A stretch of DNA of 64,000 bases from the NCBI RefSeq assembly GCF_008807075.1, contig NZ_CP035632.1, positions 1,984,001 through 2,048,000 of the forward strand, written 5' to 3'. Source of the stretch: Synechococcus sp. RSCCF101. Its GTDB lineage: Bacteria; Cyanobacteriota; Cyanobacteriia; PCC-6307; Cyanobiaceae. The notes under the pieces were generated by a model. It saw only the letters and a program-made list of their open reading frames with translations, did no database searches and was not told the DNA's origin. Below, piece by piece: positions 1 to 64,000 of this stretch; position 1 is the first letter of the stretch, and each line of letters starts with the position of its first letter. The position numbers and the translations under genes are program-made.

Positions 1-41
1 GGGGTAGGGATCCTGATGGCGTGTGAGGCTGGACGGCATGG

Positions 42-992
42 TCAGGCGCTGGCCGCGATGGAGGGCTGGGGGAGGCCCGCCAGCCACTCCAGCAGAGCGC
101 CGTTCACCTGGTCGGGCACCTCGTCGTGCGGGCAATGCCCCGCCTCGAGCACCACCTCGGTGGTGGCCGCCGGGGCATGGCGCTGGAAGCGGGAGCGGCG
201 GCGTTCGGCATCGATCCAGGGATCCCGGATGCCCCAGAGCAGCAGCAGCGGTGAGGCCAGGCCGGAGAGAAGGCCATCGAGGGGCTCGCCGCGGGGAATG
301 TCGAACACGGTGCGGAACACCCCGAAGGCCCCCGGATCGCGGGAGGGCCGCAGGATCGCCTCCACCAGCTCGTCGTCGACGTTGCGGCGATCGATGTACA
401 CCTGATTCAGGGTGCGGCGCACGCTGGCGGGACGGCGCAGGTTCTCGAACAGGAGACGCTGCAGCAGAGGGTTGCGCAGCAGCCCCCGGATCAGGTTGCG
501 GCGTGCCGCAGCCGCCCAGCCGACCGGCTGCTGCAGCTCGTCGCTGAAGGGGCCGGCCGCATTGAGCAGCACCACACCGGCCGCGGTCTCGCCCAGTGCG
601 GCACCGGCGGCGAGGGAGGCGAATCCGCCCAGGGAATTGCCCACCAGCACGGTGGGCCGGCCGATGCGCTCCTGCACATAGGCGATCAGCTGATCCCGCC
701 AGAGCGCCCCGCCGTAGGCCAGCCCCTGCGGCTTGGCGCTGCGCCCGAAGCCGAGCAGATCGATGGCGTGCACCTCGTGCCGTTCCGCCAGCACCGGAAT
801 GTTGAAGCGCCAGTGGTCGGTGGAGGCACCGAAACCGTGCACCAGCAGCACCGCCGGACCACTGGCCTCAGCCGCCCCGGACGGCGGGCCCGCCTGAACG
901 GTGTGCACCGGGTGGCCCTGGAAGGACCAGGTGTCGCTGCGGCAGACCATTGCCGGTGCAGCCGCTGCCGAAGGGCTGGCGTGAGCCGTCAT
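42..992 (-). CDS. alpha/beta hydrolase
   Basis: A 316-residue protein of the alpha/beta-hydrolase fold. Visible motifs are the oxyanion segment HGFGAS, the nucleophile elbow VGNSLGG with the catalytic Ser, a late Asp in WGIRDPW and a His in EAGHCPHDE, so the Ser-Asp-His triad is complete. The ATG at 992 is preferred over a TTG one codon upstream. The family includes esterases, epoxide and haloalkane hydrolases and cyanobacterial hydrolases of unknown substrate, and nothing here decides the substrate. No signal peptide is seen, so it is probably cytoplasmic. It diverges from a small membrane protein gene. The fold is sure; the function is unknown. Confidence 0.85.
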   Translation of the reverse strand: MTAHASPSAAAAPAMVCRSDTWSFQGHPVHTVQAGPPSGAAEASGPAVLLVHGFGASTDHWRFNIPVLAERHEVHAIDLLGFGRSAKPQGLAYGGALWRDQLIAYVQERIGRPTVLVGNSLGGFASLAAGAALGETAAGVVLLNAAGPFSDELQQPVGWAAAARRNLIRGLLRNPLLQRLLFENLRRPASVRRTLNQVYIDRRNVDDELVEAILRPSRDPGAFGVFRTVFDIPRGEPLDGLLSGLASPLLLLWGIRDPWIDAERRRSRFQRHAPAATTEVVLEAGHCPHDEVPDQVNGALLEWLAGLPQPSIAASA

Positions 993-1046
993 CAACCGTC
1001 GCGCTCGAGGTGGTCCAGGCTAGGGAGCACAGACGTAGGCATCGGA

Positions 1047-1343
1047 GTGATCGACGGGTCGGGGCTGATCACGGGCAGTGCGCTCTGGGCCCTGGCCCTC
1101 TATCTGCCCCTCTCTCTGCCGCTGGCACGCTTCGAGGCGGCCCTGAGCGAGGGGCCCCTGCCGCCCCAGCTGCAGACCGTGTGCCTGGTGCTGAGCAGCC
1201 TGCTGCTGGCCCTGGCCGTGGGCGTGATCACGCACCTGGGGATCGGCTGGGCCCTGGGGCCCGGCTGGTCCAGCAGCATGGCGGTGATCGCCCTGGTCAG
1301 CTCCGTCTTTCTCAGCCTGGCCAGCCGGGCCGATCCGGACTGA
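1047..1343 (+). CDS. small three-helix membrane protein
   Basis: A 98-residue hydrophobic protein starting at a GTG (an ATG is absent near the 5' end of the hydrophobic part). Three likely membrane spans are visible: around residues 5-27, 38-65 and 73-90. Charged residues are rare and the tail is short and polar (ASRADPD). I do not recognise a named family; the size and pattern fit small cyanobacterial inner-membrane proteins of unknown role. It sits alone between a divergent hydrolase and a convergent methyltransferase-like gene. The start is uncertain because the open frame extends further upstream without a clear ribosome site. Confidence 0.55.
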   Translation: MIDGSGLITGSALWALALYLPLSLPLARFEAALSEGPLPPQLQTVCLVLSSLLLALAVGVITHLGIGWALGPGWSSSMAVIALVSSVFLSLASRADPD

Positions 1344-1385
1344 GCGGTTTCAGACTCGGCGGATTCGGTCTGAGCGGCCGGGCGC

Positions 1386-1988
1386 TCAGCAGCGCCAGTC
1401 GAGGCCGGCGAACCGCGGCACGATCGCCGGGGTGCGGGCCCGGTAGGCCCCGTACTCCGGATGCAGGGCCAGCAGCCGCGACTCCTCCCGCCGCGCCTTG
1501 CCTCGGAGCACCAGCGCGAGCGCGATCAGGAGGCCCAGATGCAGCAGGCTCCCCAGAGCCAGCGTCACCCCCAGCCCGCACACCAGCACCGCCTGATAGA
1601 GCGGATGGCGGCAGCGCCGGTACGGACCCGCGGTGATCAGGGCCGCACCGGGCTTGGGTTCGGGCAGGGGCGAGAGACTCGCGCCGAGACCGAGGAAGCC
1701 CTGCAGCGCGAGCAGCAGACCGAGGCCGAAGCAACCCCAGCCGATCAGTTGCAGCGCCAATGGCCAGCTGAGGCCGAGGCTCGAAGGCGCCGGTGTCGCC
1801 GGGAGCGCATTGAGCAGGATCAGCACCGCCTGGGCCAGCAGCCACCACTCGCCCCGGGCGTTGCTGCGCCAGCCCTGCCAGCTGAAGCCCCAGCCGGAGA
1901 GCGCCGCGGGCAGGCTCTGCCCAGCGGCGTTGACTAGAGCAGGCTCAGGCGGTGAGCTGGGCTTCGGGCTGGGGGGTGCTGCTGCCAT
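1386..1988 (-). CDS. isoprenylcysteine methyltransferase (ICMT/PEMT)-like membrane protein
   Basis: A 200-residue membrane protein with four to five hydrophobic segments. Its C-terminal part carries the signature of the ICMT/phospholipid methyltransferase group: a G-P-Y-R-x-x-R-H-P-L-Y segment (around residues 132-142) and a distal E-x-x-L-x-x-x-H-P-E-Y-x-x-Y motif that contributes to S-adenosylmethionine binding. Bacterial members are mostly uncharacterised and the acceptor is not deducible. The gene overlaps the upstream antiporter gene by 44 bases on the same strand, so it is probably translated from the same mRNA. The true start may lie further in, because the first 25 residues are low-complexity. 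Confidence 0.75.
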   Translation of the reverse strand: MAAAPPSPKPSSPPEPALVNAAGQSLPAALSGWGFSWQGWRSNARGEWWLLAQAVLILLNALPATPAPSSLGLSWPLALQLIGWGCFGLGLLLALQGFLGLGASLSPLPEPKPGAALITAGPYRRCRHPLYQAVLVCGLGVTLALGSLLHLGLLIALALVLRGKARREESRLLALHPEYGAYRARTPAIVPRFAGLDWRC

Positions 1989-3321
1989 CGCCGGAGTCCG
2001 CGCCTGGATCCTTGTCCTTCAGCACCACTCTGAGCAGCAGCGGGGCCAGGAAGGTGGTTCCCACCACCATCAGCAGGATCGCGGCCTCAAGAGAGGGGGT
2101 GAGCAGGCCGGAGGCGGTGCCCAGACCCAGGAAGATCAGACCCACCTCGCCGCGGGGCATCATCCCCAGGCCGACCACCAGGCGATTGGTGGGCTTGTCG
2201 GACAGGAAGCTCCAGCCGGCGGCCACCTTGCCGATGATCGCCACCACGAACATGAAGCCGGCCATCACCAGGCCGGCCCGGTTGGCCGGATCGGCGGGGT
2301 TGACCACCGAGAGGTCCATGCCGGCACCCACCAGCACGAAGAAGATCGTGGCGAAGAGGGACACGATCGGGATCACGGCCCGCTGGATGGCGTGGGTGTG
2401 CTTGGAGCTGCTCAGAATCAGGCCGGCGGCGAAGGCGCCGAGGGCCGCTTCCAGGCCGATGGCCGTGGCGGCGAACATCACCACCGCCAGCACCATGAAG
2501 GAGGCCACGATCACCTCACCCGGAGCCTTGAGGCGATCGATCACCCAGTCGAAGGCCGGTGCCGCCGAACGGCTCAGAGCGATGGCCGCCACCACGAACA
2601 CCACCGCCGCGGCCACGAGCTTGAGGATCGGACCGATCTCGAGGCTGCCGCCGGCGCCCAGGGCCACCACGATGGCCAGGATCACGATGCCGAGGATGTC
2701 GTCGAGCACGGCGGCGCCGATCACGATCTGGCCCTCGCGGGTCTTCAGATAACCGAGTTCACCGAACACGCTGGCCGTGATGCCGATGCTGGTGGCGGTC
2801 ATCGAGGCTCCGGCGAAGACCGCCGGGATCAGATCCACCTGGAACAGCACCATCAGCCCGATGGTCCCCAGGGCGAAGGGGAGCACCACACCGGCCACGG
2901 CCACCGTGAAGGCCTGGGCACCCACCGCCACCAGCTCGTCGAGCTCACTCTCGAGACCGGTGAGGAAGAGGAGGGCGTAGAGGCCGAGGTTGGCGACGCC
3001 CTCCAGGATCAGGAAGTCCTCGTTGTAGAGCTGCTGGATCTCGGGGGCCGGCACATCGGCCAGGGAGCTGATCAGCTGCACGAAGGATTCGTTGATCGCC
3101 ACCTGCGACTCCGGCGGCACCAGCAGGTGGAAGCCGGACACGCCGATGATCACGCCGGCCAGCAGCTCACCGAGGATGGTGGGCAGCTGGAACCGCACCA
3201 GCACCTCGGCGAGGGTGCGGGCGGCGAGGAAGATCAGCAGGAACCGGAGCACCCCGATCAGGGTCTCGGCCATCTCGAGCTGATGGCTGCCCGCTTCAAG
3301 CAGCAGGCTGGGAAGAGTCAT
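1945..3321 (-). CDS. CPA2-type cation:proton antiporter
   Basis: A Na+/H+ (or K+/H+) exchanger of the CPA2/NapA-Kef family, about 458 residues from the chosen ATG. There are about twelve membrane spans. The helix-5 motif LDDILG carries the paired Asp residues typical of electrogenic CPA2 exchangers, preceded by the conserved MTATSIGIT segment. No TrkA/RCK domain follows: the protein ends in a short polar tail, so it is a minimal antiporter without a nucleotide-sensing module. The start was set at the Met before PSLLLEAG because the 33 upstream codons are Pro/Arg-rich and unlike the family. It probably forms a two-gene operon with the ICMT-like gene downstream. The transported ion is not certain. 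Confidence 0.88.
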   Translation of the reverse strand: MTLPSLLLEAGSHQLEMAETLIGVLRFLLIFLAARTLAEVLVRFQLPTILGELLAGVIIGVSGFHLLVPPESQVAINESFVQLISSLADVPAPEIQQLYNEDFLILEGVANLGLYALLFLTGLESELDELVAVGAQAFTVAVAGVVLPFALGTIGLMVLFQVDLIPAVFAGASMTATSIGITASVFGELGYLKTREGQIVIGAAVLDDILGIVILAIVVALGAGGSLEIGPILKLVAAAVVFVVAAIALSRSAAPAFDWVIDRLKAPGEVIVASFMVLAVVMFAATAIGLEAALGAFAAGLILSSSKHTHAIQRAVIPIVSLFATIFFVLVGAGMDLSVVNPADPANRAGLVMAGFMFVVAIIGKVAAGWSFLSDKPTNRLVVGLGMMPRGEVGLIFLGLGTASGLLTPSLEAAILLMVVGTTFLAPLLLRVVLKDKDPGADSGDGSSTPQPEAQLTA

Positions 3322-3489
3322 GGCCGGGATCGGCAGCATCGGGGGGACCATACGCGGCAAATGCAGGCAGCTGACTAGGTCCGAGCGGGTGCATCTGTCT
3401 GTAGGCGCTGGCACGTCCACCGCGTCGGCCCCGCAACGCTGCAGCCGGGTGGGAGGTGGCTACGGTCCGGGCAACGCGAGGCCCGCCTG

Positions 3490-5928
3490 ATGACCCTCAC
3501 CCCGATCCCCGCCGCTGCCGCTTCGATCCAGGCGCCCCCCGACGACGAGCTGCAGGGGCTCGATGCCTACTGGCGCACCGCCAACTACCTGGCGGTGGGC
3601 ATGATCTACCTCCAGGACAATCCCCTGCTCAAGGAACCGCTCAGGCCGGAGCACATCAAGAACCGGCTGCTGGGCCACTGGGGGTCCAGCCCGGGCCAGG
3701 CCTTCATCTGGACCCACGCCAACCGGCTGATCCGGAAATACGACCTGGACATGATCTACATGTCCGGCCCCGGCCATGGCGCCCCGGGCATGCTCGGCCC
3801 CGTCTACATCGACGGCAGCTACAGCGAGCTTTATCCGGACAAGTCCATGGACGGTGACGGCCTGCGCAAGTTCTTCAAGCAGTTCTCCTTCCCCGGCCAC
3901 ATCGGCAGCCACTGCACCGCCGAGACCCCCGGCTCGATCCACGAGGGCGGCGAGCTGGGCTACGTGCTCTCCCACGCCGGCGGTTCGGTGTTCGACAACC
4001 CCGAGCTGATCACCATCGCCTGCGTCGGCGACGGCGAGGCGGAAACCGGCCCGCTGGCCACCAGCTGGCACATCAACAAGTTCCTCAACCCCGTGCGCGA
4101 CGGTGCCGTGCTGCCGGTGCTGCACCTCAACGGCTACAAGATCGCCAACCCCTCGCTGCTGAGCCGCATCAGCCACGGCGAACTGGAGAAGCTGATGCAG
4201 GGCTACGGCTGGCAGCCGATCTTCGTCGAGGGCTCCGATCCGATGACCATGCACCGCGCCATGGCGGTGGCGATGGAGCAGGCGGTGACCACGATCCGCA
4301 GCATCCAGTCGCAGGCCCGCAGCAGCGGCGAGGCGGTCCGCCCCGCCTGGCCGATGATCGTGCTGCGCTCACCCAAGGGCTGGACCGGCCCGGCCGAGGT
4401 GGACGGCAACAAGGTGGAGGGCTTCTGGCGGGCCCACCAGGTGCCGATCGCCGGGGTGAAGAGCAACCCCGCCCACCTGCAGCAGCTGGAGGACTGGATG
4501 AAGAGCTACCGCCCCTGGGAGCTCTTCGATGAGAACGGCACGGTGCGTGCGGAGATCCGGGCCCTGTCCCCGCAGGGCGGCCGCCGCATGGGATCCAGCC
4601 CTCACGCCAACGGCGGCGTGCTGCGCAAGGACCTGCTCTTCCCCGACATGGCGCCCTACGCCGTGCCGGTGGAGATCCCCGGCACCACCGAGAAGGAGAA
4701 CACCTACCCGCTCGGTGAGCTGATCCGCGACCTGATCCGCCGCAACCCCGGCCGCTACCGCCTGTTCGGGCCCGACGAGACAGCCTCCAACCGGCTGCAG
4801 GCGGTGTATCAGGCCACCAAGAAGGCCTGGATGGCCGATTTCCTGCCGGAGGACCTCAACGGCAGCGAACTCTCCCGCGATGGCTACGTGGTGGAGATGC
4901 TCTCCGAGCACACGCTGGTGGGAATGATGGAGGGCTACCTGCTCACCGGCCGCTACGGCTTCTTCCACACCTACGAAGCCTTCGCCCATGTGATCTCCTC
5001 GATGTACAACCAGCACTGCAAGTGGCTGGACACCTGCGAGGAGATTCCCTGGCGCGCACCGATCGGCAGCTGGAACTGCCTGATCTCCTCCACGGTGTGG
5101 CGGCAGGACCACAACGGCTTCACCCACCAGGATCCCGGCTTCATGGACCTGGCCGGCAACAAGAAGGGCTCGATCACCCGCGTCTACCTGCCCGCCGATG
5201 CCAACTGCCTGCTGGCGGTGGCCGAACAGGCCCTGACCGAAACGAATGTGGCCAACATCATCGTGTCGGACAAGCAGAAGCATCTGCAGTACCTGGATCT
5301 GGAGGCGGCCCGGCGGCACGTGGCCAAGGGGGCCGGCATCTGGGAGTGGGCCTGCAACGACGATTGCGGCACCGACTTCGATGAGCCCGATGTGGTGCTC
5401 GCCTCGGCCGGTGACATCCCCACCAAGGAGGTGCTGGCGGCGATCGAGATCCTGCGCCATGAGATCCCCTCACTGAAGATGCGCTACGTGAACGTGGTCA
5501 AGCTCTTCGCTCTCACCCCCGAGAGCGAACATCCCCACGGCCTGTCGGATCGCGATTTCCGCAGCCTGTTCACCGAGGACAAGCCGGTGATCTTCAACTT
5601 CCACGGCTATCCCTGGCTGATTCACCGCCTCGCCTATCGCCGCCCCAACCACCACAACTTCCATGTGCGCGGTTACAAGGAGCAGGGCAACATCAACACG
5701 CCGCTGGAGCTGGCGATGAACAACCAGATCGATCGCTTCAACCTGGTCATCGATGTGATCGACCGGGTGCCGAGCCTCGGCTCGCGCGCCTCGCACGTGA
5801 AGGAGCGGATGAAGGATGAGATCTTCAAGAACCGCGCCTATGCCTACGAGCACGGCATGGATGCTCCCGAGGTGAGCGACTGGCGCTGGCGGCTCGGCCT
5901 CAGCGCCTGCACCTTGCCCGAGGCCTGA
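3490..5928 (+). CDS. xfp: phosphoketolase (xylulose-5-P / fructose-6-P)
   Basis: An 812-residue thiamine-diphosphate enzyme that splits xylulose 5-phosphate or fructose 6-phosphate with phosphate, giving acetyl-phosphate plus glyceraldehyde 3-phosphate or erythrose 4-phosphate. Length and order match XFP. Near the N-terminus is GPGHGAPG (residues about 93-100) with the family His residues around GHIGSHC. The ThDP/Mg site GDGEAETG lies at about 180-187, and a transketolase-like pyrimidine domain and C-terminal domain follow. It opens a run of four same-strand genes, with 17 bases to ldh. The acetyl-phosphate product is the direct substrate of ackA at the end of the run, which supports a fermentative or overflow role. 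Identification is strong. Confidence 0.97.
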   Translation: MTLTPIPAAAASIQAPPDDELQGLDAYWRTANYLAVGMIYLQDNPLLKEPLRPEHIKNRLLGHWGSSPGQAFIWTHANRLIRKYDLDMIYMSGPGHGAPGMLGPVYIDGSYSELYPDKSMDGDGLRKFFKQFSFPGHIGSHCTAETPGSIHEGGELGYVLSHAGGSVFDNPELITIACVGDGEAETGPLATSWHINKFLNPVRDGAVLPVLHLNGYKIANPSLLSRISHGELEKLMQGYGWQPIFVEGSDPMTMHRAMAVAMEQAVTTIRSIQSQARSSGEAVRPAWPMIVLRSPKGWTGPAEVDGNKVEGFWRAHQVPIAGVKSNPAHLQQLEDWMKSYRPWELFDENGTVRAEIRALSPQGGRRMGSSPHANGGVLRKDLLFPDMAPYAVPVEIPGTTEKENTYPLGELIRDLIRRNPGRYRLFGPDETASNRLQAVYQATKKAWMADFLPEDLNGSELSRDGYVVEMLSEHTLVGMMEGYLLTGRYGFFHTYEAFAHVISSMYNQHCKWLDTCEEIPWRAPIGSWNCLISSTVWRQDHNGFTHQDPGFMDLAGNKKGSITRVYLPADANCLLAVAEQALTETNVANIIVSDKQKHLQYLDLEAARRHVAKGAGIWEWACNDDCGTDFDEPDVVLASAGDIPTKEVLAAIEILRHEIPSLKMRYVNVVKLFALTPESEHPHGLSDRDFRSLFTEDKPVIFNFHGYPWLIHRLAYRRPNHHNFHVRGYKEQGNINTPLELAMNNQIDRFNLVIDVIDRVPSLGSRASHVKERMKDEIFKNRAYAYEHGMDAPEVSDWRWRLGLSACTLPEA

Positions 5929-5945
5929 CGGGCGGCCGCGGATCC

Positions 5946-6986
5946 ATGACCGTCTCCACCATTCCCGGGCAGCGGCCGGAGCAGGCTCCGGGCCAGAGTC
6001 TTTTTCTGGCCACCGGTGCCGATCGCAGTCCCGTCACCCTGCCGGTGCGCAAGGTGTCGATCGTCGGCTGCGGCGCCGTCGGGATGGCCTGCGCCCTCTC
6101 GATCCTGCACCGCGGCTGCATGGAGGAGCTGGTGCTGGTGGACATCGCCGCCGAGCGGCTTGAGGGGGAGGCGATGGACCTCTGCCACGGCCTGCCGTTC
6201 CTGCCCCGCACCGACCTGCGGGCCGGAACGATCGAGGAGGCCGGGCGCGGATCGGATGTGGTGGTGATCAGCGCCGGCATCCCCCAGAAGCCCGGCGAAT
6301 CCCGCCTCGATCTGATCGGCAAGAACGCCGATCTCTTCCGCCGGCTCATCCCCCCCATCGCCGAGCACTGCCCCGATGCGGTGCTGCTGGTGGTGAGCAA
6401 TCCCGTGGACGTGCTCACCCACATCGCCGGTGCCCTGAGCGGCTTCCCGCCCCACCGGGTGATCGGGTCCGGCACGGTGCTCGATTCCGCCCGCTTCCGC
6501 ATGGCCATCAGCCGCCGGCTGGGCCTGGATCCCCACAACGTGCAGGCCCTGGTGCTCGGTGAACACGGCGACAGCGAGGTGCCGATCTGGAGCCAGCTCA
6601 CCGTGGCCGGACTACCGCTGCACGACGCCGCCTGGGGCGACCTGGCCGGCCCGGGCGGCCTCACCCTCGAGGCGGTCTTCGATCAGGAGGTGCGTCAGGC
6701 GGCCCAGGAGATCATCCGCCGCAAGGGCAGCACCTCCTGGGCGATCGGCCTGGCCACCGCGGAGATCGTGGAGGCGGTGCTGCGCAGCAAGGAACGGCTG
6801 CTCTCGGTGAGCACCCGCAGCCTCGGCCTCTACGGCCTGGCGGATGTGTGCCTGAGCCTGCCCACCCTGGTGAATGACCGCGGCGCCACCAGCCTGGTGC
6901 GGCTTCCCCTCTCGGAGCTGGAGCTCGAGCGCCTGCACGGCAGCGCCCGGCTGCTGGAGGAGTCGCTGCGGGCGGTGGGCTTCTGA
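5946..6986 (+). CDS. ldh: L-lactate dehydrogenase
   Basis: A 346-residue NAD-dependent 2-hydroxyacid dehydrogenase of the LDH/MDH superfamily, reducing pyruvate to lactate. A Rossmann GCGAVG motif (residues 41-46) follows an extra N-terminal stretch of about 35 residues. The specificity loop reads QKPGESRLD. The Gln at about 114 is the residue found in lactate dehydrogenases where malate dehydrogenases have Arg, so LDH is preferred over MDH. The catalytic His lies in GEHGDS (205-210). It lies 17 bases after xfp and before glgP, consistent with reoxidising NADH during dark glycogen breakdown. I infer L-specificity from the family; allosteric control is not visible. Confidence 0.93.
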   Translation: MTVSTIPGQRPEQAPGQSLFLATGADRSPVTLPVRKVSIVGCGAVGMACALSILHRGCMEELVLVDIAAERLEGEAMDLCHGLPFLPRTDLRAGTIEEAGRGSDVVVISAGIPQKPGESRLDLIGKNADLFRRLIPPIAEHCPDAVLLVVSNPVDVLTHIAGALSGFPPHRVIGSGTVLDSARFRMAISRRLGLDPHNVQALVLGEHGDSEVPIWSQLTVAGLPLHDAAWGDLAGPGGLTLEAVFDQEVRQAAQEIIRRKGSTSWAIGLATAEIVEAVLRSKERLLSVSTRSLGLYGLADVCLSLPTLVNDRGATSLVRLPLSELELERLHGSARLLEESLRAVGF

Positions 6987-7083
6987 GCGATGGCCATCTC
7001 CCCCTCGCTGCCGCCCCTGCCGCCCCGTCCCGGCTGAACGCTCCGCCACCTCTCTTCTCCTGCCCCACTCCACCGACGCCGTC

Positions 7084-9606
<2,523 letters not shown>

Positions 9607-9615
9607 GCCGATCCG

Positions 9616-10701
9616 ATGGAACCGGCCGACCTGGTTCTGGTCATCAACCTGGGCAGCTCGAGCCTGAAGGCCGCCCTTGTGGCGCCGGACGGCTCCCGGC
9701 CCTGGCAGCTCAACCGCAGCCTGGCGGATCCAGGCGCCTCAGCCTCCGGATCCGTGGAGACCACCATCCAGCGGGCCCTGGACACCTGGCTGGCGGCGGA
9801 TCTGGCGCCGTGGCGGGATCACATCGCCCTGGCTGGTCACCGGGTGGTGCACGGCGGTGAGCGGTTCACAGCCACCACCGCGATCGACGGGACCGTGCTC
9901 ACCGCCCTGGAGGCCCTCAGCCCCCTGGCCCCGCTGCACAATCCGCCGGCCCTGGCCGGGATCCGCTGGCTGCAGACCTGGGCACCGGAGCGGCCCCAGT
10001 TCGCCTGCTTCGACACGGCCTTCCACAGCAGCCTCCCCCCGGAAGCGGCCACCTACGCCCTGCCGGAACGGCTGCGGCGGCAGGGCCTGCGCCGCTTCGG
10101 CTTCCACGGCATCAACCACCAGCATGTGGCCGAGCGCTGCGCCGGGGTCTGGCGGGAGCAGGGCCGGGACCCGGACCAGCTGCGCCTGATCAGCGCCCAC
10201 CTCGGCGCCGGCTGCTCCCTGGCGGCGGTCGCCGCCGGCCGCTGCATCGACACCACCATGGGCTACACCCCACTGGACGGGCTGGTGATGGCCACCCGCA
10301 GCGGCTCGCTGGACCCCGGCCTGCTGATTCAGCTGCTGCGGAGCGGCATGGCGGTGGAGGAGCTGGAGCACACGCTCCAGCACGACTCCGGCCTCAGGGG
10401 CCTCTCCGGCGGCTGCGCCGACATGCGGCAGCTGAGGGAGCGCGCCGTCAGCGGTGATCCGCCGGCCGAGCTGGCGATCGGGGTGTTTCGTCAGCAGCTG
10501 CTGCGGCAGCTGGGCGCCATGGCGGCCAGCCTGGGGGGGATCGACATGATCGCCCTCACCGGCGGCATCGGCGAACACGACCGGGCGCTCCAGGCGGAGC
10601 TGCAGGCGCGGCTGGGCTGGCTGCGTGGCTGTCAGTGGCTCGTGGTGCCCGCCGACGAGGAGGGAATGATCGCCAGGCTCTGTCGCCGGACCGCCGGCTA
10701 G
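9616..10701 (+). CDS. ackA: acetate kinase
   Basis: A 361-residue ASKHA-fold kinase converting acetyl-phosphate and ADP to acetate and ATP, somewhat shorter than the usual 400 residues. Motifs in order are NLGSSSLK at the N-terminus, HRVVHGGERF, FDTAFH, GFHGINHQHV, the phosphate-binding HLGAGCS, and near the C-terminus TGGIGEHD. The catalytic Arg, His and Asp regions are all present, so the short length reflects trimmed loops rather than truncation. It starts nine bases after glgP, so it is surely co-transcribed. No phosphotransacetylase gene lies nearby, which fits acetyl-phosphate coming from phosphoketolase. Its last 4 bases overlap the convergent gene. Confidence 0.95.
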   Translation: MEPADLVLVINLGSSSLKAALVAPDGSRPWQLNRSLADPGASASGSVETTIQRALDTWLAADLAPWRDHIALAGHRVVHGGERFTATTAIDGTVLTALEALSPLAPLHNPPALAGIRWLQTWAPERPQFACFDTAFHSSLPPEAATYALPERLRRQGLRRFGFHGINHQHVAERCAGVWREQGRDPDQLRLISAHLGAGCSLAAVAAGRCIDTTMGYTPLDGLVMATRSGSLDPGLLIQLLRSGMAVEELEHTLQHDSGLRGLSGGCADMRQLRERAVSGDPPAELAIGVFRQQLLRQLGAMAASLGGIDMIALTGGIGEHDRALQAELQARLGWLRGCQWLVVPADEEGMIARLCRRTAG

Positions 10702-11243
10702 GGATTGCGCTCCGGCAGGTCCGGGGTCTGGTGCAGCAGCCGGTTCAGGCGCAGGCGATCGGCATTGAGGGGATCGGGAGCCAGTTCCCCGGCGAGTTCC
10801 CGGAACTTCTGCTCCACCTCCTCCGGCACGCGCACATCGAAGACGCGCTCCATCAGCGCCTCGATCGAGAACAGGTGGGCGTTGATGTTCTCCAGATCGG
10901 CGATCGCCTGCTGCAGCGCATCGGAGGAGCGGTCGCCGCCGCTGCCGGCATCCGCCGTGGCGGAGCCGGCGCCAGCGCTGCCGGCAGCGGCGGCATCCCG
11001 GGAGCGGGGGGCCTCCGGGTCGCGGGACGCCGGGCCGGACTCGGCCTGACGCTGGGCCGGCGGTGCGGCGGCCTGGTGCTTCTGGAGATCCTCCAGAACG
11101 CGGCCGGCCAGGGTGCGGAACGACTGCAGCGCCGCCCAGTTGAGCTCCTGCTGCTGGCGCAGGGTGGGGCACTCGCGGATCAGGCGGTCATGCTCCCGGT
11201 AGAAGCGCTGGCAGTCGGGGCATTGGCAGGGCTCGTCGGGCAC
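10698..11243 (-). CDS. conserved hypothetical protein with N-terminal Cys cluster
   Basis: A protein of about 181 residues starting at GTG 11243, chosen because a purine-rich GAGGGA lies about eight bases upstream on this strand. An N-terminal CQCPDC motif could bind a metal. A helical segment (PTLRQQQELNW onward) is followed by a low-complexity Ala/Gly/Ser/Pro/Gln linker around residues 70-105 and a C-terminal domain containing DLENINAHLFSIEALMER. I do not recognise a characterised family; it resembles cyanobacterial proteins of unknown function. It converges on ackA with a 4-base overlap and precedes or follows a second small unknown gene on the same strand. Confidence 0.6.
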   Translation of the reverse strand: MPDEPCQCPDCQRFYREHDRLIRECPTLRQQQELNWAALQSFRTLAGRVLEDLQKHQAAAPPAQRQAESGPASRDPEAPRSRDAAAAGSAGAGSATADAGSGGDRSSDALQQAIADLENINAHLFSIEALMERVFDVRVPEEVEQKFRELAGELAPDPLNADRLRLNRLLHQTPDLPERNP

Positions 11244-11306
11244 CGCGCTTCCCTCATGTCTCAATCTTCATCATGGCACCGGATTTGCTCCGGCACCGCA
11301 GTCGGC

Positions 11307-11639
11307 TCAGGCGGAGAGGGGCGCGTCCCCCTCGCCGGGGTTGGGCTCACCGTCATCGCCTCCGGTGGCGGCCGGGAGGGGGATCTCGATCGAGGTGACC
11401 ACATTGATCACATCCCGCAGACGCATGGAATCGGCGAACCAGCCCATGGCCTGCTCGGTGTCGCCGCGACGCTCGGCATCGGCGGCCTGATCCTCATGGG
11501 CCTCGGCCAGCAGGGCCAGCCAGCAGAGGCAGCGGGCCTGAACCACCGAGAGATCGAGATCCTCGGCCTGGCTGCTGGCGATCCGCTCACTCTCCTGCTG
11601 CACGAGCAAGCGCAGGCGGAGATCGTGGAGCTGAGTCAT
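11307..11639 (-). CDS. small conserved hypothetical protein
   Basis: A 110-residue, mostly helical, acidic protein with no membrane segment or signal peptide. The N-terminal part is rich in Leu/Gln (LRLRLLVQQESERI), followed by a hydrophobic helix (VQARCLCWLALLAEAHE) and an acidic, Gly/Pro-rich tail. I do not recognise the family. It lies 63 bases upstream of the Cys-cluster protein on the same strand, so the two may be co-transcribed. It diverges from the phosphate-transport operon across about 200 bases. Confidence 0.55.
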   Translation of the reverse strand: MTQLHDLRLRLLVQQESERIASSQAEDLDLSVVQARCLCWLALLAEAHEDQAADAERRGDTEQAMGWFADSMRLRDVINVVTSIEIPLPAATGGDDGEPNPGEGDAPLSA

Positions 11640-11837
11640 CGGCGGTCTGCCGCTGGCGCAACGCTAGCGACAGCTTCATCGCCCCCAGCCGATGGGGCGG
11701 TAGGCATCGCGACCGGATCCCTGCGTGCTGTGACGGGATCGGGCAGTCGGTGTGCCGCTCGCTACGTTTCAGACGGCTGATGCCCCCGCGGCCACCCTGC
11801 AGCGGGCCACGAACCTGCAGGGAAGGCCTGCACCGCC
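11640..11837. promoter_or_regulatory. divergent intergenic region upstream of DUF47-PiT
   Basis: About 200 bases separate the divergent start codons of a small unknown gene and the DUF47 gene, so promoters for both should lie here. I looked for a cyanobacterial Pho box (repeated CTTAACC-like octamers) and did not see one. The stretch is GC-rich with no obvious hairpin followed by T residues. A role as promoter region is inferred from geometry only. Confidence 0.3.
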
Positions 11838-12562
11838 ATGTCCCAGGAACGTCCACGCCTGTTCGGCCGCACCCGCTTCCTGGTGGGCCAGATCGACGAC
11901 TTCCTCGACAAGCTGGCCGAGGGCGCCGTGCTGTTCGAGCGTGGCCTGCAGAGCCTGATCGAGCACGGTCTGGATGAGAACACCCGGGCCAAGGCCGATC
12001 AGCTGCAGGCCCTGAAGGAACGCTGCAAGGAACTGCGCCGCAACGTCTCGAACACGCTGGTGAGCGAGATGCTCATCCCCGACTTCCGCGGTGATGTGCT
12101 CAGCCTGCTCTCGATGCTGTTCGGGCTGCTCGATGTGATGGGACACACCTACATGGAGTTCCTGATCGAGCACGAGGGCATCAGCGAGACCACCGCCGTG
12201 GACCGCACCCTGGCCGCCACCGATCGGGCGGACGCCGCCTCGGACGACCCGCGCCGCCTGCGGCAGCTCTACCTGGACCTGGTCGGTGTGGTGGTCAAGA
12301 GCGTGCTCGCCGCTGTGGCGGGCTCCCGCGCCTTCTTCCGCAGCCCCGCCGCGGTGCAGGAGCACATCAACGCCATCCGCATCTACGAAAACGAAGCCGA
12401 TGGCATCGCCCTGCGACTCAAGCGGCAGGTCTTCGCCTCGTCCCTCAGCCTGGAGCGGAAGCTGCACCTGCGCGACGCGATCGATGTGATCGATGCCATC
12501 GCCAACCTCGCCGAGGACATCAGCGATGAGCTGGCGGTGGATGCGATCAAGCGCGAGCTCTG

Positions 12563-12563
<1 letters not shown>
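11838..12563 (+). CDS. DUF47 family phosphate-transport regulator
   Basis: A 241-residue all-helical protein of the DUF47/PhoU-like family that accompanies PiT transporters. It is built of long amphipathic helices with paired acidic motifs such as ENEADG in the C-terminal half, where PhoU-type proteins bind metal clusters. Its TGA overlaps the ATG of the PiT gene (TGATG), so the two are translationally coupled. This is the standard bacterial pairing in which the DUF47 protein controls phosphate flux through PiT. The mechanism in cyanobacteria is not established. Confidence 0.88.
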
Positions 12564-14154
<1,591 letters not shown>

Positions 14155-14161
14155 ATGGCTG

Positions 14162-14202
14162 CATTATCCCTGCCGGTCCGCCGCGCAGCGGTGGGGATAA
14201 TG
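14162..14202. promoter_or_regulatory. divergent promoter with mirrored -10 boxes (tRNA-Arg / rnpB)
   Basis: The 54 bases between the tRNA and rnpB contain a perfect 9-base inverted repeat, CATTATCCC at 14162-14170 and GGGATAATG at 14194-14202. Read outward, each arm gives the -10-like hexamer GATAAT. On the plus strand it ends about 8 bases before the first base of rnpB; on the minus strand it ends about 9 bases before the mature tRNA 5' end. Spacing in both directions is right for a -10 element, so this is most simply two divergent promoters. No clear -35 element is seen. The repeat could also form a hairpin. Confidence 0.6.
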
Positions 14203-14208
14203 ACGGCT

Positions 14209-14606
14209 GAAAGCAGGCGAGGTGATCGCGGCCGGCCTCCGCTCAGGGGTGCCGGCTGAGGAAAGTCCGGGCTCCCCGATGGCCAGGCCTGCTGGGTAAC
14301 GCCCAGTGCGGGTGACCGTGAGGAGAGTGCCACAGAAACACACCGCCGATGGCCCCGGAGCCCGCCTCCGGCGGCACAGGCAAGGGTGCAAAGGTGCGGT
14401 AAGAGCGCACCAGCAGCATCGAGAGGTGCTGGCTCGGTAAACCCCGGCCGGGAGCAAGGCCAAGGGGCAATGGCTGGCCATCGACCCAGCCCCGCCGCAA
14501 CGCGCCGCTCGAGGCCGCCGGTAACGGCGGTCCCAGATAGATGATCACCCCCGCGTCCGGCCGGTCCGGAGGCGGTGAACAGAACCCGGCTTACGTCCTG
14601 CTTTCC
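14209..14606 (+). ncRNA. rnpB: RNase P RNA
   Basis: The catalytic RNA of RNase P, which matures tRNA 5' ends. Conserved blocks are present in order: GAGGAAAGTCCGGGCTCC near the 5' end (CR-I), ACAGAAACA, the AGATAGATGATCACC block, and ACAGAACCCGGCTTA near the 3' end. The ends are set by helix P1, where GAAAGCAGG (14209-14217) pairs with CCTGCTTTC (14597-14605). At about 398 nucleotides it is a normal type A RNA. Open frames across it on either strand are ignored. Confidence 0.97.
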
Positions 14607-14665
14607 TCCATTCGATCGAGCGGCGGGCAATCCCCCCAGAATGCGGTGGGTCCTGAGACTGGAGC

Positions 14666-15748
14666 ATGCGCCGCCGTCAGCTGCTCATGGCGCTGGCTCT
14701 TGGGGCGCTCAGCGCGCCGGTGCTCATGGGGCAAGCCGGGAGCGGTGCTCCAGCGCTGAACGACCTGGCCCGCGGAGCGGGGAGGCTCTGGGGCGCGGCT
14801 GTGAGCAGCGCCCAGCTCGATGATCCGAACCTCCGGCGCCTGCTGCTCGCTCAGGTCGGCCTGATCGTGGCCGAGAACGAGATGAAGTGGGAGACGCTGC
14901 AACCGCAGCCCGGGGTCTTCCGCTTCACGGCCGCGGATCGCCTGCTGGACTTCGCCGAGCGGCACGGGCTGGCGATGCGGGGCCACACCCTCGTGTGGCA
15001 CCGGCAGGTGCCGGCCTGGCTGCGGCAGCTGGAGGGCCGGGCCCTGGAGCGTGCCATGGCCACGCACATCCAGACGGTGATGGGTCGCTACCGCGGCCGG
15101 CTCGACTCCTGGGATGTGGTCAACGAGCCGATCGCCGATGACGGCACCGGTCTGCGCTCCAGCTTCTGGCTCGACCAGCTGGGAGAGACCTACATCGCGC
15201 GGGCGCTGGAGCTGGCCCACGCCGCCGACCCGTCGGCCCGGCTGGTGATCAACGAGTACGGGCTGGAAGGCGATGCCCCGAAAAGCGCCCGCAAACGCCA
15301 ACGCTTCCTCGCCCTGCTGCGGGACCTGCGCCGGCGCGGCGTGCCCCTGCACGCGGTCGGCCTTCAGGCGCACCTGCACGCCCATGGGGGCGGGCCCACC
15401 ACCTTCGACCAGTTGCCGGCATTCCTTCAGGCGATCGCCGACCTGGACCTGGACATCCTGATCACCGAGCTCGATGTGAACGACCGCGACCTGGCCGCAC
15501 CGGTGGAGACCCGTGATCAGAAGGTGGCGGCGGTCTACGGCGCCTTTCTGGAGGCTGTGCTGCCCCAGCCCCGCCTGAAGCAACTGGTGAGCTGGGGCCT
15601 GAGCGACCGCGACACCTGGCTGAACTCCGCCTTCCCGCGCGCCGACGGCCAACCGCAGAGGCCCCTGCCGTTCGATGCGGACCTGCGGCGGAAAGCGGCC
15701 ACCGGGGTCATCGAGCAGTCGCTGCGGCGATCGTCCGGGACACCCTGA
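14666..15748 (+). CDS. glycoside hydrolase family 10 (endo-beta-1,4-xylanase-like), exported
   Basis: A 360-residue protein with an N-terminal signal sequence (MRRRQ then a hydrophobic run, probable cleavage near residues 22-25), so it acts outside the cytoplasm. The rest is a GH10 (beta/alpha)8 barrel. It has the substrate-site stretches ENEMKWE and GHTLVWH, the acid/base Glu in VVNEP (about residue 154) and the nucleophile Glu in ITELDVND (about 267). Known GH10 enzymes cleave beta-1,4-xylan and some beta-glucans. It lies about 100 bases before a HlyD-type adaptor and a BcsA-like glycosyltransferase, so trimming of the exported polymer is a more likely job than plant xylan degradation. The polymer is unknown. 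Confidence 0.9.
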   Translation: MRRRQLLMALALGALSAPVLMGQAGSGAPALNDLARGAGRLWGAAVSSAQLDDPNLRRLLLAQVGLIVAENEMKWETLQPQPGVFRFTAADRLLDFAERHGLAMRGHTLVWHRQVPAWLRQLEGRALERAMATHIQTVMGRYRGRLDSWDVVNEPIADDGTGLRSSFWLDQLGETYIARALELAHAADPSARLVINEYGLEGDAPKSARKRQRFLALLRDLRRRGVPLHAVGLQAHLHAHGGGPTTFDQLPAFLQAIADLDLDILITELDVNDRDLAAPVETRDQKVAAVYGAFLEAVLPQPRLKQLVSWGLSDRDTWLNSAFPRADGQPQRPLPFDADLRRKAATGVIEQSLRRSSGTP

Positions 15749-15854
15749 CCACCACTCGGCGCCGTGGGTTGTGCGGTGAAGGCCTGTTCCGCACCATACG
15801 GTCGCCCATCTCGCCGGCATCCCAGACGCGCCGGGCAGGCCTCCTCGCGTGCAC

Positions 15855-17261
15855 ATGGCTCACCGATCCCCATCGCTGACGGCCGCCGAGCCCCTGCAGC
15901 CTGCAGACCACGCACCACCGGAGCGTCTCACGATCTGGGTGTCGCGCATCGGGCGCAGCTGCCTCGTCTGCGCCGTGGCCGGTGCCTCCGATCCGCCGGC
16001 GTCGGAGGAGGGAACCGGTGCAGGCGGCAGCGGTGCGCCCCCCCCGCCGGGACCGCCCAGCATCAGCGCTCCATCGAGCCGCATCCCACGCTCCGGCAAC
16101 GCCAATCTGGCGATTGTGCTGATCGCACTCGGACTGCTGGCCACCGCGGCGGGCATCGCGGTCAACTTCCTCTCGGCCCGCTCCAGGGATGCCGTGATCA
16201 ATGCCGTGCCGATTCATGTGTCGGCACCGATCGAGGGGGTGGTGGAACGCATCGACGTGCAGCCTGGCAGCCTCGTGCAGGCGGGCGCGGTGATCGCACG
16301 GGTTCGCAACCCGGTGGCTCCCCGCGATGCGATCAAGACCCTCCAGACCGCCCTCCAGACCGCGACCTCCCGGGTGACGGATCTGGAGGAGCAGGAAGGG
16401 CTTCAGCAGCAGCGGCTCACCAGGCTGCGCAGCGACCGGGAGCAACAGCTGGCGCTGGAGAGCGAGCGGGACCGGCAGGAGATCCGGGAGACGGAGGCGG
16501 CGCTACAGCGCACCGGCCAGGCGCTCGCCTTCGCCCGCCGGGATGCGGAGCGGCAGCGCTTTCTCTTCGAGCAGGGCGCCGTGGCCGGCAACGTCGTTGA
16601 TCGCGCCTACACCGAGGTCGAGCAACGGCAGCACGAGCTGGATGGCCTCCGGTCCCGCCGCGCGGCCCAGAATGCGGTGCTGCGGGCATCGGAAGGCAAC
16701 CTCTCCCTGCGGCACAACCGCAGCGGGTTCGATCCATCCGTGCGGCTTCAGGAGGAGGAGCTCGCCCTGAACCGTTTGCAGGGCGACCTGCGCACCGAGC
16801 GGCGACGGGTGAGCGGCCTGCGCGAGCAACTGGCCGTGGCGGAACAGGAATGGAGCGAACGCCACGAATGGACGGTGCGCAGCCCCAGAACGGCCGTGGT
16901 GTGGGACGTGCTCGCCCAGGAGGGCGACCGGGTCAACGGTCTCGAACCGCTCTTGACCCTGATCGACTGTGAGCGGCGCTGGCTCACCACCACCATGACG
17001 GAGCACGATCTCAACGAGATCGGGGTGGGCTCCAAGGCACGGGTCCAACTGGTGGGAAACCGGCGGCGACTGCGGGGTGAAGTGGTCTCGATTCGCTCGG
17101 GGATCGGGCGCCTGCAGCTGGGGGAGGAGGCGATCCGTCCTGTGCCGATCAACCTGGCCCGGGAGAGCGAGGTGAGGGTCCGCCTGCTGAACGACTGGCC
17201 CGCCCCGCCCGAGGAATTCTGTTATGTGGGCTCCTCGGCCCGTGTGGTGTTCGGGTCATGA
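15855..17261 (+). CDS. HlyD-family membrane fusion protein linked to polysaccharide synthase
   Basis: A 468-residue inner-membrane anchored adaptor. A Pro/Gly/Ser-rich cytoplasmic leader of about 75 residues precedes one membrane span (LAIVLIALGLLATAAGIAV). A biotinyl-lipoyl half motif (VSAPIEGVVERIDVQPGS), two long coiled-coil helices rich in Gln, Arg and Glu, and a C-terminal beta-barrel with WTVRSPRTAVVWDV follow, which is the normal HlyD order. ATG 15855 is preferred over a GTG two codons earlier. Its stop overlaps the start of the glycosyltransferase (ATGA), so the pair is coupled. It probably bridges the synthase to an outer-membrane TolC-like exit; no such protein is encoded nearby. 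Confidence 0.87.
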   Translation: MAHRSPSLTAAEPLQPADHAPPERLTIWVSRIGRSCLVCAVAGASDPPASEEGTGAGGSGAPPPPGPPSISAPSSRIPRSGNANLAIVLIALGLLATAAGIAVNFLSARSRDAVINAVPIHVSAPIEGVVERIDVQPGSLVQAGAVIARVRNPVAPRDAIKTLQTALQTATSRVTDLEEQEGLQQQRLTRLRSDREQQLALESERDRQEIRETEAALQRTGQALAFARRDAERQRFLFEQGAVAGNVVDRAYTEVEQRQHELDGLRSRRAAQNAVLRASEGNLSLRHNRSGFDPSVRLQEEELALNRLQGDLRTERRRVSGLREQLAVAEQEWSERHEWTVRSPRTAVVWDVLAQEGDRVNGLEPLLTLIDCERRWLTTTMTEHDLNEIGVGSKARVQLVGNRRRLRGEVVSIRSGIGRLQLGEEAIRPVPINLARESEVRVRLLNDWPAPPEEFCYVGSSARVVFGS

Positions 17262-19444
17262 AGATCCTGCGTCCCGAACGCGCGGGGGGCGGCCCAAAAC
17301 GCCTGGCCCCCTGGGCCTGGAATCTGCTGATGATCTCGATCATCGCCCTGGCCGGTGCCCTGCTCTTCGCCAACCTGCGCGTCTCCCTGGTGGCCCCGGG
17401 GCTCCTGAATCCCCTGCAGATGCGCCAGTTGCCGGAGGCGATGCAGGTGCAGGAGCCCTGGCGCGATGTGCTGCTGCCGCTGACCGCCAGTGCGGCGGCC
17501 TGCCTGGCCGCCTCGTTCCTGCCCCACAGAACCTGGGCCCATCTGCTGGTGTCCTCCCTGCTGGCGCTGGTGTCGACGCGCTACTTCATCTGGCGTGCCA
17601 CCACGATCAACACCGCGCATCCTGTCAGCTTCGCCTTCAGCCTGGTGTTCTTTCTCTGTGAAGCCACCTACCTGATTTCACTCCTGCTTCAGTTCTATCC
17701 CTCCCTGTTCTTCCGGCCGGGCCAAAGACGCCGCGAGGCCGACACCCTTCGACCCTGGCTGGACGCGCATGCCCCCAGCGTGGACATCTTCATCCCCACG
17801 TACAACGAAGCCGAGCGACTCATTCGCCGCTGTGTGCTCGCCTGCAGGAACATCGAGTATGCGAACAAGACCATCCACATTCTCGACGACGGCCATCGCA
17901 GCAGCATCGCGCGCCTGGCCGAGGAGCTTGGCGTGCACTATCTCAGCCGGCCGGACAACCGGGATCGCAAGGCCGGCAACCTGAATCACGCCCTGGCCCA
18001 CACCAGCGGTGAATTGATCGCCGTGTTTGATTGCGACTTCATCCCCTTCGCCCGCTTCCTGGAGCGAACAGCGGGATTCTTCTCCGACGCCAGCGTCGCC
18101 CTGGTTCAGACCCCACAGCACTATTTCAACGCCGACTTTCACAACCGCAACCTCGGTGTCGACGTGGTGCTGCCGGGCGACATGGATTACTTCTTTCACT
18201 ATGTGCAAGTCCTGCGCGACCGCTTCAACTGCGTCATCTGCTGCGGCACATCCTGCGTGGTGCGCCGAGCCGCCCTGGAGCAGATCGGCGGCTACGTGAC
18301 CCATTGCATCGTGGAGGACAGCCAGACCGGAACGCGGCTGCTCACACGCGGTTGGCGCATCGTCTACATCGATGAGATTCTCAGCCTCGGGGAGGTGCCC
18401 CGCACCTTTCGCGATTACCTCGAGCAGCGCCTGAGGTGGCTGCAGGGAAACGTGCAGATCTTCTGCTCTCCCAGAGAGATGCCCATCTGGAACAGCCTCG
18501 ACCGCTGGCAGACAGCGAGCTACGTCACCCTCCTGATCAGCCTGTTCACGCCCTTGTTCAGAGCCGTGTACATCGTCTTTCCCCTGCTCTCGCTCCTGGC
18601 CGGTTTCACCCTGATCGCTGCGCCACCGATTGAATACATCTCCTACGGCCTCCCGTTCATTCTGATGCATTACGTGCTGGGGTACTGGCAGACGGATGGC
18701 CACTATTTCCAGTACTGGACCGAAGTCTATGAAGCGCTGTTCTGCTTTCCGGCTCTGATGCGACTGGTGCGCCTGATTCGCGATCCCTTTCGCAGGCTCG
18801 GCAGTCTGGTGACGAACAAGAGCGTCAATCACAGCGAACAGACGGTGGACCTGCCTCTGGCTCTTCCGTTCCTGGTTTACCTGGCGCTCTTCGCGCTCGC
18901 CCTGCTCAGCCGCTACGGCGTGCCCCTGCTGGACGTGCGTTGGTACCGCTCGCCGTTCGAGGGGGAAGCACTGATGCTGGCGTGGAACTTTTACAACGCT
19001 CTGCTGATGGGGGTGTGCCTGCTCGCCTGCGTGGACAAACCCGTGCGTCGGCGCACGGATCGGTTCCCGCTTGAGCTGATCTCCTGCCTCGAGCTCGACG
19101 GCCGCGAGTTCTGGGGGGTCACCGGCGATGTCTCCGAGGAGGGGGCCGGTCTGCTGCTCACCACCTCGGGGCCCTCCAGCCAGGGCGGCAAAGGCATCCT
19201 GCGGGTGCCGCAGTACGACCTGCGCCTGCCAGTGCAGTTGATGCGCATCACCCTTCAGGACGGCTACCCCCTGCTGGGACTGCGCTTCCTGCTGGCTGAG
19301 CAGCAGGCGGAGGCCGCCATGATCCGCCTGATCTACGGCGAGAGCTCCTGGTTCCAGAAACTGCCCCGGATCAGTTTTCTCGATTCCCTGTTCGTGCTCC
19401 TGGGCAGCGTGTTTCGAGCCGAGCCGATCGTGCAGCGCTATTAA
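17258..19444 (+). CDS. BcsA-like processive glycosyltransferase (GT2) with PilZ domain
   Basis: A 728-residue inner-membrane polysaccharide synthase of the cellulose synthase type. Four membrane helices precede the GT2 domain and about four follow it. Catalytic motifs are present: DDGHRS (about 208), DCD in FDCDF (about 257), CCGT (about 327), VED (about 352, where classical BcsA has TED) and QRLRW (about 389). A C-terminal PilZ domain keeps RxxxR (RRTDR, about 597) and DxSxxG (DVSEEG, about 624), so c-di-GMP control is expected. The upstream HlyD gene overlaps it. Product is probably a beta-1,4-glucan; another beta-glycan is possible. Confidence 0.9.
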   Translation: MKILRPERAGGGPKRLAPWAWNLLMISIIALAGALLFANLRVSLVAPGLLNPLQMRQLPEAMQVQEPWRDVLLPLTASAAACLAASFLPHRTWAHLLVSSLLALVSTRYFIWRATTINTAHPVSFAFSLVFFLCEATYLISLLLQFYPSLFFRPGQRRREADTLRPWLDAHAPSVDIFIPTYNEAERLIRRCVLACRNIEYANKTIHILDDGHRSSIARLAEELGVHYLSRPDNRDRKAGNLNHALAHTSGELIAVFDCDFIPFARFLERTAGFFSDASVALVQTPQHYFNADFHNRNLGVDVVLPGDMDYFFHYVQVLRDRFNCVICCGTSCVVRRAALEQIGGYVTHCIVEDSQTGTRLLTRGWRIVYIDEILSLGEVPRTFRDYLEQRLRWLQGNVQIFCSPREMPIWNSLDRWQTASYVTLLISLFTPLFRAVYIVFPLLSLLAGFTLIAAPPIEYISYGLPFILMHYVLGYWQTDGHYFQYWTEVYEALFCFPALMRLVRLIRDPFRRLGSLVTNKSVNHSEQTVDLPLALPFLVYLALFALALLSRYGVPLLDVRWYRSPFEGEALMLAWNFYNALLMGVCLLACVDKPVRRRTDRFPLELISCLELDGREFWGVTGDVSEEGAGLLLTTSGPSSQGGKGILRVPQYDLRLPVQLMRITLQDGYPLLGLRFLLAEQQAEAAMIRLIYGESSWFQKLPRISFLDSLFVLLGSVFRAEPIVQRY

Positions 19445-19478
19445 GCCCGGAGCGGTGGCGCCGGCGATCGGCCCGGCT

Positions 19479-20288
19479 TCAGAACCCCAGCGGCGGCAAC
19501 CCCGCCGGCGGCGGGATCAGCAGAGCCTCCCGCTCCGCGGCCACACCCTCCTTCCAGCTCTGCCAGGTCGGGCTCGCCAGCACGATGCCGGCCACGGCGG
19601 CGGCCAGGCGCTGGCCCGCCTCCACATCCGAGGGGTAGTGCAGACCGCAGGTGGGGCGGGCCGTGGCGGCGTGTTCCGCCACCGTGAGCAGCCGCTCTCG
19701 CCGCTCCGGCAGCAGGTCGGCCAGCAGCAGCGCCGCCCCCCAGTACCAGGTGGCGTGGCCGCTGGGATAGGACAGGCTCCGCTCCAGCGGCAGGCAGGGC
19801 CTCAGATCATCATGATCGAGGAAGGGGCGCCGCCGGCCCACCTTGTTCTTGATCCGGGTCTTGGCGCCGTCGAACAGGGCCAGAAAGGCCGGCAGATCCC
19901 GCAGCACGGTCGGAGCGCTGCGGCGCAGGCTCGCGCCCACGGCGGCATCGAAACGACTGAGATCCCGGCCCAGCAGGCTCCAGCTGCGGGCCACACCCGC
20001 CGGGGTCCGCCGCTCCTGCAGCCAGCGCAGGATGGCCAGATCCCGTGCCAGCGCCTCGCTGCCGGCAGCCGGTGGCGGGCCGATGCGCTGCTGCAACGGG
20101 GCCACCGGCACGGTCAGACCGGCCGCCGCCGCCGTGCCGCTCACCACCTCGGCCGGCAGGGGATCGGCCCGGCCGGCGGCCACTGGCCCGATCCCGGCGG
20201 AGCCCAGACTGACCGTGACCAGCAGGCCGGCCAGGGCCGCAGCGCGGACCGGTGCATCCCATGCGCCCCTCTCGCCCCGACGGTGCAT
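19479..20288 (-). CDS. PAP2-family acid phosphatase, exported
   Basis: A 269-residue phosphatase of the PAP2/class A acid phosphatase superfamily. The three-part active site is present: K-x6-RP (KNKVGRRRP), PSGH (SYPSGHAT) and the third motif with the catalytic His in CGLHYPSD. The start was placed at the Met before HRRGERG because it is followed by a hydrophobic segment (AALAGLLVTVSLGSAGIG) that looks like a signal peptide, so it should act in the periplasm. An upstream extension of 41 codons has no such feature and would overlap the rnc promoter. Substrate is unknown. It converges on the BcsA-like gene and diverges from rnc. Confidence 0.82.
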   Translation of the reverse strand: MHRRGERGAWDAPVRAAALAGLLVTVSLGSAGIGPVAAGRADPLPAEVVSGTAAAAGLTVPVAPLQQRIGPPPAAGSEALARDLAILRWLQERRTPAGVARSWSLLGRDLSRFDAAVGASLRRSAPTVLRDLPAFLALFDGAKTRIKNKVGRRRPFLDHDDLRPCLPLERSLSYPSGHATWYWGAALLLADLLPERRERLLTVAEHAATARPTCGLHYPSDVEAGQRLAAAVAGIVLASPTWQSWKEGVAAEREALLIPPPAGLPPLGF

Positions 20289-20341
20289 CGCCACAGCCTG
20301 ATCCTCCGATCCGAGCCAGCCTGGCAGCGTCGCCCCGACCC

Positions 20342-21103
20342 ATGGCCGATCCCGAGCCGATCTCCACGCGCCGCCGCCGGGAGCTGCAGCGCTTCCTCGC
20401 CCAGCTGGCACCCGATGGCGGCATCGAAGCCGGGGATCTGGCCCCCGTCGATGAGGCCCTGACCCACACCTCGGCCGGACTGCCGCGCAACCATGAACGG
20501 CTGGAGTTCCTCGGCGATGCGGTGCTGCGCCTGGCGGCGGCCGAATACCTGCAGCGCCAGCATCCGCAGCTGAGCGTGGGTCAGCACTCAGCTCTGCGCT
20601 CGCTGCTGGTGAGCGATGCCTGGCTGGCCGATCTGGGTGAGCGCTGCGGCATCGAGCAGGTGCTGCGGGTGGGGCGGCGCACCTCGCACGACCGATCAGC
20701 CCGCCGGACCCTGCGGGCCGAGGCCACCGAAGCCCTGATCGGGGCTCTCTACGTGAGCCGCGGCAGCCTCGAGCCCATCCATCGCTGGCTCACACCCCAC
20801 TGGCAGCGGAGCAGCGCCGCGATCCTGGCGGATCGGCACGGCTGCAACTGGAAATCAGCCCTGCAGGAGTGGAGCCAGGGTCGCGGTCTGGGCCTGCCCC
20901 GTTACGACTGCCGCGACGAGGGCAGCGGCCATGCCGACCCGCAGCGCTTCCAGTGCCGGGTGCATCTCGAGGGCCGGGAGCTGGGTCAGGGACGGGGCGG
21001 CTCCCGCCGGGCTGCCGAACAGGATGCGGCCCGGATGGCGCTGGACCGGATCGATCAGACCGCGGAGGACGGGTCGAGCGGTGCGCCGCAGCGGTCGCAG
21101 TGA
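20342..21103 (+). CDS. rnc: ribonuclease III
   Basis: A 253-residue double-strand-specific endoribonuclease for rRNA and mRNA processing. The nuclease domain signature NHERLEFLGDAVLRL is intact (around residues 48-62), with downstream acidic residues of the active site in EATEALIGALY. A double-stranded-RNA-binding domain follows, beginning near NWKSALQEWSQGRGL. The ATG at 20342 is used; the open frame upstream runs into the divergent phosphatase. Its 3' end overlaps the convergent ion-channel gene by 49 bases. Confidence 0.95.
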   Translation: MADPEPISTRRRRELQRFLAQLAPDGGIEAGDLAPVDEALTHTSAGLPRNHERLEFLGDAVLRLAAAEYLQRQHPQLSVGQHSALRSLLVSDAWLADLGERCGIEQVLRVGRRTSHDRSARRTLRAEATEALIGALYVSRGSLEPIHRWLTPHWQRSSAAILADRHGCNWKSALQEWSQGRGLGLPRYDCRDEGSGHADPQRFQCRVHLEGRELGQGRGGSRRAAEQDAARMALDRIDQTAEDGSSGAPQRSQ

Positions 21104-21900
21104 CGGGCGTCCGGGCGGTGTCCGTAGCGGCCGCAGCGGCCGCAGGTGCGTGAGTCGAGTGCGGTCTGGCGCAGTCCCTCGTAGGTGACGATGCCGGTGG
21201 GGATGGCGATGATCCCGAAGCCCAGCATCATCACCACCGCCGCCAGCACGCGGCCGAGGGAGGTCTGGGGCACGAAGTCGCCGTACCCCACGGTGGTCAT
21301 GGTCACGATCGCCCAGTACACCCCCTGGGCGACGCTGGTGAACTGGGTCTCGGGGTGCACGCTCTCGATCGCCACCATCGCGTAGCCCAGCACCACTTGC
21401 AGGATCACGACGAAGAAGATGAACACCACGATCCGCCTGGCGCTGGCCCGCAGCGCATTGGCCAGGGTGGTGGCCTCGTCCATGAAGCGGAGCAGCTTGA
21501 ACACCCGCAGCACCCGCCCGAACTTGAAGACCCACAGCAGCAGGCCGCTGTTGATCTGGGGAACGAAGAAGAACAGAACGGCCATGAAATCGATCAGGCC
21601 GTAGAAACTGAACAGGTACTGCAGGGGCCGCACGGACACCAGCAGGTGCAACAGGAAGTCGGCCACGAACACCGCGAGGGTGACCTCCTCCATCAGCTCG
21701 AGAACCCGCACCTCCGCCGGCTCGAGCGGGTGTCCGTCGAAGAGCAGCAGCAGAACGCTGAGCAGGATCGCCCCGAAGACCGTCAGGTTGTAGAGACGGC
21801 CCGCGGGGGTGTCGGCCTCCAGCACCGTGCGGCGCAGGCGCAGCAGCCAGGCACGCGACGGCCGCCCCTCCGGGACCGGCGCAGGCCCAGGAGCGCTCAT
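21055..21900 (-). CDS. voltage-gated-type potassium channel with C-terminal zinc ribbon
   Basis: A 281-residue channel subunit with six membrane helices. An S4-like stretch (FKFGRVLRVFKLLRF) carries spaced basic residues, and the pore loop has the K+ filter TTVGYGDFVPQT at about residue 200. After S6 the protein ends in CGRCGRYGHRPDARHCDRCG, a four-Cys zinc-ribbon pattern, instead of an RCK or cyclic-nucleotide domain. Selectivity for K+ follows from TVGYG. It overlaps rnc tail to tail by 49 bases. The role in cyanobacteria is unknown; membrane potential or osmotic adjustment is plausible. Confidence 0.88.
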   Translation of the reverse strand: MSAPGPAPVPEGRPSRAWLLRLRRTVLEADTPAGRLYNLTVFGAILLSVLLLLFDGHPLEPAEVRVLELMEEVTLAVFVADFLLHLLVSVRPLQYLFSFYGLIDFMAVLFFFVPQINSGLLLWVFKFGRVLRVFKLLRFMDEATTLANALRASARRIVVFIFFVVILQVVLGYAMVAIESVHPETQFTSVAQGVYWAIVTMTTVGYGDFVPQTSLGRVLAAVVMMLGFGIIAIPTGIVTYEGLRQTALDSRTCGRCGRYGHRPDARHCDRCGAPLDPSSAV

Positions 21901-21907
21901 CGGGTCC

Positions 21908-22093
21908 TCAGGCCTGCGTCAGATGGCGCAGCGGCAGGGTCACCAGCTTGTCCCAGTTCCCTCCCTCGAACAGCACGGCGGCGCGGTCGCCGCTGATGCG
22001 CTGCACGAAACCGGTGTAGCCCCGGTAGATCGAGCAGGGGTCGCTCACCACCACGGTGGACCCGGGCAGGATGGGCAGTGGGGACGTGGCCAT
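21908..22093 (-). CDS. ndhS: NDH-1 subunit S (NdhS-like)
   Basis: A 61-residue SH3-like protein. The segment [11 protein letters not shown] followed by [11 protein letters not shown] and the very characteristic [14 protein letters not shown] match NdhS, the ferredoxin-docking subunit of the cyanobacterial and plastid NDH-1 complex in cyclic electron flow. The internal ATG 22093 is used because the eight codons upstream are not like the family. It ends eight bases before the start of the ion-channel gene on the same strand and is divergent from rimM. Identification rests on one strong motif. Confidence 0.82.
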
Positions 22094-22107
22094 GGAGCGC
22101 CGGAGCG

Positions 22108-22674
22108 ATGGAGGCATTATCGGCGCCGCAGGGCGATCCGGACGAGGAGTCCTGGCTGGTGGTGGGGCGCATCGTGGCCGCCCATGGGCTCCGGGGCGAG
22201 CTGCGCGTCAATCCCAGCAGTGACTTTCCCGAGCGCTTCACCCGCCCCGGCCCCCGCTGGCTGCGGACGGGACGGCAGCCGGCGGAGGCCGTGACCCTGA
22301 CGGCGGGCCGGCCCCTGCCGGGCAAGCGCCTCTTCGTGGTGCGGCTGGAGGGAATCCGGGACCGAACGGGCGCAGAGTCCCTGGTGGGGCGGGAGCTGCT
22401 GGTGCCGGCCGACCAGCGTCCCGAGCTGGCGGAGGGCGAATTCCACCGCCTCGACCTGCTGAATCTGGAGGTGCGGCTGCTGCCCGACGGAACCGCGATC
22501 GGGCGGGTGAGCGATCTGCTGGGCAGCGGTCAGTCGCTGCTGGAGGTGGCCCTTGAGCGGGAGGGCACGAGCCGGCGCGTGCTGGTCCCGTTTGTGGACG
22601 CCATCGTGCCGGAGGTGCGACCGGACGAGGGATGGATCGGCATCGATCCACCTCCGGGTCTGCTCGAGCTTTGA
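22108..22674 (+). CDS. rimM: ribosome maturation factor RimM
   Basis: A 188-residue 16S rRNA processing factor that binds ribosomal protein uS19 during 30S assembly. The N-terminal RimM beta-barrel is recognisable from [17 protein letters not shown] and the PRC-barrel half from [20 protein letters not shown], ending in [12 protein letters not shown]. The ATG at 22108 gives the usual start; an upstream ATG at 22078 would overlap the divergent ndhS. It lies 59 bases before the mannose-1-phosphate guanylyltransferase gene. Confidence 0.95.
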
Positions 22675-22733
22675 ACCGTCGCCTCGGCTTGAATGGAGGG
22701 CCCCGCGCCCGGGGCCACCACCCCACCGAGCCG

Positions 22734-24210
22734 ATGAGCCCTGCCTCGCCTGCCCTGGTTCCCGTGATTCTGTGCGGGGGGACCGGCACGCGGCTCTGGC
22801 CGCTCTCACGCGCCAGCTACCCCAAGCAGTACTGGCCCCTGGCCGCCGAGGGTGATCGCACCCTGCTGCAGCAGACCCAGGCCCGCCTGGAGGGGCTGCC
22901 GGATCTGGCGGCACCGCTGCTGATCTGCAACGAGGACCACCGCTTCATCGTGGCCGAGCAGATGCGGCAGATCGGCGTGCGCCCGGGCGGCATCCTGCTG
23001 GAGCCCATGGGGCGCAACACCGCACCGGCTGTGGCGGTGGCGGCCCTGCAGGCCACCGCTCACGGGGAGGACCCGCTGCTGCTGGTGCTGGCCGCCGACC
23101 ACCTGATCCGCGATGGCGCCGCCTTCCGCGAGACCGTCCGTGCCGGGATTCCGGCGGCACTGGAGGGCCGCCTGGTGACCTTCGGCATCGTGCCCACCGC
23201 GCCGGAGACCGGCTACGGCTACATCGAGGCGGCCGAGAGCCCGGCGGGAACGGACGGGGAGGCACCGCCCGCGGCGGTGCCGATCGCCCGGTTCGTGGAG
23301 AAACCCGACCGCGCCACCGCCGAGCGCTTTCTGCAGGAAGGTCGCTTCACCTGGAACAGCGGCATGTTCCTGTTCCGGGCCAGCGCGATCCTGGCAGAAC
23401 TGGAACGGCTGGCGCCCGATGTGGTGAGCAGCTGCCGCTCGGCGATCGAGCACGACAGCGCCGATCTGGAGTTTCTGCGGCTGGAGGCCGGAGCCTTCGC
23501 CGCCTGCCCCAGCGTGGCGATCGATGTGGCGGTGATGGAGAAGACGCGCCTTGGATCGGTGCTGCCCCTGCGGGCCGGCTGGAGCGATGTGGGCAGCTGG
23601 AGCGCCCTCTGGGACACGGCGGACCGGGACGCGGAAGGCAATGTGATCCGCGGCCGGGTGATCAGTGAGGGCAGTCGCAACTGCTATCTGCGCAGCGAGA
23701 ACCGGCTGGTGGTGGGCCTAGGGGTGGAGGACCTGATCGTGGTGGAGACCGACGATGCGGTGCTGATCGCCCACCGCGACCGGGCCCAGCAGGTGAAATC
23801 GGTGGTGCAGCGGCTGGAGGCCGACGGCAGCCCGGAAGGCAAGGCGCACCGCCGCATCTACCGCCCCTGGGGCTACTACGACGGGGTGGTGGACGGAGAG
23901 CGCTGGCAGGTCAAGAAGATCCAGGTCAAGCCGGGCGCGGCCCTGTCCCTGCAGATGCACCACCACCGGGCCGAACACTGGGTCGTGGTGAAGGGCACGG
24001 CCCTGGTGGAGCGCGACGGCAGCGACGAACTGGTCTGCGAGAACCAGAGCACTTACATCCCGCTGGGCTGCCGGCACCGCCTGGTGAACCCGGGCCGCAT
24101 CCCCGTGGAGATGATTGAGGTGCAGAGCGGCGCCTACCTCGGTGAGGACGACATCGTCCGCTTCGAGGACCGCTACGGACGCACGGACGCGGTCGATCCC
24201 GGCCCGGCCG

Positions 24211-24224
<14 letters not shown>
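22734..24224 (+). CDS. manC: mannose-1-phosphate guanylyltransferase / mannose-6-phosphate isomerase type II
   Basis: A 496-residue two-domain enzyme supplying GDP-mannose for exopolysaccharide and O-antigen. The N-terminal nucleotidyltransferase shows GGTGTRLWPLSR and FVEKPD, with EKTRLGSVLPLRAGWSDVGSW further on. The C-terminal cupin carries the type II isomerase features RPWGYY, KKIQVKPG and QMHHHRAEHW. The ATG at 22734 directly precedes the catalytic domain. It overlaps glmS tail to tail by 14 bases, placing GDP-mannose and glucosamine-6-phosphate synthesis side by side. Confidence 0.94.
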
Positions 24225-26136
<1,912 letters not shown>

Positions 26137-26168
26137 CAGGCGTCCCTCCCACCACAAGGATCCGGGAC

Positions 26169-26200
26169 AAAAAAAGCCCGGACCAGATCGCGTCCGAGCT
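26169..26200 (-). terminator. rho-independent terminator of psaC
   Basis: On the minus strand, AGCTCGGAC and GTCCGGGCT form a 9-pair stem (one G-U pair) with an 8-base loop, followed directly by seven T residues. It begins 28 bases after the psaC stop codon, in the right orientation to end that transcript before glmS. Confidence 0.9.
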
Positions 26201-26228
26201 TATGGCTGAGGACCGATGCCGCCGGGGC

Positions 26229-26585
<357 letters not shown>

Positions 26586-26607
26586 GCCCGCTCCGATTTC
26601 AGAGGCC

Positions 26608-26850
26608 ATGTCCCAGGAAGAGATCCTCGCCAAGGTCAGCAAGATCGTCGCTGAGCAGCTGAGCGTCGATGCGGGCGAGGTGAAGCCTGAGTCCAACTTC
26701 CAGAACGATCTGGGCGCCGACTCCCTGGACACCGTTGAACTGGTGATGGCTCTGGAGGAGGCCTTTGATATCGAGATCCCCGATGAGGCCGCTGAGGGGA
26801 TCGCCACCGTCGGCGACGCCGTCACCTACATCGAAAGCAAGCAATCCTGA
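26608..26850 (+). CDS. acpP: acyl carrier protein
   Basis: An 80-residue acidic carrier of fatty-acyl intermediates. The phosphopantetheine-attachment Ser lies in [10 protein letters not shown] (around residue 39), and the helical order and net acidity are typical. The ATG before SQEEILAKV is used; the frame continues upstream but only into the psaC promoter region. fabF starts eight bases after its stop, the usual fatty-acid gene pairing. Confidence 0.97.
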
Positions 26851-26858
26851 GGGGCTCC

Positions 26859-28106
26859 ATGGGGGAGGGCTTCCACCGCGTCGTGGTCACGGGCCTCGGG
26901 GCGGTCACACCGATCGGCAACACCGTCCACGCCTACTGGGAGGGCCTCACCTCAGGGGTGAGCGGTGGTGCGCCGATCACACTGTTCGATGCCTCGGCGC
27001 ATGCCTGCCGCTTTGCCGCTGAGGTGAAGGGATTCGATCCCACGGGCGTGCTGGAGCCGAAGGAATCGAAGCGCTGGGACCGGTTCTGCAAGTTCGCGGT
27101 GGTGGCCGCCAAGGAGGCACTCGCCGATGCCGGGCTCGAGATCAGCGAGGCCAACGCCCATCGGGTCGGCGTCTCGATCGGTTCGGGCGTGGGCGGTCTT
27201 CTGATGATGGAGAGTCAGGCCCACGTGCTGGCGGACCGGGGCCCCTCGCGGGTGAGCCCGTTCACCGTGCCGATGATGATCCCCAACATGGCGGCCGGCC
27301 TCACCGCCATCGCTCTGGGGGCCAGGGGGCCCAGCACGGCCTGCTCCACCGCCTGCGCCGCCGGGTCGAACGCCATCGGCGACGCGTTCCGGCTGCTGCA
27401 GCTGGGCAAGGCCGATGCCATGGTCTGTGGTGGTGCCGAATCCGCCATCACCCCGCTGGGTGTGGCCGGCTTCGCGAGCGCCAAGGCCCTCTCCTTCCGC
27501 AATGACGACCCCGCCGGAGCGTCACGGCCCTTTGATGCCGAGCGGGATGGCTTCGTCATCGGCGAAGGTTCCGGCATTCTCGTGCTGGAGACGCTCGAGC
27601 ACGCCGAAGCCCGCCAGGCCAACGTGCTGGCGGAGGTGGTGGGCTACGGCATGACCTGCGATGCCCACCACATCACCGCGCCCGCCCCGGGCGGAGCCGG
27701 AGGCGCCGTCGCCATGCGGCTGGCGCTGGAGGACGGCGGGCTGGAGCCGGAGGCGATCGACTACGTCAACGCCCACGGCACGAGCACCTCGGCCAACGAC
27801 ACCAACGAGACCGCAGCGATCAAGACCACCCTCGGCGAGCGGGCCCGGCAGGTGGCCATCAGCTCGACCAAGTCGATGACGGGCCACCTCCTCGGTGGCA
27901 GCGGCGGCATCGAAGCCGTGGCCTGCGTGCTCGCCATGCGCCACGGGGTGGTGCCACCCACGATCAACCTGCACACGCCGGATCCGAGCTGTGATCTGGA
28001 TTACGTGCCCAATGAGGCCCGTGATCTGACATTGAACGCCGTTCTCTCCAACTCCTTCGGCTTCGGCGGCCACAACGTCTGTCTGGCGTTCCGTCGAATG
28101 GCCTGA
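26859..28106 (+). CDS. fabF: 3-oxoacyl-[acyl-carrier-protein] synthase II
   Basis: A 415-residue condensing enzyme elongating acyl-ACP with malonyl-ACP. The catalytic triad is visible: Cys in STACSTACAAG (about residue 165), His in NAHGTST (about 305) and His in SMTGHLLGG (about 343). It starts eight bases after acpP and shares its operon. tkt follows after an 88-base gap that could contain another promoter. Confidence 0.97.
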   Translation: MGEGFHRVVVTGLGAVTPIGNTVHAYWEGLTSGVSGGAPITLFDASAHACRFAAEVKGFDPTGVLEPKESKRWDRFCKFAVVAAKEALADAGLEISEANAHRVGVSIGSGVGGLLMMESQAHVLADRGPSRVSPFTVPMMIPNMAAGLTAIALGARGPSTACSTACAAGSNAIGDAFRLLQLGKADAMVCGGAESAITPLGVAGFASAKALSFRNDDPAGASRPFDAERDGFVIGEGSGILVLETLEHAEARQANVLAEVVGYGMTCDAHHITAPAPGGAGGAVAMRLALEDGGLEPEAIDYVNAHGTSTSANDTNETAAIKTTLGERARQVAISSTKSMTGHLLGGSGGIEAVACVLAMRHGVVPPTINLHTPDPSCDLDYVPNEARDLTLNAVLSNSFGFGGHNVCLAFRRMA

Positions 28107-28194
28107 TCGCCGGCTTCCAGCGACCGGGTGAGCGACAGAGTCTCTCCCGGTCCATCCTTCAGACTCACTGCATCGAAAAACGACTCAAACATCC

Positions 28195-30204
28195 ATGGTT
28201 GCCGCTCCCGCTTCGCTCGACACCCTCTGCGTCAACAGCATCCGCTTCCTCGCCGTGGACGCGGTGAACAAGGCCAAGAGCGGCCACCCGGGCCTGCCGA
28301 TGGGGGCTGCACCCATGGCCTTCGCGCTCTGGGACCGCTTCCTGCACCACAACCCGGCCAACCCGCGCTGGTTCAACCGCGACCGCTTCGTGCTCTCCGC
28401 CGGTCACGGCTGCATGCTGCAGTACGCCCTGATGCACCTCACCGGTTATGCCTCGGTGGGTCTCGACGACCTGAAGCAGTTCCGCCAGTGGGGCTCCCGC
28501 ACCCCCGGCCACCCCGAGACCTTCGAGACCGCCGGCGTTGAGGTGACCACCGGCCCCCTGGGTGCGGGCATCTCCAACGCGGTGGGTCTGGCGATCGCCG
28601 AGGCGCATCTGGCGGCGAAGTTCAACCGCCCCGGCAGCACCCTGGTGGATCACTACACCTATGTGGTGATGGGTGACGGCTGCAACCAGGAGGGCGTCGC
28701 CTCCGAGGCCTGCTCCCTGGCCGGCCATCTGAAGCTCGGCAAGCTGATCGCCCTGTACGACGACAACCACATCACCATCGACGGCGACACCGGCGTGTCC
28801 TTCACCGAGGACGTGCTCAAGCGCTACGAGGCCTATGGCTGGCACGTGCAGCACGTGGCGGACGGCAACACCGATGTGGACGCCGTGGCCCGGGCGATCG
28901 AAGCGGCCAAGGCCGTGACCGACAAGCCCTCGATCATCAAGGTCACCACGACCATCGGCTACGGCTCCCCCAACAAAAGCAACACCGCCGGTGTGCACGG
29001 CGCCCCGCTCGGCGAGGAGGAGGCCACCCTCACCCGCCAGCAGCTCGGCTGGGAGTACGGCCCCTTCGAAGTGCCCCAGGAGGCCTACGACCACTTCCGC
29101 AAGGCCCTCGACCGCGGCGCCAGCCTCGAAGCGGAATGGAACCAGACCCTGGCGGCCTACCGCACGAGTCATCCGGCCGAAGCGGCTGAATTCGAGCGGA
29201 TGCTGCGCGGCGAACTGCCCGAGGGCTGGGATTCCGCCCTCCCCGCCTACACCCCCGACGACAAGGGTCTGGCCACCCGCAAGCACTCCCAGATCTGCCT
29301 GGGAGCCCTGGGCCCGAACCTGCCGGAACTGATCGGCGGCTCCGCCGACCTGACCCACTCCAACTACACCGACATCAAGGGCGAGACGGGGTCCTTCCAG
29401 CCCGAAACGCCCGAGAAGCGCTACCTGCACTTCGGCGTGCGCGAGCACGCGATGGCCGCCATCCTCAACGGCATCGCTTATCACGGCAGTGGCCTGATCC
29501 CCTACGGCGGCACCTTCCTGGTCTTCGCGGACTACATGCGCGGCTCGATGCGGCTCTCCGCCCTGAGTGAACTGGGTGTGATCTACGTGCTCACCCACGA
29601 CTCCATCGGCGTCGGGGAAGACGGGCCGACCCACCAGCCGGTCGAGACGATCCCGTCCCTGCGGGCCATGCCCAACATGCTCGTGATCCGCCCGGGCGAC
29701 GGCAACGAGACCAGTGGCGCCTACCAGGTGGCGGTGAGCAACCGCCGCCGCCCGACCGTGCTCTGCCTCAGCCGCCAGGCCATGGCCAACCAGGCCAACT
29801 CCTCGGCCGCTCAGGTGGCCAAGGGCGGTTACGTGCTGGAGGACTGCGACGGCACACCGGAACTGATCCTGATCGGCACCGGCAGCGAACTCGACCTCTG
29901 CGTCCAGGCCGCGGCCCAGCTGAGCTCGGAAGGCCGCCGGGTGCGGGTCGTCTCCATGCCCTGCATGGAACTGTTCGAGGAGCAGAGCGCCGAGTACCGC
30001 GAGTCGGTGCTTCCCGCCGCGGTCCGCGCCCGGGTTGCAGTGGAGGCGGCCGAAGCCTTCGGCTGGCACAAGTATGTGGGCCTCGATGGCGCCACCGTGA
30101 CCATGGACCGCTTCGGTGCCTCGGCGCCCGGTGGCACCTGCATGGAGCAATTCGGCTTCACGGTGGAGAACGTTCTCGCCAAGGCCAGAACCGTTCTGGG
30201 CTGA
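28195..30204 (+). CDS. tkt: transketolase
   Basis: A 669-residue thiamine-diphosphate enzyme moving two-carbon units in the Calvin cycle and pentose phosphate pathway. Conserved sites include the N-terminal [17 protein letters not shown], the ThDP/Mg GDGCNQEG motif (about 160-167), and in the second domain TLVFADYMR-like [10 protein letters not shown] and [15 protein letters not shown]. It is likely shared by carbon fixation and by sugar breakdown via phosphoketolase, to which it supplies xylulose 5-phosphate. A strong hairpin follows its stop. Confidence 0.98.
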
Positions 30205-30221
30205 CGTCGGACAGCACACAT

Positions 30222-30247
30222 CCGGCGGGGGTTGCAACCCCCGCCGG
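30222..30247 (+). terminator. terminator hairpin after tkt
   Basis: A perfect 26-base palindrome: CCGGCGGGGGTTG followed directly by its reverse complement, then TTT. It starts 18 bases after the tkt stop. The stem is very GC-rich and the T run is short, so it may end transcription in either direction between the convergent tkt and thiC genes. Confidence 0.7.
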
Positions 30248-30255
30248 TTTCCAGC

Positions 30256-30293
30256 AGCTCCGGTGATCGTCACAAGCAACGATCACCGGAGCT
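30256..30293. terminator. second inverted repeat between tkt and thiC
   Basis: A perfect 15-base inverted repeat, AGCTCCGGTGATCGT at 30256-30270 and its complement at 30279-30293, with an 8-base loop. It lies six bases beyond the thiC stop (minus strand) and eight bases after the first palindrome. T residues follow on the plus strand (TTT) only briefly. It probably ends thiC or reinforces tkt termination. Confidence 0.6.
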
Positions 30294-30299
30294 TTCGAC

Positions 30300-31712
<1,413 letters not shown>

Positions 31713-31774
31713 TCAACTCCGGGAGAACAGGGGAGCCGCCCGAGGGCGGAGAGGAGACCGGCTGCGTTGTGGAT

Positions 31775-31852
31775 CGCACTTCCCTGCGCCGGAACGACCC
31801 GGATCAGGTTCGGAGGGTGTGATCTCAGCCCGGGCGGGCACCCCTAGTGACT
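31775..31852 (-). ncRNA. TPP riboswitch (thi-box)
   Basis: The minus strand carries the thi-box elements in order: CTAGGGGTGC at the 5' side, GGGCTGAGAT, ACCCTCCGAACCTGATCCGG, and CCGGCGCAGGGAA at the 3' side, closed by CACT/AGTG. These are the conserved pyrimidine-sensor and pyrophosphate-sensor helices. It lies about 75 bases upstream of thiC. Between it and the ribosome site is a short CCGCCC/GGGCGG hairpin (about 31736-31749) that may belong to the expression platform, suggesting translational control. Confidence 0.95.
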
Positions 31853-31899
31853 TCCGAAAGCTAGCAACCGCCGATCGGGCCGCGCCGGCGACCGCTGCA

Positions 31900-32487
31900 T
31901 CAGGGCTGCAACCCGTTCAGCGCCGCCGCCACCACGCGATGATCGCTGTCCTGCTGCAGGGCCCGCAGCTGCTCACGGGCCGCTGCGGCCGGCTCGCCGC
32001 CCTCCCGCACCAGCCGGCCGAGCACCTCGGCTCCGCCCACCCGCACCGTGCCGTCGCCATCGGCGACGGCGAGGCCGGCCAGCTCGTGCAGCCATTCCGG
32101 CCGCATCTCCTCCTGCTCCGCCAGGGCCGAGAGGATGCTGCAGCGCACCAGCCAGGCGCTGTCGGCCCGGAAGCTGGCCACCAGCACCGGCCAGGACCGC
32201 ACCACCCCGTAGCTCACCAGAGCGTTGGCCGCCTCGGCCCGCACATTGGGGTCTTCGTCCGCACTCACCGTGCGCTCCAGGGCCGACCAGCCCTCCTCGC
32301 TGCGTTTCACGCCCAGCCCGGCGCAGCTGAGGGAGCGCACGAGGAACTGCTGCTGTTCCAATCCGAGCAGCAGGAGGGGCACCGCCTGCTCATCGGGGAC
32401 CTCCCGCAGCCGGGCCAGAGCCGGCATAGCCCGGGATGGATCCCCCGAACCGATCGCCTCCTTCAGGACCTGCAGATCCGGTTCCAT
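31900..32487 (-). CDS. HEAT-repeat protein
   Basis: A 195-residue all-helical protein built of about five HEAT-like repeats, each with a pattern such as DPNVRAEAANAL or GTVRVGGAEVLGRL. Similar cyanobacterial proteins include phycobilin lyases of the CpcE type and NblB; this one is shorter and lacks anything that identifies a lyase, so only a scaffold or binding role can be stated. It is the last gene of the ruvB operon, 23 bases after the small membrane protein, and lies just before the thiC riboswitch. Confidence 0.78.
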   Translation of the reverse strand: MEPDLQVLKEAIGSGDPSRAMPALARLREVPDEQAVPLLLLGLEQQQFLVRSLSCAGLGVKRSEEGWSALERTVSADEDPNVRAEAANALVSYGVVRSWPVLVASFRADSAWLVRCSILSALAEQEEMRPEWLHELAGLAVADGDGTVRVGGAEVLGRLVREGGEPAAAAREQLRALQQDSDHRVVAAALNGLQP

Positions 32488-32510
32488 CCAGCCCAGCCGA
32501 GTCCGGGGAC

Positions 32511-32717
32511 TCAGCGCTCACATCCCTCCGACCGTAGAGCCTGCAACAGGGCGGCCCGCCTCCGCCGCCGCTGCAGGGCCAGGCTGGCGGTGAGTCCGGT
32601 GCCGATCAGGAGCGCCGGAACGGCCTGCAGGCGATCGCGCCCCTGACGCTGGGCCATCCCCAGCAGGGCGATCAGCACGAGCAGCGGCGCTGCCAGCCCC
32701 AGCAGGGTGCGGATCAC
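32511..32717 (-). CDS. small two-helix membrane protein
   Basis: A 68-residue protein with two membrane spans (LLGLAAPLLVLIALLGMA and VPALLIGTGLTASLAL) and a strongly basic C-terminal tail (QRRRRRAALLQALR). It starts at a GTG that overlaps the stop of the amidohydrolase gene (GTGA), so it is translated by coupling. I do not recognise a family. The tail, probably cytoplasmic, could touch nucleic acid or acidic lipid head groups. Confidence 0.65.
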   Translation of the reverse strand: MIRTLLGLAAPLLVLIALLGMAQRQGRDRLQAVPALLIGTGLTASLALQRRRRRAALLQALRSEGCER

Positions 32718-33916
32718 ACCCGGGAGCCGCGCCGCTCCATCCAGCGCAGCAGGGTCAGGCTCAGCACCTCGATGCCGATCGCCAGGCAGTCTTCGTGGGG
32801 TTTGAAGGCGCAGTTGTGCAGGGGGGCGCAGCCCTCCGGGCCGGCCACACCCAGACGGAACATGGTGCCCGGGGTGTCCCGCAGCAGCTCGGCGAAATCC
32901 TCCGCCCCCAGCGAGGGCTGCTCGAGCTGCAGCACCTGATCCACGCCGATCCGCTCACGGGCCACGCCGGCGAGCAGGTCGGTGAGGGCCGGATCGTTGT
33001 GCACCGGCGGCGCGATCGGCCGGTAGCGCACCCGCGCATCGCCGCCGTAGCCCTGGCAGAGGGAGACCACGGTCCGGCGGATCCAGTCCGGCAGCTGATC
33101 GTGCTGGCGCGTGTCCAGACAGCGGACGGTGCCCAGAAGACGGACGTGATCAGCGATCACGTTGAAGGCCTTGCCCCCCTCGATCCGCCCGAAGCTCACC
33201 ACCACGGGCTGGAGCGCGTCCAGGCGCCGGCTGATCGCCTCCTGCAGGCCGCTCACCACCCGGGCGGCGATCCAGATGGCATCGGTGGACTGGTGGGGCC
33301 GGGCTCCATGGCCCCCCTCGCCGATGACCTCGACCTCCAGCTCCCCGGCCGCGGCGGTGAGGCTGCCGGAGCGCACGCCGATGCTGCCGACCGGCAGGGA
33401 GGGGAAGACGTGCACCCCGAAGAGGGCCTCCACGCCGTCCATCGCGCCATCGGCCCGCATCCAGCCGGCACCGGTGGCGAGCTCCTCGGCCGGCTGGAAC
33501 AACAGCCTCACGCGGCAGGTGAGGTCGCCTTGCCGATGGCTCAGCAGCCGGGCCACCCCCAGACCGATGGTGGTGTGCAGGTCGTGGCCGCAGGCATGCA
33601 TCACCCCCTGGCGGGTGGAGGCATAGGGCAGGTCGGTGCGCTCCTCGATCGGCAGGGCGTCCATGTCGACCCTCAGGGCCACCAGCGGCGCCCCGGCCGG
33701 GCCCAGTTCCGCCACCACACCGGTGCGTCCGACGCCCTCGCGCACGTGCCAGCCCATGTGACGGAGCTCACCGGCCACCAGGGCGGCGGTCTGGTGCTCA
33801 TCGCCGCTGAGCTCGGGGTGGGCATGCAGGTGGCGGCGCAGCCCGATCAGATCGGGCAGGGCGGCCTCGAGCTGTTGCCGCAGGAGACCGTCGCAGCCGG
33901 CAGGGGCCACGGTCAT
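32714..33916 (-). CDS. M20 family amidohydrolase (N-acyl amino acid hydrolase-like)
   Basis: A 400-residue zinc peptidase of the M20D group (hippurate hydrolase/IAA-amino-acid hydrolase type). Metal-binding features are seen: HAHPELSGDE near residue 30, MHACGHDLHT (about 105-114), the catalytic EELATGAGWM segment and HGARPHQSTD with the dimerisation-domain His. The substrate is an N-acylated amino acid, but which one is unknown. The ATG overlaps the stop of the TPR gene upstream (ATGA). In cyanobacteria it is often annotated as a carboxypeptidase or hippurate hydrolase. Confidence 0.88.
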   Translation of the reverse strand: MTVAPAGCDGLLRQQLEAALPDLIGLRRHLHAHPELSGDEHQTAALVAGELRHMGWHVREGVGRTGVVAELGPAGAPLVALRVDMDALPIEERTDLPYASTRQGVMHACGHDLHTTIGLGVARLLSHRQGDLTCRVRLLFQPAEELATGAGWMRADGAMDGVEALFGVHVFPSLPVGSIGVRSGSLTAAAGELEVEVIGEGGHGARPHQSTDAIWIAARVVSGLQEAISRRLDALQPVVVSFGRIEGGKAFNVIADHVRLLGTVRCLDTRQHDQLPDWIRRTVVSLCQGYGGDARVRYRPIAPPVHNDPALTDLLAGVARERIGVDQVLQLEQPSLGAEDFAELLRDTPGTMFRLGVAGPEGCAPLHNCAFKPHEDCLAIGIEVLSLTLLRWMERRGSRV

Positions 33917-34656
33917 CGGCTCACGAGGGCGAGGAAATCCATCAGGTCCTGGGTGGGGGCGGGCGGCCAGCGGCGGATCGCCAGCAACCATTCTCGCTGC
34001 CGGTAGCGGGGATCGAGCCCCGAAGCCGCGGCCCAGTTGCTTTCCGCCTCACCGCCGGCACCCCGGCTCCACAGCAGGGCGGTGAGAGCCGCACGGGCAT
34101 CGGCGAAGAGGGGATAGCGCCGGATCAGCCGCCTCAGTTCGGCCTCCGCCTCGGCCCGATCCCCCAGCTGATAGGCCGCCAGCGCCGCGCTGGAGCGGGC
34201 CATGGCGAAGCCCGGCCTCACCAGGGAGGCCTGCTCGAACAGGCGGCGGGCCTCGGACCAGTGCTGCTGCGATCCCTCGACGTTGGCGAGGTTGTAGAGA
34301 GCGGAGGCGTCTTCGGGATCGCGCTCGAGAATCCAGCGGTAGTCGGCGCTGGCCTCGCTCCAGCGCTGCAGGGCCTCCTCGGCCGTGCCCCGGTTGAGAT
34401 GGGGATCGGCTTCCTCGGGGGCCAGCTCCATGGCGCGGGTCTGATCGGCGATCGCCCCTTCGCCGTCGCCGAGGGCGAGGCGCACGTTGCCCCGGTTGCT
34501 CCAGGCGGCGGCATCCGCGGGGCTGCGCTCCAGCACCAGGTCCCACAGGGGCAGGGCATCACCGAAGCGACCCTCCTGGCTGGCCGTGAGGGCCTGATCG
34601 AACAGCTGGGGCAGGGAGAGCTGCAGCGCCAGCAGCAGCGCCCAGACGACGCTCAC
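33913..34656 (-). CDS. TPR-repeat protein, probably exported or anchored
   Basis: A 247-residue protein beginning with a hydrophobic leader ([15 protein letters not shown]) and then four to five tetratricopeptide repeats (for example [21 protein letters not shown] and [20 protein letters not shown]). The GTG start overlaps the ruvB stop (GTGA). Related cyanobacterial TPR proteins act in photosystem assembly, but there is no sequence evidence here for a partner. The leader suggests lumenal or periplasmic location. Confidence 0.8.
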
Positions 34657-35744
34657 GGATCGATCCCGGCGAGGTGGCGGCGCGCCGCATCCGTGAGGAC
34701 GCGGCCGCGGGCGGTGCGCTGCAGAAAGCCGGCCTGCAGCAGGAAGGGCTCCACCACCGTCTCCAGCGTGACCGGGTCCTCGCCGAGGGCGGCCGCCAGG
34801 GCCTCCAGTCCTGCGGGGCCTCCGTTGTGCCGCTCCTGCAGCAGGTGCAGCAGCCGCCGGTCGCTGGCCTCGAGGCCGCGGGCATCGACGCGGTGCAGGT
34901 CGAGCGCCTCCCGCACCAGGGCCCGGTCCACCCGGCCGCGGTCCTGCACCATCGCCACATCGCGCACCCGCCGCAGCAGGCGGTTGGCGATGCGGGGGGT
35001 GCCGCGGCAGCGGCCGGCGATCTCCTCGGCGGCGCCGGGCTCCAGCGGCAGGGCCAGCAGGGCGGCGGCGCGGTGCACGATCGCCTCGAGATCCTCCCGG
35101 CGGTAGAACTCGAGCCGCTGCAGCAGGCCGAAGCGGTCGCGCAGGGGCGAGCTCAGCGCTCCGGCGCGCGTGGTGGCTCCCACCAGGGTGAACGGGGGCA
35201 GGGGCAGGGAGCGGGTGCGGGCCGCACTGCCCTTGCCGACCGTCAGGTCGAGGCGGCCGTCCTCCATGGCGGGGTAGAGCAGCTCCTCGGCCACGCGGTT
35301 GAGCCGGTGGATCTCATCGATGAACAGCAGCTCGCCGGGCTCCAGCTGCATCAGCAGGCCGACGATGTCGCGGGGGCGCTCCAGGGCCGGGGCGCTGGCG
35401 ATCCGGCAACCCACGCCCATCTCCTCGGCCAGGACCAGCGCCATGGTGGTCTTGCCCAGTCCGGGGGGGCCGAACAGCAGCACGTGATCGAGGGGCTCGC
35501 CGCGCCGGCGGGCCGCCGCAATGGCGATCGCCAGCACCTGCTTGAGCTCGCTCTGACCGATGTAGTCGTCGAGGCGCCGGGGCCGCAGCCGGTCCTCGCG
35601 GGCCGGGGCCCCACCGGCCCCAGCGGTGGCCTCCGATCCGCCGTCCCCCGCTTCCACGGCGTTGGGATCCATCAGCCGCGGGCCCGGTCCGGGCGGGGTC
35701 CGGCGACCGCCCGGAGGGCCGGCAGCGGAGGAGACGATGGCCAT
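34653..35744 (-). CDS. ruvB: Holliday junction branch-migration ATPase RuvB
   Basis: A 363-residue AAA+ motor that with RuvA drives branch migration. Walker [10 protein letters not shown], Walker [10 protein letters not shown] and the sensor region [17 protein letters not shown] are intact, and the C-terminal winged helix is present. The ATG at 35744 was chosen: it gives the short Gly/Pro-rich leader of cyanobacterial RuvB and leaves 49 bases to the divergent smpB start. It heads a tightly packed operon of five genes. Confidence 0.96.
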
Positions 35745-35793
35745 GGCCGCACGGTACCGGGCTCTCGATAGGGTCGGGAGAGGGGCGAGCGCC

Positions 35794-36291
35794 ATGGGCA
35801 AGGGGAAGGGCCGCAAGGGCCGGGCATCCGGCGGCAAGGGAGCGACCAGCCTGCTGGCGGACAACCGTCAGGCGCGCCATCAGTACGAGATCCTGGAGAC
35901 CCTGGAGGTGGGGGTGGAACTGCTGGGCACCGAGGTGAAGTCGGTGCGGGCCGGCAAGGCCAACCTCCGGGACGGGTTCTGCCTGATCCGTCGCGGTGAG
36001 ATGCAGCTCCACAACGTGCACATCTCCCCCCACAGCCATGCCTCGGCCTACTTCAACCACGAACCCCTGCGGGTGCGGAAGCTGCTGGCCCATCGCCGCG
36101 AGATCGAGAAGCTGCGGGTCGCCCTGGAGCAGAAGGGGCTGACCCTGGTGCCGCTCAACCTGCACCTGAAGGGGTCCTGGATCAAGATGACCGTGGGTCT
36201 CGGTCGCGGCCGGAAGCTGCACGACAAGCGCCAGGAGGAGCGGCGGCGCCAGGACGCCAAGGAGGTGCGCTCAGCGCTGAAGCGCCTCTGA
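35794..36291 (+). CDS. smpB: SsrA-binding protein SmpB
   Basis: A 165-residue tmRNA-binding protein for ribosome rescue. The OB-fold core shows [20 protein letters not shown], the HISPHSHA-type stretch and a basic tail ([19 protein letters not shown]). The ATG at 35794 follows from this core; the frame upstream overlaps ruvB. The tmRNA gene itself is not in the window. The last 21 bases overlap the convergent kinase-like gene. Confidence 0.96.
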
Positions 36292-38391
36292 GCCACCCTC
36301 CGGCGCCCCATCCGGGAGCGACCCCGCAGCCGACGGACCGGGAGCAGGCTCCGAAACGGAGCCTGCTTGCAGAGGCTCCGGCGCGCCGGCTGGGGCCTCC
36401 ACGGGCGGGGCGTCCGATCCGCTGGAGCCGCGCGGTGAATCGCTGGGACCCGTGCCGTCGCCGGCCTCCGCCGATCCGGGCCTGAGTCCGGGGGCGACCT
36501 GGGCGGGTGCGGTGCTTCCGGAGAGATCCGGATCGGCGCGGCAGGAGAGGGTGATCAGACCGGAGGAGACCCCGTCGTTGGTGATCAGCACCTGGACGGG
36601 ACTGCCGGCGGAGGCGGGCAGTTGCACCACGCGCAGAGGACCATCCGGTTCCAGCACCGCTCCTTCGGCCGCGAAGACCGTCATCCGCATCAGCGGCGTG
36701 CCGTTCACGCCCAGCACGAGCTGATGCCCCTCCGGCACGGCGATGGACACCAGCCGGGCCCCGCGACCCGACACGCGGGTGGAGAGATCCAGCGGCTGGC
36801 CGGAGCGGGCCTCGATGCGCTCGATGTCCACCGTGGCCAGACGCTGCTCGGCGGCCGCGGTCCAGAGCTGGCGGAAGGGCTCGGGCGGACGCCCGCCGCC
36901 AGCGCGCTGGGGAAGGATCGACGCGGCGCTGCTGGAGACGAGCTGGGCCAGAGCCTCCGCACTGATGCCCTGCTCCTGGAGATCGGCGCGGCGCTTCTGC
37001 CAGTCCGCATCGCTGAAGCTGCCGAGACGGGAGCGCAGCTCCGGCGGGAGCTGCTCGACCCGGGCCAGCCATTCCTCGGCCAGGTCGTTCCAGGCCCGGC
37101 GCAGGGGAGCGTCGGCCAGGGAATCGGAGGGAGGCCGGCCCTGACGCTCGGGAAACCGCTCCATCAGGCTGGCATCCACCAGGGAGAGGAACCAGCCGCG
37201 ATCGACCTGCAGCGCCCTGAGGCGGCTGAGCAGCGCCTGACGCTGATCCACCTCGGCGGGCGGCAGCGTTTCCGCCCGGGGTGTGGGACGTTCCGGCAGC
37301 GGCTGGCGGGGCTCGCGCGCCGACGGCTGATCGCGGCTCAGCAGCAGCCAGCCGAGGCCGGTGCCCACAAGGGCGGACACCAGCAGCGCGATCACGACGG
37401 GCCAGAGGCGCCCTTCGGCGGCCTGATCGCGCTCGCGGGCCCGCTGCCCCGGGCTGGGCGGCAGGGGCTGGGATGGGGCCGGGGGGTCCGGTACCGCCGC
37501 CGGAGCACCCGCCGGCGCCAGGGGCACGGTGCGGTCGGACCGGGCCACAGGGCCGGTGCTGTCGGGCACGGGGATGGCCTCAAGGGCCTCCAGGGCGTCC
37601 GCCGCGCTGCGGAAGCGCTCCGCCGGGCGCTCACTGACCAGTCGCGCCAGGGCATCCCGCAGGCGGGGCTCACCATCGAGGCCGGTGGGCAGGCGCCAGC
37701 TGAGATCGGTCGGCTCGAGCAGCCGCTGAGGCGGATCGCCCGAGAGGAGCACCAGGGCGCTGACCCCGAGGGCGTGGAGATCCATCCAGGCCGCGAGCGC
37801 GTCGCCGCGGCCCTGGGCCGCCGGGGCGAAGCCGGCCGTGGCACCGCGGCCGGGAGCCCGGCCGTCCTGACGCTGCAGCAGGCCCACATCCAGCAGCACC
37901 GGCAGGCCGTCCCGCTCGCGGCGCAGGAGATTGGAGGGATTGAGGTCGGTGTGCACGAGCCCCTCGCCATGGAGGAGGCTCAGCACCGGCAGCACCTGCC
38001 GCAGCAGCAGCAGCACCTCTCCCGCTCCGAAGACCATCTGCCGCTCGGAACGGGCCTGAAGCAGCTCGGCGTAGGTCCGCCCCTCCTGCCACTCCCGCAC
38101 GATCCAGAGACGGGCGTCCTCCTCGATCAGTGCCCCGAAGCGGGGGATCTGGGGGTGCAGCAGGCCCTGAAGGGCGGGCCAGAGCTCCCGCAGGCGGCTC
38201 TGGTCGGCCGGATCCTCCAGGCCGCGCAGCACCACGGACGAGGAGGAGGCCAGTCGGTCGATCCCCCGCCACAGCTGACCCTGGCCGCCGCTGCCCAGCG
38301 GTGCCACCAGCTCGAAGCGCCCGCCGATGCAGGACCCGGCCCGAACCAGGGGGGAAGGGGGAGCGGTCCCCAGCTCGGATGGACGGGGCAT
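36271..38391 (-). CDS. serine/threonine-kinase-like membrane protein with altered catalytic motifs
   Basis: About 706 residues from the chosen ATG. The N-terminal kinase fold has a glycine loop GSGGQGQLW, but the VAIK lysine position reads VVLR. The catalytic loop is HTDLNPSN (Asp and Asn kept, the HRD Arg lost), DFG is DVG and the APE motif is absent. After a Pro-rich linker comes one membrane span ([19 protein letters not shown], about residues 330-350). A periplasmic part of about 350 residues follows, with a helical domain and a beta-rich end and Pro/Gly/Ser-rich tail. It could be a weak kinase or a pseudokinase. It diverges from egtB; neither location nor sequence identifies a partner. 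Confidence 0.8.
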
Positions 38392-38487
38392 GGGGGCAGG
38401 AGAGAGCGCGGCAGACCTCCATGGAACAGGTGGTGTCAACGCCCTGGAGACCTATGGTCCAGAGAGGCGCATCGGGGATCGGCGGCG

Positions 38488-39773
38488 ATGACGGCTCCTC
38501 CACGCACCGTCCCCGGAGGTCTGACGACTCGTGCCGCCCGGCTGCGCTCGATCCGCGCCGCCTCCGAGGCCCTGATCACACCGCTGCAACCGGAGGACCT
38601 CTGCCTGCAGGGCATGGCGGATGCCAGTCCACCCAAGTGGCACCTGGCCCACACCACCTGGTTCTTCGACACTTTCCTGCTCCAGCCGCACCTGAGCGAT
38701 CCGCCCCGGAGCGATCCCCGCTGGTCCTACCTGTTCAACTCCTACTACGAGGCCATCGGAGCCCGGCAGCCCCGCCCCGAGCGTGGCCTGCTCACCCGCC
38801 CTCCCATCGGCGAGGTGCTCGACTGGCGCGGGCGGGTCGATGCCGGCCTGGAGCGGCTGCTCGAGACCATCGACGGCGCCACCGCCCCGGCTGATCGCGC
38901 TCGGGTGCTGGAGCTGCTGGAGCTGGGCCTCCAGCACGAACAGCAGCATCAGGAGCTGCTGCTGATGGATCTGCTCGACGGCTTCAGCCGCCAGCCCCTG
39001 GAGCCGGCCTACGGGGAGGAACCGGAGCGGACCTATGCCGAAGGCCGCTGCCCGGGCCCGCTCGCCTGGATCGACCATGCGGAGGGACTGGCCTGGATCG
39101 GCCACGATCCCGAGAGCGACGACGGCTTCCACTTCGACAACGAAGCGCCCCGCCACCGGGTCTGGCTCGAGGGGTTCGCGCTGGCCGACCGGCTCGTGAG
39201 CAACCGGGAGTATGCGGCCTTCATCGCCGATGACGGCTACCGGCGGCCGGAGCTCTGGATGAGCGAGGGCTGGCATGCGCTGGCCGAGCGCGGCTGGCAG
39301 GCCCCCCGCTACTGGCGCGGGGAGGGGCCGGCCGAGGGCTGGGAGTGGGAGTTCACCCTGGCGGGGCGACGGCCGCTGCACCCCGACGCACCGGTGCGGC
39401 ATCTGAGCTGGTTCGAGGCCGACGCCTATGCCCGCTGGGCCGGAGCCAGGCTGCCGAGCGAAGCGGAATGGGAGGTGGCGGTGGCACGCGAGCGCAGCGG
39501 GGAGGGGCCTGCAGCGGGGCAGCCGTCCCTCCGGCAGGTGGACGGTGTGCTCTGGCAGTGGACGGCCAGCCCCTACCGCCCCTACCCCGGCTACCGCCCC
39601 GCAGCGGGAGCCGTCGGTGAATACAACGGCAAGTTCATGAGCTCCCAGCTGGTGCTGCGGGGCAGCGCCTTCCTGACCCCCCCGGCCACGCCAGGGCCAC
39701 CTATCGCAACTTCTTCTCCCCCGCCAGCCGCTGGATGGCCGCCGGGGTGCGTCTCGCCCGCGACCTTCGCTAG
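38488..39773 (+). pseudogene. egtB: ergothioneine biosynthesis sulfoxide synthase EgtB (one-base frameshift near 3' end)
   Basis: EgtB couples hercynine and gamma-glutamylcysteine or cysteine by an iron enzyme. The DinB-like domain has the iron His residues (HLAHTTW about 51-55; HEQQHQE about 150-156) and an FGE-sulfatase domain follows. At the C7 run 39677-39683 the reading frame shifts. With one extra C, the conserved tail ([21 protein letters not shown]) would be read to the TAG at 39771-39773, giving 428 residues. As given, the frame misses that stop and runs on in phase into egtD, so the product would be an EgtB-EgtD fusion with a garbled joint of about 37 residues. A sequencing or assembly error at the homopolymer is the main alternative. 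Confidence 0.85.
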
Positions 39774-39780
39774 CCCATCC

Positions 39781-40779
39781 ATGCCCGCCACCTGCCTGAC
39801 CCCAGAGCTGATCGACCTGCATCCGCGGCAGGCCGATCTGGCGAGCGCCGTGGAGGCGGGCCTCTGCCGGACGCCGCGGCAGCTGCCGGCCTGGCTGCTC
39901 TACGACGCCGAGGGATCGCGTCTGTTCGACGCCATCTGCCACCAGCCCGAATACAGCCTCACCCGCACCGAAACCGCTCTGCTGGAGCAGCGGGGTCCGG
40001 CCATCGGTGCGCATCTGGGTCAGGGCGTTCTGGTGGAATTCGGGGCCGGCAGCGCCCGCAAGGTGCGCCCGCTCCTCGACGCGATGCATCCCCGGGCCTA
40101 CGTGCCGCTCGACATCAGTGCCAGCCACCTGCAGGAGTCATGTGCGCTGCTGCAGGCGCAGCACCCCAGCGTGCCGATCGTGGCCGTCTGCTGCGACTAC
40201 AGCGCGCTGCAGGAGCTGCCGCCGCACCCGCTCCTGAGCGGAGCCCCGCGGGTGGGCTTCTTTCCGGGCAGCTCCATCGGCAACTTCAGCCACGGCGAGG
40301 CCACCCGTCTGCTGCGCCGCTTCCGGGCCCTGCTGGGGGAGGGCGGGCGCCTGCTGATCGGCATCGACCGGCCCAGGGCCGTGGAGCGGATGGAGGCGGC
40401 CTACGACGACGCCGCGGGTGTGTCCGCCGCATTCGCCTTCAATCTGCTGAGCCGCCTCAACCGGGACCTCGGGGCCGATTTCGATCCGGATCGGTTCCGC
40501 TACCGGGCCCTCTGGCAGGAGCGGGATCAGCGGATCGAGATGGCCCTGGTGAGCCGGCAGCGGCAGGAGGTGCAGCTGCTGGGGCGGAGCTGGCTGTTCG
40601 AGGCGGGCGAGCCCCTGGTGACCGAGCACAGCCACAAGTTCACGCCGCAGCGCTTCTCCGCGCTGGCTGCCGGCGCCGGATGGGACACGGGCCCCGTCTG
40701 GAGCGATTCCTCCGATCATGTGTCCCTGCTCCTGCTGGAGCCAGCCAGACTCGGGGTGTCGCAACGGAGGTCCCCATGA
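39781..40779 (+). CDS. egtD: L-histidine N-alpha-methyltransferase
   Basis: A 332-residue SAM-dependent enzyme trimethylating histidine to hercynine, the first step to ergothioneine. The family segments are present: YDAEGSRLFDAIC near residue 45, QPEYSLTRTE, the SAM-binding EFGAGSARK (about residue 87) and GFFPGSSIGNF. The ATG is seven bases after the intended egtB stop. The stop overlaps the next ATG (ATGA). Because of the egtB frameshift the frame is open from egtB into this gene, but the normal start codon is intact. Confidence 0.95.
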   Translation: MPATCLTPELIDLHPRQADLASAVEAGLCRTPRQLPAWLLYDAEGSRLFDAICHQPEYSLTRTETALLEQRGPAIGAHLGQGVLVEFGAGSARKVRPLLDAMHPRAYVPLDISASHLQESCALLQAQHPSVPIVAVCCDYSALQELPPHPLLSGAPRVGFFPGSSIGNFSHGEATRLLRRFRALLGEGGRLLIGIDRPRAVERMEAAYDDAAGVSAAFAFNLLSRLNRDLGADFDPDRFRYRALWQERDQRIEMALVSRQRQEVQLLGRSWLFEAGEPLVTEHSHKFTPQRFSALAAGAGWDTGPVWSDSSDHVSLLLLEPARLGVSQRRSP

Positions 40780-41015
40780 GTCGGGACGAACAGATCCAGG
40801 CCATGCGCGAGCTGCGCGAAGGGCTGATGCATCGGCTGGAGGAGCTGTACCGCCAGGCCTTCGATCAGATCGGGGAGGCCCCGCTGCGCGAGGGCGCCGT
40901 GGCGCGCCTCACCCAGTTGCTGCTGCGCTCGCGCGATGGCGCGATCACCCCGCTGCAGGAGGAGATCGAGCAGCCCCTGATCACCCATGCCCCCGAGACA
41001 CGCGATCCCGCCTGA
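40776..41015 (+). CDS. small protein coupled to egtD (hercynine-metabolism-associated)
   Basis: A 79-residue acidic-basic helical protein without membrane segment (RELREGLMHRLEELYRQAFDQ is the central amphipathic helix). Its ATG overlaps the egtD stop and its own stop overlaps the next gene's start (TGATG). From memory, cyanobacterial annotations carry a family named hercynine metabolism small protein in just this position; I could not verify that here. The function is unknown. Confidence 0.7.
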   Translation: MSRDEQIQAMRELREGLMHRLEELYRQAFDQIGEAPLREGAVARLTQLLLRSRDGAITPLQEEIEQPLITHAPETRDPA

Positions 41016-41554
41016 TGGCCGGCTCGTGGTTCCAGGACCTGGAGCAGAAGCTCGATGAGCAGCTGGAGGCGTTCCTGCGCAGCAACCCGGATCAACGGCA
41101 GCGGCTGGAGCAGCAGGAGCGCCAGGAACGCTCGCAATGGCTGCATCGGCGGCAGAAGCAGCTGACCGCTTCCGCCGGACAGCAGCGGCAGGAGCTGATG
41201 GAGCTGGCCGAGGAGATCTCTCGCTGGCGCGAGCGGGTGGAACGGGCCAGGGCGGCCGGCGCCGAGGACCTGGCCGAGCGGGCCGCGGACCATCTGATGC
41301 GCCTGATGGCTCAGGGGCGTGAGCACTGGCAGGCCCTGGCTTCCCTAGGGGAGGAGATCACGCGTCTTGGCACCGAGCTGAGTGAGCTTGAGGCCGAGAC
41401 GAGAGACCATCCGCCGGGGCAGACGGTCGGCAGTCGCTCGGGATCAACAGGGTCCTCCGAGGCGGGAACAGACCGGGCGGACAGCCTCAAGGACGCCTGG
41501 GAGCGCTTCGAAAGCGAACAGGAACTCGAGCGGCTGCGCCGGCGGGCCCGCTGA
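41015..41554 (+). CDS. coiled-coil protein coupled to egtD (hercynine-metabolism-associated)
   Basis: A 179-residue, charged, almost wholly helical protein rich in Gln, Arg and Glu, predicted to form a long coiled coil over residues 10-130 (for example QRLEQQERQERSQWL and ELAEEISRWRERVER). A Ser/Gly/Thr-rich linker and a short C-terminal helix ending ELERLRRRAR follow. It is coupled to the preceding small gene by TGATG. The position in the egtB-egtD run suggests a role in ergothioneine or hercynine handling, but no enzyme motif is visible. Confidence 0.7.
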   Translation: MAGSWFQDLEQKLDEQLEAFLRSNPDQRQRLEQQERQERSQWLHRRQKQLTASAGQQRQELMELAEEISRWRERVERARAAGAEDLAERAADHLMRLMAQGREHWQALASLGEEITRLGTELSELEAETRDHPPGQTVGSRSGSTGSSEAGTDRADSLKDAWERFESEQELERLRRRAR

Positions 41555-41563
41555 CTTCGGGCC

Positions 41564-41827
41564 TCAGGCCTTGGGTGCGGGCGGCTCCAGGCTCACGCCT
41601 TCGGGCGGGGGTGTGGGGTCGGGATCGGCGATCAGCATGTGCTGCAGCACGATCTCGGGGCGTTCACTGTCGCGCCAGCGGATGCGGTAAGCCGGCATCT
41701 TGGTGCCGCGGCTGGTGGTCTGCTCGACCGGCTCCATCACCCAGCCGCGCCGCGAGCGGCCCTGGGGATTGCGCTTGACGACTGCATCCGCGTGCTTGAA
41801 GCGGAACCCAACGCGCTCTCCACTCAT
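41564..41827 (-). CDS. small conserved hypothetical protein
   Basis: An 87-residue protein with a basic N-terminal half (KRNPQGRSRRGWVMEP), a central RIRWRDSERPEIVLQH and a Pro/Glu-rich tail. No membrane segment or Cys cluster is seen. It follows lysS by 29 bases on the same strand and converges with the ergothioneine run. I do not recognise the family; size and context suggest a cyanobacterial protein of unknown role. Confidence 0.6.
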   Translation of the reverse strand: MSGERVGFRFKHADAVVKRNPQGRSRRGWVMEPVEQTTSRGTKMPAYRIRWRDSERPEIVLQHMLIADPDPTPPPEGVSLEPPAPKA

Positions 41828-41856
41828 CAGGCCTGGTCGGTGTGCAAGTCACACCA

Positions 41857-43371
41857 TTATCCACTCTCGCTCTCCCGTGTCCCGGCCGGGCGCAGCAGCG
41901 GGAAGGCGATCACGTCGCGGATCGAGGGACTGTCGGTGAGGAGCATGGCCAGACGATCGATGCCGATCCCGAGGCCGCCGGTGGGAGGCATGCCCACCTC
42001 GAGGGCCTGAAGAAAGTCCTCGTCGACGCTGTTGGCCTCCAGGTCTCCCGCCTGGCGCCGCTCCTGCTGGGCCTCCAGCCGCTGCCGCTGATCGAGAGGG
42101 TCGATCAGCTCACTGAAGGCGTTGGCGGTCTCCCGGCCGACGATGAACAGCTCGAAGCGCTCCACCAGGCCGGGCCGGCTTCGGTGCCTGCGGGCCAGCG
42201 GAGAGATCTCGACCGGGTAATCCATCACGAAGGTCGGCTGCACCAGCTGGGCCTCGACCCGCTGCTCGAAGGCCTCGTTGAGCAGCCGGCCGACGCTGTC
42301 GGCCGTGTCCGGGGTCTCCAGTCCCCGTTCCCGCATGGCCGCTGCCGCCGCGTCGCGGTCGCTGAAGCGCTCGAAGTCGAGCCCGGTGGCCTCCAGCACC
42401 AGCTCGTGCATGGTGACGCGCCGCCAGGGCGGGGTCAGGTCCACCTCCACCCCCTGGTAGGTGAGGGTGGTGCCGCCGCAGACCTCACGGCTCACCTCGG
42501 CCAGCAGGGCCTCGGTGAGATCCATCATGTCGTGGTAATCGGCGAAGGCCTGATACACCTCGACCGAGGTGAACTCCGGGTTGTGGCGGGTGCTGATGCC
42601 CTCGTTGCGGAAGATGCGCCCCAGCTCGTAGACGCGCTCGAAGCCCCCCACCACGAGCCGCTTCAGGTGCAGTTCGGTGGCGATGCGCAGGTAGAGCGGC
42701 AGATCGAGGGTGTTGTGGTGGGTGATGAACGGCCGCGCCTCCGCACCACCGGCCTCGGCCTGCAGCACCGGTGTCTCGATCTCGAGAAAGCCGCGGGCAT
42801 CGAGCCAGCGGCGCATGGCACTCACCAGGCGGGCGCGGCGGCGGAACGTGTCGCGGGTCTGGGGCGAGACGATGCAGTCGAGGTAGCGCTGGCGATAGCG
42901 CTTCTCCACGTCCGCCAGGCCATGCCATTTGTCGGGCAGGGGCTGGAGGGCCTTGCTGAGCATGCGCCAGCCCCGCACCTTCACCGACAGCTCGCCCCGG
43001 TCGGTGCGGCGCAGGCTGCCCGTCACCCCGATCCAGTCGCCCGCATCCACCAGCCCGGTGAGGTGGGCGAAGGCTTCGGGGTCCTCGTCGGCCATGGCGG
43101 CCGACAGGGTCGCCTTCTCGATGAACAGCTGGATCGAGCCGCTGGCATCCGCCAGAGTGAAGAAGGCCAGCTTGCCCATGACCCGCCGGGTCATCACACG
43201 ACCGGCCACAGCCACGCTCACGTCTCTCTCCTCGCCGGCCGGCAGGTCCGCGTAGGCCTGCTGCAGCTCCGCCGTCTGGTGGCTGGGCCGGTAGTTCAGG
43301 GCGTAGGGCGACTGGCCGATGGCCTCCAGGGCCCTGGACTTTTCAAGGCGGGTCTCACGAAGCTCGGACAA
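41857..43371 (-). CDS. lysS: lysyl-tRNA synthetase (class II)
   Basis: A 504-residue class II synthetase charging tRNA-Lys. It has an N-terminal OB-fold anticodon domain, motif 2 [15 protein letters not shown] and motif 3 [12 protein letters not shown]. The frame starts with TTG; the following residues [10 protein letters not shown] match the family N-terminus as I know it in picocyanobacteria, so the TTG start is accepted. rpaB lies 36 bases upstream on the same strand. Confidence 0.95.
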
Positions 43372-43407
43372 GGCAGCGGAACGGGCCGGCGCCTCCCATC
43401 CTCCCGC

Positions 43408-44175
43408 TCAGCCGCCGGCGGCCAGGGCGGCCTCACCGCGGCGCTGGGAGGCGTAACCGGTGCCCCGGACCGTGAGGATCAGCTCGGGATTGCGGGGATC
43501 GGGCTCGAGCTTGCCGCGCAAACGGGCCACGTACACATCGACCACCCGCAGGTCGGCTGCGCGCCGGGGCGGGTAGCCCCAGAGCTGCTCGAGGATCTCG
43601 GCTCTGGGCACGACCCGGCCCGGCTCACGGAACAGGAGCTCCAGCAGGCTGAACTCGGTGTAGGTGAGGGCGATGCGCTCGCCATCGCGCGTCACCTGAC
43701 GGCGGTTGGTGTCCACCACCAGATCACCCAGGCGCAGCACACCCTGGCCTCCGGCCGCGTCCCCGAGGTCGGCGGCACCGGCCGATCGGCCGACGCGGCG
43801 AAGGATCGAAACGATGCGCGCCTCCAGCTCCTTGGGGCTGAAGGGCTTGGGCAGGTAGTCGTCGGCGCCGAGATCGAGGCCGGCGACCCGCTCGCTGATG
43901 CTGTCGAGGGCCGAGAGAAAGATGATCGGCACACAGGATTCATCCCTCAGCCGCCGGCAGACCGCGAAGCCGTCCAGACGGGGCAGCATCACATCGAGCA
44001 CCACCAGGTCGGGCTGCTCGCGGTGGAACAGGGTCAGAGCCTGCTCGCCGTCCTCGGCTGCGATCACCCGGTAGCCGGCGAGCTGCAGCCGCATGAGCAG
44101 CACCCTGCGCACGGCCGGCTCATCGTCCACCACAAGGATGGTGGCCTTCGGCCGTGCCTGGTCGGGCGCTGGCAT
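43408..44175 (-). CDS. rpaB: OmpR-family response regulator RpaB
   Basis: A 255-residue two-component regulator. The receiver has the acidic pair DD (17-18), phospho-acceptor Asp 61 in VVLDVMLP, and the run GLDLGADDYLPKPFSPKELEARI that distinguishes RpaB from RpaA. A winged-helix DNA-binding domain ends the protein. RpaB is an essential high-light and redox regulator in cyanobacteria acting on HLR1 sites of photosystem and stress genes. The start is the Met before PAPDQ. The leader upstream is strikingly AT-rich for this genome and probably holds its promoter; I found no clear HLR1 repeat in it. Confidence 0.93.
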   Translation of the reverse strand: MPAPDQARPKATILVVDDEPAVRRVLLMRLQLAGYRVIAAEDGEQALTLFHREQPDLVVLDVMLPRLDGFAVCRRLRDESCVPIIFLSALDSISERVAGLDLGADDYLPKPFSPKELEARIVSILRRVGRSAGAADLGDAAGGQGVLRLGDLVVDTNRRQVTRDGERIALTYTEFSLLELLFREPGRVVPRAEILEQLWGYPPRRAADLRVVDVYVARLRGKLEPDPRNPELILTVRGTGYASQRRGEAALAAGG

Positions 44176-44299
44176 GAACCCCCTATTTATGAAGATTCAC
44201 AACCTTACTCATCGGAGTCGCCTTTCCAGGTGGCGGAAGCCCCCCTCAATGCCGCTTTTTCGATTGTTTTAAGAAATGGCCGCCGCTGCCGGCGTGGGC
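44176..44299 (-). promoter_or_regulatory. AT-rich leader upstream of rpaB
   Basis: This 124-base gap contains runs such as TTTATGAAGATTCACAA and CTTTTTCGATTGTTTTAAG that stand out from the GC-rich surroundings. Promoter elements for rpaB are expected here. No exact -10/-35 pair or HLR1 repeat could be assigned with confidence. Confidence 0.4.
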
Positions 44300-45643
44300 T
44301 CAGGGCTGCGCCGCGTCCGGGCCCTCGGGCCAGCGGGCCCTGGCGTAGCGGTTCCACTGGCGAGCCGCCTCCGCCACCGCCTCGTCGCTGCTGATCTGGC
44401 CGAGCATCGCCCGCTGCAGTTCGGTGTAGACGATGGCCTGCAGGCGCTTGATGCCGGGTGTGGCCGGAACCAGCACCCGGCCGCGGCGGAGGGTGCGGGC
44501 CGACTCGAGTCGGGCATCGCGGATCAGGGTCTCCGCCGGCGTGGCCGGAACCTCACGGCTCAGGGCGGCCTCCACCTCCTCCAGGGCCTGCACCGATGAG
44601 GGCAGCACCCGGGCCAGCTCGGCGAAGCGGGCCTGGTTGGACGCGTTGGTGAGGAAGAGAGCGAGGCTCACAGCCTGCTCCGGCATGGCGCTCTGGCGCG
44701 GCACGGCCAGGGTCATCACGGCCACGTTCGCCGCTCCATCGGCACCCGTGATCGGTGGATGGGGCCGGGTGGCCGCGGCCACGCCCGGGGCGTTGGTCTG
44801 GATGGTGCGCAGGAACTCGGCGCCGCTGGCCAGCAGAGCCAGCTCACCGCTCTGGTACAGCTCGATGGCGCGACGCTGGCCCTGACTCACCACCTCGCGC
44901 GGCAGCAGGCCCTCCCGGTAGAGATCGGTCCAGAAGGCGAAGGCCCGCCGGCCCGCCTCGGTCTCGAAGCCGGCGCGAAGGTCCTCATCCAGCAGAGTCA
45001 CCCCCATCTGGACCATCGACTCGAGCAGCTCGGCCGAGTCGTCCGGCACAACGGTCACGAACAGGCCGTAGCGGCCGGTGGCCCGCCGCACGGCCCGGGC
45101 GTAGGCCGGAACCTCCTCCCAGGACCGGGGCGGTCCCTCCAGGCCGGCCCGCTCCAGCAGATCGCTGTTGACCAGACTGATCCGGGCCGTGAGGTACCAG
45201 GGGATGGCGATCTGATCGTCGCCCTGGGCACCCGCCTCCCAGATGCCGGGCAGATAGCGCTCGGCCGTTCCCTCCGGCAGCATCGGCTCGAGATCCAGAA
45301 GCCCCCGCTTGCTGGCCAGATTGGCGGCGAAGGGAGGGTTGAGGTTCACCACGTCCGGCGCCGTGCGCGCGAACACGGCGGCCAGCAGCTTCCGCTCCAC
45401 CGACCCCCAGGGCAGGTCGGTCCACTGCACCTCGGTGCCGGGATGGCGGTCCTCCCAGTCGGCCAGTACGGCGGCCATGTAGTCGTTGAATTTCGGGGCC
45501 AGCTGCAGCGTCCAGAGCTGCAGCTCACGGCGCCCATCGGCGGAGCGGGGCCCGCTGCAGCCCGCCAGCAGCAGACCGAGCAGGAGGCCGAGGGCCATGC
45601 GCCTGGGGATCCGGAACAGCATCGCGGCGGGGGAACGGGGCAT
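44300..45643 (-). CDS. extracellular sugar-binding lipoprotein of an ABC transporter
   Basis: A 447-residue family 1-type solute-binding protein. It starts with a signal peptide with lipobox (LLLGLLLAGC), so it is anchored in the membrane. The mature part has the typical beginning LQLWTLQLAPKFNDY and later segments PDVVNLNPPF and IPWYLTARISLVNSDLLE. No permease or ATPase gene lies nearby. The ATG overlaps the mreD stop (TGATG), so it is in the mre operon. Ligand unknown; sugars or glucosylglycerol-type solutes are plausible. Confidence 0.87.
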   Translation of the reverse strand: MPRSPAAMLFRIPRRMALGLLLGLLLAGCSGPRSADGRRELQLWTLQLAPKFNDYMAAVLADWEDRHPGTEVQWTDLPWGSVERKLLAAVFARTAPDVVNLNPPFAANLASKRGLLDLEPMLPEGTAERYLPGIWEAGAQGDDQIAIPWYLTARISLVNSDLLERAGLEGPPRSWEEVPAYARAVRRATGRYGLFVTVVPDDSAELLESMVQMGVTLLDEDLRAGFETEAGRRAFAFWTDLYREGLLPREVVSQGQRRAIELYQSGELALLASGAEFLRTIQTNAPGVAAATRPHPPITGADGAANVAVMTLAVPRQSAMPEQAVSLALFLTNASNQARFAELARVLPSSVQALEEVEAALSREVPATPAETLIRDARLESARTLRRGRVLVPATPGIKRLQAIVYTELQRAMLGQISSDEAVAEAARQWNRYARARWPEGPDAAQP

Positions 45644-46155
45644 CAGACGGGCGCCAGGCGACGCCAGAGCAGCAGCAGGGGCGAGCAGCAGAGCGGAGCC
45701 AGCAGAGCGGTGATCAGCACCTGGAGCACGGCGGTGACCAGAACGCCATCGAGGGCGGAGGAGGACATCCGCGGCCAGTCGGCGATCCAGAGCTGGGCCA
45801 GAACGCTCAGGTTGAGCAGCGCGGCCCCCAGCAGAGCGAGCAGACCGAGATTGAGGCTGCGCTGGATCGGAGGGGCGCGCAACCCGATCCTTCCGTACCA
45901 CCAGCCCAGCAGCAGCAGAGCGGGCAGAACGCTCGGACCATCCAGATGCAGCGCGTCCACCAGCAGACCGAGGGCCAGAGCCATCAGCAGGCCGGAGCGG
46001 CGCCCATCCACGAGCGCCCAGGGCAGCAGCCACAGCACCGACCAGCAGGGCGGCACGCCATCGAGCCGGAGCAGGGGCGGGTTCCCCAGCTGCAGCAGCG
46101 GCACCAGCAGAACAGGACCCAGACAGAGGGGGCGGCGGATCAGCTGACCTCTCAT
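45643..46155 (-). CDS. mreD: rod-shape protein MreD
   Basis: A 170-residue membrane protein with about five spans and little motif content, assigned mainly from its position after mreC (4-base ATGA overlap) and its hydrophobic profile. It works with MreB, MreC and RodA in lateral wall synthesis. It could be described as MreD-like since sequence conservation in this family is low. Confidence 0.8.
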   Translation of the reverse strand: MRGQLIRRPLCLGPVLLVPLLQLGNPPLLRLDGVPPCWSVLWLLPWALVDGRRSGLLMALALGLLVDALHLDGPSVLPALLLLGWWYGRIGLRAPPIQRSLNLGLLALLGAALLNLSVLAQLWIADWPRMSSSALDGVLVTAVLQVLITALLAPLCCSPLLLLWRRLAPV

Positions 46156-46895
46156 GGCAGGCGGCGGATCTGGACCCAGTCGATCGCCGCCACGGGGGCG
46201 CTGGGCTGCAGCAGGGCGGTGGGAGCGGGCACGCTGCGCTCATCGAGCGAGGCGATCACCCCCACGGGCAGGTTGGCCGGCACCAGGGTGCTGGCCGGGG
46301 AGGTGGTGACCACATCGCCGACGCGCACCTGAGGGTCCTTGTCGAGGAAACGCAGCACCGGCCGGCTGGAGCCGGCCCCCTCCAGCAGGCCGTGGCGACG
46401 GGTGCGGGGCACCCAGACGCCCACATCACTGCCGCGGGCCGTGAGCAGGCGGACCCTGGCGGTGCTCGGGGTGACACTGGCCAGGGTGCCGATCAGACCG
46501 CCGGGGCCCATCACGGCATCGCCGGCCTGCAGACCGTGCAGTGAGCCGCGACCGAGCTCCAGCTGCTGCCACCACCCCGCGGTGGAGCGGGAGATCACCG
46601 GTGCGGCGATGAGGGTGGCGTCCGCATCCGCCAGGTCCAGCAGCCCGCGCAGCCGGGCGTTGTCCCGCTCCAGCAGGGACAGGCGGGTGCGCTGCTCGAG
46701 GCTCGTGGCCGAGTCGATCCACTGCCGCTGGGCCGGACCGGGCCAGAAGGGCCGACTGATCAGGGCATAGAGATCGGCCGGGCCGGCCCCCTTGCCGAAG
46801 CGCACGAGCACCAGGGCGGCCAGAGCGACCAGCCAGGGCAGGCTCTGCTGGATGCGCCCGACGGACGGGCGGCGCAGCCAGCGCCAGGAGGGCAT
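46152..46895 (-). CDS. mreC: rod-shape protein MreC
   Basis: A 247-residue bitopic protein: a short cytoplasmic tail, one membrane helix (LPWLVALAALVLVRF), a coiled-coil segment (LSLLERDNARLRGLLDL) and a periplasmic double beta-barrel with GDAVMGPGGLIGTLASV and VGDVVTTSPASTLVP. It scaffolds the wall-elongation complex. It lies five bases downstream of mreB in the standard mreBCD order. Confidence 0.93.
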   Translation of the reverse strand: MPSWRWLRRPSVGRIQQSLPWLVALAALVLVRFGKGAGPADLYALISRPFWPGPAQRQWIDSATSLEQRTRLSLLERDNARLRGLLDLADADATLIAAPVISRSTAGWWQQLELGRGSLHGLQAGDAVMGPGGLIGTLASVTPSTARVRLLTARGSDVGVWVPRTRRHGLLEGAGSSRPVLRFLDKDPQVRVGDVVTTSPASTLVPANLPVGVIASLDERSVPAPTALLQPSAPVAAIDWVQIRRLP

Positions 46896-46900
46896 GGCGA

Positions 46901-47947
46901 TCAGGTCGTGGCGCGGGCGAAGTCAGGGGTGTCGAGCACGCGCTGGAGGCGCTTGTAGTCCTCCAGCACCTGACCGCAGCCGTTGACCACACACAGCAGG
47001 GGGTCCTCGGCGATGTGGGTGAGGATGCCGGTCTCGTGGCTGATCAGCTCACTGATGCCGCGCACCAGGGCGCCGCCGCCGGCCAGCATGATGCCGCGAT
47101 CGACGATGTCGGCCGCCAGCTCGGGCGGGGTGCGCTCGAGGGTGCGCTTCACCGCCTCGACGATCACGTTGAGCGGTTCGGCCATCGCTTCCCGCAGGTC
47201 GCCGGCACGCACCGTGATGGTGCGGGGCAGGCCGGAGAGCAGGTGGAGGCCACGCACGTCCATCGTCTCCTCGTCGAAGCCGTTGTCCGGGAAGGCGGAG
47301 CCGATGCGGATCTTGATCTCCTCCGCGGTGCGCTCGCCCACCACGAGGTTGTGCACCTTCTTGAGATAGACGCTGATCGAATCGCTCAGTTCGTCGCCGG
47401 CCACGCGCACCGACTCCGAGAGCACGGTGCCGCCGAGGCTGAGCACAGCCACTTCGGTGGTGCCGCCGCCGATGTCGACGATCATGGTGCCGATCGGATC
47501 GGTCACCGGCAGGCCGGCACCGATGGCCGCGGCCACCGGTTCATCGATCAGGTGCACCTCGCGGGCGCCGGCGAGGCCGGCCTCCCGCACGGCCCGGCGC
47601 TCGACGCCGGTCACACCGCTGGGGATGCCCACCACCAGGCGCGGCGCCACGATGCCGCGGCCCTCATTGCCCTTCTGGATGAAGGACTTGATCATCTGCT
47701 CGGCGGCGTCGAAATCGGCGATCACGCCATCGCGCAGGGGACGCACCGCGCGGATGTTGCCCGGCGTGCGGCCGAGCATCAGCTTGGCTTCATCCCCGAC
47801 GGCGAGCGGAGCGTTGCGCTCCAGGTCCATCGCCACCACCGAGGGCTCCTGCAGCACGATGCCGCGGCCGGAGACATAGATCAGTGTGTTGGCGGTTCCC
47901 AGGTCGATGCCGATGTCGCGCGAGAGCTGGAAACGACGCAGAAACAC
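46901..47947 (-). CDS. mreB: actin-like cell-shape protein MreB
   Basis: A 348-residue bacterial actin. The phosphate-1 motif DIGIDLGTANTLIYV, the VDIGGGTTEVAVL phosphate-2 motif and the adenosine motif LAGGGALVRG are intact. It begins with GTG, followed by the membrane-binding FLRRFQLSRD. It is first in the mreB-mreC-mreD-binding-protein run and diverges from ssb. Confidence 0.97.
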   Translation of the reverse strand: MFLRRFQLSRDIGIDLGTANTLIYVSGRGIVLQEPSVVAMDLERNAPLAVGDEAKLMLGRTPGNIRAVRPLRDGVIADFDAAEQMIKSFIQKGNEGRGIVAPRLVVGIPSGVTGVERRAVREAGLAGAREVHLIDEPVAAAIGAGLPVTDPIGTMIVDIGGGTTEVAVLSLGGTVLSESVRVAGDELSDSISVYLKKVHNLVVGERTAEEIKIRIGSAFPDNGFDEETMDVRGLHLLSGLPRTITVRAGDLREAMAEPLNVIVEAVKRTLERTPPELAADIVDRGIMLAGGGALVRGISELISHETGILTHIAEDPLLCVVNGCGQVLEDYKRLQRVLDTPDFARATT

Positions 47948-48104
47948 GGAGAATCCCGGAAGGGCGTTGAATCATACGGACCGTTCCGGGGCGGGTCCGG
48001 AGCCACGGCCTGAGACGCGTCGGCCCGGCCGGGGAAGTGTTTGAACGGTGAGGCACGGAAGCGTGCCGCATCATTGATCCATCACCAGCAGAAGGAACCG
48101 AATC

Positions 48105-48503
48105 ATGGGTGTGAATTCCGTGACCCTCGTCGGCCGTGCCGGCCGGGACCCCGACGTGCGCTACTTCGAATCGGGGAGCGTCGTGGCCAATCTGACCCTG
48201 GCCGTGAACCGCCGCAGCCGGGATGACGAACCCGACTGGTTCAATCTCGAGATCTGGGGCAAGCAGGCCCAGGTGGCGGCGGATTACGTCCGCAAGGGAT
48301 CCCTGCTCGGGATCATCGGCAGCTTCAAGCTCGACCGCTGGACCGACCGTGCCACCGGTGAGGAGCGCAGCAAGCCCGTGGTGCGGGTGGACCGTCTCGA
48401 ACTGCTGGGCTCCCGCCGGGACAGCGAAGCCGGCGCCGCCTCGATGGATGAGGGCGGTGGCTACGGAGGCGGAGCGCCGAGCGAGGCGGAAGTGCCCTTC
48501 TGA
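48105..48503 (+). CDS. ssb: single-stranded DNA-binding protein
   Basis: A 132-residue OB-fold protein. The N-terminus VNSVTLVGRAGRDPDVRY and WFNLEIWGKQA are typical; the acidic-aromatic tail EAEVPF replaces the usual DDDIPF and should still dock partner proteins. It stands alone, diverging from mreB across about 157 bases. Confidence 0.95.
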   Translation: MGVNSVTLVGRAGRDPDVRYFESGSVVANLTLAVNRRSRDDEPDWFNLEIWGKQAQVAADYVRKGSLLGIIGSFKLDRWTDRATGEERSKPVVRVDRLELLGSRRDSEAGAASMDEGGGYGGGAPSEAEVPF

Positions 48504-48518
48504 AGACGCGGGCGCGTC

Positions 48519-49178
48519 TCAGTCGCTGGTGTGGCGGCGGCGCCAGGCCCTGAGGCCCAGCCAGATACCGCCGCCGACCACCGCCACCACCAGCAGCACC
48601 TTGATCACCTTCGACACCGGCTCGATCCAGAGCTCGACGCGGGCGTAGCTCTCGCCCAGGGCGATGCCGGCAACGGTGAGCAGGATGGTCCAGATCAGGC
48701 TGCCGGCCGTGGTCCAGATCAGGAACGGCACCATCGGCATCATCTCCACACCGGCCGGCACGGAGATGAGGGTGCGGATGCCGGGCACCAGCCGGCCCCA
48801 GAACACCAGGGCCGAGCCGTAGCGGGAGAACCAGCGCCGCGAGCGGGCCAGATCGTCGGGGCTGATGCCGAGCCAGCGGCCGTGGCGCCCCAGCCAGTGC
48901 TCGAGCCGCTCCTCGTTCACCAGCCGGCCGATGCCGTACCAGGGGAAGGCACCGAGCACGGTGCCGGCCAGGCCGGCCAGCACCACCGGAATGAACTGCA
49001 GCTGCCCCTGCTGCACGTAAAAGCCCCCCAGAGGCATGATCAGCTCCGAGGGGATGGGGGGGAACAGATTCTCCAGAAACATCGCCGCGAAGATCGAGCC
49101 GTACCCCAGCCACTGGTTGGCGGCCACGGCCTGCCCGATCAGCTCGGGCAGGCGGGTGACCAGGTCGGTGAGGCTCAT
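48519..49178 (-). CDS. DedA-family membrane protein
   Basis: A 219-residue membrane protein of the DedA/SNARE-associated family. The key stretch FLENLFPPIPSELIMPLGG (around residues 34-52) and the second-half GRLVPGIRTLISVPAG with its conserved Arg are both present. Recent work links the family to lipid (undecaprenyl phosphate or phospholipid) flipping and proton-dependent export; the substrate here is unknown. The ATG at 49178 is taken because the frame upstream lacks family features. It converges with ssb. Confidence 0.92.
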   Translation of the reverse strand: MSLTDLVTRLPELIGQAVAANQWLGYGSIFAAMFLENLFPPIPSELIMPLGGFYVQQGQLQFIPVVLAGLAGTVLGAFPWYGIGRLVNEERLEHWLGRHGRWLGISPDDLARSRRWFSRYGSALVFWGRLVPGIRTLISVPAGVEMMPMVPFLIWTTAGSLIWTILLTVAGIALGESYARVELWIEPVSKVIKVLLVVAVVGGGIWLGLRAWRRRHTSD

Positions 49179-49242
49179 CGGCGCGGGGGTGCTGTCCGGG
49201 TCATCGTCCGCGTTCGGGCGGGATCCGGCGAGCGCTCCGGGA

Positions 49243-50676
<1,434 letters not shown>

Positions 50677-50766
50677 GACGTGCAAAACTCCCTCGCGGGG
50701 AGGCGATGTTGTTCAAAAACCGCGGAGGGCCGAGGCTTCGGGCTCCAGTGGCGACACCCTACAAGG

Positions 50767-51246
50767 ATGAAGAGTTGGCTCGCTGATGCCGCCGCCACGG
50801 AGGATCTGGGGCGTGATCTGATCAACCGGCTGCTGCCAGGGGCCAACGCAACCGAGCCGTTGCCGGGACCGGCGACGCTGCCGGTTCTGCTGCTGCGGGG
50901 CGCCCTCGGGGCCGGCAAGACCTGCCTGACCCGGGGCCTGGCCCGGGGTCTGGGCATCGAGGAGCCGATCACCAGCCCCACCTTCGCGCTCGCCCAGCAC
51001 TACAGCGGCTGGCGGCACGGAACCGAAACCGCCCTGGTGCACCTCGACCTCTACCGGCTCGAGCAGCCGGCGGCGGCCGATGAGCTGTTTCTGCAGGAGC
51101 AGGAGCAGGCCGAGGAGCGGGGCGCGCTGCTGGTGGTGGAGTGGCCCGAGCGCCTCTCCTTCACGCCGCCCGGGAGCTGGACGGTGCAGCTGGAGATCGT
51201 GGCGGAGGGCCGGCTGGCGCGGCTCAGCGCTGCAACAGCGCCCTGA
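50767..51246 (+). CDS. tsaE: tRNA t6A biosynthesis ATPase TsaE
   Basis: A 159-residue ATPase of the threonylcarbamoyladenosine pathway. The P-loop GALGAGKT, the SPTF switch in ITSPTFALAQ, and HLDLYRL are the diagnostic motifs. The ATG at 50767 gives the normal N-terminus. Its end overlaps the convergent sugar kinase by 23 bases. Confidence 0.93.
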   Translation: MKSWLADAAATEDLGRDLINRLLPGANATEPLPGPATLPVLLLRGALGAGKTCLTRGLARGLGIEEPITSPTFALAQHYSGWRHGTETALVHLDLYRLEQPAAADELFLQEQEQAEERGALLVVEWPERLSFTPPGSWTVQLEIVAEGRLARLSAATAP

Positions 51247-52225
51247 CGGCGTCCGCGTCGGGCTGAGGTTCGATGGCGCCCTCGCCGCCGCAGGTGAGCG
51301 CGCCGCAGGCAGAGGCGAAGCGGATCGCCTCCTCCAGGGGAGCCGCGGCAGCCGAATCGATCATGCCGGGGTCCTCGGCCAGCCGGTGCAGCAGACCGGC
51401 GGTGAAGGCATCGCCCGCGCCGGTGGTGTCCCGCACCGGCACAGCCAGCGCCGGGCACGCCCCCTCGAGCCGGCCATTGCTCCAGCGCACCGGCCGGGAG
51501 CCATCACTGATCACCACCAGACAGGCCTGATCGGGGCGACGGGGCAGAGCCCGATGCACCACCACCGGATCCCGGCTGGCGAAGAGCCACTCGGCCTCCT
51601 CGGCCGCCAGCTTGAGCACCGCCACGCGCGGCAGAACAGCCAGGATCGGGTGGCGGGCCTGGGCTGCGGAGCAGGGCCAGAAGGTGGGCCGCCAGTTCAC
51701 GTCCATGGCGATGGGCACCCCGGCCGCCTCCGCCATGGCCATGGCCAGCGCGTGCGCGCGGGCCGCAGGGCCGCCCGCCATCGGGATGGTGCCCACGAGC
51801 AGCCAGGCGGCCCGGGGGAGCAGCGCCTCCAGCACCGGTTGCAGGGCGTCGGGGTTCAGGGCCTGATCGGCGAAGCCGGCGCCGCGATCACCCATGAAGC
51901 CGCCGAAGCAGCGCTCCCCGGCCGCATCGCGCGACACCAGCACCACCCGGGTGGGGCGATCCGGGTCCGCCTGCAGGCCATCGGGGCGCACACCCCGCTG
52001 CTGGAAGAGGGCCCGGAAGCGGCGACCGGCGTCGTCCTGCCCAAGACGCGCGACCAACGCAGAGTCTGTACCCAGCCGCGCGAGGGCACAGGCCACGTTG
52101 GCCGGCGCACCGCCCAGGCAGTCGCTGGAGGGTCCGATCCGCACATCACCACCCGGCGGCCCGAGCCGATCGATCAGGGCCTCACCCAGACAGATCACCA
52201 AGGCGGGGGCGGCGGCAGGGCTCAT
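51224..52225 (-). CDS. PfkB-family carbohydrate kinase (fructokinase-like)
   Basis: A 333-residue ribokinase-superfamily kinase. N-terminal CLGEALIDRLGPPGG, GGAPANVACALARLG and the C-terminal catalytic TTGAGDAFTAG are intact. Fructokinases share the GEALID start, so fructose is the best guess for substrate. The ATG overlaps the mutY stop (ATGA), giving an unusual but tight coupling. Confidence 0.9.
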   Translation of the reverse strand: MSPAAAPALVICLGEALIDRLGPPGGDVRIGPSSDCLGGAPANVACALARLGTDSALVARLGQDDAGRRFRALFQQRGVRPDGLQADPDRPTRVVLVSRDAAGERCFGGFMGDRGAGFADQALNPDALQPVLEALLPRAAWLLVGTIPMAGGPAARAHALAMAMAEAAGVPIAMDVNWRPTFWPCSAAQARHPILAVLPRVAVLKLAAEEAEWLFASRDPVVVHRALPRRPDQACLVVISDGSRPVRWSNGRLEGACPALAVPVRDTTGAGDAFTAGLLHRLAEDPGMIDSAAAAPLEEAIRFASACGALTCGGEGAIEPQPDADAVRALLQR

Positions 52226-53508
52226 GGCTCCAGGGGCAAAACCGGGCTCGATCCGGCCGGCGCAACGCGGAACCAGCCGGGTTCCGCGGCGGCGAGCCAG
52301 TCGCGCAGGGCCGCGATGATGCGGCTGTTGGCCGCCGGAAAGGGGTAGCGCTCAAGCTCGGACACCGCCACCCAGCGCACCTGCTGAGAGGCGAGGGGCC
52401 GGGGCACGCCGGAGCGCCAGCGGCAGAGGTGCACCAGGAAGCGGAGTCGCTTGTGGCTGTAGGCGTGGTCGAGCTCGATCAGGGGCTCGGCCACATCCAC
52501 CTCGATGGCGAGCTCCTCGCGCAGTTCGCGGACGATGGTGGCTTCGATCGCCTCGCCGGGCTCCTGCTTGCCGCCGGGAAACTCCCAGAGGCCGCCGAGC
52601 AGACCTTCATCGAGGCGCTGATCGATCAGCACCTCCCGCCGCTCGTTGAACACCACCCCCACGCCCACGACGTGGTGCGGCACCGGTCGCCGATCGGCCT
52701 TCACGGGGTAGCGGTCCACAGTTCCGGCAGCGTAGGCAGCGCACCACGGCCGCCAGGGACAGCGCTCGCAGGCGGGCGCGCGCGGGGTGCAGACGGTGGC
52801 CCCGAGATCCATCAGCGCCTGGTTGAAATCGCGCGGGCGAGCGGGATCCAGCAGGGTGTCGCTCCAGCTCCAGAACAGGGCCCCGGCCCGGGCCGGTGGG
52901 GTGGGGCAGGCGAGCAGGCGGGCCAGCACACGCTTCACGTTGCCATCGAGGATCGCCTCCGGCGCATCGAAGGCCGAGGAGAGGATGCCGGCGGCGGTGG
53001 TGCGACCCAGCCCGGGCAGGGCGAGCCAGTCGGCCAGATCCTGAGGCCAGGGCGCACCGGTCACTGCGGCACGTTCCTCCAGCTGCTGGGCCGCCTGCTG
53101 CAGACGGCGGGCCCGGCTGTAGTACCCCAGCCCCTGCCAGACCAGCAGCACCTGATCCGGTGGGGCGGCCGCCAGGGTCGCCCGATCCGGGAAGGCCTCC
53201 ATCCAGCGCCGCCAGTAGGGCCGCATCACCCGCAGCTGGGTCTGCTGCAGCATCACCTCGGCGATCCAGCACGCCTGGACACTGAGCTGCTCACCAGGCT
53301 CGGGCCACCTGCCGGCCCTGGTGACCATCCAGGGCTTCTGTGCCGGATCGCGCCTGCCGTGGACTTCCCACCAGGCCAACAGCGAGGCGGCCAGCGCAGG
53401 CGCCTCTCTGCTGAGGTTGGACGTCGTCAGCGGCAACGGCTGGCCGTTCGAGACACGTGGGGCCGAGCGAGGGTGAGGCCAGGAGCCATCGAGGAAGGGC
53501 CTACGCAA
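52222..53508 (-). CDS. mutY: A/G-specific adenine glycosylase with C-terminal Nudix domain
   Basis: A 428-residue MutY-type enzyme removing adenine opposite 8-oxoguanine. The helix-hairpin-helix LPGLGRTTAAGI, the catalytic Asp in LDGNVKRVL (about residue 186) and a complete 4Fe-4S loop (C-x6-C-x2-C-x5-C, about 238-256) are seen. The C-terminal half contains a near-complete Nudix box (GKQEPGE...REELRE-type, about 311-333; the late Gly is Ala), so 8-oxo-dGTP hydrolysis may be fused. The start is uncertain: the frame opens with TTG and has no in-frame ATG before the catalytic domain. It overlaps dmeF by 8 bases. Confidence 0.92.
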   Translation of the reverse strand: MRRPFLDGSWPHPRSAPRVSNGQPLPLTTSNLSREAPALAASLLAWWEVHGRRDPAQKPWMVTRAGRWPEPGEQLSVQACWIAEVMLQQTQLRVMRPYWRRWMEAFPDRATLAAAPPDQVLLVWQGLGYYSRARRLQQAAQQLEERAAVTGAPWPQDLADWLALPGLGRTTAAGILSSAFDAPEAILDGNVKRVLARLLACPTPPARAGALFWSWSDTLLDPARPRDFNQALMDLGATVCTPRAPACERCPWRPWCAAYAAGTVDRYPVKADRRPVPHHVVGVGVVFNERREVLIDQRLDEGLLGGLWEFPGGKQEPGEAIEATIVRELREELAIEVDVAEPLIELDHAYSHKRLRFLVHLCRWRSGVPRPLASQQVRWVAVSELERYPFPAANSRIIAALRDWLAAAEPGWFRVAPAGSSPVLPLEP

Positions 53509-54481
53509 GGGCCGGATGCAACGCTCTCGCGTCGTCCGGCTCCATGCAGGGCTCGCCTCGGCAGGGATTGACTTCCATCACAACGTGAGACAGCTGAGGA
53601 ACGCCGGCAAGAAGTGCCTTGTAGTGAGCTGGAGGCTTCGGGTGGTGCGTGACCAGCGCAATCGATGCGGACAGATGGCCACTGCTCAGCCGCCAGACAT
53701 GGAGGTCGCACACGCGATTGTCCGAGTCATTCTCAATGCGTGCGGTGATCTCCCGTCTCACCCCGTCGCCGGCTGAGGCGTCCAGCAAGATGGCGCTGGA
53801 GTCACGAATCAACTCCCAGGCCCAGCGCGAGATGACCAGAGCTCCAACACATCCCATCAGGGCATCCATCCAGATCCATCCCAGCACCTTGCCGCAGGCG
53901 AGAGCAACAATCGCGAGCACCGAGGTCAGCGCATCCGCGAGCACGTGGATGTAGGCCGCTTTGAGGTTGAGGTCATGATGATGCTCGTGGTGACTGTGTC
54001 CATGGGCGTGGCCATGGCCGTGACCTCCATGGCGATCAAGGATCAAGGCGCTGGCCAGATTCACAACCAATCCCAGAACAGCCACCGCGATGGCCTGATT
54101 GAAGAAGATGGCATGAGGAGCGAACAGTCGCTCCAGCGACTCAACAATCATCAGCACCGCAACAACGCCCAGTGCAACAGCGCTGGCGAAGCCGGCAAGG
54201 ACCTCCACCTTCCCGGTCCCGAAGGTGTAGAACGGGTCCGAGGCATGTCGCCTGGCGTAGCGGTACGCGAAAACGGTGATCGCGAACGCGGCGACATGGG
54301 TGAACATGTGCCAGCCATCGGCCAGAAGCGCCATCGAGCCAAACAACGAGCCCGTGACGATCTCGACGACCATCGTGATGGCGGTGATGGCCATCACAAT
54401 CCTGCTGGCTCTCTCAGCACGACGATGGTCGGACGAGAAGTTATGCGAATGCTGCCATTCACCCAGCGAGTGACGATGCAT
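53501..54481 (-). CDS. dmeF: CDF-family metal exporter (DmeF-like)
   Basis: A 326-residue cation diffusion facilitator. The start MHRHSLGEWQHSHNF is typical of DmeF Co(II)/Ni(II) exporters. Six membrane helices include metal-site residues in LADGWHMFTH and in HVLADALTS, and a His-rich loop (HGGHGHGHAHGHSHHEHHHD) lies between helices IV and V. The C-terminal domain ends with a Cys pair (CRGEPC). GC content looks lower than in neighbours, hinting at transfer. Upstream, CCAGGC/GCCTGG (54516-54532) forms a small hairpin that might be an operator. No regulator gene is adjacent. Confidence 0.85.
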   Translation of the reverse strand: MHRHSLGEWQHSHNFSSDHRRAERASRIVMAITAITMVVEIVTGSLFGSMALLADGWHMFTHVAAFAITVFAYRYARRHASDPFYTFGTGKVEVLAGFASAVALGVVAVLMIVESLERLFAPHAIFFNQAIAVAVLGLVVNLASALILDRHGGHGHGHAHGHSHHEHHHDLNLKAAYIHVLADALTSVLAIVALACGKVLGWIWMDALMGCVGALVISRWAWELIRDSSAILLDASAGDGVRREITARIENDSDNRVCDLHVWRLSSGHLSASIALVTHHPKPPAHYKALLAGVPQLSHVVMEVNPCRGEPCMEPDDARALHPALA

Positions 54482-54582
54482 GGATCGACGATTCGTAGCC
54501 TTCTGGACCCTACGCCCAGGCTTTGCGCCTGGCTTCACGCCTGACGATGATCACCTGAAGGAGATTCGCTGGTGCAACTTGC

Positions 54583-55734
54583 TCAGCCGCCAGTGCTCAC
54601 GCTCGTCTCCCACTCGGCCCGGAGGCTCGCCTCACTCCAGCCATGGCGACCCGCCTGGGTGCGGAAGAACGGCTCCCAGTGGCTCTCCAGCACGTCCACC
54701 TCCTCGGCCCCCGAGCGCAGGCTGCGCCAGCCTGAGGCACCTGGCATCCGGCAGGCCCTCCCGCCCGGCAGTGGTTGGGTGCCCTGAACGGCGCGCGCGA
54801 GGCGGTCCGACTTGTCCCGCACCGCCTCCATCGGACCGAAGTGGGACGGGTCGATGCACAGATAGAAGCTGCCTCCGACCGAGGCGCCCTGGGCAGAGCC
54901 ATTGACGAACTGCGCCAGGGTCGGCACCTCCGGTGTGATCGTCCCAAGCGGGTTGATCACCGACTCCATCGACTCCAGGAACAGGTTCAGCATGTAGAGC
55001 CTGGGCTCATGCAGGTTCTGGAAACAGCTCTGATCGAAGACCCGCCCATACCCCTCGACCGGCCTGGCGTACGGGGCCAGATCGTTGCTGAGCTGGCCGG
55101 TGATCGTATCGATGACGGAATTGTCGCGCACCTTCGTGCCCTGCAGAACGGCCTGGGCGGTGTCGCCGTCATACCACTCGCAGACCTTCGTGCTCATCCA
55201 GACCGGGGGTTCGTCTCCCCCCGGGCAAATGCCATCCAGCGGACCCACCTGCAACACGTTGCCCATCCCGCCGAGCGGCGAGGCCATCGGGACACTGTTG
55301 TTGGCCGTCATCGCCCAGCAGTCCTTCTCGTGGGCCAGCCAGGCGTAGGACGAGAAGCTGCCGGCATCGTTGTGGTTGGCACCGAAGACGATGGCCAGGC
55401 CGTGCTCCTTGGCCTTGGCGATGGCGGCGCGGGCCATCCGTGTGAGCGTGAAGTAGCCCGAGGAGCGGTGACCATCAAAGGCAGCCCAGGTGGGCCCCTC
55501 TTTCACCAGCTCGGGCTCAGCCGTGATGTCGAGCTGGCCCTGGCGGAAGGTGAGATCGATCGCCTCGTAGACGCCCAGCCCCTGGTTCAGCTTCCCCTGG
55601 CGCATCCCGATGATCAGCGCATCGGCCACGGCATCGCCATGCTCCTCGCTGGCACCGTTGGCCATCCAGACTCGCTTGAGGCAGTAACGCATGAAGTCGG
55701 CATTGACGCTGCAGGTCTTCACCTGGGCTGACAT
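54583..55734 (-). CDS. Ldh2/MdlD-type NAD(P)-dependent oxidoreductase
   Basis: A 383-residue member of the malate/L-lactate dehydrogenase (Ldh2) family, structurally unrelated to classical LDH; members act on malate, lactate, ureidoglycolate, sulfolactate or cyclic imino acids. Matching segments are ANHNDAGSFSSYAW, MTANNSVPMASPLGG and NLFLESM. The usual catalytic SHG near residue 45 is not seen; the equivalent region reads GKLNQGLG. It diverges from the amidinotransferase gene, with 84 bases between the starts, suggesting a shared pathway. Substrate is not known. Confidence 0.8.
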   Translation of the reverse strand: MSAQVKTCSVNADFMRYCLKRVWMANGASEEHGDAVADALIIGMRQGKLNQGLGVYEAIDLTFRQGQLDITAEPELVKEGPTWAAFDGHRSSGYFTLTRMARAAIAKAKEHGLAIVFGANHNDAGSFSSYAWLAHEKDCWAMTANNSVPMASPLGGMGNVLQVGPLDGICPGGDEPPVWMSTKVCEWYDGDTAQAVLQGTKVRDNSVIDTITGQLSNDLAPYARPVEGYGRVFDQSCFQNLHEPRLYMLNLFLESMESVINPLGTITPEVPTLAQFVNGSAQGASVGGSFYLCIDPSHFGPMEAVRDKSDRLARAVQGTQPLPGGRACRMPGASGWRSLRSGAEEVDVLESHWEPFFRTQAGRHGWSEASLRAEWETSVSTGG

Positions 55735-55818
55735 CAGCAGCTGATTGAGGAGTCGCGCAGGCTAGCCATGCCGGTCCCGGCGTCCTGGTTACGATCGCCT
55801 TTGACAGAACTCCATATC

Positions 55819-56892
55819 ATGCCGTTCGACGCCAATGATCTCGCCTCTGTGAAGATTCAGCAGGAGCATGAATTTCTGCCGCTGAGGGCCTGCATCATCG
55901 GCAACCCCAACGACAACATCCTTCCGCCCTACAACGAAGCAAGCAAGGACTACGTCGACCACTTTCCTGAGCGCTTCCGGGACGCCATCCGCAACATGGG
56001 TGACAAGCCTCGCCGCATCTCCTAGGTGCTGCCGGATCTGGCCGAGTCGATCGCCACCGGCCTGGATGATCTGGAGCGTATCTACCGCAAGCACAGCGTC
56101 AAGGTGTTCCGCACCCACGAGGCGCCGCCCGAAATCACCAACTACTTCGGCTTCAACGACACCGGCTACTGGAGCTTCGGCACGGCGGACAACTGGAAAG
56201 TCCTCGGCAATGTTCTGGTCGAGCTGGCCGCCACCGACAACATCCGCTGCATCAACCCCCAGGTTTTCGAGTATCGCGAGTTGATCTGGAAGGCATTTGA
56301 GAACACACCAGGTTCGGTCTGGGTGTCCATGCCGCCGGCGGCTCCGGCCGATCTGCTCGTCACACCGGGTCGGGGACCCTTCGTGGTGGGGGCGGACATC
56401 AAGCTGCTGGATGGGAAGAACATCCTGGTCGGCTGCGGTGTGAACAGCCGGGCCGCGATCGGTCAGCGCAATCAGCAGCGGTCCGCCATGAATGAGGACG
56501 GCGTCGCCGTCTTCAAGGCCCTGGCGGAGCGGCTGGGCTACACCGTTCACCAGGCCTACTACGACACGCGGGTATCGTTCCACATGGACACGATCTTCGG
56601 ACTGGTGCGCGAGGGCATGGTCATGTATCCGAAGAATGCCTTCTTCGAGATGCCGGAGTACGTGACCTCCAATTACGAGGTCCTCGATGTGCCGATGGAC
56701 GAGTGCATTGACGGCCTCTCCGGTAACAGTGTGCCGATCAACGCCTCCACCATCGTGGTCAACGCCCAGTGCGTCCGAACGATCGAGATCCTCGGCCGTC
56801 ATGGCATGACCGTCGAGGCCGTGGAGTACGGCACCGGCGCCAGCCTGGGCACCGGCCCCTGGTGCAGCACCTGTGCCATCTGGCGGGAGTGA
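55819..56892 (+). pseudogene. glycine amidinotransferase-like gene with in-frame amber stop
   Basis: From the ATG at 55819 the frame runs 68 codons, hits TAG at 56023-56025 and then continues open in the same frame to a TGA at 56890-56892. Together it would make about 357 residues of the arginine:glycine amidinotransferase family. The C-terminal half has the catalytic His in SFHMDT (about codon 255) and the nucleophile Cys in GPWCSTC (about 347). The change is most simply CAG (Gln) to TAG. A GTG follows the stop, so a shorter protein of about 288 residues lacking the N-terminal strands could be made. Members use arginine as amidino donor; the acceptor here is unknown. Confidence 0.85.
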
Positions 56893-56905
56893 GAACAGCG
56901 ACCGT

Positions 56906-58107
56906 TCAGGTCCTGACGAACCCGTTCACCACCAGGGCATTGATCAGGTCGATGAAGAAGCCGCAGACCAGCGGCACCACGATGAAGGCGCGGTGGGCGG
57001 CGCCGTGCTCCTTGGTGACGGCCGTCATGTTGACGATGGCCGTGGCGGTGGAGCCGAGCGAGATGCCACCGAAGCCGGCGGCGATCACGGCCGATTCGTA
57101 GCTGCGCCCCATGGCGCGGAAGACGACGCTGATGGTGAACAGGATCGAGATCACGATCTGCAGCGTCATCACCACCGCCACGAACAGCAGCACCCCCTGC
57201 AGCTGCCAGATCTGCAGCCCCATCAGAGCCATGGTGAGGAACATGCCCAGGGAGATGTCGGAGATGAGCGCCACCCCCTGCTCCGGCCGGCCCCGATAGA
57301 GGGGAGGGAAGGGGAGCAGAGGCGGCAGGGCGTTGCGCACCAGGATCCCCGCCATCAGGCAGGACACGAACAGGGGCACCCGCCAACCGGCAGCCTCCAG
57401 CAGCTGATCGAGGCCGTAGCCGCCGAGAAGGGCCACATTGAGCCAGAGCCAGGCCCAGAGCACGTCGTAGGAATCCACCGGCGTGGAGGCCTCCTGCCGA
57501 AGCACACCCACGTCGAGCTCGCCGCGGCCACCCTGCAAGCTGTAGCGACGCATCAGGTGCATGGCGATCGGGCCGCCGATGCAGCAGGCCGCGATCAGAC
57601 CCACGGTGTTGCAGGCCACGCCGATCTCGAGGGCGTTGGCAATGCCGAGCTCGTCCACGAAGGTGGGCGCCCAGGCCAGGGCCGTGCCCACACCCCCACC
57701 AGGGAGATGGAGCCCGCCATCAGGCCGACCTTCGGATCCATGCCGAAGCCTGCGGCCACGAGCATCCCGAGCAGGTTCTGCAGCACGATGTAGGCCGCCG
57801 CCAGCAGCGTGAGCAGCAGCAGCGGCCTGCCGCCGGCGATCAGGCTGCGCAGCTCGGACTTCAGCCCGATCGCCGCGAAGAAGTACACCAGCAGCCAGTC
57901 GCGGATCGAGAGGTCGAACACCACCTGACGGCCGCTGAGGCCATACACCAGGGCGACAATCGCGGCGCAGAGAAAGCCGCCGATCACCGGCTCGGGAATG
58001 CTGTAGCGCCGCAGAAAGGCGACCCGATCCAGCGACGCCTTGCCGACGAAGAGAAGAATGATGCTGAGGTTGAAGGAGAGGAACGAATTGACCTCGATCT
58101 GACCCAC
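56906..58107 (-). pseudogene. gltS: sodium:glutamate symporter GltS, frameshifted
   Basis: The N-terminal part reads from GTG 58107 (VNSFLSFNLSIILLFVGKA, IPEPVIGGFL) to about residue 137. There, a run of five G residues on this strand (57693-57697 in plus coordinates) should have six to continue. The second half then reads in another frame (GVGTALAWAPTFVDELG ... LINALVVNGFV) to the stop at 56906. The restored length is 400 residues, equal to E. coli GltS at about 401. As given, no full-length transporter can be made. A homopolymer sequencing error is possible. It ends 13 bases from the amidinotransferase. Confidence 0.85.
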
Positions 58108-58168
58108 ATCGCCCCCTCAGCGCGGGCGAGTCTCCCATGGCCGGCGGGGCTTCCGCCGGCGGTCCGGC

Positions 58169-58645
58169 TCAGCCCGCAGGCTGCGTCAGCGCGATCATCA
58201 GCAGCACGGCGGACACCAGCGGTGCCAGCGTGCGCACGTGTTTCATCGGAATCCACTCCCGCTGATAGATCGCCCAGACCTCGGCACCCTCCCCACTGCC
58301 GGGATCGACGCGATCCAGCCGATCGTTCCGCGGAACGTGGTAGCCCATGGTGATGGCGACCACACCGGCGAGGTACAGCCCGCCGGCGACCAGTCTCAGA
58401 ACCGCGCCGGGCTCGGCGGGATGCCTGCCGCTGATCACCATCAGCGCCAGGCAGGCGGCGCCGGTGCCGAACAGCATCAGCATGAACAGGGGTGAGGGAG
58501 CCGCCCGGTTGATGGCCTGCATCGCCGCGATGCCGCCGGCCGGAGGCAGCCGCTTCAGCCCCGCCATGGTGAAGTCCGAGAAGGTGAAGAGCGCGCCGCC
58601 CGCGGCGGCGGCCCCCAGCGCGCAGAGCATCGTCAGCACGGTCAT
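58169..58645 (-). CDS. DUF1772 (anthrone oxygenase-like) membrane protein
   Basis: A 158-residue protein with four membrane helices. Matches to the DUF1772 pattern are the N-terminal GGALFTFSDFTM, AMQAINRAA and the C-terminal NDRLD...W..W segment (NDRLDRVDPG, WIPMKHVRTL). Bacterial members are uncharacterised; some fungal relatives are oxygenases. Its ATG overlaps the stop of the NmrA-like gene, forming a two-gene operon opposite an AraC regulator. Confidence 0.85.
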   Translation of the reverse strand: MTVLTMLCALGAAAAGGALFTFSDFTMAGLKRLPPAGGIAAMQAINRAAPSPLFMLMLFGTGAACLALMVISGRHPAEPGAVLRLVAGGLYLAGVVAITMGYHVPRNDRLDRVDPGSGEGAEVWAIYQREWIPMKHVRTLAPLVSAVLLMIALTQPAG

Positions 58646-59490
58646 GACGCCACCGGCTCGAGCGTCCAGGCACCGGCTGCGGCGGTGTCCCTGGCGTAGT
58701 CGACGAAATCGCGGGCCGGGCGTCCCAGGGCCCGCTGCACCCCATCGCCGAGGTGGGAGCTGCGGCCGTCGAGCACCTCGGTGAGGAGCTCGGCCAGGTG
58801 GGTGGCCTCCGCTTCGGGCACGCCGTGGGCACCCAGCTCGGCGCCGAACTCCTCGGCGCTCAGGGGCATGTAGCGCACCTCGCGGCCGATGGCGGCACCC
58901 AGCTCGGCGGCGGCCTGAGCGACCGTGAGCAGGCGCGGCCCCGTCAGCTCGTACAGCTGGCCGATGTGGCGATCGTCGGTGAGCGCGGCCACCACCACAT
59001 CGGCGATGTCGTCGGCATCGACGAACGGCTCGGCGGTGTCACCGGCCGGCATGCCGAGAACCCCGTGACGCACGGAATCGGCGAAGTTCTCGTCGAAGTT
59101 CTGGTTGAAGAAAGCGCAGCGGACGATCGTCCAGTCGGCGCCGGAGGCCTGCAGATAGCGCTCGGCCCGCTGCGCCCCGGCCTCGCCGCGGCCGGAGAGC
59201 AGCACGAGACGCCGCACACCGCGCTCCACGGCGAGGCGGGCGAAGGCGTCAACGGTCTCGGCCGCGCCGGGCAGGGCCAGATCGGGGAAGTAGGTGATGT
59301 AGGCGGCATCGACCCCATCGAGGGCCGGAGCCCAGGTGCGCTCGTGCTGCCAGTCGAACCGGGGCTGGGTCGAACGGGACACGGGGCGGACCCGCCGGCC
59401 CCGGGCGATCAGCCGGTCCGTGACGCGGCGGCCGGTCTTGCCGCTGCCGCCGATCACCAGGGTCATGCCGTCGCGTTGTGTGGTCGCCAT
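58642..59490 (-). CDS. NmrA-like NAD(P)-binding protein
   Basis: A 282-residue Rossmann protein of the NmrA/atypical SDR group. The nucleotide site GGSGKTGRRV at residues 13-22 and the downstream LLSGRGEAGAQRAERYLQASGADWTIVR are typical. Such proteins sense or reduce redox cofactors and quinones. The ATG at 59490 was chosen since the frame upstream lies in the AraC leader. It is first in an operon with the DUF1772 gene and is divergent from the regulator (112 bases between starts), so the regulator probably controls it. Confidence 0.88.
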   Translation of the reverse strand: MATTQRDGMTLVIGGSGKTGRRVTDRLIARGRRVRPVSRSTQPRFDWQHERTWAPALDGVDAAYITYFPDLALPGAAETVDAFARLAVERGVRRLVLLSGRGEAGAQRAERYLQASGADWTIVRCAFFNQNFDENFADSVRHGVLGMPAGDTAEPFVDADDIADVVVAALTDDRHIGQLYELTGPRLLTVAQAAAELGAAIGREVRYMPLSAEEFGAELGAHGVPEAEATHLAELLTEVLDGRSSHLGDGVQRALGRPARDFVDYARDTAAAGAWTLEPVAS

Positions 59491-59602
59491 GAGATGGGTG
59501 GCGTGTTGGGTGCCCTCGAATCCTCTGAAGAACCAGCCGTCCGGGCCATCGCCGAGCTGCTCGGATCCATGTCCGATCGTCCAGAGCCGATACCGTCGGC
59601 CC
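59491..59602. promoter_or_regulatory. divergent control region between NmrA-DUF1772 operon and AraC regulator
   Basis: A 112-base gap with start codons facing outward on both sides. Operators and both promoters should lie here. I saw no convincing inverted repeat or consensus promoter, so the assignment is from geometry. Confidence 0.4.
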
Positions 59603-60547
59603 ATGGATGCGTTCGGTGGTCTGCTCGACGGTCCCCGTGCCCGGGGCGCCTTCTCGCTCCGGACCGTGATGACGCCGCCGTGGTCGCTGCGGATCCTGGC
59701 TGAGTCGCCGATCACGGTGGTGGCGATGGTGCGCGGGCACGCCTGGGTCATCCCCGACGACGGCGAGCCGATCCGCCTCGGCGTGGGCGACGTGGCCGTG
59801 ACCCGGGCGCCGGATCACTACACCGTGGCGGATGACCCCGGCACGGTGCCCGACATCGTGATCCACCCCGGTCAGCGCTGCTCCGACCTCAACGGCAATT
59901 CCCTGGAAGAGCAGCTGATGCACGGCGTGCGCACCTGGGGCAACGACCCGAACGGCTCGACGCTGATGCTCGTGGGCGCCTACGAGTCGACCAGCGACAT
60001 CAGCGACCGGCTGCTGCGCGCCCTGCCGCCCGTGCTGTCCCTGGCCAACGACACCTGGAACTCCCCCCTGGTCGCCCTGCTGTGTGAGGAGATGGCGCAG
60101 GAGGGACCCGGCCAGGCCGCGGTGCTGGACCGCCTGATCGACCTGCTGCTGATCGCGATCCTGCGCGCCTGGTTCACGCGGCCGGAGGCCGACGCGCCGA
60201 AGTGGTACCGGGCCAAGAGCGACCCGCTCGTGAGCCAGGCGCTGCAGGCCATGCATGCCGACCCGGCCTTTCCCTGGACGCTCGCAACCCTGGCGAAGGA
60301 GCTGGGGGCCTCACGCGCGGCGCTCTCACGGCGCTTCCAGGACGTGGTCGGGGAGTCGCCGATGAAATTCCTGACGAGCTGGCGGCTCGCCCTGGCGGCC
60401 GACATGCTCTGCGAACCGGAGGCCACGGTCGGCACGGTGGCCCATGCCCTGGGCTACAGCACCCCCTTCGCCCTGAGCACAGCCTTCAAGCGGGTGCGGG
60501 GCATCAGTCCTCAGGAGCACCGCGCACGGGCGATGCCCACGGGCTGA
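59603..60547 (+). CDS. AraC-family transcriptional regulator with N-terminal cupin
   Basis: A 314-residue regulator. The N-terminal half is a cupin_6-type sensor (PPWSLRILAESPITVVAMV, GEPIRLGVGDVAV). The C-terminal domain has two helix-turn-helix motifs, the first around LATLAKELGASRAALSRRF and the second around GTVAHALGYSTPFALSTAF, with the terminal GISPQEHR. The ligand is unknown. By position it should act on the divergent NmrA-DUF1772 operon, a common arrangement in proteobacteria, hinting at horizontal transfer. Confidence 0.92.
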   Translation: MDAFGGLLDGPRARGAFSLRTVMTPPWSLRILAESPITVVAMVRGHAWVIPDDGEPIRLGVGDVAVTRAPDHYTVADDPGTVPDIVIHPGQRCSDLNGNSLEEQLMHGVRTWGNDPNGSTLMLVGAYESTSDISDRLLRALPPVLSLANDTWNSPLVALLCEEMAQEGPGQAAVLDRLIDLLLIAILRAWFTRPEADAPKWYRAKSDPLVSQALQAMHADPAFPWTLATLAKELGASRAALSRRFQDVVGESPMKFLTSWRLALAADMLCEPEATVGTVAHALGYSTPFALSTAFKRVRGISPQEHRARAMPTG

Positions 60548-60565
60548 GCGCCCGCCGCCAGCGGC

Positions 60566-60910
60566 TCAGGGGGCCAGGCGATCGCCGCAGGTGTCCTGCA
60601 GGGCGCGGGCCACCTGCTGGTTGAACACCTCCTCGGGGGTCTGGGCCCGTGCCGTCATCGCATCGGTGTGGAACTGGGGGCTGCGCCGCTGCATCGCCGT
60701 CCAGGTGTTGGCGCGCTCCTGGGGGGAATCCGTGATGCCGTCGTAACGGATGCGGAGGCAGTGGAGGCGGGCGTAGTCGTAGGGCCAGTAGGGACCGGTG
60801 ATGTCCTCGGGGGTGTAGGCGGGGAAGGACCGCCGCTGCGTCTGGGCCTGAAGGGCCGGAGCCGCGCCGATCAGCAGCAGGGCGAGCAACAGGGCGGGCC
60901 GGGCGGTCAT
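60566..60910 (-). CDS. small exported hypothetical protein
   Basis: A 114-residue protein with a clear signal peptide (ALLLALLLIGAAPALQAQ, cleavage after AQA-type site near residue 22). The mature part has two Cys residues (LHCLRIRYDG and DTCGDRL) that could form a disulfide, and a YDYARLHC segment. No family is recognised. It converges with the AraC gene and diverges from the CDF transporter, with 35 bases between starts. Confidence 0.7.
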   Translation of the reverse strand: MTARPALLLALLLIGAAPALQAQTQRRSFPAYTPEDITGPYWPYDYARLHCLRIRYDGITDSPQERANTWTAMQRRSPQFHTDAMTARAQTPEEVFNQQVARALQDTCGDRLAP

Positions 60911-60945
60911 GCTGACGGGTTCGTCATCCTCCGCCGCATCCTGTC

Positions 60946-61935
60946 ATGGGCGTCCGGGCCGCCAGAGACCCCGCAGCGGAGGCGCGGGCCACCGCCGCGG
61001 TGCTGCGCTGGGACTTCCGCATCGCCTTTCTGATCAACGTGGTGATGGCGGTGGCCGGGGTGCTGGTCAGCTGGCTGAGCCGCTCCGATGCCCTGGCCCT
61101 CGACGGCGTCGTGTCGGCCCTGAACGCCGCCACGATCCTGGTGGGGCAGCGCGTCGACACGCTGGTGCGGCGGCCCAGCAACAGCCGCTTTCCCCTCGGC
61201 TACTGGGGCCTGGAGACCCTGTATGCCGGCGGCCGGTCGCTGATCCTGCTGGGCATCATCGTCTTCGCCCTGATCACCCATGTGGGCCGGCTGCTGAGCT
61301 TCGCCGGCGGGGTGCGCTTCGAGCCGCCCGTGTTCGGCCTGGTGCCGCCCTACTCCCTGGCGATGGTGCTGCTCTGCCTGACCATGGCGGCCTGCCATCA
61401 CCGCGCCTGGACCCGCACGGGCTCCAGCAACGCCATCCTGAAGGTGGAGCGCCTCTCGGCCGTGGTGGATGGAGCCATCAGCGCAGGGGTGGGGCTCGCC
61501 TTCCTGGTGGCCCCGTTGCTGGAGAGCACACCGCTGTCTCCCCTGGTGCCCGTCACCGATTCGCTGGTGGTGGTGCTGCTCTGCCTGCTGATCATCCGCG
61601 ATCCCCTCGCCACCCTCCGGCGCGCCGTGTGGGAGCTGAGCGGCGGCGCCGCCGATCCCGGCACCCGGGCGCCGCTGCTGCGGGAGGCCGCCGCCGTGCT
61701 GGCCGGGCGCGGCATCGTTCTGGTGGACCACGCCATCTTCCGGATCGGCCGCGCCATCCAGGCGATCCTCTACGTGCATCCCGAGTGCGAGGTGGTGCCG
61801 GCGGATCTCGAGGCCTGCCGGGCCGCGATCGAGCAGCGGTTGCGCAGCCGCTACCCCGTGGTGACGATCGTGCTCTCCATCGCCCAGCCCGGTCCTGCCG
61901 GCGAGCCCCCCTCCGGCGTCAGCGGGGTCGGCTAG
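60946..61935 (+). CDS. atypical cation-diffusion-facilitator protein
   Basis: A 329-residue membrane protein with six helices and a soluble C-terminal domain in CDF layout; SRFPLGYWGLETLYAG matches the loop after helix II. The metal-site residues differ from classical CDFs: helix II reads ALDGVVSALN where DxxxD or HxxxD is expected, and helix V reads RLSAVVDG where HxxxD is expected (only the Asp remains). It lacks a His-rich loop. It may move another substrate or have lost metal transport. The call rests on overall layout. Confidence 0.78.
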   Translation: MGVRAARDPAAEARATAAVLRWDFRIAFLINVVMAVAGVLVSWLSRSDALALDGVVSALNAATILVGQRVDTLVRRPSNSRFPLGYWGLETLYAGGRSLILLGIIVFALITHVGRLLSFAGGVRFEPPVFGLVPPYSLAMVLLCLTMAACHHRAWTRTGSSNAILKVERLSAVVDGAISAGVGLAFLVAPLLESTPLSPLVPVTDSLVVVLLCLLIIRDPLATLRRAVWELSGGAADPGTRAPLLREAAAVLAGRGIVLVDHAIFRIGRAIQAILYVHPECEVVPADLEACRAAIEQRLRSRYPVVTIVLSIAQPGPAGEPPSGVSGVG

Positions 61936-61963
61936 AAGACGGTTGTACCCGCGCAGCACGACC

Positions 61964-62197
61964 ATGGAGATCGACCGCCCGGGCGATGCCCCCCTGACCG
62001 AGGAACAGGAGGCGGTGCTCGCCAGCTTCCGCAGCAAGCTCGAGGCGATCCTCTCCGACGGACGCGTGGACCCGCTCGAGGTGCAGGCCCTGGTGAACGA
62101 CTTCCGCTCCCACCGCGAGCTGAGCTCCCGGATGATGGATGTGATGGGCGAGCTCTGGCCGGCGGACGTGGATGTGACCCGGCCCCAGTGGGACTGA
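61964..62197 (+). CDS. small acidic hypothetical protein
   Basis: A 77-residue helical, acidic protein (LTEEQEAVLASFRSKLEAIL, DPLEVQALVNDFRSH) without Cys or membrane span. ATG 61964 is chosen over a TTG seven codons upstream. It follows the CDF gene by 28 bases. The family is not recognised. Confidence 0.55.
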   Translation: MEIDRPGDAPLTEEQEAVLASFRSKLEAILSDGRVDPLEVQALVNDFRSHRELSSRMMDVMGELWPADVDVTRPQWD

Positions 62198-62302
62198 TCC
62201 CGCCAAGCTGAGCCAGCAGGCCGACACCCCCACCGGCGCTCGAACGGTTCGCTCCAGCCGTTTTGCCCTCATGATGGGGCGCTGAAGGCCCGGAGGACCG
62301 TC

Positions 62303-62665
62303 ATGAGCGCCGACGACCCCGGACAGCCACAGGAGTCGCTGGGACCCTCCGAACCCGAGCACTGGGATCTCACCCTCTACGTGTTCAAGGGTTCGATCCA
62401 GTCACGTCAGGCGATGTCGACCCTGCGCCGGATCTGTCAGGAGGAGCTCGGCGACCGGGTCAGCCTGCGGATGGTGGACATCCACGAACACCCGGAAGCC
62501 CTCGAGCGCGACAACATCCTCGCCATCCCCACCCTGCTGCGGCGCGAGCCGGCTCCGGTGCGGCGCATCGTCGGCGATCTGAGTGATCGCGAGACACTGC
62601 GGGCCAGCCTGCTGCTGCCGCCGGAACCGGAGACGGCACGGCGGCCCGGTCGGCGTCACGCATAA
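62303..62665 (+). CDS. KaiB-like protein
   Basis: A 120-residue protein with a thioredoxin-like KaiB domain over residues 20-105. Matching segments are DLTLYVFKGSIQSRQAM, LRMVDIHEHPEALERDNILAIPTL and VRRIVGDLSDRE, which align well with the KaiB core of the clock. It has an N-terminal acidic leader and a basic tail not found in clock KaiB, and no kaiA or kaiC is in the window, so it is probably a paralogue of the KaiB3 or stress-linked kind. A GGAGG ribosome site lies seven bases before the ATG. Confidence 0.85.
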   Translation: MSADDPGQPQESLGPSEPEHWDLTLYVFKGSIQSRQAMSTLRRICQEELGDRVSLRMVDIHEHPEALERDNILAIPTLLRREPAPVRRIVGDLSDRETLRASLLLPPEPETARRPGRRHA

Positions 62666-62700
62666 AGTCCACGCCAGGTTCCCGCCGCTCCCCCGCTTCG

Positions 62701-63831
62701 ATGCCCACCCGACGGCTGCTGGAGAGAGGCCTGCGCCTCGGCGTGCTCGCCATCGTTGCCCCCCTGGCCGTGGCCTGCGGCCGCGGCGGACCGCCTCCGG
62801 GCGGGCCACCGGCGACCCTGCTGAAGGTCGCGACCGTCCAGCCGGGTCAGTTCGAGGCCGCCAACAGCTACACCGCCGTTCTCCAGTCGCTGGAGGTGGC
62901 CACCGTGCGGGCCCAGATCCAGGGACGGGTGATCCGCCTGGCCGCGGCGGACGGCACCCCGATCCAGAAGGGTCAGCTGATCGCCGTGCTCGATGACAAG
63001 CAGGAGCAGGCCCAGTACCGGCAGGCTCTGGCCACGGCCGAGTTCGACCGCATCACAGCCGAGCGGCAGCAGTTTCTGCTGCAGAACGGCGCCACGACAG
63101 CCGAGGATCGCGATCAGGCGGTGAGCGAAGCCCAGGCCTCCGCCGAGCAGGTGCGCAATCTGGAGGCGGATCTGGCCTACAAGTTCCTCCGGGCTCCCAT
63201 CAGCGGCATCCTCGGCGACATCAATCCCGAGGTGGGTGACCTGCTCGAGGAGGGCGACACCCTGGTGACCGTGGCCGCCAACAACCGCCTCTGGATCCGT
63301 CTCGACGTGCCCTCCACCCTCGGCTATCGGCTCAGGCCGGGCATGCGGGTGGATCTGCTGGCGCCAGGCAACCCGCCGCTGCGCAAGAGCGGCGCGGTGT
63401 CCTTCGTGGCGCCGGATGTGGACCCCGAGTCCCAGACCGTGCTGGTGAAGGCCACCTTCGACAACCGTGACGGCGCCCTGCGCACCGGACAGGTGGTGTC
63501 GGCGCGGCTGGTGCTGGAGCAGGGCCAGGCCCTGTCGGTGCCGGTGGAAGCGGTGAACGTGAAAGCGGGTCAGGCCTTCGTGTTCCGGGTGATGCCCGCC
63601 GACCAGGCCATCCGCACCCTCAAGGCCGACCCCTCGATCCCGTCGGCCGTGATCGACCCGCTGGAGAAGCTTCCGGCAAGCAGCCTGGTGGCCGTGGAGA
63701 CCCCGGTCGCCCTCGGCCAGATCGACGGCACCCGCTACCCGGTGCAGAAGGGGCTCTCCAGCGGAGACCGGGTGGCGATCTCGAACACCTCCAATCTGCG
63801 CACGGGCTCCACCGTGACCCTGCAGCGCTGA
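62701..63831 (+). CDS. RND efflux periplasmic adaptor lipoprotein
   Basis: A 376-residue AcrA/MexA-type membrane fusion protein. The signal peptide ends in a lipobox (LAVAC, Cys at about residue 26), so it is a lipoprotein. The core has the barrel-sandwich VRAQIQGRVIRLAAADG and LRAPISGILGDINPEVGD, with a helical hairpin between, and ends in a membrane-proximal domain. It starts 35 bases after the KaiB-like gene and 14 bases before the RND pump gene. Substrates are unknown. Confidence 0.94.
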   Translation: MPTRRLLERGLRLGVLAIVAPLAVACGRGGPPPGGPPATLLKVATVQPGQFEAANSYTAVLQSLEVATVRAQIQGRVIRLAAADGTPIQKGQLIAVLDDKQEQAQYRQALATAEFDRITAERQQFLLQNGATTAEDRDQAVSEAQASAEQVRNLEADLAYKFLRAPISGILGDINPEVGDLLEEGDTLVTVAANNRLWIRLDVPSTLGYRLRPGMRVDLLAPGNPPLRKSGAVSFVAPDVDPESQTVLVKATFDNRDGALRTGQVVSARLVLEQGQALSVPVEAVNVKAGQAFVFRVMPADQAIRTLKADPSIPSAVIDPLEKLPASSLVAVETPVALGQIDGTRYPVQKGLSSGDRVAISNTSNLRTGSTVTLQR

Positions 63832-63845
63832 GGGGCTGACCAACC

Positions 63846-64000
63846 ATGTCCCTCTCCGACACCTTCATCAAGCGGCCGGTTCTGACCACCGTCTGCAGCA
63901 TCCTGATCGTGGTGGCGGGCCTGATCTCCCTGCCGCTGCTGCCGGTCGAGAACCTGCCCCAGATCGCGCCGCCCACGGTGAACGTGAGCGCCAACTTCGC
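63846..64000 (+). CDS. RND efflux pump inner-membrane protein (partial, cut by window end)
   Basis: Only the first 51 residues are in the window: SDTFIKRPVLTTVCSILIV, the first membrane helix, and LPLLPVENLPQIAPPTV, which is the conserved N-terminal signature of AcrB/HAE1-type pumps. It follows the adaptor by 14 bases, the usual pair order. The rest of the gene, expected to run about 3 kb, lies beyond the window. Confidence 0.92.
   Translation, partial: MSLSDTFIKRPVLTTVCSILIVVAGLISLPLLPVENLPQIAPPTVNVSANF

Follow-up and report, generated by a model that had tools for sequence, protein, structure and literature searches.

A GH10-HlyD-GT2 gene trio of Synechococcus sp. RSCCF101 is a member of the Xcs system and likely serves cellulose synthesis and export

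Three co-directional genes of the freshwater cyanobacterium Synechococcus sp. RSCCF101, at positions 14666-19444 (+) of the window, encode in this order a GH10 glycoside hydrolase, a HlyD-type adaptor and a GT2 synthase carrying a PilZ domain. The window is the whole stretch of DNA analysed, 64,000 nucleotides long, and corresponds to positions 1,984,001-2,048,000 of the 2.98 Mb single-contig genome. The trio is real and conserved, and it is a member of the already described Xcs system; most likely, it is functional. We consider it likely that the locus is an Xcs-type operon for a c-di-GMP-regulated β-1,4-glucan (cellulose), combining synthesis, HlyD-TolC export and trimming by the GH10 enzyme. 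Freshwater picocyanobacteria would then have the Xcs cellulose route, encoded compactly in a single operon, and XcsC appears to be a member of GH10, a family known for xylanases.

Organization and conservation of the locus

The trio is preceded by rnpB (RNase P RNA, class A; 14210-14608 (+); Rfam RF00010, 215 bits), whose 3′ end lies 57 bases upstream of the GH10 start codon. This gene is a neighbour and stands outside the trio system. Downstream of the synthase, a PAP2 phosphatase gene is found on the opposite strand. On the upstream side, a PHO4 phosphate transporter frame (window 12563-14119) terminates (RRDSNPRPTV) antisense within a tRNA-Arg gene (14080-14155), the final residues of the frame being a translated tRNA stretch.

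The HlyD open frame extends back to a GTG codon at 15849. Because relatives have nothing that corresponds to the first 42 residues of this longer frame, we place the start near 15975, where another candidate GTG is present. Depending on the start chosen, the gap between the GH10 and HlyD genes is 100-226 bp. No terminator-like site was found within this gap, and a promoter scan gave no signal above chance. The first-pass annotation, made from the sequence alone, had the GH10 gene preceding an adaptor-synthase pair that is translationally coupled. The order and the common direction were recovered, and coupling is limited to the HlyD-synthase pair, where the HlyD stop and the synthase start form a four-base ATGA overlap (17258-17261 (+)) that recurs in most relatives.

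A GH10 match was detected in 14 of the 251 Cyanobiaceae genomes sampled, and 12 of these 14 contain a close orthologue of the window enzyme. In all 12, the orthologue adjoins the synthase and the GH10-HlyD-synthase order is kept. That all close relatives share this gene order is far more than chance would give. The full trio was found at ten named freshwater loci (Cyanobium, Synechococcus, Aphanothece and two uncultured), with GH10 enzymes 56-64% and synthases 56-67% identical to those of the window; the search of other picocyanobacteria that the first-pass annotation had proposed was positive. An S. elongatus-like genome (L055) also carries the trio, its GH10 being 50% and its synthase 51% identical to the window proteins. 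Across the phylum, GH10 occurs in 22 of 244 genomes and, outside the trio lineages, is encoded at a distance from such a synthase.

The adaptor-synthase pair also occurs without GH10, at seven loci, and the hydrolase is therefore not obligatory. From the synthase tree, several losses of GH10 would be the simplest reading of these loci. Such pairs, together with the 100-226 bp spacing, are what would be expected if the GH10 were an independent enzyme for external xylan, merely lying beside the adaptor and the synthase. We regard this as exceedingly unlikely, given the close orthologues beside XcsA in 12 of 12 genomes and the overlap of the GH10 and HlyD reading frames in two relatives (L055 and L203). 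Phylogeny argues against it as well. In a maximum-likelihood tree, the trio GH10s and one from a contig fragment form a single clade (100/98) apart from the other cyanobacterial GH10s, and the window takes the same place in the GH10 tree as in the synthase tree.

Features of the three proteins

The xcsC-like GH10 enzyme (14666-15748 (+), 360 aa) matches Pfam PF00331 with 301 bits (E=1.2e-89). The acid/base E154, the nucleophile E268 and all other catalytic and -1 subsite residues are in place. Its N-terminus, MRRRQLLMALALG, contains a Tat-like RRxLL export signal (MRRRQLL, 14666-14743 (+)), read from the sequence and from the N-termini of relatives; the latter show RRQLIL or, in the S. elongatus-like protein, KRRQFLLG. 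The N-termini of the window enzyme and its relatives are probably Tat signals. The AlphaFold model (pLDDT 93) gave the Cellulomonas fimi xylanase/cellulase Cex (Xyn10A) as its top PDB match, followed by many xylanases. Cex shares the GH10 fold and the catalytic residues with the window enzyme, but it is a secreted degradative enzyme outside any synthase operon, and it cuts both xylan and cellulose substrates. GH10 enzymes are for the most part xylanases. At the -2 subsite position N44 (Cex numbering; window 14874-14885, GH10 residues 70-74), which was also compared in L047 and L055, the window has N, most trio GH10s have S and the S. elongatus-like one has W. With this N/S/W variation, the comparison of subsite residues does not settle the substrate.

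We considered whether the polymer might contain xylose or be a xylan-like β-1,4 chain, with the GH10 acting as a true xylanase. The complete xylanase subsites of the window enzyme are consistent with this, and so is the layout of one relative, in which genes for UDP-glucose dehydrogenase and UDP-glucuronate decarboxylase lie directly upstream of the trio on the same strand (L073:2037-4464; also L202:4817-7241). These two enzymes make UDP-xylose. The decarboxylase of L073/L202 is a second copy and scores 430 bits to human UXS1. However, the linkage was seen in one genome only, the window-genome decarboxylase lies 41 kb away, and the other trio loci inspected mostly have ligA upstream. Moreover, Cex-like GH10 enzymes cut cellulose derivatives too, and the Xcs system of T. 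vulcanus supports cellulose. A xylose-containing product is accordingly very unlikely in our estimation. Decidedly improbable, too, is the fuller version of this reading, in which c-di-GMP would control the synthesis of a xylan-like or xylose-containing polymer in freshwater cyanobacteria, the GH10 would be the editing enzyme matched to it, and the operon of one relative would include its own genes for UDP-xylose supply.

The adaptor (xcsB-like, 15975-17261 (+)) is a HlyD/EmrA-type membrane fusion protein (PF13437, E=2.5e-18), an assignment that also draws on EmrA/MacA structures and on alignments. It is closest to EmrA and MacA in both sequence and fold, the pTM of its model being low (0.53). 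In this model, a single N-terminal membrane helix (residues 41-65, 16095-16169 (+)) is followed by a long hairpin. The hairpin tip carries the motif R193-x3-L197-x6-A204 (16551-16586 (+)), in which R and L are invariant in a 23-row alignment. The R-x3-L-x6-A/S form is kept in nearly all relatives. Adaptors of the AcrA/MacA type dock on TolC by an RLS motif, which the tip motif of the window adaptor appears to resemble. XcsB has its fold and hairpin-tip motif in common with the adaptors of the EmrAB-TolC and MacAB-TolC pumps; there, however, the inner-membrane partner is a drug transporter, whereas in the window it is a glycan synthase.

The xcsA-like synthase (17258-19444 (+), 728 aa) was identified by GT2 and PilZ profiles and by its motifs as a GT2 processive β-glucan synthase. 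It contains DDG, DCD, ED and QRLRW motifs and a VTxK gating loop. The PilZ domain (residues 597-693, 19046-19336 (+); PF07238, E=7.7e-9) has both c-di-GMP motifs, RxxxR and DxSxxG. We observed 28 GGDEF matches in the window genome, a 3 Mb picocyanobacterial genome. Against the CelA profile TIGR03030 the synthase scores 376 bits, under the equivalog cutoff of 699. At the site aligned with E299 of R. sphaeroides BcsA, cellulose synthases have E or D, and the enzymes that make curdlan or mixed-linkage glucan have R (PMC6821405). The window synthase has D at this site. Together with the PilZ domain, this residue favours a cellulose-type product, as judged from sequence features, and makes the unusual polymer that the first-pass annotation had entertained the less probable reading. 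Because a purely cyanobacterial GT2 clade with unknown product has been reported (PMC6821405), we infer a cellulose product rather than assign it.

Relationship to the Xcs and Bcs systems and proposed pathway

The XcsA-XcsB-XcsC (+TolC) cellulose system of cyanobacteria was reportedly described by Maeda et al. in 2018. In S. elongatus PCC 7942, the genes for XcsA, XcsB (HlyD) and XcsC (endoglucanase), 1398-1399-1400, form an operon, and N. punctiforme has a similar Xcs operon (PMC12430437; PMC7582838). The T. vulcanus genes lie apart from one another (tll0007, tlr0903 and tlr1902), and each of them, as well as the TolC-like tlr1605, is needed for cellulose-mediated aggregation (PMC12430437; PMC7582838). 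The window trio shares the PilZ synthase, the HlyD adaptor and the endoglucanase with this system, and its gene order matches the published description of the PCC 7942 operon; its three genes are together, whereas those of Thermosynechococcus are scattered. As in the Xcs system, a HlyD-like adaptor is present in place of BcsB.

The hydrolase was compared using G089, a 2,593,857 bp genome that we take to be of the T. elongatus BP-1 type. Its synthase orthologue lies at 5475-7616 (-), its best HlyD at 919215 (+) and its only GH10 at 1988755 (+). These are, we presume, the positions and strands of tll0007, tlr0903 and tlr1902. The gene at the last of these positions, although divergent, is clearly a GH10 (E=4.9e-59); its identity as tlr1902 rests on genome size, place and strand. 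On this identification, the window hydrolase falls in the tlr1902 family. The named S. elongatus genome used as a control likewise gave a PF00331 match. Given these two matches, GH10 is most likely the XcsC family generally. The Thermosynechococcus-type GH10 is about 29% identical to the window enzyme and sits on a very long branch, so that the tree does not establish orthology between the two. Among the synthases, window XcsA groups with those of G089 and Thermosynechococcus in one clade (100/100).

The kinship that the first-pass annotation had raised, with the HlyD-dependent route for cellulose export in Thermosynechococcus, was thus upheld, the trio matching XcsC-XcsB-XcsA. Its proposal of an undescribed system was not, since XcsA-XcsB-XcsC is already on record in S. 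elongatus PCC 7942 and T. vulcanus. Nor did convergent replacement of a GH8 hydrolase find support: with the gene at the XcsC (tlr1902) position of G089 itself a GH10, the Xcs system appears normally to employ a hydrolase of this family, which would then be no replacement here. Because GH10 is most likely the XcsC family, the contrast between GH8 BcsZ and GH10 is a difference between Xcs and Bcs and not a novelty of the locus. A literature search for cellulose in Cyanobium, or for GH10 at the cellulose loci of cyanobacteria, returned nothing specific. The interest of the locus now lies in the assignment of XcsC to GH10 and in the nature of the polymer, plain cellulose or not.

In common with the BcsA-BcsB-BcsZ-BcsC system, the locus has a homologous catalytic subunit, a PilZ domain and a hydrolase in the operon. 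It differs in having HlyD and GH10 instead of BcsB, GH8 and a linked BcsC. Neither BcsB (PF03170) nor GH8 BcsZ (PF01270) gave a match in the window genome, while the E. coli control was positive for both. The TolC-like partner that the first-pass annotation had suggested seeking elsewhere in the genome has three candidates in the contig (332561-333913, 471945-473216 and 2608516-2609790), none of them linked to the trio.

We infer the product, the direction of export, the TolC partner and the role and substrate of the GH10 as follows. XcsA (17258-19444) would polymerise UDP-glucose and, upon binding of c-di-GMP to PilZ, drive the chain through its own membrane channel. XcsB (about 15975-17261) would take up the chain in the periplasm, standing in for BcsB, and dock on a TolC-like protein of the outer membrane whose gene lies elsewhere. 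XcsC (14666-15748), probably a Tat substrate, would cut misplaced or tangled chains like BcsZ. Weighing against this reading are the TIGR03030 score under the cutoff, the canonical xylanase subsites of the GH10 in a family made up mostly of xylanases, the relatives that have XcsB-XcsA but no GH10, the very long branch of the Thermosynechococcus GH10 and the unlinked TolC partner. Through loci of this kind, the replacement of BcsB and BcsC by HlyD adaptors and TolC could be tested directly.

The rhizobial BgsB-BgsA module and additional HlyD-GT2 pairs

Overlapping HlyD and GT2 genes in the same order are also present in S. meliloti and other rhizobia, where bgsBA makes mixed-linkage glucan (PMC9495663; PMC7902896). 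BgsB is homologous to XcsB along its full length (hhalign 99.8%), and a CCG[ST] motif is common to BgsA and the window synthase. The cyanobacterial XcsB-XcsA and rhizobial BgsB-BgsA pairs appear to represent an ancient adaptor-synthase module, which would link them as a single HlyD-GT2 export module.

If the homology extended to the product, the window locus would make a (1,3;1,4)-β-glucan, with the GH10 trimming that polymer. We find this improbable. BgsA lacks PilZ, and the Rhizobium/Sinorhizobium BgsA-type proteins have R, not D or E, at the E299 site, whereas the window synthase has the PilZ motifs and D, and in the G089 synthase at the tll0007 position the residue is E. BgsA and XcsA also fall in separate supported clades; the Bgs pair, moreover, has no adjacent hydrolase and a different product. 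A cellulose-type product of XcsA remains the reading that we favour.

Additional pairs of this kind were seen in two genomes. G089 has a second adjacent HlyD-GT2 pair (L208/L213, C1:1875893-1879288), as well as another synthase whose coding sequence is divided between two frames (L216/L217, 2021459-2024174). Genome G355 carries a GH10-HlyD-GT2 trio (L198, C21) plus a separate HlyD-GT2 pair (C35), and the synthase of this C35 pair groups with that of L073.
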